Below the pieces are notes generated by a model that did not search any database, was not told where the DNA came from, and saw only the letters and a program-made list of their open reading frames with translations. Both the position numbers and the translations under genes were made by a program. Shown piece after piece: positions 1-32,258 of a DNA stretch of 32,258 nt (the first letter of the stretch is position 1; each line of letters begins with the position of its first letter). Source of the stretch: Elusimicrobiota bacterium (GTDB lineage Bacteria > Elusimicrobiota > Elusimicrobia > Elusimicrobiales > Elusimicrobiaceae); the NCBI GenBank assembly GCA_012523635.1, contig JAAYTX010000038.1, forward strand, positions 1 to 32,258. Reading direction: 5' to 3'.

Positions 1-1497
1 CCCCTTTTCGCAGACGCCGTCAAAACCCTTGCCGCCGTTGCCGGGGCGCTTCACGTCGGCGAACTGGCCCTGCTCTATGGCCTTGAAGAGGCCGCTGCCG
101 GCCGTTTGCTCAAGCATGGACAGCGTCTCGTCCAGCACCTGCCTGGCGCGCTTCACCACGATGCCGTTGCGCCGGAACTCCATCTCGTCATAAAACCCTT
201 CCATGTTGTTCATCACGTAAAGCGCGTTCTGTATGGCCAGGTAACGGTCCTGCAGATGCGGGGTGTGTATGGCTTCGGTCAGCATCCCCAGCAGGTGTAT
301 GGACTGCCCCGTGGCCTTGGACACGAAGTTGAACAGCGTGTTCATGCCCAGCCCTCGGAAGATGTCGCCTGTCATGAACTTGGTGGGCGGCATGTATTTC
401 AACGGGGATTTGGGGAAAATTTCCCGTGCCATCTGCGCCTGCGCCAGCTCCATCAGGAAGCCGTTTTTAATCTCCGGATTCATCTCGTAGGCGTGGCCAA
501 GTCCCATCAGTTCCTCGGGCATGCCGGCGTTTTTGGCGAAGCGCTCGTTGATGAACTGCGAGGCCAGCACCGTGTGCGCCTTCTCCACAGCGTCGGACGT
601 GGTGAGGTAGTTGTCCTCGCCCGTGTTGATGATTATATCGGCCCGCGCGTTTATCATGCGCGAGAAATTCTGGTCCACGAAAGTGCGGTACATGTTTATG
701 TCGCGAAACAGGATGCCGTACATTGAGTCGTTGAGCATCATGTCCAGGCGTTCCAGCGCGCCCATGGCCGCTATTTCCGGCATGCACAACCCGGAGCAGT
801 AGTTCACCAGCCGCACGTAGCGCCCTATCTTCTCCGAGGTTTCGTCCAGCGCCGCGCGCATTATGCGGAAATTCTCCTGTGTGGCGTAGGTGCCGCCGAA
901 CCCCTCGGTGGTGGCCCCGAAAGGGACATAATCCAGCAGGCTCTGTGCGGTGGTCCTTATGACGGCTATCACATCCGCGCCCTGCTCCGCCGCGGCCTGC
1001 GCCTGCTTCACGTCCTCGTAAATATTGCCTGTGGCCACTATCACGTACAGAAGCGGCGACTTTATGCCCTTGCTCTTCCCAAGGCGGCGGTTGCGCTCCC
1101 TGACGTTTCCACCTATCCGGGCGTCTATTTCGCGGATAATTGCGGCGGCCTTTTTCTCTATCTCGGAAAGCGGGGCCAGCGGCATCCTGGAAATATCCAG
1201 CCCGGCCGCTATTTCGGCGTTAAGCTCCGGCGCGGTCTTTCCGCGCGAAAGCAGGGCGCTGATGTAGATCCTGGCCGCGCCGGACTGCAGATTGCCGCGC
1301 AGGGAATCCACCACCATATTCGGCACGGGCACCCCGTTTGCGTCCGCGCCGTCCGCGCCCAGCAGGCGCAGCGTGGCGCGCTCCACTGTCACCGACGTGT
1401 GTCCCGCTATATATTTCTGAACCGGCGCGGCTATTTCCTGCGCCAGCTTTCTCGCCCGTTTTATTTTTGCTGCCGGAAGGCCCAGCTTAGCTTTCAT
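1..1497 (-). CDS. kamD: D-lysine 5,6-aminomutase alpha subunit (partial, 3' end cut)
   Basis: The reverse strand is open from an ATG at 1497 to the window edge: 499 codons with no stop. Family members are a little over 500 residues, so only about 20 C-terminal residues should be missing. The product is the large subunit of the adenosylcobalamin- and PLP-dependent mutase that moves the terminal amino group of beta-lysine (or D-lysine), giving 3,5-diaminohexanoate in fermentative lysine degradation. The N-terminus begins MKAKLGLPAAKIKRARKLA, and the last visible residues contain the conserved-looking ADVKRPGNGGKGF segment. A good Shine-Dalgarno (GGAGG) precedes the ATG, which lies inside the end of kamC (11-base overlap), so translation is probably coupled. 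The beta subunit kamE, which carries the B12 domain, is expected just beyond the left edge. Identification rests on recalled family sequence plus the surrounding pathway genes. Confidence 0.9.
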   Translation of the reverse strand, partial: MKAKLGLPAAKIKRARKLAQEIAAPVQKYIAGHTSVTVERATLRLLGADGADANGVPVPNMVVDSLRGNLQSGAARIYISALLSRGKTAPELNAEIAAGLDISRMPLAPLSEIEKKAAAIIREIDARIGGNVRERNRRLGKSKGIKSPLLYVIVATGNIYEDVKQAQAAAEQGADVIAVIRTTAQSLLDYVPFGATTEGFGGTYATQENFRIMRAALDETSEKIGRYVRLVNYCSGLCMPEIAAMGALERLDMMLNDSMYGILFRDINMYRTFVDQNFSRMINARADIIINTGEDNYLTTSDAVEKAHTVLASQFINERFAKNAGMPEELMGLGHAYEMNPEIKNGFLMELAQAQMAREIFPKSPLKYMPPTKFMTGDIFRGLGMNTLFNFVSKATGQSIHLLGMLTEAIHTPHLQDRYLAIQNALYVMNNMEGFYDEMEFRRNGIVVKRARQVLDETLSMLEQTAGSGLFKAIEQGQFADVKRPGNGGKGFDGVCEKG

Positions 1498-3085
1498 GTG
1501 TCTCCTCCATAATCTTAAGGGCGCGCGACGTTATGCGCCCGTCAAAACCCAAAATCTGCGCAATCTTCAAAGCGTCATATATTTTAGTTTTACCGGCATC
1601 GCGCCGCAATTGATAGCGCATATGCTGGTTTATTGTTTTAAGAGCGCCGGCCAAATCGCGCCGGGGCCCGCGCATGCGTTTTGCCAAAGCGGCGCCGTCC
1701 AGCCCCAGCATTCTGTAGAAAGCCGACCCTTTCGCCGCACGCAGGCCGGAAAAATGCGTGGCGATAAAAGCATAGATGCCTGAATCTGAACTGAAAGCCT
1801 CAATAATAGCCGACAACAGAGCCGATGCTTCCTCGGAATTCGTGGTGCGGGCGAACTCGTCCAGCAGGAACAGGCAGGGCCGCTCCTTAACAGCATAGGA
1901 TTGCATGAAAGAATGCAGTTCCAGCCCGAAACTGCTTAAACCGCCGGTCTGCGCCTGCACGCCATATCCGGCGTAATAAACGCCCTTGAACAGCACCGTG
2001 CGGAAAGCGTCAGCCGGAACAAAAAATCCGCATTGCGCCAGCAACTGCAATTGGGCCAGGGTTTTCAGCACCACGGTTTTGCCGCCCATGTTGGAACCGC
2101 TTACCACTGCCACGCGTCCGCCCGTGAAATCAAAACTCAGCGGCGTGTATTTAAGCCCCTTGGCGGCCAGCGCGGCTTCAAGCGGCAGCAGTCTACCGCC
2201 GCGCACGGCGATAGCCTTTCCCGACGACAGGAAGAGCGGCTTCGACAGCTTAAGGCTCAGCGCCATGCGGGCTTTTGCAAGAGCGCAGTCAAGCTTTTCA
2301 ACCGAGCGGATATAGGCGGCCAGCACGGCGCTTTCAGCATTCAGCGCAGAAGCCAAATCCCGCAAGACTGACGACTCAAGCCGCTTCTCCTCCCTGACCA
2401 GCTGCTCACGCCGTGCTGACAAAGACAGGAATTCGCCGCCGTGGACCGGCTTTGCAGTCATAGTGGAAGAGTCATAGCGTTCCAAAAATAACAGCCAGCC
2501 ATGCTCCTTGCAGGCCGGATGCCCGTCCGGAAGCAGTAAGAACTGCCGCGCGCCGAAATCCAGGCCCAGCTTTTTTTTGAGCGCCGAACATTCCGCCAAC
2601 CGTTCCTTCTCCAGGCCAAGGTCCAGCGCCCTGATTTCACCGCGCAGTTTTTTCAGCCCGGGACAATAAGCGTCGGCCAGATAAAATGTTTCCCCCCCGC
2701 CGCCCAGGCCAAGCCGGTCATACAGGCGCGGCGATTTCCATTCAAAACCGACAGCCTTTTTGAATGCCGGAGGCACGACCGCGCAAAGCCCGCGCACATG
2801 GTGCAACAATTTCTTGCACAACAGGATATCGGTTATGTCCGGCCTGAAATCCGCGCCACGCTCAAGCGCGGGAATATTTTTCAAATGGAACTCCGCCCTG
2901 TCCGCCGCCGACGGAGAACGGCGAATGAACGCCAGCCCCGCGTCAATCAGCCCGTATTCGGCATCCAGCGCCGGCTCGGACGAGAAAAATTCCCGCTCCT
3001 CCTTCTTTGCGCGGCCGTAAGGCGTAAGCGGCCTGAAATGCCCCAGCACAGCCTCTATCTCTGCAAACTCGCGGAAAGCGTCCAT
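1487..3085 (-). CDS. kamC: MutS-like ATPase, probable lysine 5,6-aminomutase reactivase ATPase KamC
   Basis: This 532-residue protein has a MutS-type ATPase domain in its C-terminal half: Walker A GSNMGGKT at about 330-337, Walker B LFLLDEFARTT with Asp-Glu at about 409-410, and an ATH switch histidine at about 444. The N-terminal 320 residues resemble the lever/clamp part of MutS, but the mismatch-recognition domain with its Phe-x-Glu motif is absent, so mismatch repair is unlikely. MutS-like genes beside kamDE in lysine-fermenting bacteria are annotated as the ATPase of a KamDE reactivase, by analogy with chaperones that swap damaged B12. The ATG at 3085 overlaps the kamB stop as TAATG and is preceded by GAGAGG. 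An upstream in-frame start at 3253 would lie inside kamB and was not used. Confidence 0.8.
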   Translation of the reverse strand: MDAFREFAEIEAVLGHFRPLTPYGRAKKEEREFFSSEPALDAEYGLIDAGLAFIRRSPSAADRAEFHLKNIPALERGADFRPDITDILLCKKLLHHVRGLCAVVPPAFKKAVGFEWKSPRLYDRLGLGGGGETFYLADAYCPGLKKLRGEIRALDLGLEKERLAECSALKKKLGLDFGARQFLLLPDGHPACKEHGWLLFLERYDSSTMTAKPVHGGEFLSLSARREQLVREEKRLESSVLRDLASALNAESAVLAAYIRSVEKLDCALAKARMALSLKLSKPLFLSSGKAIAVRGGRLLPLEAALAAKGLKYTPLSFDFTGGRVAVVSGSNMGGKTVVLKTLAQLQLLAQCGFFVPADAFRTVLFKGVYYAGYGVQAQTGGLSSFGLELHSFMQSYAVKERPCLFLLDEFARTTNSEEASALLSAIIEAFSSDSGIYAFIATHFSGLRAAKGSAFYRMLGLDGAALAKRMRGPRRDLAGALKTINQHMRYQLRRDAGKTKIYDALKIAQILGFDGRITSRALKIMEETHES

Positions 3086-3933
3086 TAATTTTTCCTCTCG
3101 AGAAACGGATTTGGCGCCACCAGCCTCATAGCCCGCGGCCCCAGCGCCCGGCAGAATTCTTTTTCGGGAACCTCGTTCAGCACGGGCACTATAAATCTCA
3201 AATTGAAAGGGCTCTGGAAATAAACTGAGCGGCCTGACGCAAAACGCCGCCACTGCGCGAGCGTCAAAAAGTTTTTGGTGTAATCCTCCAACAGGACGTC
3301 CCCGGCATCTTCAGGAAGCGCGGCGGCCCGTTCGGCGGTGAGCGCCCCGTCCACGCGCATGGTGCGGCGTTTCCCCGGCGAAGGCACCGCGGACAGCTCG
3401 GCCAGCAGCTGCAACTGCTGGCAGGCCGATGTAAAATTCTGCGCGTCCACTTTCGCCACATGCACCACTCCGCCCTCGGCGATGGCGGCCTGCGTCTGCC
3501 TGTTCAGCGCGCCGTCCACCAAAACAGTGTCCACGCCCTCCAGCGAAGACAGGAAAGCCAGCACCTCTGCGGCCTGCCCGTTGGTTTCAGGGCCTACCAG
3601 TTCCGCGAAACCAGGCCTTCCCGCGCGGAACACGCCTATCCTGCCCAGCACGGTCTTCCACGGAAACGCCTGGACGGCCTCCAGCGCCGCGTCGGAAACG
3701 GAAGCCATGGCGTCGGTGGTGACAAAGACGTCGCCCGCTCGCACGGCCACGCGCGGCTTGGCTATCGCGGTAAGCGAGCAATGCTGTTCGCCGTCCACCC
3801 CCACCGACATGAAGGCCGTCCCGCGTCCGCCAAGATGCGCCAGCGCGTAATTAAGAAAAGTGGTTTTACCCGCGTTCTTGGCCGAACCGGTGATGAAAGT
3901 AAGCCTGCCTTTCAACTGTTTCTCGATATTCAT
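3085..3933 (-). CDS. kamB: P-loop protein, probable lysine 5,6-aminomutase reactivase subunit KamB
   Basis: A 282-residue protein with an N-terminal P-loop, GSAKNAGKTT at residues 16-25, and an otherwise low-motif body that includes VDGALNRQTQ in mid-protein. It is the first gene of the leftward kamBCD run and its stop overlaps the kamC start by one base, so it is probably made in a fixed ratio with KamC. In known lysine-fermentation clusters (for example Fusobacterium) a gene of this kind lies with the MutS-like gene and kamDE and is annotated as the second reactivase subunit. The reactivase role is inferred from context and family, not from a catalytic motif. The ATG has no obvious Shine-Dalgarno. 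An extended -10 box lies 35 bases upstream. Confidence 0.72.
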   Translation of the reverse strand: MNIEKQLKGRLTFITGSAKNAGKTTFLNYALAHLGGRGTAFMSVGVDGEQHCSLTAIAKPRVAVRAGDVFVTTDAMASVSDAALEAVQAFPWKTVLGRIGVFRAGRPGFAELVGPETNGQAAEVLAFLSSLEGVDTVLVDGALNRQTQAAIAEGGVVHVAKVDAQNFTSACQQLQLLAELSAVPSPGKRRTMRVDGALTAERAAALPEDAGDVLLEDYTKNFLTLAQWRRFASGRSVYFQSPFNLRFIVPVLNEVPEKEFCRALGPRAMRLVAPNPFLERKN

Positions 3934-3945
3934 GGATGAGTACGC

Positions 3946-3964
3946 GGGCCGCGGATTTCGGCCC
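3946..3964. repeat. Inverted repeat in the kamB leader
   Basis: GGGCCG at 3946-3951 is mirrored by CGGCCC at 3959-3964 around a 7-base centre. It lies between the predicted leftward -10 element and the kamB start, roughly where transcription would begin. It could be an operator or a 5' leader hairpin; the sequence does not tell which. Confidence 0.35.
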
Positions 3965-3968
3965 TCTT

Positions 3969-3977
3969 AATATAACA
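3969..3977 (-). promoter_or_regulatory. Extended -10 element for kamBCD
   Basis: On the reverse strand the bases read TGTTATATT, a TG-N extended -10 hexamer 35 bases before the kamB ATG. No convincing -35 is seen. It faces away from the promoter of the rightward lysine operon, 30 bases from it, so the 130-base gap between kamB and the aminotransferase gene probably serves both transcripts. Confidence 0.45.
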
Positions 3978-4006
3978 TTTATGCGAGATGTTCATATCGC
4001 GGATTT

Positions 4007-4015
4007 TGTTATAAT
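4007..4015 (+). promoter_or_regulatory. Extended -10 element for the lysine-degradation operon
   Basis: TGTTATAAT is a perfect TG-N-TATAAT extended -10, 48 bases before the ATG of the first rightward gene. A matching -35 at normal spacing is not evident. A clear AAGGAG ribosome site at 4053-4058 follows, giving a leader of about 40 bases. Confidence 0.6.
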
Positions 4016-4063
4016 GTGTACGCGGTTTCTGCCTGTTTTCTACAACTGCCTCAAGGAGCATTC

Positions 4064-5308
4064 ATGACGGAAAAACTTACGCTTGCCAATTCGGAAAAAC
4101 TGTACAAAGAGGCCTGGGAACTTATTCCCGGAGCCATGATGGGCATACGACGCCCCTACAATTTCGTCCCCGGCGAATACCCGACGTTTTTCGACTCCGC
4201 CAAGGGAGGCAAAGTCACCGACGTGGACGGCAACGAGTACATAGACATGCTCTGCGCCTACGGCCCGATAATCATCGGCCACCGCGAGCGGGAGATAGAC
4301 AACGCGGTGATACGCCAGATAAAGGACAAGGGATTCTGCATGTCGCTAGTGCAGCCCGTGCAGAACGCGCTGGCAAAGCGCCTTCAGGCGCTGGTGCCCA
4401 GCTGCGAGAAATGCGCCTTCGTGAAAACCGGCTCCGACGCCACCACCACGGCGGTGCGCGTGGCGCGCGGCTTCACCGGAAAACTGAAGGTGCTGCGCTG
4501 CGGCTACCACGGCTGGCACGACTGGTGCGTGGAAGTAAAAGGCGGCATAGACAAGAAGTTCTACGAGGACGTCTACGAATTCGAGTACAACAACCTAGAG
4601 CAGCTGCGCGAACTGATGAAGCAGCACGGGCCCGAGACGGCGGCCATAATAGTGACCCCCGTAGGCCACCCGCTGGCACACGAGGTGCAGATGCCCAACC
4701 CCGGCTTCCTGGAAGGAGCTAAGGAACTGGCCCGCCAGTACGGCGCGGTGCTGATTTTCGACGAGATACGCAGCGGCTTCCGCGTGAACATCGGCGGGGC
4801 GCAGAAAGAGTTCGGAGTAACGCCTGACCTGTCGGTGTTCGGCAAGGCCCTGGCCAACGGCTACGCCCTGAGCGCCGTCGTGGGCAAGACAGAAATCATG
4901 AACGTGCTGGAACAGAAGGTGTTCCTGAGCTCCACATTCTTCCCCAATGCGCTGGACATGGTGGCCGCTATGGCCACGCTGGACTTCATGGAGCGCAACA
5001 AGGTGCAGGACGTCATCAAGGAGCGCGGAAACAAATTCGCCAAAAAAGTCTCCAAAATATTGGAGGAAAGCGGCGTCCCCTGCGACCTGTCCGGCGGACC
5101 CTGGATGCCTTTCATCACTTTCCGCAAGGACGACAAGCAGCTTTACAAGAAGCTCCGCACCGAGTTCTACACTCAGCTGATACGGCGCAAGGTTTTCCTG
5201 CAGCCCTATCACCACGGCTACATAGCCTACCGCCACTCCCCCAAAGACCTTACCTATGTGGCGAACATGATAGCCGAATCGCTTGAAGAAGCAAAAAAAT
5301 TAATGTGA
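4064..5308 (+). CDS. kat: Class III aminotransferase, probable (S)-3-aminobutyryl-CoA beta-transaminase
   Basis: A 414-residue PLP enzyme of the glutamate-1-semialdehyde aminomutase-like class III fold. Visible motifs are [14 protein letters not shown] (about 122-135), the cofactor aspartate in [10 protein letters not shown] (Asp233) and the Schiff-base lysine in [12 protein letters not shown] (Lys261). It is the first gene of an operon that otherwise encodes lysine degradation to acetoacetyl-CoA, and no 3-aminobutyryl-CoA ammonia-lyase (kal) gene is visible. In Candidatus Cloacamonas acidaminovorans a class III enzyme replaces Kal by transaminating 3-aminobutyryl-CoA with 2-oxoglutarate, giving acetoacetyl-CoA and glutamate. 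I infer the same role here. The fold is certain; the substrate is not. ATG 4064 was chosen because AAGGAG sits six bases upstream; an earlier in-frame start at 4016 adds an unlikely N-terminus. Confidence 0.68.
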
Positions 5309-5316
5309 GGCATTTG

Positions 5317-6501
5317 ATGAACGACGAAATTCTGATAACAGACGCATTGCGCACCCCCGTAGGTTCTTTCTGCGGCTCGCTGTCCTCTTTCAGCGCCGCC
5401 TCGCTGGGCAAACTGGCTATAGAAGCCCTGCTAAAAAAACACGGCCTTTCACCGGAAGCGGTGGACGAAGTCATTCTCGGCTGCGTGCTGCAGTCGGCGC
5501 AGGGGCAGAACATAGCCCGCCAGTCGGCCATAGCGGCCGGCATCTCCAACACCCGCACGGCGATGACGATAAACATGGTGTGCGGCTCTGGCATGAGGGC
5601 GGTGGCAAGCGCGGCCCAGGCCATCAAATGCGGCGATTCCGAAGTGGCCATAGCGGGCGGCACCGAAAGCATGAGCAACGCCCCTTATGCGCTTAAAACC
5701 GCGCGCACGGGAATGCGCATGGGCAACAGCCAGTGCACCGACACCATGATAAGCGACGGCCTCTGGGACATTTTCAACGACTACCACATGGGCGTCACAG
5801 CCGAAAACGTGGCCGCCAAATACGGCATAACCCGCCAGGAGCAGGACGCTTTCTCGGCCCTCTCCCAGCAGAAAACCGGCAAGGCGCAGGCCGAAGGGAA
5901 GTTCAAGGACGAAATAATCCCCGTCTCCATACCGCAAAAGAAAGGCGACCCGCTTGTCTTCGACAAGGACGAATACCCCCGCCCGACCACCACGGCCGAG
6001 GTGCTGGCCAAGCTCAAGCCCGCATTCAAAAAAGACGGCACCGTTACCGCAGGCAACGCCTCCGGCATCAACGACGGCGCGGCCTGCCTGCTGCTCAGCT
6101 CCTCCGCCGGGGCCAAAAAGCACAATCTCAAGCCGGTGGCCCGCCTGGCCTCCTATGCCTGGCACGGAACCGACCCGGCCATCATGGGCGTCGGGCCAGT
6201 GGAAGCCGTTAAGCTGGCGCTTAAAAAAGCAGGCTGGACCCTCAAGGACGTGCAGCTTATCGAAGCCAACGAGGCTTTCGCCTCCCAGTCGCTGGCCGTG
6301 GCAAAGGACCTCGGCTTCGACCGCGAGATAGTGAACGTCAACGGCGGCGCCATAGCCATAGGCCACCCCATAGGCGCCAGCGGCGCCAGAATCATGACGA
6401 CGCTGATTCACGAAATGCGCCGCCGCAAGGCAAAAAAAGGCCTGGCCACGCTCTGCATCGGCGGCGGCATGGGCATTGCCGCCTGCGTAGAACTGCTGTA
6501 A
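5317..6501 (+). CDS. Acetyl-CoA C-acetyltransferase (thiolase)
   Basis: A 394-residue thiolase of normal family length. The nucleophilic cysteine is Cys89 in [11 protein letters not shown]. The C-terminal half carries the other two active-site blocks, [11 protein letters not shown] and [10 protein letters not shown], and the NEAFA block is also present. The enzyme interconverts two acetyl-CoA with acetoacetyl-CoA plus CoA. In this operon the useful direction is cleavage: acetoacetyl-CoA from the transaminase and CoA-transferase steps would be split to acetyl-CoA. The chosen ATG follows the previous stop by eight bases and has TGAGG at suitable spacing; a GTG at 5305 is in frame but overlaps the upstream gene and has no ribosome site. 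Confidence 0.9.
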
Positions 6502-6521
6502 CACCGGAGAAACCGCTATTT

Positions 6522-7175
6522 ATGAAACCAGTAATCACAACGCAGGAAGCCGCTAAGAAAATTAAAGACGGAGCCTCCATCATGGTCGGAGGCTTCATGT
6601 GCTGCGGCCAGCCGCTTTCGCTGCTGGACGCCATACTGGAAGCATGCACCAAAAACCTCACCGTCATCACCAACGACGCAGGCTTCCCGGATAAAGGCAT
6701 AGGCAAGCTCATCGTCGCGGGCCGCGTGTCCAAGCTGATAGCTTCGCACATCGGCCTGAACCCCGTGGCGGGGCAGAAAATGAACTCCGGCGAAATGAAA
6801 GTGGAGCTGGTGCCCCAGGGCACGCTGGCCGAGCGCATACGCAGCGCCGGCGCCGGCCTGGGCGGCGTGCTTACCCCTACAGGTATAGGAACCAAGGTGG
6901 AGGAATGCAAGCAGAAGGTCATGATAGACGACCAGGAATTCCTGCTTGAGCTTCCGCTCAAAGCCGATTTCGCTCTGCTGAAAGCCACTACCTGCGACAG
7001 GCAGGGCAACTGCTTTCTCGCCAAATCCGAAAAGAACTTCAACACCGTGATGGCCATGGCCGCCGACGAAGTGATCGCCGAGGCTGAAAACGTGGTCGAA
7101 ATCGGCCAACTGGACCAGGACAGGGTCACCATCCCCGGCGTCTTCGTCCAGACTATAGCGGAGGCCCGCAAATGA
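6522..7175 (+). CDS. Acetoacetate CoA-transferase subunit A (AtoD-like)
   Basis: A 217-residue subunit of a family I CoA-transferase (AtoD/ScoA type). The N-terminal glycine motif IMVGGFMCCGQP (about 20-31) and the TPTGIGTKVEE segment fit the alpha subunit, which helps form the CoA site with the beta subunit. The likely reaction is transfer of CoA from acetyl- or butyryl-CoA to the acetoacetate released by Kce. A GGAG lies upstream of the ATG. The last four bases overlap the subunit B start (ATGA), matching stoichiometric translation of the two halves. The acyl donor cannot be read from the sequence. Confidence 0.88.
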   Translation: MKPVITTQEAAKKIKDGASIMVGGFMCCGQPLSLLDAILEACTKNLTVITNDAGFPDKGIGKLIVAGRVSKLIASHIGLNPVAGQKMNSGEMKVELVPQGTLAERIRSAGAGLGGVLTPTGIGTKVEECKQKVMIDDQEFLLELPLKADFALLKATTCDRQGNCFLAKSEKNFNTVMAMAADEVIAEAENVVEIGQLDQDRVTIPGVFVQTIAEARK

Positions 7176-7831
7176 ACGACGAACAGAAACGCGAACGCAT
7201 TGCAAAACGCATAGCGCTGGAACTGCCTGAAAACGGCCTGGTAAACCTCGGCATAGGCATGCCCACCCTTGTGGCCAACTACCTGCCTGACGGCAAGAAC
7301 ATCTTCTTCCACTCCGAAAACGGCTACATCGGCCTTGGACCGGCGCCCGAGCAGGGGCGTGAAGACTGGAGCATAGTCAACGCCGGAGGAAAACCCGTCA
7401 GCATAGTACCCGGCGGCTGCTTCTTCGACTCGGCCACCTCATTCGCCATCATACGCGGCGGGCACGTGGACGCCACGGTGCTGGGCGCCCTAGAAGTCGA
7501 TGAAAAGGGCAACCTGGCCAATTACATGATTCCCGGCAAGATGGTGCCCGGAATGGGCGGCGCGATGGACCTGGTGGTGGGTGCAAAAAAGGTCATCATC
7601 GCCATGGAGCACGTCAACAAGAAAGGCGAGCCCAAAATCCTCAAGCAGTGCCGCCTGCCGCTGACGGCCAAAAACCAGGTGGACATCGTAGTCACCGAGA
7701 TGGCTTTCATCCGCGTCTCGCACGAAGGCCTGGTGCTGGAGGAAATAGGAGAGGGCTTCACGGTGGAGCAGGTGCAGGCCGCCACCGAGGCTAAACTCGT
7801 GGTGGCGCACACGCTGGGGAAATTCTCATGA
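7172..7831 (+). CDS. Acetoacetate CoA-transferase subunit B (AtoA-like)
   Basis: A 219-residue beta subunit of the same family I CoA-transferase. It carries the catalytic glutamate in the hallmark SENG motif (Glu49), the GIGMPT segment just before it, and GGAMDLVVGAKKVI in mid-protein. The glutamate forms the glutamyl-CoA thioester during ping-pong transfer. ATGA overlaps tie it to subunit A upstream and to kce downstream. Its function in the pathway is activation of free acetoacetate so that thiolase can cleave it. Butyrate-acetoacetate and acetate-acetoacetate transferases cannot be separated by eye. Confidence 0.9.
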   Translation: MNDEQKRERIAKRIALELPENGLVNLGIGMPTLVANYLPDGKNIFFHSENGYIGLGPAPEQGREDWSIVNAGGKPVSIVPGGCFFDSATSFAIIRGGHVDATVLGALEVDEKGNLANYMIPGKMVPGMGGAMDLVVGAKKVIIAMEHVNKKGEPKILKQCRLPLTAKNQVDIVVTEMAFIRVSHEGLVLEEIGEGFTVEQVQAATEAKLVVAHTLGKFS

Positions 7832-8649
7832 ACGGACAGGTAATAATCACCTGCGCCATAACCGGCGCCGAAACAACCCGCGAGCACAACCCGGCCCTGC
7901 CGATGACGCCGGAAGAAATAGCGTCCGCCGCGGCGGATGCGCGGCGCGCCGGAGCGGCGGTGCTGCACCTGCACGTGCGCGATGAAAAGGGCGCGCCCAC
8001 GCAGTCGCTTGACGTCTTCAAGAAGACCATAGGCCTTATACGCAAGAAGACCGACATAGTGGTGGAAGTGACCACTGGCGGCGCGGTGGGAATGACGCCC
8101 GAGGAACGCCTGCAGCCGGTCACGCTGGAGCCGGAAATGGCCTCGCTTGACTGCGGCACGGTGAATTTCGGCGACGAATACATAGTCAACACCCTGCCCA
8201 CCATGCGCGAGTTCGCCTCAGCCATGAAAAAGCACAGGGTGCGCCCGACGCTGGAATGCTTCGACCTCTCTCATATCTACGCTTCCCATGTCCTCATTAA
8301 AGAAGGGCTGATAGCCCCGCCCTTTCATTACGGCCTGGTGCTGAATGTGCCGGGCGGCGTGCGCTACGAACCCGAGGTGCTGGACTTCTTCGTGCGCAAG
8401 CTCCCGCAGGGCAGCTTCTGGACGGCCATGGGCATAGGCCGCGCCTCGCTGCCGGTGGTGTACAACACGCTGGCCATGGGCGGCTGCATCAGAGTGGGTT
8501 TTGAGGATAATGTGTACTACTCAAAAGGGGTGCTGGCAAAAAGCAACGCCGAGCTGGTTGAACGCGCCGCCAGGCTGGGCAGGGAGGCCGGGCTCACGCC
8601 CGCGTCACCCTCGGACGTAAGAAAATTACTGCAATTAAGGGAGGCTTGA
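7828..8649 (+). CDS. kce: 3-keto-5-aminohexanoate cleavage enzyme
   Basis: A 273-residue BKACE-family (beta-keto acid cleavage) TIM-barrel protein of typical length. The zinc site is visible as HLHVRD (His47, His49) and a downstream acidic ligand in GFEDN (Glu226), with further family motifs VTTGG (about 81-85) and ECFD. Kce condenses 5-amino-3-oxohexanoate with acetyl-CoA and cleaves it to acetoacetate plus 3-aminobutyryl-CoA. The BKACE family has many substrates, but the position between CoA-transferase and kdd genes makes the lysine assignment strong. Its ATG overlaps the upstream stop (ATGA). Confidence 0.92.
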   Translation: MNGQVIITCAITGAETTREHNPALPMTPEEIASAAADARRAGAAVLHLHVRDEKGAPTQSLDVFKKTIGLIRKKTDIVVEVTTGGAVGMTPEERLQPVTLEPEMASLDCGTVNFGDEYIVNTLPTMREFASAMKKHRVRPTLECFDLSHIYASHVLIKEGLIAPPFHYGLVLNVPGGVRYEPEVLDFFVRKLPQGSFWTAMGIGRASLPVVYNTLAMGGCIRVGFEDNVYYSKGVLAKSNAELVERAARLGREAGLTPASPSDVRKLLQLREA

Positions 8650-8652
8650 AAC

Positions 8653-9711
8653 ATGACAGCTAAAATTTGCGGCAAGGGAAATCCTTTCGGCAGCCACCGC
8701 GTGCTTGAACCCAAGGGCTCTCTGCCCCAGCCGGCCATGAAGGTCAACAACTGCATGGACCGCATCTGGGACAACGAGACTCTCGTAGACGTGGACACGC
8801 TCAACATAGACTCGGCCAGCTTCACCCAGATAAAAACCGAGACCGGCGGCGACATAGAGAAAATCAAGCAGCGCATCCTCCAGATAGTCAACGAACGCGG
8901 CAAGATGCAGAACCCGGTCACCGGCTCTGGCGGCATGTTCATAGGCACGGTGGCGCAGGTGGGCCCGGCGCTGAAAGGCAAGTCCAAGCTCAAGCCCGGC
9001 GACAAGATAGCCAGCCTGGTCTCCCTGTCCCTCACCCCCCTTAAAATCGAAAAAATACTGCAGGTCCGCAAGGACGTGGACCAGGTCAGGATAAAGGGCA
9101 AGGCCATACTGTTCGAAAGCGGCATCTACGCCAAGCTTCCGTCCGACATGCCGGCTTCGCTGGCGCTGGCGGTGCTGGACGTGGCCGGCGCCCCCGCGCA
9201 GACGGCCAAGCTGGTGCGCCCCGGCGACACCGTGGTCATCATAGGCGCGGCTGGCAAATCCGGCGTGCTGTGCTCCTACGAGGCGCGCAAGCGCGCTGGA
9301 GTCAGCGGCCGCGTCATCGGCCTCACCAGCTCCGACAACGGCTATAAAGCCCTGAAGGAATACGGCTTCTGCCACGACAACGTGAAGGTGAGCGCCACCG
9401 ATGCCCTGGCCTGCTACGAAGCCGTGCACAAGCTCACCGGCGGCAAGCTGGCCGACCTGGTCATCAACTGCGTCAACGTCCCGGGCACGGAGATGAGCTC
9501 CATCATGATGTGCCGCGACGACGGCACGGTCTACTTCTTCACAATGGCCACCTCCTTCACCAAGGCCGCGCTGGGGGCCGAGGGCATAGGCAAGGACGTG
9601 AACATGATAATCGGCAACGGCTACACCAAGGACCATGCCGAAATCACAATCAACCTGCTGCGCGAATCGCCGCAGATACGGAAGATCTACCAGAAGAAAT
9701 ACGCCGCATAA
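8653..9711 (+). CDS. kdd: L-erythro-3,5-diaminohexanoate dehydrogenase
   Basis: A 352-residue dehydrogenase with a medium-chain-type Rossmann region: VVIIGAAGKSG at about 194-204 is the nucleotide loop. The N-terminus contains the family-like GNPFGSHRVLEPKG segment (about 9-22). Kdd oxidatively deaminates 3,5-diaminohexanoate to 5-amino-3-oxohexanoate with reduction of NAD(P)+ and release of ammonia. The gene begins three bases after the kce stop; its ribosome site (GGGAGG) lies in the end of kce. Direct adjacency to kce and kamA is the usual order in lysine-fermenting bacteria. Confidence 0.92.
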   Translation: MTAKICGKGNPFGSHRVLEPKGSLPQPAMKVNNCMDRIWDNETLVDVDTLNIDSASFTQIKTETGGDIEKIKQRILQIVNERGKMQNPVTGSGGMFIGTVAQVGPALKGKSKLKPGDKIASLVSLSLTPLKIEKILQVRKDVDQVRIKGKAILFESGIYAKLPSDMPASLALAVLDVAGAPAQTAKLVRPGDTVVIIGAAGKSGVLCSYEARKRAGVSGRVIGLTSSDNGYKALKEYGFCHDNVKVSATDALACYEAVHKLTGGKLADLVINCVNVPGTEMSSIMMCRDDGTVYFFTMATSFTKAALGAEGIGKDVNMIIGNGYTKDHAEITINLLRESPQIRKIYQKKYAA

Positions 9712-9721
9712 GAGGCTAAAA

Positions 9722-10969
9722 ATGCAATATCCGACAGTCGACTATAAAAAAGTCCCGCTGTTCGCCAAAGTCAGCCAGTCAGACTGGAACGACTGGCGCT
9801 GGCAGCTCTCGCACGTAATCAAGGACATCCCCACGCTGGAACGCGTGATAAGCCTTGACGCCAGCGAGAAGAACGACCTCAAGCGCTGCCTGGCCAAGTT
9901 CCGCATGGCCATAACGCCTTACTACGCCGCGCTGATGGACGCCAGGGACAGGCAGTGCCCGGTGCGCCTGCAGGCCGTGCCGTCCATAGAGGAACTGCGC
10001 AACGACCCAGACGACCTCGACGACCCGCTGCACGAGGACGTGGACTCGCCGGTGCCGGGCCTCACCCACCGCTACCCTGACAGGGTGCTGCTGCTTGTCA
10101 CCAACATCTGCTCCATGAACTGCCGCCACTGCACTCGGCGGCGCATGGTGGGGTTCGAGGACACGCCGCTGTCTAAAGCCTGCCTGGACAAGGCCGTGAA
10201 ATACATCTCCGGCAACAAAGCGGTGCGCGACGTGCTGATTTCCGGCGGAGACCCGCTCACCCTCTCCGACGATCACCTGGAATCCATACTCCAGCGCCTG
10301 CGCGCCATCAAGCACGTGGAAATCATCCGCATAGGCACCCGCGTGCCGGTGGTGATGCCCATGCGCGTGACCGAGAAGCTTGCGGCGATGCTCCGCAAGT
10401 ACCACCCGCTGTATATCAACACGCACTTCAACCACTCAAAGGAAATGACCGCCGAGGCCAGGCTGGCCTGCGCCAGGCTAGCCGACGCGGGAATCCCGCT
10501 GGGCAACCAGTCGGTGCTGCTGCGGGGAGTGAACGACAGCCAGTCCACCATGAAAAAGCTGGTGCACAACCTGCTCATGGCCCGGGTGAAGCCCTACTAC
10601 ATCTACCAGTGCGACCTCTCAAAAGGCATATCGCATTTCCGCACCTCGGTGTCCAAGGGCATAGAGATAGTGGAAAGCCTGCGCGGCCACACCACCGGCA
10701 TGGCGGTGCCCACCTACGTGGTGGACGCGCCAGGCGGCGGCGGCAAGATACCGGTGATGCCGTCCTACATGATATCGCAGTCGGACAAAAAGATAGTCCT
10801 GCGCAACTACGAGGGCGGTATAACCTCGTACTCACTGCCGCAGGTAGTCTCGCGCCCGTCAAACAGCGACACGGAGTACGCATCGCATGAAGGCATAGCG
10901 GCGCTGCTCAACGGCGACAAGCGCACCCTGGAGCCGGCGGACCTCAAGCGCCGCAAACGCGGGCACTGA
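9722..10969 (+). CDS. kamA: L-lysine 2,3-aminomutase
   Basis: A 415-residue radical-SAM, PLP-dependent mutase that converts L-lysine to L-beta-lysine, the first step of this pathway. The [4Fe-4S] cysteines are Cys130, Cys134 and Cys137 in CSMNCRHC. The PLP lysine is Lys342 in DAPGGGGKIPV, and Asp298 and Asp335 match the substrate-amine-binding aspartates of the clostridial enzyme by constant offset. Length equals the clostridial enzyme, unlike the shorter EpmB relatives. The ATG at 9722 with upstream AGAGG was chosen; a reading frame opening at 9635 would run through the end of kdd. It is the last gene of the operon. Confidence 0.95.
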   Translation: MQYPTVDYKKVPLFAKVSQSDWNDWRWQLSHVIKDIPTLERVISLDASEKNDLKRCLAKFRMAITPYYAALMDARDRQCPVRLQAVPSIEELRNDPDDLDDPLHEDVDSPVPGLTHRYPDRVLLLVTNICSMNCRHCTRRRMVGFEDTPLSKACLDKAVKYISGNKAVRDVLISGGDPLTLSDDHLESILQRLRAIKHVEIIRIGTRVPVVMPMRVTEKLAAMLRKYHPLYINTHFNHSKEMTAEARLACARLADAGIPLGNQSVLLRGVNDSQSTMKKLVHNLLMARVKPYYIYQCDLSKGISHFRTSVSKGIEIVESLRGHTTGMAVPTYVVDAPGGGGKIPVMPSYMISQSDKKIVLRNYEGGITSYSLPQVVSRPSNSDTEYASHEGIAALLNGDKRTLEPADLKRRKRGH

Positions 10970-10986
10970 AGCCAGCCTTGCAAACG

Positions 10987-11015
10987 AAAACCCCCGCCAC
11001 GCAGCGGGGGTTTTT
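10987..11015. terminator. Bidirectional intrinsic terminator, kamA / yaeQ-like gene
   Basis: CCCCCGC (10991-10997) pairs with GCGGGGG (11004-11010) around six bases and is followed by five T. On the other strand the stem is followed by four T. It lies between two convergent genes and can end both transcripts. Confidence 0.9.
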
Positions 11016-11033
11016 CATTCATAATAAAAAAAA

Positions 11034-11558
11034 TCAATACGACTGGAAATCCACAGCAAAAACCTGCCCGTTCAGCACCAGGCTCATGGAACGCTCGGTG
11101 GTCTCCCCTATCGCGTCGTTGGTTTCGCCCACCACGCGCCGCCAGCGCTCGAACTCCTCTTTGGGCCAGGCCAGTATCTCCACCCTGTCGTGCTTCTTGC
11201 TTTCCGCCGCCAGCATCCTGCGGGTGGCCTGCGCGTCTTCGGGCGATTCCCGCAGCACCACTATACGCGCCCCCGGCACTTTCCGCACGACTTTCACCAG
11301 TTTGTTAAGCGAGGTATTGCCACACTCGCACCAGAGGCTCACCGCTCCGGACTCGTCAAGAGCCAGCAGGTCCGGCGTGAAGGGGCAATTTGTGAGGGCC
11401 GGATGATTTACCGTGGCCTCCAATAGCAGTTCCCTGTCCCAGAACAACAGCACGGCAGCCAGCTTCAGGGCCGAATGCTCCGGCGTCTCGTCATGACGCG
11501 GCACTATCAGGAGGTTTTTCCGTCCGCCGTTTACGTTGAGGTCGCACCGCAGGTACAT
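11034..11558 (-). CDS. YaeQ-like protein
   Basis: A 174-residue protein that I recognise as YaeQ-like. It shows an RHxETxEH-type segment (about 21-28), then an acidic core TPDLLALDESGAVSLWCECG (61-80) followed by SLNKLVK. YaeQ proteins have a PD-(D/E)xK-like nuclease fold, and Asp63, Glu78 and Lys86 are candidates for the corresponding positions. Cellular function is not established; nuclease activity for this family is an inference from fold. It converges on kamA and stands alone. A TGCTAGGAT extended -10 box lies six bases before the ATG, so the message may start at or near the start codon, although an AGGA lies in the same stretch and could be a weak ribosome site if transcription begins further upstream. 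Confidence 0.68.
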   Translation of the reverse strand: MYLRCDLNVNGGRKNLLIVPRHDETPEHSALKLAAVLLFWDRELLLEATVNHPALTNCPFTPDLLALDESGAVSLWCECGNTSLNKLVKVVRKVPGARIVVLRESPEDAQATRRMLAAESKKHDRVEILAWPKEEFERWRRVVGETNDAIGETTERSMSLVLNGQVFAVDFQSY

Positions 11559-11564
11559 ATAATT

Positions 11565-11573
11565 ATCCTAGCA
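11565..11573 (-). promoter_or_regulatory. Extended -10 element for the yaeQ-like gene
   Basis: The reverse strand reads TGCTAGGAT and then six bases to the ATG at 11558, so a start site about seven bases downstream would coincide with the start codon. No -35 at normal spacing is apparent. Confidence 0.4.
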
Positions 11574-11599
11574 TTTTGACCGCGAAGCGCGAGGGAAAG

Positions 11600-11608
11600 T
11601 GCTATCAT
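11600..11608 (+). promoter_or_regulatory. Extended -10 element for the cupin gene
   Basis: TGCTATCAT overlaps the first possible ATG (11607) and is followed seven bases later by a second in-frame ATG at 11616. If this box is used, the message would begin at about 11615-11616 and be leaderless. A TTGACC at 11576 is too far upstream (21 bases) for a standard -35. Confidence 0.4.
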
Positions 11609-11990
11609 GTCGTCAATGAAGCTCAAAACCGGCCGGATAATAAAGCTCTCCAAATGCAAACCATTCACTTCAGGCGACGGCTGCCGCCTGCGTGAAATGC
11701 TGCATGCGGCAAAAAGCGGGGCCGCCATCCGCTACAGCCTGGCCCACGCCACGGTGCGCCCGGGCGTCACCACTCTTCCGCACAGGCTCAGGACCTCTGA
11801 GGTCTATTACATCCTTTCAGGACGGGGACGCATGCATATAGACTCCCTGTCAAAGCCGGTGGGCCCCGGTGATACCGTATACATCCCCCCGCATGCCAGA
11901 CAGTGCATCACCAACACCGGCCGGGGAAAGCTTGCGTTCATCTGCATAGTGGACCCGGCCTGGCGCGCGCAGGATGAAGAGATATTCTAA
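11607..11990 (+). CDS. Small cupin-domain protein
   Basis: A 127-residue single-domain cupin. The first cupin motif is seen in PGVTTLPHRLRTSEVYYILSG-like spacing (about 53-73), with His and Glu as likely metal ligands, and the second in the PGDTVYIPPHARQCITN region (about 87-103) with a further His. Such small cupins bind a metal and act as isomerases, dioxygenases or sugar/auxin-type binding proteins; the exact substrate cannot be read. Two starts are possible: ATG 11607 with GAGGGA ten bases upstream, or ATG 11616 used leaderlessly from the box at 11600-11608. It is followed by a separately promoted VOC gene. Confidence 0.8.
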   Translation: MSSMKLKTGRIIKLSKCKPFTSGDGCRLREMLHAAKSGAAIRYSLAHATVRPGVTTLPHRLRTSEVYYILSGRGRMHIDSLSKPVGPGDTVYIPPHARQCITNTGRGKLAFICIVDPAWRAQDEEIF

Positions 11991-12002
11991 GCCTCCTATT
12001 TG

Positions 12003-12008
12003 TATAAT
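12003..12008 (+). promoter_or_regulatory. -10 element for the VOC gene
   Basis: A perfect TATAAT lies 15 bases before the ATG at 12024. The predicted leader of about nine bases has no Shine-Dalgarno. Confidence 0.45.
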
Positions 12009-12023
12009 GGCTTTGCGCCAAAT

Positions 12024-12818
12024 ATGAAAGAAAACGGCAATTCGGGACTGATACAGCGCCTTGACCATATCGCGGTCAAAACCTCGGCGCCGGAAAAACT
12101 GTTCCTCTTTTTCACAGAAATACTGGGCCTGCCGGTGATATGGCCGGTGAACAAGGAACCGGGGTTCACCACCGGCGGTTTTTTTGTCGGGGACGCCAAT
12201 GTCGAGACTCTGCCGCTGGCGCCGGGCGGGGCGCAAGCTGCGGCACATGAAGCCGCCATATCCGCCATAACTTTCGAATCGCGGCCCTTCTCAGACATCG
12301 GCGAAGAATTGCAGCGCCACATGCTGCAGCCGTCGGAACCCCTGCACTCGATACGCGACTATGACGGACGCCAGTACAAGGCCTGGACATCGCTGTCGCT
12401 GGACGCGCTGTCCTCGCCCAGGCATACCGTGTATCTGCGCGAATACGACAAAAGCTACCGCGGCCAGATGGCGAAAACAGTTTCCTTCACCGCGCCGCTG
12501 GGCGCGGTAGGCCTGCTGGGAATGCATGAAATAGAACTGGAATGCGCCGACTTGCGCCATTCCGCGGAGCTCTGGTCGCGCCTGCTGGGCGCACAGCCAA
12601 ATGCCCATATTTTCAAAAAAGACGGAATGCCCGCGCTGAAACTTTCCGCCGGGAAGCAGGAACGCATCGCTTCAATAACGCTGAAGGTGAAATCATTGCA
12701 AAAAACCATGGATTTCCTTAAGGAAAAACACCTGTTGGGCGCGCACGAAGGTAAAACCGTCAGCATAACGCCGCGCGCAATACAGGGCCTGCACATCAAA
12801 TTCATCCAGCACTCCTGA
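12024..12818 (+). CDS. VOC-family (glyoxalase/bleomycin-resistance fold) protein with two modules
   Basis: A 264-residue protein built from two vicinal-oxygen-chelate modules. The first opens with LDHIAVKT and continues with FFTEILGLPVIWPV. The second opens with MHEIELECADLRHSAELWSRLLG. The His of LDHI and Glu of HEIELE are at positions where VOC metal ligands sit. Enzymes of this fold include glyoxalases, ring-cleaving dioxygenases and epimerases; nothing here fixes a substrate. An upstream TTG at 12000 is in frame but overlaps the -10 box, so ATG 12024 is preferred. The start lacks a ribosome site. Confidence 0.75.
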   Translation: MKENGNSGLIQRLDHIAVKTSAPEKLFLFFTEILGLPVIWPVNKEPGFTTGGFFVGDANVETLPLAPGGAQAAAHEAAISAITFESRPFSDIGEELQRHMLQPSEPLHSIRDYDGRQYKAWTSLSLDALSSPRHTVYLREYDKSYRGQMAKTVSFTAPLGAVGLLGMHEIELECADLRHSAELWSRLLGAQPNAHIFKKDGMPALKLSAGKQERIASITLKVKSLQKTMDFLKEKHLLGAHEGKTVSITPRAIQGLHIKFIQHS

Positions 12819-12822
12819 AACG

Positions 12823-12850
12823 AAAAACCCCGCCTTTCTGGCGGGGTCTT
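12823..12850 (-). terminator. Intrinsic terminator, VOC gene / amidohydrolase
   Basis: CCCCGCC (12828-12834) pairs with GGCGGGG (12840-12846) around TTTCT. The reverse strand ends in five T, so it best serves the leftward amidohydrolase gene. On the forward strand the tail is only TCTT. Confidence 0.85.
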
Positions 12851-12869
12851 CGCCTGACACAAGACGTTT

Positions 12870-14255
12870 TTACACTCCGGCCGCCTGGTAAAGGCGGGCA
12901 GCCGCTTCGTTGGCCTTGGCCGCCACCTTCTCCTCGTCCACCGTGGCCAGCCTGGAATCTTCCACGACCAGTTTGCCGTTCACAAGAACGTGTTTGGCCC
13001 TGTGGCTGGAGCCGCAGAAGACCAGCGCGGCCACAGGGTCGCTCATCGAACCGGCATATTCGAGCGCGCTCACGTCGAATATGGAGATATCGGCCGCCTT
13101 TCCCGGCTCAAGCGAGGCTATATCGTCACGGCCAAGCAGGGCGGCGCTGCCGCGCGTGGCCAGCCACAGCGCGTCGCGCGCCGACATGGAGCCCACGCCG
13201 GCCTTAACGCGCGAGACCAGCATGGCCAGCCGCACCTCGCCGAGCATATCCGAGGAATCGTTGGATGCCGAGCCGTCCACGGCAAGGCCTACCGGCACTT
13301 TCTTGTCCAAAAACATCCTTATCGGCGCTATGCCGGAACCAAGGCGCAGATTGGAACCGGGGCAGTGAGCCACGCCCGTGCCTGTGGCGGCCATCCTTTC
13401 GGCTTCGGACTCGTTGATGTAGACGCAGTGCGCGAACCAGCTTCTCCCGCCCTCAAGCCAGCCCACCGAATCCATATAATCCAGCGGGCGCTTGCCGTGC
13501 ATCTGCAGGCAGAATTCCTCTTCGTCAATGGTTTCAGCCACATGCGTATGCAGCTTCAAATCCCATTTTTTGGCCAGCACCGCCGTCTGCTTCAGCAGTT
13601 CGGTGGTCACCGAGAACGGGGAGCACGGCGCCAGCACAAGCCTCGTCATCGCGAACTTGGCCTTGTCGTGATAGGCCTTCATCAGGCGCTCGCTGTCCTT
13701 AAGTATTTCGTCCTCGGTCTGCACCACTTCGTCGGGCGGAAGCCCGCCGTTGGACTTGCCGCGCGACATCGAGCCCCGGCACGGGTGGAAACGCGCGCCG
13801 ATTTTCAGCGCGGCCTCAATCTGCGTGTCGATGAAGCCTCCAGAGCAGGCCTTCGGGAAAAGGTAAAGGTGGTCGCTGCTGGTGGTGCAGCCGGTCAGCA
13901 GCAGCTCGCCAAGCCCTAGCTGGGTGCTGGCATACACGGCCTCGGGCGTCATATGCTTCCACACCTCATAAAGGTAAACCAGCCAGTCGAATAGCTTGCT
14001 GTTCTGCGCGCCGGGAAGGTTGCGGGTCAGCGTCTGATAGAGGTGGTGGTGCGTGTTCACAAAGCCAGGCAGCACCACGCAGTTTTTGGCGTTAATGACG
14101 CGCGCGGCCTTCACCTTGAGGCCCTGCCCCACTTGCTTAATTTCTTTCCCTTCTATATAAATGTCGGCATCCTTGAGTTCCGTCCGTTTGTCGTCCATGA
14201 CGGCGATGCGCAGGGCGTTTTTTATAAGCACAGTCTCGTTGCTTGCTGTTTTCAT
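12870..14255 (-). CDS. Amidohydrolase, probable 8-oxoguanine deaminase / AtzB-TrzN-like
   Basis: A 461-residue metal-dependent deaminase of the amidohydrolase superfamily. The metal site is visible as VNTHHHLYQTLTR (His69, His71), LHTHVAET (His236, His238), WFAHCVYIN (His276) and VDGSASNDSSDM (Asp327). The wording of these blocks matches 8-oxoguanine deaminases and the related hydroxydechloroatrazine hydrolases more than guanine or S-adenosylhomocysteine deaminases. It would act in the cytosol in purine salvage or clearance of oxidised guanine. GGAGG lies just upstream of the ATG. It follows the YfhO-like gene by 33 bases in the same direction, and the two do not look functionally linked. Confidence 0.78.
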   Translation of the reverse strand: MKTASNETVLIKNALRIAVMDDKRTELKDADIYIEGKEIKQVGQGLKVKAARVINAKNCVVLPGFVNTHHHLYQTLTRNLPGAQNSKLFDWLVYLYEVWKHMTPEAVYASTQLGLGELLLTGCTTSSDHLYLFPKACSGGFIDTQIEAALKIGARFHPCRGSMSRGKSNGGLPPDEVVQTEDEILKDSERLMKAYHDKAKFAMTRLVLAPCSPFSVTTELLKQTAVLAKKWDLKLHTHVAETIDEEEFCLQMHGKRPLDYMDSVGWLEGGRSWFAHCVYINESEAERMAATGTGVAHCPGSNLRLGSGIAPIRMFLDKKVPVGLAVDGSASNDSSDMLGEVRLAMLVSRVKAGVGSMSARDALWLATRGSAALLGRDDIASLEPGKAADISIFDVSALEYAGSMSDPVAALVFCGSSHRAKHVLVNGKLVVEDSRLATVDEEKVAAKANEAAARLYQAAGV

Positions 14256-14288
14256 TCGCGCCTCCTTTCAAATTGCCTGTTTAGGATA

Positions 14289-16337
14289 TCATTCTGCGGC
14301 CAAGCCGCACAATTCAATAATTTTCTTTCTGGCTGACGGCAAAACGCACAGCGCCAGCGCCGCCGCGACCATGGCCAGACCGCAATAGAACAGCTGGTCT
14401 GCGTACCTGAATTCTATTTTTCGCGCGCCGGCAGGTGCCAGCGCGGCCAGACGTCCATCCGGGCTTTTCATAACATCTATCCTGGCCCCGTCGGCATAGG
14501 CCCGGAAAAACGGCAGGCAGATGAAATTTGCCTCCACAACCCCGGCATAAGGACGGTCCCAGCGCAGGCTTATGGCGTCCGGTTGTATCTCGTATTCCAG
14601 GGCCTTGCAGCCATCTTCGCCGACGGCGCAAGCCATGGGCTTTGCGGCGGAATCCTCAAACACCGTGCGGGTCTGGTCTTCAAAGCGCCGGGCAAGTCCG
14701 CATTTTTCAAGCCAAGGGCCGTATTCAGAAGACTGTTCCGGCTTAACCAGATACCAGCGCACACCCCAGCCGCGCCAGTATTCAACCTGCTTTTGCAGGT
14801 CCCGGGGCTGCAAGGCCAGTATGGAACTGTAGTTCAGCCACGCGGTCTTCAGCGCCGTTTGAAGCGGAACCAGCGGGTCGTACCCTGCCAGATGGTACAG
14901 GCCACCCAAAGTGGCAAAATTATAGCCGGACACCCCGTAGGCGCGGCCCTCCCCCCGGCCTTCATGTTCGCCGAAGGACATGACACGGCCCTGCGAAAGC
15001 AGGTCACTGCGAGTCTCTTCAAGCGGGGGCCTGTCCAGGTTCACATAAAAGTTCCGGCGTGGAGAAACCTCGTAAAGAAAGACGAATCCCAACACCAGGA
15101 ATGAAAGCGCGGCAACCGCCGTTTCCCTGGCCTTTTCCTGCAAGCGCGGCAATTCCAGCACAGACTGCAAATTGACAGCCGCAAGCGTCAGCAGGAAAAA
15201 GTTCAAAAAAGGCAGCAGTTTCATCGGGTAGCGGAAACGGTTGAAAAGCGGCACATGATATAGGAGCGGCGACAACGCCCCGCTGCCCCACAGAAAAACC
15301 AGCACCGCAAGCCCTAGCGCCGCCAAGCGCAGTTGACGCAAACGCCCGTCAGCCCCTGGCCGCACCCATAAAAACAACAGCGCCAGCGGAACATAGCCTA
15401 TATGCGAAAAATACGGGGTGAAGGAATCATAAAAATTCGCCCCCGACACGAAAAGCTCGCTTGACGGCGGATAAAAAGGCCAAACCAGCCCCCAGGCCCA
15501 CAACAGGGGCTTTATGGGCCACAGCCTGAATATTTCGTAAGGAAGCTGCTGCGACCTTACGCCAGACAATTGCACATGCATCCAGTTAGGCATCAACTGA
15601 GGCAATGAAAACACCAGCGTGAAGCCCCAGCTTGCGGCATAGCGCGCGGCGCGGACAGAGACATTGCCGTCGCCGCGTAGTTGTAGCAGGCGCAGACCGG
15701 CGACCAGTGCTTCGAACAGCGCGGCATAAACGAAAAACTGCATATGGCCGAAATAGACGAACAGAAGCCGCCACAACTGAAGCATGGCAAAAGCCCTGCG
15801 CCCGCCGTATTCCAGACTTTTCAGCCCGTACAGCAGCATCCACGGGAAATATGCCGCCGTCACGCCTATGGAGGCCCAGGAACTGCCAAGAAATATGACA
15901 GCCCCGTTAAGCACCCAGCCCAAAGCCCCGAAAGCCGAGGACGCTCGCCCAAGCCCAAGGGCGCGCATAAGCGCGAAAAAACCCAGCAGGCCGCATGCCA
16001 AGTGCAGATACATCAGGATATCCAGCCCGGCATAAAAATGCCCCAAAACGGCTTTGCTCAGGCCCAGGGCGATATAAGCAGGCGGATACAGCACGGCGTA
16101 CTGCCCGGCGGAAAGCAGCGGCATGCCCAGATATTGATGAGGATTGTAGAAAGGGATATATCCCGAAAATAATGTCTTGAAATTGTAGACCAGCATCGGG
16201 AAAAGGCCGTTATAAGCGTCGTCCTGCAAAAAATAATAAGGCAAATACTGCTCCAGCAAAACGAACACCGCGCTGAACAACAGCAACAACCCCAGTTCCC
16301 AACGTCTCTTAAGGACGAATTCCCCTAATATTTTCAT
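14289..16337 (-). CDS. YfhO-like polytopic membrane protein (GT-C type)
   Basis: A 682-residue membrane protein with roughly ten or more hydrophobic helices through residue 400 and a soluble C-terminal region followed by a last helix near the end. Features typical of YfhO-like proteins are the first-loop acidic pair in FLQDDAYNGLFPM, the following YIPFYNPHQYLGMPLL, and the late YQV-like region replaced here by LPFFRAYADGARIDV. Family members are thought to be GT-C glycosyltransferases that use lipid-linked sugars to decorate envelope polymers; acceptor and sugar are unknown. The ATG lies two bases beyond the stop of the upstream CPBP gene, so the two are co-transcribed. Confidence 0.7.
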   Translation of the reverse strand: MKILGEFVLKRRWELGLLLLFSAVFVLLEQYLPYYFLQDDAYNGLFPMLVYNFKTLFSGYIPFYNPHQYLGMPLLSAGQYAVLYPPAYIALGLSKAVLGHFYAGLDILMYLHLACGLLGFFALMRALGLGRASSAFGALGWVLNGAVIFLGSSWASIGVTAAYFPWMLLYGLKSLEYGGRRAFAMLQLWRLLFVYFGHMQFFVYAALFEALVAGLRLLQLRGDGNVSVRAARYAASWGFTLVFSLPQLMPNWMHVQLSGVRSQQLPYEIFRLWPIKPLLWAWGLVWPFYPPSSELFVSGANFYDSFTPYFSHIGYVPLALLFLWVRPGADGRLRQLRLAALGLAVLVFLWGSGALSPLLYHVPLFNRFRYPMKLLPFLNFFLLTLAAVNLQSVLELPRLQEKARETAVAALSFLVLGFVFLYEVSPRRNFYVNLDRPPLEETRSDLLSQGRVMSFGEHEGRGEGRAYGVSGYNFATLGGLYHLAGYDPLVPLQTALKTAWLNYSSILALQPRDLQKQVEYWRGWGVRWYLVKPEQSSEYGPWLEKCGLARRFEDQTRTVFEDSAAKPMACAVGEDGCKALEYEIQPDAISLRWDRPYAGVVEANFICLPFFRAYADGARIDVMKSPDGRLAALAPAGARKIEFRYADQLFYCGLAMVAAALALCVLPSARKKIIELCGLAAE

Positions 16338-16339
16338 AA

Positions 16340-17230
16340 TCAGAAAGCGAAATTGACCTTCGCGCCCAATGGATTTTCCTCAGGGTCGGCGAGATACACA
16401 GCCGCTCCAGCCATCACGTCAAACCAGAAATGCCCCGCTATTTCTTCCGCCAGCCTGTAGCCGTTTTTCTGATACCGCCAGCCGAAAAACAGCCCCGCGA
16501 CAGAAGCGAAGGCCACATTGGCCCAAGCGTCGGAATCGCCGGGGTCGGACATATGGGCCGCGCCAAACAGAAGCGACGCGCTGACCAAACCTTTGCGTTC
16601 GCCCCACATATCCTCGAAATTAGCCTGAATCATGCCGCGAAACAACATTTCCTCAGAGACGCCGGCACCCAGGCTCATAGGCAGCCAATAAGCCGAATAA
16701 ACCGCCGCGCCGGTGTCCCGGTTATAGGAGCCGCCCAAATAGCGCATGCCCTTCATCTCGCCGAAGGAACGGCGGCCCGGCCTGGCCCTGGCCAGAGCGT
16801 AATTAATGCCCGCGCCGGCGGCCGCACAACCTATCACCCAAGGATTTGTCAGCTGTTCAGTCCTGAAAGGAGCGGACATCAGCTCCCCGACTGTAGCCTT
16901 GTCAAAGCGCTTGTTGTATGCGGCGGCGCCAGTCTGCAACTGAAGACCCCTGTAGGTGTCGTAAAGCGAAATCACGTACAACTGCTGCGCATATACCAAA
17001 GGGGCGTTCACAGCGCCGGGCTCGTGTTTGTATGAGGCGGCCACAGCCCAGCCCGACAGCCCGGCCACGCCGCCTGCATAGGCCAGGCCCTTGGCGGTCT
17101 CGCCCAGATGAAACTGGCCGCCTCCCGGGAGAAAAAACTGCCAATCCGGAATGTCATTTTGCGCGGCCGCGGCCCGCAGCGGCAGCAACACGGCTGCGGA
17201 CAGCAAAAATAGCTTAACGATTGACGGCAT
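16340..17230 (-). CDS. CPBP-family intramembrane protease with exported N-terminal segment
   Basis: A 296-residue protein with a hydrophobic signal-like N-terminus (residues 1-22, ending LRAAAAQ). It is followed by an LPGGGQFHLGETAKGLAYAG segment that resembles the DUF5683 type found in exported proteins. The C-terminal half is a CPBP (CAAX protease and bacteriocin processing) domain: GAGVSEEMLFRG (Glu193, Glu194, Arg198), FGAAHM (His226) and GHFWFD (His267, Asp271), the expected three catalytic blocks. Substrates of such proteases are generally unknown. A TGCTAGAAT box 13 bases before the ATG gives a very short leader with no Shine-Dalgarno. Confidence 0.8.
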   Translation of the reverse strand: MPSIVKLFLLSAAVLLPLRAAAAQNDIPDWQFFLPGGGQFHLGETAKGLAYAGGVAGLSGWAVAASYKHEPGAVNAPLVYAQQLYVISLYDTYRGLQLQTGAAAYNKRFDKATVGELMSAPFRTEQLTNPWVIGCAAAGAGINYALARARPGRRSFGEMKGMRYLGGSYNRDTGAAVYSAYWLPMSLGAGVSEEMLFRGMIQANFEDMWGERKGLVSASLLFGAAHMSDPGDSDAWANVAFASVAGLFFGWRYQKNGYRLAEEIAGHFWFDVMAGAAVYLADPEENPLGAKVNFAF

Positions 17231-17243
17231 CTGAACGTAAGTG

Positions 17244-17252
17244 ATTCTAGCA
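17244..17252 (-). promoter_or_regulatory. Extended -10 element for the CPBP gene
   Basis: The reverse strand reads TGCTAGAAT, 13 bases before the ATG at 17230. The predicted leader is about seven bases long without a ribosome site. It faces a rightward TATAAT at 17271. Confidence 0.45.
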
Positions 17253-17270
17253 CTTTGCCCCGACGTATTC

Positions 17271-17276
17271 TATAAT
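17271..17276 (+). promoter_or_regulatory. -10 element for the secreted-protein/SGNH operon
   Basis: A perfect TATAAT ends 15 bases before the ATG at 17292, the same geometry as the VOC gene. The predicted leader of about nine bases lacks a Shine-Dalgarno. Confidence 0.45.
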
Positions 17277-17291
17277 AAGCGAAACGATACT

Positions 17292-17759
17292 ATGTCCCCC
17301 CTTATTCTATTCATGGCAAGCCTGTTTCTGTCTCCGGCCGGGGCGCAGTGCGTGTCGGTATCCACACAGGCAGCCGCCCAGCTTCCACCTCAAAACGCCG
17401 AGCAAAACTCGCCAAGAATTGGCGGGATGGCCATACTGAAAGGCACTCCGGAACCTGAGTACATGTGGCAAGCCCATAACCCGGACCCATTTAATGAACT
17501 CAAGGATCGTTTCGGGTCGCAAAACATACTCGACTTGGTGGAATACAGCCAAAACGCCTTGGCTCCGCAAGCCGTGGACATTTCAGGTCTTGAAGACAAA
17601 CCCGTTGACCTTTCGCTACGCCTAAAGCCCAAACAGCAATATAAAGGCGAAACTTTGGCGGCTCCGGTCCCGCCCCCGGTGACTAGCCCCCAAAAAGCAC
17701 TTCCGCCGCCTAAAAATAACCCCAAACCGCAAATCGTGCCGCGCAAAAACTCAAAATGA
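17292..17759 (+). CDS. Secreted proline-rich protein of unknown function
   Basis: A 155-residue protein that I do not recognise. Residues 1-18 look like a signal peptide (hydrophobic LILFMASLFL then SPAGA). The body contains a mixed region around WQAHNPDPFNELKDRFG and a C-terminal tail rich in proline and lysine (about 120-155). It is the first gene of a coupled trio: its stop overlaps the next start as ATGA. By position it is likely to be exported together with the two anchored SGNH proteins downstream. An in-frame start at 17241 would span the promoter and was not used. Confidence 0.6.
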   Translation: MSPLILFMASLFLSPAGAQCVSVSTQAAAQLPPQNAEQNSPRIGGMAILKGTPEPEYMWQAHNPDPFNELKDRFGSQNILDLVEYSQNALAPQAVDISGLEDKPVDLSLRLKPKQQYKGETLAAPVPPPVTSPQKALPPPKNNPKPQIVPRKNSK

Positions 17760-18751
17760 TCAGAAACCTCATTGTGCTGCTTTGCGCATTGTTTTTGACC
17801 GCGGAACTTGCTGTTCGCATTTCAAGCATTGATACGCTGATGCTCAAGCCCCTTCTCTATTATCAGGGCTCCGACCCTGCGGCACATGAGCCTTCACCCA
17901 ACCCAGAACGCATTTATCAGCTCAAACCCGGCGCGCGCACCCGCACTACGGAATTCATGAAGCCAGTCTCCGTCAACAGCCTGGGGTTTCGCGGAACCGG
18001 GCATCCCGCGTCCAAAACACCCGGCACGACAAGAGTCATCTGCCTTGGAGGCTCCACCACCTACGGAGCCGCTGTAGCCGACAACGAAACTTTCCCGTAT
18101 TATCTCGAAGAGATTCTCAACAAAAAATATAAAGGCAAATTCGAAGTCTGGAACGCAGGACTATGCGCCTATGTGCTATCAGGTGAAATCGCATATGCTA
18201 GAGAAATTATCGCGAAATACGATCCTGACATACTGATTTTCCAATATGCAAACGTCGGAAGGCGTCCTTTCCTGCCAGGCATGCGGCATTCTCCATATTT
18301 CCGAAGCAATCCAGAACTGTTTATCGAAAACCTGCGCTATATTCCATTTCCAAACAGCCCGCTGTCGCTCTGGCTGCTGCGCCACAGCGCGGCCTACAGG
18401 TGCGCTGTGGTGCTGGCAAACTGCTTTATGTTCATGCCTTCCAACAACCCGCAATATAACAGCGAAACGCCTAACATGGCCCGTTTTTCCTCGTTCTTCG
18501 CGGAAAACAGGAACCGCATAAAAATTTTTATCATGCCATCCAAAGACTGGCATGACTCGCCCAGCGAAGAATTCAAAAAAATGCTCTCCGCAACCGGGGT
18601 AAGCGTGCTGGACATCTTCTCAGCTGGACGCCTGCCGCCCAACGCCTCTTCAGAGTACTATCTGACGCACCCCCCCGCTCACGTATATAAGTGGTATGCC
18701 GAAGCCATATCCGGAGAATTGAGCAAATACGGCGCGGTGTCTAAAAAATGA
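17756..18751 (+). CDS. SGNH/GDSL-hydrolase-like protein, membrane-anchored
   Basis: A 331-residue protein with an N-terminal hydrophobic helix (residues 4-18) that should anchor it outside the cytoplasm. Residue Ser100 lies in LGGSTTYG, the block I nucleophile motif of a large SGNH-hydrolase group, and Asn133 in WNAG fits block III. The last block is represented by THPPAHVYKWYAE, which keeps a histidine, but the usual Asp of D-x-x-H is not evident. Related proteins are esterases or O-acetyl transfer/removal enzymes of envelope polymers; the substrate is unknown. It overlaps both neighbours by four bases and has a tandem paralogue directly downstream. Confidence 0.72.
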   Translation: MIRNLIVLLCALFLTAELAVRISSIDTLMLKPLLYYQGSDPAAHEPSPNPERIYQLKPGARTRTTEFMKPVSVNSLGFRGTGHPASKTPGTTRVICLGGSTTYGAAVADNETFPYYLEEILNKKYKGKFEVWNAGLCAYVLSGEIAYAREIIAKYDPDILIFQYANVGRRPFLPGMRHSPYFRSNPELFIENLRYIPFPNSPLSLWLLRHSAAYRCAVVLANCFMFMPSNNPQYNSETPNMARFSSFFAENRNRIKIFIMPSKDWHDSPSEEFKKMLSATGVSVLDIFSAGRLPPNASSEYYLTHPPAHVYKWYAEAISGELSKYGAVSKK

Positions 18752-19758
18752 ATAAATCCGCCAAATTGCTCCTGCCAGTCGCGCTCCTATTGGTTGCCGG
18801 GGAAGCGGGAGTGCGCATCAGCAATGCGGACGCACGCCTTATGCGCCCGCTGCTGCGTTACCGCCACGCCGAACAAACCTGCTTGATACCGTCTGACAAC
18901 CCCGAACTGATATACAAACTGGCGCCAGGCACGGCGCTACAATCCGGTGGGAAACCGCCGGTAGTAATCAACGCTGACGGGATGCGGGACATCCCGCGTT
19001 CGACAGTCAAACCGGCAGGAATATACAGAATAATATGCCTGGGCGGGGACAACACCTTCGGTGAAAATATCAGCGTCCAAAACAGCTATCCTGCAGCTCT
19101 TGAAAAGATTCTCAACACAAAATATCGCGGCAAATTCGAGGTATGGAACGCCGGGGTCCCAAACGGCACTCTGGCTTATCAGACAGCCTGGGCCCGCGAC
19201 ATAGTAAAACTCTATTCCCCAGACCTGCTGTTGTTCCGCACCGGCGACAGGGGCCCGCGTGCCTTCATACGTGGCCAGCCAATAGCGCGCTACTTTTATG
19301 AAAATCCATCTCTATATCTTGAAAATCTGCGCTTTCTGCTGGTTCCCGCAAACAGCACACTGTACGACATTCTTCATAAAAGCGCGTTGTTTAGATTTAC
19401 GGAGGTCTTCTGCAACAACCTGATACTTATCAACCAGAACAACCCTCTTTTCAACCCAGACGGGTTCAGCTCGGACAGGCTGAACATCATTTACCTGTCA
19501 GACTATTTCAAGCAAAACCATGAAGTTCCCGCACTGCTACTGCTAAACGCCAATTTCCCAGGAGATGAATTGCGACAGATAACAGACCTCTGCGGGAAAA
19601 AATTGCCGCAAATCGTCGACTGCTTCACCAACCAATATCTTCCCATGAACGCCACTGATGAATATTTCATCAAGCGCCCGCCGGAACACGTGCACAAATG
19701 GTATGCCGAAAGCCTGGCGCGCGAACTGGAGCGACTGGGCTATGTCAGGAAAAAATAA
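18748..19758 (+). CDS. SGNH-hydrolase-like paralogue lacking the catalytic serine
   Basis: A 336-residue tandem paralogue of the preceding protein. Both share the anchor end (VRIS), the PLL-Y segment, the KY-GKFEVWNAG block (Asn135 region) and PPxHVxKWYAE near the end. The nucleophile block, however, reads LGGDNTFG, with Asp101 and Asn102 where the neighbour has Ser-Thr. A Ser-nucleophile reaction is therefore not possible at this site, suggesting a binding or regulatory partner of its active neighbour. The frame is intact over the full family length, so it is not a simple decayed copy. Its stop codon directly abuts the stop of the convergent trmO-like gene. Confidence 0.72.
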   Translation: MNKSAKLLLPVALLLVAGEAGVRISNADARLMRPLLRYRHAEQTCLIPSDNPELIYKLAPGTALQSGGKPPVVINADGMRDIPRSTVKPAGIYRIICLGGDNTFGENISVQNSYPAALEKILNTKYRGKFEVWNAGVPNGTLAYQTAWARDIVKLYSPDLLLFRTGDRGPRAFIRGQPIARYFYENPSLYLENLRFLLVPANSTLYDILHKSALFRFTEVFCNNLILINQNNPLFNPDGFSSDRLNIIYLSDYFKQNHEVPALLLLNANFPGDELRQITDLCGKKLPQIVDCFTNQYLPMNATDEYFIKRPPEHVHKWYAESLARELERLGYVRKK

Positions 19759-20529
19759 TCAGTATCCGGACAGGATTTTGAATCGCCGCACATCCGCTGC
19801 CGAACACGAAACCGCAGCGTTCGCCTTTCCGGACCTTACCGACAAGGCATAACCGGCGCCATCCAGCCTGCGGCAGCGCGCCCCGAAACCAAATAGCGCT
19901 TCCACGGCAACCGTGCAATCATTACCCCCGCGTACAGCCAGGGCCTTCCCGGCCATTGCGGGGGCCTGCCCGGTTTCGCGGATATATTTGAAAACCAGAG
20001 CCCCGGCCGCAAGATGTCCGGGCCTCAAATCCAGGAAATGGTTTTGCAGCAGGCGCATCAGTGTCCGCGCCAGGTTTTCGTCTGAAAGCAGCGCATATTT
20101 GCCGGAAAAATCCGGCGCGGCCGCGCACGGCACGCTGTCTATTCCAGGGGAATAGGACTTTATATCCGCCACCGGCGTGCCGTCTATCATGTCCAGCGCG
20201 GACAGGTACAGCCTCCTGCCCCGCACCTCAAGCAGGCGCGCGCAGGTCAGTGCCAGCGGGTTGGGCCTGTCCGGAGAACGCATTGCGAACACGCCGCGTT
20301 CCCGCAGCGAAGCCGAAATCTTCCTGGGCCGGGCCCGCAGGATGCTCCTGTCGGCGCGGTGCAGCCAGCCTAAAATCCATACATGGCTTTGTTCCCGCAG
20401 TCCCAGCATGGCTTTGGCATAGCGCGGCAGCACTTCCACCACGGCCGGGCTTCCGCCAAGGCCCATGCCGCCGCGCGACTTGACTCCGCTGCGCACATAA
20501 CCTACCGGTTTTATCATGGCGGCTTTCAT
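19759..20529 (-). CDS. TrmO-family (TsaA/YaeB) tRNA methyltransferase with FmdE-like C-terminal domain
   Basis: A 256-residue protein. Residues 1-145 match the TrmO beta-barrel family, which N6-methylates t6A37 of tRNA using SAM: IKPVGYVRS at the start, then HVWILGWLHRAD, MRSPDRPNPLALTCARLL and IDGTPVADIKSYSPGID. About 105 extra residues follow. Their pattern HFLDLRPGHLAAGALV then GNDCTVAVEALFGFG recalls FmdE (formylmethanofuran dehydrogenase subunit E-like) domains, which have a GH-G block and a C-x-VDA-x-x-x-x-TG block. The barrel call is firm; the FmdE call is a pattern judgement. The ATG directly follows the T-component stop and has AGGAG upstream, so it is the last gene of the ECF-type run. 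Confidence 0.75.
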   Translation of the reverse strand: MKAAMIKPVGYVRSGVKSRGGMGLGGSPAVVEVLPRYAKAMLGLREQSHVWILGWLHRADRSILRARPRKISASLRERGVFAMRSPDRPNPLALTCARLLEVRGRRLYLSALDMIDGTPVADIKSYSPGIDSVPCAAAPDFSGKYALLSDENLARTLMRLLQNHFLDLRPGHLAAGALVFKYIRETGQAPAMAGKALAVRGGNDCTVAVEALFGFGARCRRLDGAGYALSVRSGKANAAVSCSAADVRRFKILSGY

Positions 20530-21108
20530 TTAAACTCCTATGTCCCTTATAAAAAACAGCAGCGCTATCTGCTCAGCCTTCATCGCGGTGTTTCTCAGCA
20601 CCGCAGCCATGAAAACAGGCAGATCCGACAATAATCTTATCCCGCCTCGACCCGCACTGTAAAGAAGCCAGGTCTCGGCCAGGGCGCGCTTCACCATTCC
20701 GGAGGAGGCGGTAACCAAGGCTATCCGCAACCCGGTATTCCTTCCGCCGCAGCGTTCGGCGAACTCCACTATCTCGCGCAGGGAAAAGTTTCTGGAGACA
20801 AAAGCCGCCAGCACCGTGAAAACATACGCGTTCCCCAGTATCCGCATGCCCGAAGCAAACTGCGCCGCCGAATAGGGGCGGCCCAGCAGCAAAAATCCGT
20901 CCCCGGGAATGAAAAAGGGCATCAACAGCACGAAGAGCAGCAGCGGAATCCAGAATCTCAAAGAACCGAACTCGCGCAGAGCCCGCCAATCCCGCAAAGC
21001 CACCACAAGCGCGGCCCCCGCCAGCAGCAACGCGCCCGTATAACCGCCGCCCAGAATCAGCGAAGCGGCGAACAGTGCCAGCGCTGTCCAGAACACCTTA
21101 GCTTTCAT
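20530..21108 (-). CDS. ECF-type transporter T component (EcfT/CbiQ-like), short
   Basis: A 192-residue membrane protein with about five hydrophobic segments. Near the end SAGRGGIRLL and AEQIALLFFIRDIGV stand where T components have their two coupling-helix motifs (A-R-G/S type), the second changed to IRD. Usual T proteins are about 250 residues; this one stops immediately after the second motif. In ECF transporters this subunit links the paired ATPases to the substrate-binding S protein. The call depends mainly on the neighbouring S-like and double-ATPase genes, whose starts and stops overlap. The ATG is 11 bases inside the upstream gene. Confidence 0.65.
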   Translation of the reverse strand: MKAKVFWTALALFAASLILGGGYTGALLLAGAALVVALRDWRALREFGSLRFWIPLLLFVLLMPFFIPGDGFLLLGRPYSAAQFASGMRILGNAYVFTVLAAFVSRNFSLREIVEFAERCGGRNTGLRIALVTASSGMVKRALAETWLLYSAGRGGIRLLSDLPVFMAAVLRNTAMKAEQIALLFFIRDIGV

Positions 21109-21682
21109 ATTTTCCCAGCTGTTTGGCGACTTTAATGGTAAACAGACCCGCCGCAGCCCCGATAAGCAAATGTATTCCTATCCAGACCAGCACTATATAG
21201 CGCCACAGGTTCTCACCGAGGCCGAAGAAATCCTGGATGCTTTTAATCATGGCCATGTATGAGGCGAATATCCCCTGCCCGTAAACCACCCAGTTGAAAA
21301 TAAAAAAATGCGGTATCCCCTCGAGACAGCATAAAACGCAGGCCAGCAGCAGCGACCACCTGCGCGTCCCAAACAGGGACAGGGCCAGCTCCACCATCAT
21401 GCCTTCTATCAGTATCCCGGCTACAGGCCCCAGCTTGAACCCTCCTATTGAAATAAGCTTCACGCACAGCGCGGCCAGGCCGGTGGCCATTGTAGCGCCG
21501 ATGCGCGGGGTATAAAAACGCTCGATGCACATGACGGAAGCCCCGAAGCCGGCCATCAGCGCCCCGCGAAACGGGAAATGCACCATATGCAGGTAGCTGC
21601 CAAGGAAAGCTTCCGCCGCGCCCCAGAAGACGCCGAACAAAGTGGTGAATACCAGGAATCGTATCTTCTCACTGTTTCTCAT
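21098..21682 (-). CDS. Probable ECF transporter S component
   Basis: A 194-residue integral membrane protein with about six hydrophobic segments, including FLVFTTLFGVFWGAAEAFLG at the N-terminus and a glycine-rich helix near GILIEGMMVELALSLFG. Size, helix count and the position between the ATPase and the T component fit an S (substrate-binding) protein. I do not recognise it as BioY, ThiT, RibU, FolT, QueT or another named S family, so the substrate is unknown. The ATG at 21682 has GGAGAGGAC upstream and lies 14 bases inside the ATPase gene. A TTG at 21697 was not chosen. Confidence 0.6.
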   Translation of the reverse strand: MRNSEKIRFLVFTTLFGVFWGAAEAFLGSYLHMVHFPFRGALMAGFGASVMCIERFYTPRIGATMATGLAALCVKLISIGGFKLGPVAGILIEGMMVELALSLFGTRRWSLLLACVLCCLEGIPHFFIFNWVVYGQGIFASYMAMIKSIQDFFGLGENLWRYIVLVWIGIHLLIGAAAGLFTIKVAKQLGKYES

Positions 21683-22982
21683 GAACGTCCTCTCCAAGTT
21701 TAAGCAGGTCGCGGCATAAGGCCCTTACCAGCGGCTCGGTATGGGAAATGAAAATCGCGGCCCCGCCGTCCGCGCAATGGCGCGACAGCAGCGCGGCGCA
21801 GGCGGCAAGCCCCTGCGCGTCCACCGCGGAAAGGGACTCGTCCAGCACCAGTATTTTCGCGCCGCTGGCTATGGCGCACAAAAGCTGTGCCTTCTGCGCC
21901 TGTCCCCAACTCAACTGCGCTATCTCCAGATGCCCGCTCCCGCCAAGACCGATGCTCTCCATAACTGCGGACAGGTCTCCTCCGTACTCCGGGCAAATGC
22001 TGGCGGCCAGGTTTTCGCCCACAGTTCTGTAAAGCAGATTGTTATATGGATTATTGAGAACAAGCCGTATGTGTCCCCGCAGGGCCTTCACATCCGCCGG
22101 GGCGCCGAGCAGTCGCAATTTCCCTTCAAAACCGGGGTCCAGCCCCGCCAGTATGCGGGCCAGCGTCGTTTTTCCGCAGCCGTTTCGCCCGCACACTCCC
22201 AGTATGCCTCCGGCCTTCAACGAGAAAGATACACCCGAAAAAACACTTTGCCCGTTTTTGCTGCATTCAAGCCCTTCAGCCGAAAGCAAAATCTCGGCTG
22301 ACGAAAGCTGGCGTTCCACGGTAAAAGACGCATAGAAATCAGAGGGCATGGCATCGCACTGCTTCAGGGCTCCGTTCTCCAGCATCAGCCACCTGTCCAC
22401 CAGGGGGGCGAGCTGGCCCAGTTCATGCCCGAAAATCAGCACGCTGGCGCCGGCGGCCTTCAAGCGCCGCACCCGCTTCGCCAGAAGGGCTGCGTTTCCG
22501 GCATCCAGAAAAGCGTTGGGCTCGTCCAGCACAGTGACCTGGCTTTTAGAGCAGGCCAGCGCGCACGCCAGCACGAAATTCTGCTTTTCCCCGGAAGAAA
22601 GACTGTAAACCTTGCGCTCCAGCAAATGCCCGATGCCGCCGTCTGCAAAAGCCTCTTCGACGGAAGCAAAACGCGCCGACTGCGAGTATCTCAGGAAAAA
22701 GAGCATTTCCTCGCGCACGGAGTCGTTAAGCACCTGCGCATCCACGTTCTGCATCACATAAGCGTGGCGTGCCGAGGCGGATGATACGCTGCCCTCCATG
22801 TCGCCTCCGCCGAAGGCGGGCGACAGGCCTGCGATTATTGCGCCCAAAGTGCTTTTGCCAGCCCCGTTCTTGCCAAGCACAGCCACGCACTCGCCCGGGG
22901 ACATGGACAGGTCCAGCCCCTTCAGCACCGGCTTGCAAGCGCCTTTATAGCGGAAGCTCAGGCCGCGTATTTCAACAGACAT
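21669..22982 (-). CDS. Fused double ABC ATPase of an ECF-type transporter
   Basis: A 437-residue protein with two ABC nucleotide-binding domains in tandem. Domain 1 has Walker A GKNGAGKST (37-45), Q-loop MQN (about 77-79), signature LSSGE (128-132), Walker B VTVLDEP and a switch histidine in FGHE. Domain 2 has Walker A GRNGCGKTT (265-273), signature LSWGQ (357-361), Walker B ILVLDES and ISHTE. Domain 2 has Asn where the Q-loop glutamine is expected (VLNNP), so the two sites may be unequal. This matches the fused EcfA/EcfA' form used by solitary ECF transporters. The ATG lies 25 bases inside the upstream NTPase gene, with GAGG at suitable spacing. Confidence 0.85.
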   Translation of the reverse strand: MSVEIRGLSFRYKGACKPVLKGLDLSMSPGECVAVLGKNGAGKSTLGAIIAGLSPAFGGGDMEGSVSSASARHAYVMQNVDAQVLNDSVREEMLFFLRYSQSARFASVEEAFADGGIGHLLERKVYSLSSGEKQNFVLACALACSKSQVTVLDEPNAFLDAGNAALLAKRVRRLKAAGASVLIFGHELGQLAPLVDRWLMLENGALKQCDAMPSDFYASFTVERQLSSAEILLSAEGLECSKNGQSVFSGVSFSLKAGGILGVCGRNGCGKTTLARILAGLDPGFEGKLRLLGAPADVKALRGHIRLVLNNPYNNLLYRTVGENLAASICPEYGGDLSAVMESIGLGGSGHLEIAQLSWGQAQKAQLLCAIASGAKILVLDESLSAVDAQGLAACAALLSRHCADGGAAIFISHTEPLVRALCRDLLKLGEDVHEKQ

Positions 22983-23446
22983 CGCAAAGCGTCCTCAACG
23001 CTGTGTTCATCCAAATCAATGACTTTATACACACCAACGCCTATCATGCCGGCAGCTTGTTCCAGCAACTGCCGCCGGACCGTCATGAATATAAACTTGG
23101 GACCTGCCTTGGCCGCCGCCGCAAGCGCGTGGGAAAATCCGCCGCTGGCAGCCTCAAGCGGGCCGAACTCGTCCACGCACAGCACTCTGCGCCGCCTGTT
23201 GCGGATTATAAGCGACGACGCATATGCGAAACCTTCCGGCGAAGGCACCGGCCCCTTCGCGGTCAGCCTTACCAAAAGCTCGCGCCTTCCGCCCCGCAGG
23301 CTGGCGGCATAATAGCGCGTTTTGACTCCTCCGATGAATTCAGCCGGGGACAGCACTCCCCCGCAATCCGGCAGTCCGGCGCAGACGCGGCGCAAAAGTT
23401 CAGTCTTGCCCGAGTTCCGGGCCCCGGTTATCAGCACCAGCCGCAT
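22958..23446 (-). CDS. THEP1 / DUF2478-like nucleoside-triphosphatase
   Basis: A 162-residue P-loop NTPase: GARNSGKT at residues 8-15 and Walker B VLCVDEFGPLEAASGGF with Asp92-Glu93, the DE-G-x-x-E pattern of the THEP1 group. VRRQLLE about 30 residues later supplies the arginine block of this group. THEP1 proteins hydrolyse NTPs in vitro with unclear role, and the related DUF2478 members occur in molybdate-transport operons. Here it overlaps the ECF ATPase gene by 25 bases and the upstream release-factor-like gene by 47. ATG 23446 was chosen because the P-loop must sit near the N-terminus; the reading frame extends upstream without coding signal. Confidence 0.7.
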   Translation of the reverse strand: MRLVLITGARNSGKTELLRRVCAGLPDCGGVLSPAEFIGGVKTRYYAASLRGGRRELLVRLTAKGPVPSPEGFAYASSLIIRNRRRRVLCVDEFGPLEAASGGFSHALAAAAKAGPKFIFMTVRRQLLEQAAGMIGVGVYKVIDLDEHSVEDALRCLLKYAA

Positions 23447-23804
23447 CAGTCCTCTCCTGGGACGCACGAGAACGCCCCTTTCTTTTCCGTATCCTGTCCC
23501 GTTCAGCCAGGCGCGCGGAGGTTTGCGGAGAAACCAGCATCTCCACCCTGTCCGCCAGTTCGCGCAAGGCGAGAAATCTGTTAAGGGAACGCTTCCTCTC
23601 GCGCTGGCAACGCACCACAATCCCGTAACGGGGGTAGCGCAGATGCACGCAATTGCTTGTTTTGTTTATCTTCTGCCCCCCTTTGCCGCCACCGCGCGCG
23701 AAGTTCTCCTCCACCTCGGCCAGATTGATGCCCAGGCGCGTTATGCGCTCCCTCAGTTCAAGCAGTTTGGCGGGCCGGATATCCGGGCATTCCCTGAATT
23801 CCAT
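23400..23804 (-). CDS. Small release-factor-like protein with GGQ domain
   Basis: A 134-residue protein with a class I release-factor domain: RGGGKGGQKINKTSNCVHL, with the Gly-Gly-Gln catalytic motif at 42-44. There is no codon-recognition domain, and the C-terminus is rich in arginine and lysine, a design seen in ribosome-rescue hydrolases (ArfB and C12orf65/MTRFR types). It should release peptides from stalled ribosomes; the exact subgroup is not decided here. It heads the leftward run that leads into the NTPase and ECF genes, overlapping the NTPase by 47 bases, and is probably not functionally related to them. A TAGAAT hexamer six bases before the ATG could give a leaderless message. Confidence 0.82.
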   Translation of the reverse strand: MEFRECPDIRPAKLLELRERITRLGINLAEVEENFARGGGKGGQKINKTSNCVHLRYPRYGIVVRCQRERKRSLNRFLALRELADRVEMLVSPQTSARLAERDRIRKRKGRSRASQERTDAAGADNRGPELGQD

Positions 23805-23810
23805 GGCCAG

Positions 23811-23816
23811 ATTCTA
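23811..23816 (-). promoter_or_regulatory. -10-like element for the release-factor-like gene
   Basis: The reverse strand reads TAGAAT followed by six bases and the ATG at 23804. The ATG has no Shine-Dalgarno, so a leaderless transcript is possible. The 160-base gap to wbpB also contains AT-rich DNA near 23921-23937 that may hold the rightward promoter. Confidence 0.35.
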
Positions 23817-23964
23817 CTATTATTGCGGCCGACGCCGTCAGTGCTACCATCAACAGAATTAGTAACATCAGGCGTGACTGGAATACCCGCCGCGCGCCCA
23901 TTTCCGGCACGGCTTTTTTTGTAATATATACATATATGAAGTACCCCAAGGAGATTTCCTGATT

Positions 23965-24996
23965 ATGCATTCCAGAAAACTGCGGGTAGGACTCATCGGC
24001 TGCGGCCGCATATCCAAAAACCATTTCGAGGTGATGAAAAAGCTCAACCACGACCTGGAACTGGTCGCCGTCTGCGATATAGAAAAAGAGAAATTCAAGA
24101 AACTGGAAGAGATCAACCTCCAGCCCAAATGCTACACGAACTACGAGGCGATGCTGTCTGAACGCCAGCTGGACCTCATGGTGCTGTGCACGCCTTCCGG
24201 CCTGCATCCCGAACACGGCATAGCCGCCGCCAAACACAAGGTGAACGTGCTGTCCGAAAAGCCGATGGGCACCACCCTTGAAGCGGCCGACAAACTCATC
24301 AAGGAATGCCAAACGCAGGGCGTAAAACTGTTCGTGGTGAAGCAGAACCGCCTCAACCGCACCGTCCAATACCTCAAAAAGGCCATAGAAACGGGGCGTT
24401 TCGGCAAAATCTACCAGGTAATTACCAACGTGCTGTGGACCCGGCCCCAGAGCTACTATGACGCCGACGCATGGCGCGGCAGGCGCGACCTAGACGGAGG
24501 CGCGTTCCTGAATCAGGCCAGTCACTATGTGGACCTGATGTACTATCTTTTCGGCGAAGTCAAATCAGTCTATGCCGTGAACAGGACGCTGGCCCGCAAA
24601 ATCGAGATGGAAGATTCCGGCGTGGCGGCGTTCGAGTTCAAGAACGGCATCATCGGCTCGATGAACGTCAGCATGCTCACTTATCCCAAAAACTACGAAG
24701 GCTCGGTCACCGTCATAGGCGAGAAGGGCCTGGTGAAGGTGGGCGGCGTGGCGCTGAACAAGATAGAGAAATGGGATTTCAGCCAATACCACGACATGGA
24801 CAAGGAAATCGCCGAAGCCAATTACGAGCCGGTAAACGTATATGGAGTGGGCCACCTGCCCTATTACCAGAAGCTCATAGACCATATGCGCGGCAAGGGC
24901 GCCAACTTCGTTGACGGCGCAGAGGGCCGCAAATCGCTTGAAGTGATACTCAACATCTACAAATCCGCGGAGACCGGCAAGCCGGTTCTCTTTTAG
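23965..24996 (+). CDS. wbpB: UDP-N-acetylglucosaminuronate 3-dehydrogenase (Gfo/Idh/MocA; WbpB/WlbA type)
   Basis: A 343-residue Gfo/Idh/MocA oxidoreductase. The NAD-binding loop is GLIGCGRISKNH (9-20), the conserved lysine lies in SEKP (Lys99), and the catalytic-site histidine is in NQASHYVDLMYYLFG (His187). WbpB/WlbA oxidises C3 of UDP-GlcNAcA to the 3-keto sugar. The assignment is supported by the next two genes, which are the transaminase and acetyltransferase of the same pathway. AAGGAG lies 11 bases before the ATG. It is the first gene of the wbpB-wbpD-wbpE operon; the UDP-glucose-type dehydrogenase and epimerase of the pathway are outside the window. Confidence 0.88.
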   Translation: MHSRKLRVGLIGCGRISKNHFEVMKKLNHDLELVAVCDIEKEKFKKLEEINLQPKCYTNYEAMLSERQLDLMVLCTPSGLHPEHGIAAAKHKVNVLSEKPMGTTLEAADKLIKECQTQGVKLFVVKQNRLNRTVQYLKKAIETGRFGKIYQVITNVLWTRPQSYYDADAWRGRRDLDGGAFLNQASHYVDLMYYLFGEVKSVYAVNRTLARKIEMEDSGVAAFEFKNGIIGSMNVSMLTYPKNYEGSVTVIGEKGLVKVGGVALNKIEKWDFSQYHDMDKEIAEANYEPVNVYGVGHLPYYQKLIDHMRGKGANFVDGAEGRKSLEVILNIYKSAETGKPVLF

Positions 24997-25004
24997 GAAA
25001 CCAA

Positions 25005-25607
25005 ATGGCCGACAAACAGTTCCGCAAAGAATGGCTGGAAAAAAACGTCAGCGTGCATGAGACCGCCTGCATAGACGCCCCCTGTAAAATAGGCGCCGGA
25101 ACTAAAATATGGCACTTCTCGCACATAATGGCGGAATGCGAGATAGGGGAGCATTGCAACATCGGCCAGAACGTGGTGATAAGCCCGCAGGTGCGCATAG
25201 GCAACAACGTCAAGGTGCAGAACAACGTCTCGCTTTACACCGGCGTCATCTGCGAGGACGACGTATTCCTGGGCCCCTCCGCAGTCTTCACGAACGTGCT
25301 TAACCCGCGCAGCCACATTTCCCGCAAGAACGAGTACCGCGTGACCACAGTCCGCAAAGGCGCCACCATAGGCGCCAATTCCACGGTGGTTTGCGGCCAC
25401 GACATAGGAACCTACGCCTTCGTCGGGGCGGGCTCGGTGGTCACCCGCAACGTGCCGCCATACGCGATGATAGTGGGCAACCCCGGCAAGCTGCACGGCT
25501 GGGTGTGCGCCTGCGGCTGCAAGCTCCATTTCACCGGTCCCAAAACCCATTGCGCCGAATGCGGAAAAAAGTACACCAAAGACGGCGATATCGTTTCGGA
25601 GGAATAA
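25005..25607 (+). CDS. wbpD: UDP-2-acetamido-3-amino-2,3-dideoxy-glucuronate N-acetyltransferase
   Basis: A 200-residue left-handed beta-helix (hexapeptide-repeat) acetyltransferase. KIWHFSHIM near residues 28-38 is the segment expected of the WbpD/WlbB group, followed by repeats such as IGEHCNIGQNVVIS and VRIGNNVKVQNNVS. The C-terminus carries a four-cysteine zinc-ribbon-like tail, CxCxC then CAEC, present in some family members. It acetylates the 3-amino group to give UDP-2,3-diacetamido-2,3-dideoxyglucuronate. The gene lies eight bases after wbpB, and its stop overlaps the wbpE start as TAATG. Confidence 0.9.
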   Translation: MADKQFRKEWLEKNVSVHETACIDAPCKIGAGTKIWHFSHIMAECEIGEHCNIGQNVVISPQVRIGNNVKVQNNVSLYTGVICEDDVFLGPSAVFTNVLNPRSHISRKNEYRVTTVRKGATIGANSTVVCGHDIGTYAFVGAGSVVTRNVPPYAMIVGNPGKLHGWVCACGCKLHFTGPKTHCAECGKKYTKDGDIVSEE

Positions 25608-26758
25608 TGACGACAAACACCACAATGAAAGTCCCTTTGCTGGACCTTAAAGCCCACCATGCCCCGCTTATGGGCGAAATACTGGAAGCTATAAAGGGCG
25701 TAGCGGAAAGCAACGCCTTCATCCTCGGCCCGCAGACGAAACAGCTGGAAGCTTCCGTGGCCGCTTACAGCAATACCAGGCACGCTATAGGCCTTTCCTC
25801 CGGCTCGGACGCCCTGCTGGCCGCGCTCATGGCGCTTGACCTCAAGCCCGGGGACGAAGTCATCACCCCCACCTATTCCTTTTTCGCCACGGCCGGGGCC
25901 GTCGCGCGCCTTGGCGCCAAACCGGTGCTGGCCGACATCGACCTGTCCACCTTCAACATAGACGTCAAGCAGATAGAAAAGCTCATCACCAAGAAGACGC
26001 GCGCCATAATCCCCGTGCACCTGTACGGCCAGTGCGCCGACATGAAGCCGATACTGGCCATTGCCGCCAAACACGGCCTCAAGGTGGTGGAAGACGCTGC
26101 CCAGTCAATCGGCGCCGAATACTCCGACGGCAAACGCGCCGGATCAATGGGCGATATCGGCTGTTTCTCCTTCTTCCCGAGCAAGAACCTCGGCTGCTGG
26201 GGAGACGGCGGCATGGTGGTGGCCCAGAACGACGCCCTGGGCGAAAAGCTGGAAGTGCTGCGTTCGCACGGCAGCAAGCCCAAATACCATCACAAGATAA
26301 TAGGCGGCAATTTCCGCCTGGACGAGATACAGTCTGCGGTGCTGAACGTGAAGCTCAAGCACCTGGATTCCTGGACCGCGAAACGCCAGGCCAACGCCAA
26401 GCTTTACACCAAGCTGTTCCGCTCCGCAGGTCTGGACAAAAAGGGCGTGACGCTGCCGGAACCGGTCTACGCAGCCTCCGGCGCGAAGCATTTCCACATC
26501 TATAACCAGTATGTGCTGCTTGTCCCCAGACGCGACGAAATGAAGGCTTTCCTGGCTGAAAAAGGAATCGGGAGCGAAATTTATTATCCGGTCCCCTTCC
26601 ATATGCAGGAGTGCTTCCGTTACCTGGGCTACAGGCAAGGCGACTTCCCGCTGGCGGAAAAAGCCGCTTCCACCTCGCTGGCGCTACCCATATATCCGGA
26701 ACTCACGCAGGAACAGCAGGCTTATGTAGTGGAAACGATAGCCGCCTTCCTGAAATAA
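25607..26758 (+). CDS. wbpE: UDP-2-acetamido-2-deoxy-3-keto-glucuronate transaminase (DegT/DnrJ family)
   Basis: A 383-residue DegT/DnrJ/EryC1 sugar aminotransferase. PLP contacts are visible as SSGSDALLAAL, VVEDAAQSIGA (Asp163, Gln166) and the Schiff-base lysine in SFFPSKNLG (Lys193). It transfers an amino group, normally from glutamate, to the 3-keto sugar made by WbpB; the WbpD product then follows. Gene order here is dehydrogenase, acetyltransferase, transaminase. GGAGGA is directly upstream of ATG 25607; the reading frame extends far upstream into wbpD but without function. It is the last gene before a strong terminator. Confidence 0.9.
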   Translation: MTTNTTMKVPLLDLKAHHAPLMGEILEAIKGVAESNAFILGPQTKQLEASVAAYSNTRHAIGLSSGSDALLAALMALDLKPGDEVITPTYSFFATAGAVARLGAKPVLADIDLSTFNIDVKQIEKLITKKTRAIIPVHLYGQCADMKPILAIAAKHGLKVVEDAAQSIGAEYSDGKRAGSMGDIGCFSFFPSKNLGCWGDGGMVVAQNDALGEKLEVLRSHGSKPKYHHKIIGGNFRLDEIQSAVLNVKLKHLDSWTAKRQANAKLYTKLFRSAGLDKKGVTLPEPVYAASGAKHFHIYNQYVLLVPRRDEMKAFLAEKGIGSEIYYPVPFHMQECFRYLGYRQGDFPLAEKAASTSLALPIYPELTQEQQAYVVETIAAFLK

Positions 26759-26775
26759 TAACTATAACAGTGAAA

Positions 26776-26808
26776 ATAAAAACCCGCTGCATATGCAGCG
26801 GGTTTTTT
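26776..26808. terminator. Bidirectional intrinsic terminator, wbpE / kinase gene
   Basis: AACCCGCTGCAT and ATGCAGCGGGTT form a perfect inverted repeat, with six T after the stem on the forward strand and five T on the reverse. It sits between two convergent genes and should end both. Confidence 0.92.
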
Positions 26809-26826
26809 AATTCGCGTGTTTGACAG

Positions 26827-29800
26827 CTAGCGCAGCGTGTTGAGCACGTCCCGCAGCACCTCGTCCACCGAACCGTAGCGGGCGGATTTGTCCGCCTGCA
26901 GGCACTTGCTTATCACCGAATCCACCTTCTTTGGCAATTCAGGCGACAGGTCCAGTATCGGGCGGTACACCATCTTCTCCTTCTGCAGGTAGAAGTTGGG
27001 CCCCTTGAAGGGCAGTTCGCCGGTCAGCAGTTCGTAAATCATCACGCCCAAGCTGTAGATATCAGCCGCAGGGTCGCACTGGCCCAGTTCCTGTTCCGGC
27101 GACATGTAGGCCAGCGTGCCCGTGGAGGCGCCGGTAAGCCGCAGTATGGTGTCCTTGGCCACGCGGGCTATGCCGAAGTCCGTTATCTTCACCAGGCCGT
27201 CGTTGGCCAGCATGATGTTGGAGGGCTTCAGATCGCGGTGTATCACATTATGGCTATGGGCATAGGACAGGCCGTTGCACACCTGCTCGATTATCCTGAG
27301 CGCTTCGCCGAAACGCATGCCCTTGGGAGTGCCGGCCAGCATGTTCTCAAGGCTGGTGCCGTCTATATATTCAAACAGGATGTAAGCCATGTCCTCCATC
27401 TCAAGTATCTCGTAAACTATCACGATGTTGGGATGGTTCAGCTGCGCCACGGTGCGCGCCTCGTTGAGGAACTTATGCACCTCTTTCTTGGACATGTAAA
27501 GCTCATCGCGCATGCGCTTCACGGCGACGCGGCGGTTCAGCGTCTTGTCAAAAACGCTGTAGACTATGCCCATGCCGCCGCGCCCGATCTCCTTTTCCAG
27601 CTCCATCTTTCCGCCTTTTAGCGCGGCTATGCGGCGCGAGTCGTCCTCCAGCCTGGAAAGCTGCCTGGCCGCGGAAGGAGACAACAGCTTTTGTGCCGCG
27701 GGCGCTTCATCTTTTGGTTCAGGCTTCCTGGGCTCCGGTTTCTCTTCCTGCACGGGGGCTGGCGCTTCCTGCGCCGGCTTCTCCGCTTCCGGCTGCTTTG
27801 CGGCAGTCTCGGGCTTGGGCTCCGGCGAGGCCTCCGCCTTCACTTCCGCCTTGGGCTCGGCTTTTGGTTCCGGCTCGGCGGCTTTCGGCGCGGGCGCGTC
27901 TTTGCGGGCTATCTTGTCGCGCAGGGCGGGATAGCGCAGCACCACGTCGCGGAAGGTGACGCCGGAGAGTATGAACTGTTTGTAGATCTCGGCGGCTTTC
28001 TCCAGCTTCTCGGCTTTCTCGCAATAGGTGGCGAAATCGTAATAGAACTCCGGGGCTTCGCCGACAGGTTTTGAGGCCAGAAGCTTTGTCACCATCTCCT
28101 CGGCCAGGTCGTACATGTCAAGGCGTATGTAAAGCTGCATGCACAGGTGAAAATCCTTGTCGGTCCATTTGTCCTGGGAGCGCAGATTCAGCACCTTCAG
28201 GGCCTCGGCGTTTTTGCCCTTTTCCATCAGCGCTTCCACCATGTGGTATTTGTATTCGTCCGGCACCAGTTCCGGCTTCATCTCGTGAATCTTGCCGGCG
28301 GCGCTGTAGGCGGCCGCAAGCTGCTGGTAATCGGCGGAACGCAGGCCGTTGCCGTGATGTTTTATCCCGGCTTCCAGCACCGCAATCACCTGTTCCTGCG
28401 CGCCTTTGTTGCCGAAACCGGCGGCGATAAACGAATAGGTCTGCGCGGGGAACTTCTTGTCCTGAAGAGACTTGACCAGTTCCGCGTCCTTCTTTGTGCC
28501 CAGATGTATGTCCACCAGATGGGCGGCGGCGTCTATAGGCAGGCTATCGCAGGCAAGCGCATCTGCAAACGACAGCACCTTCAGCGCCTCCTTGTCTTTT
28601 CCGGCCTCAAAAAGCTTGAACGCGACGGCCACCAGTTCTGGGGCGGGAATGCCCTCTTTTTTCAGAAGGTCCGTCTTGCCGGAGTCCACAATCAATGCGG
28701 CCAATTCAGCCTGGGGCAGCAGTTCTTCCATGTTTTCCGGCTTGAGGGCCTTCAGCTTGTCGTAAGCTTTCAGCGCCGGGTCGTATTTTTTCAGTTCGGC
28801 GAATTTGCGCACATAGACCGAAAGATAAGCCTGAGTCAGCTTCTCGTCCAGCAGCTTGTCCAAAGCGGAATTTTTCTCAAACAGACCGTAAAGTTCGTCC
28901 GGGTCCAGAATATCAGGGGCCGCCCCGCCCGCTATAAGCTTCTTATAAAGCTTGAATGCTTTTTCCGGTTTTCCGGCCAGGCAGAACTCCTTTATCTTGT
29001 CGGCCTGCCCGCCTTTATTGGAAGCGCCCTTGCCGCGTTTCCTGAAGAAAACATATACCCCCGCAAGCAGGAGGAACAACAGTGCCCCGCCGCCCTGCAT
29101 AAGCCTGTTGCGGAAGGCCTTTGCCTTTCTCTCCGACAGCTGAATCAGCTTCTCGGCAACTTCAGGGGTCTTCTTGAAGCCTGCGGCTGAACGGAATTCG
29201 TCTTCGGCTTCGGACAGCATCCCGCGCCCCAGCATAGCAGCGCCTTCGGCGAAATGCTGCTTGTATTTTTCTTCCGCTTCCTGCTCGCCTGCGCCTTTAG
29301 GCGCGGCAGTGCTGGCATCCACCTCTTTGGAAGGATGCGCGGAAGGCGCGGCAGCGGCAGCCTGCACAGCGGGCGCTGCGGAAGGAGCCACCCCCGCCCA
29401 GTCAGTGGACCAGACACGCACTGTCCTGTCCTCGCTGGCGGAAACAAGCGTCTTGCCATCGGGAGAGAAGGCTATGACATCAACGGAACTTTTATGGCCG
29501 GACAAAGTCAGCAGATATTTGAAGCCCTGCGTTTCCCAGACGCGGATATTTTTATCTTCCCCGCCCGCGGCCAGATATTTGGAATCAGGCGAAAAACGCG
29601 CGTAAAGCACTGCGCCCGATGAGCCGGACAATGTGTTGGTCAGCTGCAGGTCCGGCACGCTCCAGACGCGCACCTGCCTGTCCTTCCCGGCTGACGCCAG
29701 GTGCTTCCCGTCCGGGGAGAACGCGACACTCAGCACATCGCCCGCGTGCTCCTTCAGGGTTTTTATAAGGGTGAACTTCTGGGCGTCCCAAACCTGCACA

Positions 29801-30351
29801 ACCCCGCCCGAGTGCGCGGAAGCCATGTATTTGCCGTCTTCCGAAAAAGCTATGGAGAAAATCCCGCCTTCGGCGGGCAGGGCCTTATGCAGGCGGAAAA
29901 CCACGCTGCGGTAAATACGCAGGGTGCCGTCAAGGCCCCCGGCCGCCATGTAGCGCCCGTCGGGCGAGAACGCCAGCGAATAGGTCACCTGTTCGCTGTC
30001 CTGAATCCTGGCGGCCCCGGCCATTATGTCCATGCGCCAGATTTCCACTATCTTGTCCTGCCCGGCTGATACCAGATATTTGGCGCTGGGCGAGAAAGCC
30101 ATGGCAACCACGCCCTGGGTGTGCTGGCCCTTGAGCACCTTCAGCAGCTTGTAATCCGAAGGTTGCCATAGCTTTATCGTGGTGTCCTTTCCGCCCGTGG
30201 CCAGATAATTGCCGGACGAAGAATAAGCCATTGTCCAGATATCCTGGTCGTGCGCCGTAAATTCCTTGAGCAGGAAATCGGCGGCGGCGGCAGAAAGCGA
30301 AAATCCGGCCAGTAACAGGCAGAATAAAGCCACTTGGCGAAATGTTTTCAT
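26827..30351 (-). CDS. WD40 propeller - membrane helix - repeat region - Ser/Thr kinase receptor
   Basis: A 1174-residue protein. Residues 1-23 are a signal-like segment ending SAAAA. Seven WD40 repeats follow (about 31-62, 73-105, 119-147, 159-188, 199-230, 241-272, 283-314), enough to close one propeller. An Ala/Pro linker and a TPR-like pair lead to one membrane helix (about 421-436) followed by RKRGKG, which predicts a cytoplasmic C-terminal side. Next come several hundred residues of helical TPR-like repeats, a Pro/Glu/Lys-rich stretch (about 830-890), and a Hanks-type kinase from about 916: GRGGMG loop, VAVK Lys945, HRD Asp1040, DFG Asp1058 and APE-like MSPEQ. All catalytic residues are present. 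The ligand and phosphorylation targets are unknown. Confidence 0.88.
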   Translation of the reverse strand: MKTFRQVALFCLLLAGFSLSAAAADFLLKEFTAHDQDIWTMAYSSSGNYLATGGKDTTIKLWQPSDYKLLKVLKGQHTQGVVAMAFSPSAKYLVSAGQDKIVEIWRMDIMAGAARIQDSEQVTYSLAFSPDGRYMAAGGLDGTLRIYRSVVFRLHKALPAEGGIFSIAFSEDGKYMASAHSGGVVQVWDAQKFTLIKTLKEHAGDVLSVAFSPDGKHLASAGKDRQVRVWSVPDLQLTNTLSGSSGAVLYARFSPDSKYLAAGGEDKNIRVWETQGFKYLLTLSGHKSSVDVIAFSPDGKTLVSASEDRTVRVWSTDWAGVAPSAAPAVQAAAAAPSAHPSKEVDASTAAPKGAGEQEAEEKYKQHFAEGAAMLGRGMLSEAEDEFRSAAGFKKTPEVAEKLIQLSERKAKAFRNRLMQGGGALLFLLLAGVYVFFRKRGKGASNKGGQADKIKEFCLAGKPEKAFKLYKKLIAGGAAPDILDPDELYGLFEKNSALDKLLDEKLTQAYLSVYVRKFAELKKYDPALKAYDKLKALKPENMEELLPQAELAALIVDSGKTDLLKKEGIPAPELVAVAFKLFEAGKDKEALKVLSFADALACDSLPIDAAAHLVDIHLGTKKDAELVKSLQDKKFPAQTYSFIAAGFGNKGAQEQVIAVLEAGIKHHGNGLRSADYQQLAAAYSAAGKIHEMKPELVPDEYKYHMVEALMEKGKNAEALKVLNLRSQDKWTDKDFHLCMQLYIRLDMYDLAEEMVTKLLASKPVGEAPEFYYDFATYCEKAEKLEKAAEIYKQFILSGVTFRDVVLRYPALRDKIARKDAPAPKAAEPEPKAEPKAEVKAEASPEPKPETAAKQPEAEKPAQEAPAPVQEEKPEPRKPEPKDEAPAAQKLLSPSAARQLSRLEDDSRRIAALKGGKMELEKEIGRGGMGIVYSVFDKTLNRRVAVKRMRDELYMSKKEVHKFLNEARTVAQLNHPNIVIVYEILEMEDMAYILFEYIDGTSLENMLAGTPKGMRFGEALRIIEQVCNGLSYAHSHNVIHRDLKPSNIMLANDGLVKITDFGIARVAKDTILRLTGASTGTLAYMSPEQELGQCDPAADIYSLGVMIYELLTGELPFKGPNFYLQKEKMVYRPILDLSPELPKKVDSVISKCLQADKSARYGSVDEVLRDVLNTLR

Positions 30352-30385
30352 TTATAGGCGGAACAGGACCGGCTTTTAAAGCTCA

Positions 30386-30409
30386 AACCGGCCGGTTATT
30401 ATTATATCA
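30386..30409 (-). promoter_or_regulatory. Promoter and palindrome of the kinase gene
   Basis: The reverse strand has TGATATAAT (30401-30409), a perfect extended -10. Just downstream, at the expected start site, lies the 12-base palindrome AACCGGCCGGTT (30386-30397). The palindrome may be an operator. The gap to the upstream glycosyltransferase stop is 77 bases, so the kinase gene can be transcribed on its own. Confidence 0.5.
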
Positions 30410-30428
30410 GAAACAGGGGTGCAGAGAA

Positions 30429-32105
30429 TCAGCGCTGCGCGCGGCGCAAACGCAAAAAACTCAGGTCAGGGCCCGGAGCAGAAACGCCTGCAAAACCTGA
30501 GTAAGGCAGGTAAAACGCGTCCTCCTGGTCATACAAAGCCTGCGCTGATCGGCCTCCGCCCTCTATGGAAAACACAGGTTCGTACTCCCGCAGCAGAGTG
30601 CCTGCGCCGGGTGGCAGAGCGTCTATGTTTTTAAGCCCCGACGCGGCCACTACAACCCACTCCGGCCGCATGGGTTTCCCGGACAACGAGTAGAAGCTTC
30701 CGGTAGCCGCGTCATAATCAGCCTTTGAATAACGGGGCACTCCGGCAGACGCGCGGCAGGAATCCAGCGCCGAGTAAAGTCCGGCTTTGAACACATTATC
30801 CTGCTTGAGGGCCTGCGCCCCTCTTGCCGCGTAAAACCCGGCATCCCAGGTAAGAAGCGGGCATCCGTAAAGCCCGCACAGCATGCCCACGGTTGCCCCA
30901 TCCGGCAACAGTTTTTCCGCCGCCAGCGCCGCTTCATTGCGCGTATCCGGCCTGCACATCAGGCTGTCTAATCTCAGGCTGTTATAAAGCGGCAACATGC
31001 ACAAAAGCAGCAACAGAAACACACGACTCAAGCGAGGCTTCCAAACAACGCGGACAGCCAACTCCTCATAAACCATGGCAGACGCGAGACAGAAAAACGG
31101 CAGCAACGGTATGGCATAGCGCACATACCCGGAGCTAACCTTGTCAGCCGCCGCGAAGTATATGACCGCGAACGGGAAAATGGCGAGGAATTCCCGCCAT
31201 TTTTTCAAAGCGCACCAAAGCATGCCGGCAAAACCGGCCAGCAACATCGGCAGGCCAAGCCCGTAATTCAGCGAAAAGGCTATATGATGCCACAGATTGG
31301 ACCCGTGCATCACCCCATGCAGGTTTTTGTGATAGGAAAAATCGGCGGAAAGCTGTCTGAAATCCAGAAAAGCATCTGGCGTGGAAATGAAAAACCCGGC
31401 CAGAAGCGCGAACTGAAACAGCCACAGCCGCCTGTCCCTCAGAAAACGCGGCAGTTCCTGCCGGGACGCGGCCAAAGCCAGATGAGACGCCAGGCCGTGC
31501 GCCGCCAGCAGTATGCCGGCGTATTTTGTGCCGGTGGCAAATCCCGCGAGCAACCCGGCGCACACATAATTGAACACCGTCGGGGCATTTCGCCACCTGG
31601 CGATGAAAAGCACGGACGCGGAGATGAAAAACGCCATCGGCACATCCAGAGTGCCGAAATGCGAGTCGCGCACATGCAGGTAACAACAGGCCATGAAAAA
31701 GCCAGCCGCCAACCCAGCCCGGCGTCCAAGCCATTCCAGCGCGGTTTTGTAAACGACATACACCGTGGCCACTCCAAAAGCGGCCGCCAGCAGGCGATTT
31801 ATGAGAAACAACGCTGACGGCGAGCAGGCATATTCGCGCAACAACGGCTGTGCACCCGCTCCTGATGAAAAATACTGCGATAAGAACCCGTAAACGGCAT
31901 AAATGCCGGATAACAGATAGGTGTAGCCGGTGGGATATACCAGGCTGGCTGGGTGAAAATCAAACACAAGTGCGCGCAGGGCTATGTAAATGACAGTGCT
32001 TTCATCGGGTCTGGCTTCCGTATGCGGCAGACCGAAAGCTATTCCCCACAGGCGCAAAGCGGCGGAGAGCAGCAGCACGGCAATCAACGGAAGGGCGTTG
32101 CGCAT
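30429..32105 (-). CDS. ArnT/PMT-like (GT39/GT83-type) membrane glycosyltransferase
   Basis: A 558-residue polytopic membrane protein with about eleven hydrophobic helices followed by a soluble C-terminal part of about 160 residues. The first outside loop contains GLPHTEARPDES, the Asp-Glu placement of GT-C dolichyl/undecaprenyl-phosphate-sugar transferases, and a second loop has YPTGYTYLLSG and HVRDSHFGTLDVPM, the RDSHF block of the PMT/ArnT-like group. It should transfer a sugar from a lipid carrier to an envelope acceptor that cannot be named. The start lies three bases after the stop of the partial upstream gene, so the two are an operon. Confidence 0.75.
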   Translation of the reverse strand: MRNALPLIAVLLLSAALRLWGIAFGLPHTEARPDESTVIYIALRALVFDFHPASLVYPTGYTYLLSGIYAVYGFLSQYFSSGAGAQPLLREYACSPSALFLINRLLAAAFGVATVYVVYKTALEWLGRRAGLAAGFFMACCYLHVRDSHFGTLDVPMAFFISASVLFIARWRNAPTVFNYVCAGLLAGFATGTKYAGILLAAHGLASHLALAASRQELPRFLRDRRLWLFQFALLAGFFISTPDAFLDFRQLSADFSYHKNLHGVMHGSNLWHHIAFSLNYGLGLPMLLAGFAGMLWCALKKWREFLAIFPFAVIYFAAADKVSSGYVRYAIPLLPFFCLASAMVYEELAVRVVWKPRLSRVFLLLLLCMLPLYNSLRLDSLMCRPDTRNEAALAAEKLLPDGATVGMLCGLYGCPLLTWDAGFYAARGAQALKQDNVFKAGLYSALDSCRASAGVPRYSKADYDAATGSFYSLSGKPMRPEWVVVAASGLKNIDALPPGAGTLLREYEPVFSIEGGGRSAQALYDQEDAFYLPYSGFAGVSAPGPDLSFLRLRRAQR

Positions 32106-32108
32106 GGT

Positions 32109-32258
32109 TCAATGCACCATTTTATCCCACGGAATCAGAAAACCTGCTACGGGAAGCGTGGCCGAAACCTGCACGGCGGACACGGCCAGCACCGTCCAAA
32201 CGCCAGAAAACCCGCCCCGTTCCACGCAATAGGCGGCAGCCGCCATTGCAAGAAACGG
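32109..32258 (-). CDS. C-terminal end of a membrane protein (partial)
   Basis: Fifty codons, open from the right edge to a TGA at 32109, encode the end of a hydrophobic protein: a helix-like stretch around FLAMAAAAYCVERGG and a second ending LPVAGFLIPWDKMVH. The stop is three bases from the glycosyltransferase start, so it is the upstream gene of the same operon. I cannot assign a family from this fragment; a membrane protein of the same envelope-sugar pathway is possible. Confidence 0.55.
   Translation of the reverse strand, partial: PFLAMAAAAYCVERGGFSGVWTVLAVSAVQVSATLPVAGFLIPWDKMVH

Follow-up and report, generated by a model that had tools for sequence, protein, structure and literature searches.

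A five-gene unit with an ECF-type transporter, linked to molybdenum enzymes in Elusimicrobiota, as a candidate importer of Moco or a late molybdopterin precursor

Organization of the five-gene run

The window (the whole stretch of 32,258 nucleotides analysed, contig JAAYTX010000038.1 of an Elusimicrobiota bacterium) contains a run of five minus-strand genes that encode a THEP1-like NTPase, a double ABC ATPase, an S component, a short T component and a TrmO-family protein (Table 1). Consecutive genes overlap by 25 bases (NTPase and ABC ATPase), 14 bases (ABC ATPase and S, the ATG of which lies at 21682) and 11 bases (S and T), and the ATG of the TrmO gene abuts the stop codon of the T gene. The arrangement given in the preliminary description for 19759-23446, five open reading frames with these overlaps and an abutting stop and start, is thus borne out in full. 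That description had suggested a search for riboswitches in relatives; Rfam gave no match in the window itself and none in eight related loci. An RF-1-like ORF (23400-23804), absent from the preliminary description, overlaps the start of the NTPase gene by 47 bases.

Table 1. The five genes of the run, their positions in the window and the basis of their assignment
Product	Length	Coordinates	Strand	Basis
THEP1-like NTPase	162 aa	22958..23446	-	PF03266 NTPase_1
Double ABC ATPase	437 aa	21669..22982	-	two ABC_tran domains in one chain
S component, at least 6 membrane helices	194 aa	21098..21682	-	AlphaFold model
Short T component	192 aa	20530..21108	-	weak CbiQ match and alignment with relatives
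TrmO-family protein	256 aa	19759..20529	-	TrmO_N, TIGR00104

Components of the predicted transporter

Profile searches with the S component gave no significant match in Pfam or NCBIfam. None of the known S families (the PF12822 group, YkoE/ABC_cobalt, CbiM and others in these two databases) scored above its cut-off, the closest Pfam family being ABC_cobalt (E 0.58, 10.8 bits against a cut-off of 25.2). The AlphaFold model, built with 19 relatives, has a pLDDT of 91. Its top match in the PDB is YkoE (5edl; probability 1.00, TM 0.63, E 0.018), and RibU is also among the S-component matches (TM 0.54). Since the E-value is modest, this is an assignment to a fold class and not to a vitamin family. 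The model supports the view that the protein is probably an ECF-type S component outside every catalogued family, in line with its first description as an S protein of no known family.

The ABC protein carries two ABC_tran domains (E 5.6e-44), and its NCBIfam matches include ECF_ATPase and CbiO models, under their cut-offs. Two ATPase domains in a single chain are the YkoD-like arrangement and, as judged from sequence, the protein unites the ECF ATPases A and A' on one chain. The T component has a sub-threshold match to CbiQ (E 0.08) and aligns with its counterparts in relatives, both T proteins and fused T domains. Its C-terminus is a short helix, AExxAxxxxxR, which the fused T domains lack; read by eye, this may be a second coupling helix. 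Together, S, T and the A-A' chain form the layout of a dedicated ECF transporter, and the original assignment to the ECF type is supported by the fit of the S model to YkoE and the paired ABC_tran domains.

Among known systems, the YkoEDC ECF transporter has been described with a structure of YkoE (5EDL; Josts et al. 2016, PMC5037267). The unit resembles it in the fold of S, in having a dedicated T component and in placing two ATPase domains on one chain. It differs in that S has no sequence-family match, in that an NTPase and often a TrmO protein belong to the unit, and in its context of molybdenum enzymes instead of thiamin. With CbiMNQO and NikMNQO it shares a weakly CbiQ-like T component and an implied metal-linked cofactor, whereas S is not CbiM or NikM in family searches.

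The NTPase and the TrmO protein

The NTPase matches PF03266 above cut-off (E 8.8e-9, 35.9 bits against 23.9), as THEP1 NTPases do, and contains the P-loop GARNSGKT and the Walker-B-like motif VDEFGPLE. DUF2478 is a secondary match that lies above its cut-off in one relative, and the match to MobB is weak. What sets it apart from THEP1 NTPases is its link to an ECF transporter, as a partner protein or within a fusion, an arrangement for which we found no description.

The N-terminal domain of the fifth protein is that of TrmO by family and by fold: TrmO_N is matched in Pfam (E 6e-27, 94.6 bits against a cut-off of 26.8) and TIGR00104 in NCBIfam (108.8 bits against 93.25), and in a fold search this part of the model fits the TrmO structures 2nv4 and 7btz. 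It is followed by a C-terminal extension of about 115 residues, which is common to G004 and G212 and is found in three genera altogether. The fusion first described as TrmO-FmdE-like stands as to this extension; similarity to FmdE was not found. FmdE (PF02663) gave no Pfam or PDB profile match for the extension, was absent from the top 50 fold matches and reached an hhalign probability of 0.1% against the FmdE proteins of relatives, with shallow profiles. There was also no FmdE match anywhere in the window's genome.

A TrmO gene is found together with the transporter in G000, G004, G212, G332 and G169, which represent five genera and four families, one of these families lying outside the window's class. 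This transporter-operon setting, and in three of the five genera the unrelated C-terminal domain, distinguish the protein from other TrmO proteins. As other carriers of the transporter have no TrmO, it is regarded as accessory, and a second role besides its predicted t6A tRNA methylation is possible.

Conservation and fusion of the unit

The S component was found in 62 of 341 Elusimicrobiota genomes, and a search of GTDB contigs yielded 330 stretches with confirmed S relatives, mainly from Bacteroidales, of which 80 were kept. Within Elusimicrobiota, the order NTPase-ABC-S-T is repeated in G004, G037, G052, G048, G056, G059, G125 and G212; since the same order is found in distant genomes, the gene order of the run is not due to chance. 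Two genomes (G332 and G169) have ABC and S followed by a T-NTPase fusion. In most of the remaining Elusimicrobiota carriers and most relatives on GTDB contigs S is fused to T, often as S-T-NTPase in one protein of about 570 residues; Maribellus luteus (L086) is a cultured carrier of the S-T-NTPase gene. No ECF-type ABC gene was found within eight genes of the fused form in any of 83 loci, and an unrelated ABC ORF lies nearby in four of them. In a quick tree the ABC-linked and the fused S proteins fall on opposite sides of one split, the support for which is ambiguous (0.56 or 0.97, according to which node is taken).

Such fusions provide direct evidence of a joint function for S, T and the NTPase. 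The NTPase adjoins or is fused to the transporter in most relatives, instead of being scattered away from it. The proposal of one functional unit thus stands for the NTPase, which is joined to T or S-T in relatives, and does not extend to TrmO, which is accessory.

Association with molybdenum enzymes

MoCoBD_1, taken here as the mark of molybdenum hydroxylases, is present in 118 and MoaC in 92 of the 341 Elusimicrobiota genomes. Sixty of the 62 genomes with S contain MoCoBD_1 (Fisher p 6e-31 by genome), and the two exceptions are a marginal S match (E 9e-4) and a genome of 62% completeness. At the genus level, a test that drops the marginal match and takes kinship into account at that level at most, all 23 genera with S fall within the 41 of 100 genera that have MoCoBD_1 (p 8e-12). 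In the window's own family MoCoBD_1 occurs only in the two genomes that possess S.

Genes for molybdenum enzymes and their cofactor also recur around S. The genes found repeatedly near S in 73 fused loci encode MobA, TonB receptors, a molybdopterin oxidoreductase and its FeS and NrfD partners, a DUF364 protein and a ModE-like HTH protein; representatives of these families were identified by family search and the rest were named by eye. The members of the MobA cluster of about 400 residues are QueA, pulled in by a QueA-MobA fusion, and the MobA counts are therefore inflated. In L100, for example, the genes for a TonB receptor and the S-T-NTPase share 4 bases and those for the S-T-NTPase and MobA share 1 base, with the oxidoreductase gene next in line. 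Within Elusimicrobiota, S lies near XDH, XdhC or MocA (L163, L165, L166 and L169). Two further loci contain complete Moco clusters: in G230, S follows MobB, WtpA, a permease and ATPase, MoeA, MoaA, MoaC, Mog and DUF364, and in G145 it is divergent from MOT1-TupABC-MoeA-MoaA-MoaC-MOSC-MogA and adjoins an aldehyde:ferredoxin-oxidoreductase-like gene. The molybdenum hint, called weak in the preliminary description, which had two genes to draw on, has become far stronger through these neighbours and the phyletic match. The link is strong, and the S unit very probably serves molybdenum enzymes. Nickel, suggested by NikR-like neighbours, was rejected as substrate because it would leave both the phyletic match and the presence of MobA, MocA and XDH unexplained.

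The association might be indirect if the unit imported some other cofactor or vitamin, such as a thiamin-like compound or one related to B12. YkoE, the nearest S fold, is a thiamin-related S component, AnmK follows T in cysE-cysK-type relatives, and genes of B12-dependent lysine fermentation were read by eye elsewhere in the window. This is nevertheless quite unlikely, as the match with molybdenum hydroxylases stands at the genus level and within the window's own family, and as Moco genes recur over two phyla whereas AnmK and the lysine genes do not.

The substrate of a molybdenum hydroxylase, such as a purine, could be imported instead of the cofactor. In L165, L166 and L172 the S gene sits among genes of purine degradation (XDH, allantoinase and PuuD-like), and an 8-oxoguanine deaminase gene is present in the window. 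The S loci of Bacteroidales, however, contain a PsrA/PhsA-type bis-MGD oxidoreductase along with MobA, and other carriers have Moco synthesis clusters and no purine genes. ECF systems, moreover, serve trace micronutrients. Purine import is disfavoured because the Bacteroidales loci concern enzymes of the bis-MGD type, and we consider it very improbable.

Moco synthesis in the carriers

Thirty-one of the 341 Elusimicrobiota genomes possess S and MoCoBD_1 and no detected MoaC, all genomes being draft MAGs. MoaA was found in none of 24 MoaC-negative S carriers tested and in 12 of 12 MoaC-positive controls, and MoeA in one of 13 tested; the MoeA genes seen beside moaC in relatives partly serve as a positive control for this last search. 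The window's genome, itself one of the 31, contains MocA, XdhC and three MoCoBD_1 genes, and gave no profile matches to MoaC, MoaA or MoeA. There was likewise no MoaC match in the genomes, of uncertain completeness, of four loci with MobA beside S-T (L072, L090, L098 and L100). MoCoBD_1 without either MoaC or S was encountered in 12 genomes, most of them less than 93% complete.

The absence of MoaE was dropped as evidence of auxotrophy, MoaE being absent also from 24 of 27 MoaC-positive relatives; the molybdopterin pathway of Elusimicrobiota is for that reason incompletely understood, and another route could take the place of MoaA, MoaC and MoeA in the MoaC-negative carriers. MoaC is present in about half of the Elusimicrobiota S carriers and in 35 of 50 other carriers, which shows that S is not for auxotrophs only.

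The main rival reading is import of molybdate or tungstate, either free or chelated, the chelate passing a TonB receptor; the unit would then be a new metal ECF transporter that feeds Moco synthesis. ECF transporters for nickel and cobalt are established, S clusters with MoeA, MoaA, MoaC, ModE-like and MobA genes, and DUF364, annotated as putative heavy-metal chelation, lies immediately upstream of the S unit in 12 loci. An imported metal would, however, have no known acceptor in the molybdenum-hydroxylase carriers described above, since they lack MoaC, those tested for MoaA lack it, and nearly all of those tested for MoeA lack that as well. Furthermore, in 31 of 37 MoaC-positive genomes a PF13531-type binding protein is already encoded near moaC; those checked are WtpA or TupA, and two of these loci lie right beside S (G230 and G145). 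Lacking an acceptor in some carriers and having binding proteins of its own in others, plain molybdate is disfavoured as substrate, and this reading is unlikely.

The unit shares with ModABC, WtpABC and TupABC the enzymes served and, in G230 and G145, the locus. Those systems consist of a soluble binding protein and a classical permease, whereas the unit has S and T components, and neither a periplasmic binding protein nor a classical permease is encoded among the five genes. PF13531 has no match in the window's genome. Matches to it in MoaC-negative carriers were left out of the count of molybdate-binding proteins; the one looked at, in G059, resembles PstS in a pst operon.

Proposed function

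The odds are roughly even that the five genes form an ECF-type importer, with a new family of S component, whose substrate is Moco or a late molybdopterin precursor. The gene order, the fold class, the fusions, the phyletic and neighbourhood links to molybdenum enzymes, and the lack of detected MoaA, MoaC and MoeA in many carriers are observed; that the unit transports at all, in which direction and what, and which parts the NTPase and TrmO play, we infer. The substrate, first proposed as a metal, pterin or other cofactor precursor, is hereby narrowed to Moco or molybdopterin.

In some relatives a TonB-dependent receptor would bring the compound into the periplasm, and the presence of such receptors suggests that the substrate is large or chelated. 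S would then capture the compound, and T and the double ABC ATPase would power its entry. The NTPase might aid its release or hand-over, perhaps in the manner of MobB-type GTPases. MocA or MobA would attach the nucleotide, and XdhC would load enzymes of the xanthine-dehydrogenase type. MocA acts on Mo-molybdopterin, so that the imported species would probably be Mo-molybdopterin, after MoeA and before MocA.

A more specific proposal, an importer of finished Moco or late molybdopterin through which Moco auxotrophs could operate molybdenum hydroxylases, together with a single S-T-NTPase protein that works without ABC ATPases, is tentative and falls somewhat short of even odds. The fusion without ABC would raise the question of what powers an ECF-type transporter in place of the usual ATPases.

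No description of a bacterial Moco transporter was found in the open-access literature searched, in which some T11SS proteins have been suggested for uptake of cobalamin or molybdopterin (PMC12282271). If correct, the proposal would assign an S-component family and its NTPase partner to Moco, and a bacterial Moco importer would account for genomes that encode molybdenum enzymes and no detected Moco synthesis. Moco is oxygen-labile (PMC9793310, PMC9370521), and uptake of free Moco is therefore plausible mainly in anoxic habitats, where the proposal would imply cofactor sharing within the community.

Molybdopterin synthesis genes

Among 27 Elusimicrobiota genomes with MoaC, 24 (including G133, G054, G038, G134, G044 and G046) gave no match to MoaE; MoaA was also present in all 12 of the MoaC-containing genomes tested. 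The molybdopterin synthase of those 24 genomes must therefore be divergent or different, and the auxotrophy argument, drawn from S carriers that lack MoaC, is limited by this absence of MoaE.

FmdE-family and molybdenum hydroxylase genes

Matches to the FmdE family above the cut-off are found in only 4 of 199 genomes, each of which carries the ABC-linked S system. The genes at loci L193 and L194 are neighboured by TonB receptors, a Fec/Btu-like ABC transporter and NikR. In the FmdE-like gene of the Elusimicrobiota genome G048 (L189, near 1669), an in-frame TGA, which may be an error or recoding, replaces the Gly of its relatives (TGCTFGKGNLIF). The XDH large-subunit gene at L160 of the window genome contains an in-frame TAA at codon 440, which may reflect a pseudogene or a sequencing error; the two other MoCoBD_1 genes of this genome (L161 and L162) are intact.

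Positions of genes in the window and in related loci
Gene	Location	Positions	Strand	Remarks
RF-1-domain protein (ArfB/PrfH-like)	window	23400-23804	-	overlaps NTPase start
8-oxoguanine deaminase	window	12870-14255	-	NF006055, 635 bits
FmdE family	L193	7486-8067		above cut-off
FmdE family	L194	near 7040-7613		above cut-off
FmdE family	L195	1661-2275		above cut-off
FmdE family	L196	7285-7800		above cut-off
XDH large subunit	L160 (contig C207, window genome)	8987-11317		adjoins MocA and XdhC

Gene neighbourhoods

No curated equivalog reaches its cut-off for the RF-1-domain protein of the window, and genome G004 has no such gene at the corresponding place by the NTPase start. The G004 homologue of the window's 8-oxoguanine deaminase adjoins MocA, XdhC and XDH, downstream of the NTPase-ABC-S-T transporter unit. 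Relatives in order f2 (L022-L026 and L171) hold this unit in a conserved run, cysE-cysK-Nudix-NTPase-ABC-S-T-anmK. In six Bacteroidales loci (L043, L058, L104, L110, L115 and L118), a QueA gene lies immediately upstream of MobA, NTPase and S-T, with QueA and MobA fused in L115. Like TrmO, QueA represents a family of SAM-dependent enzymes that modify tRNA.
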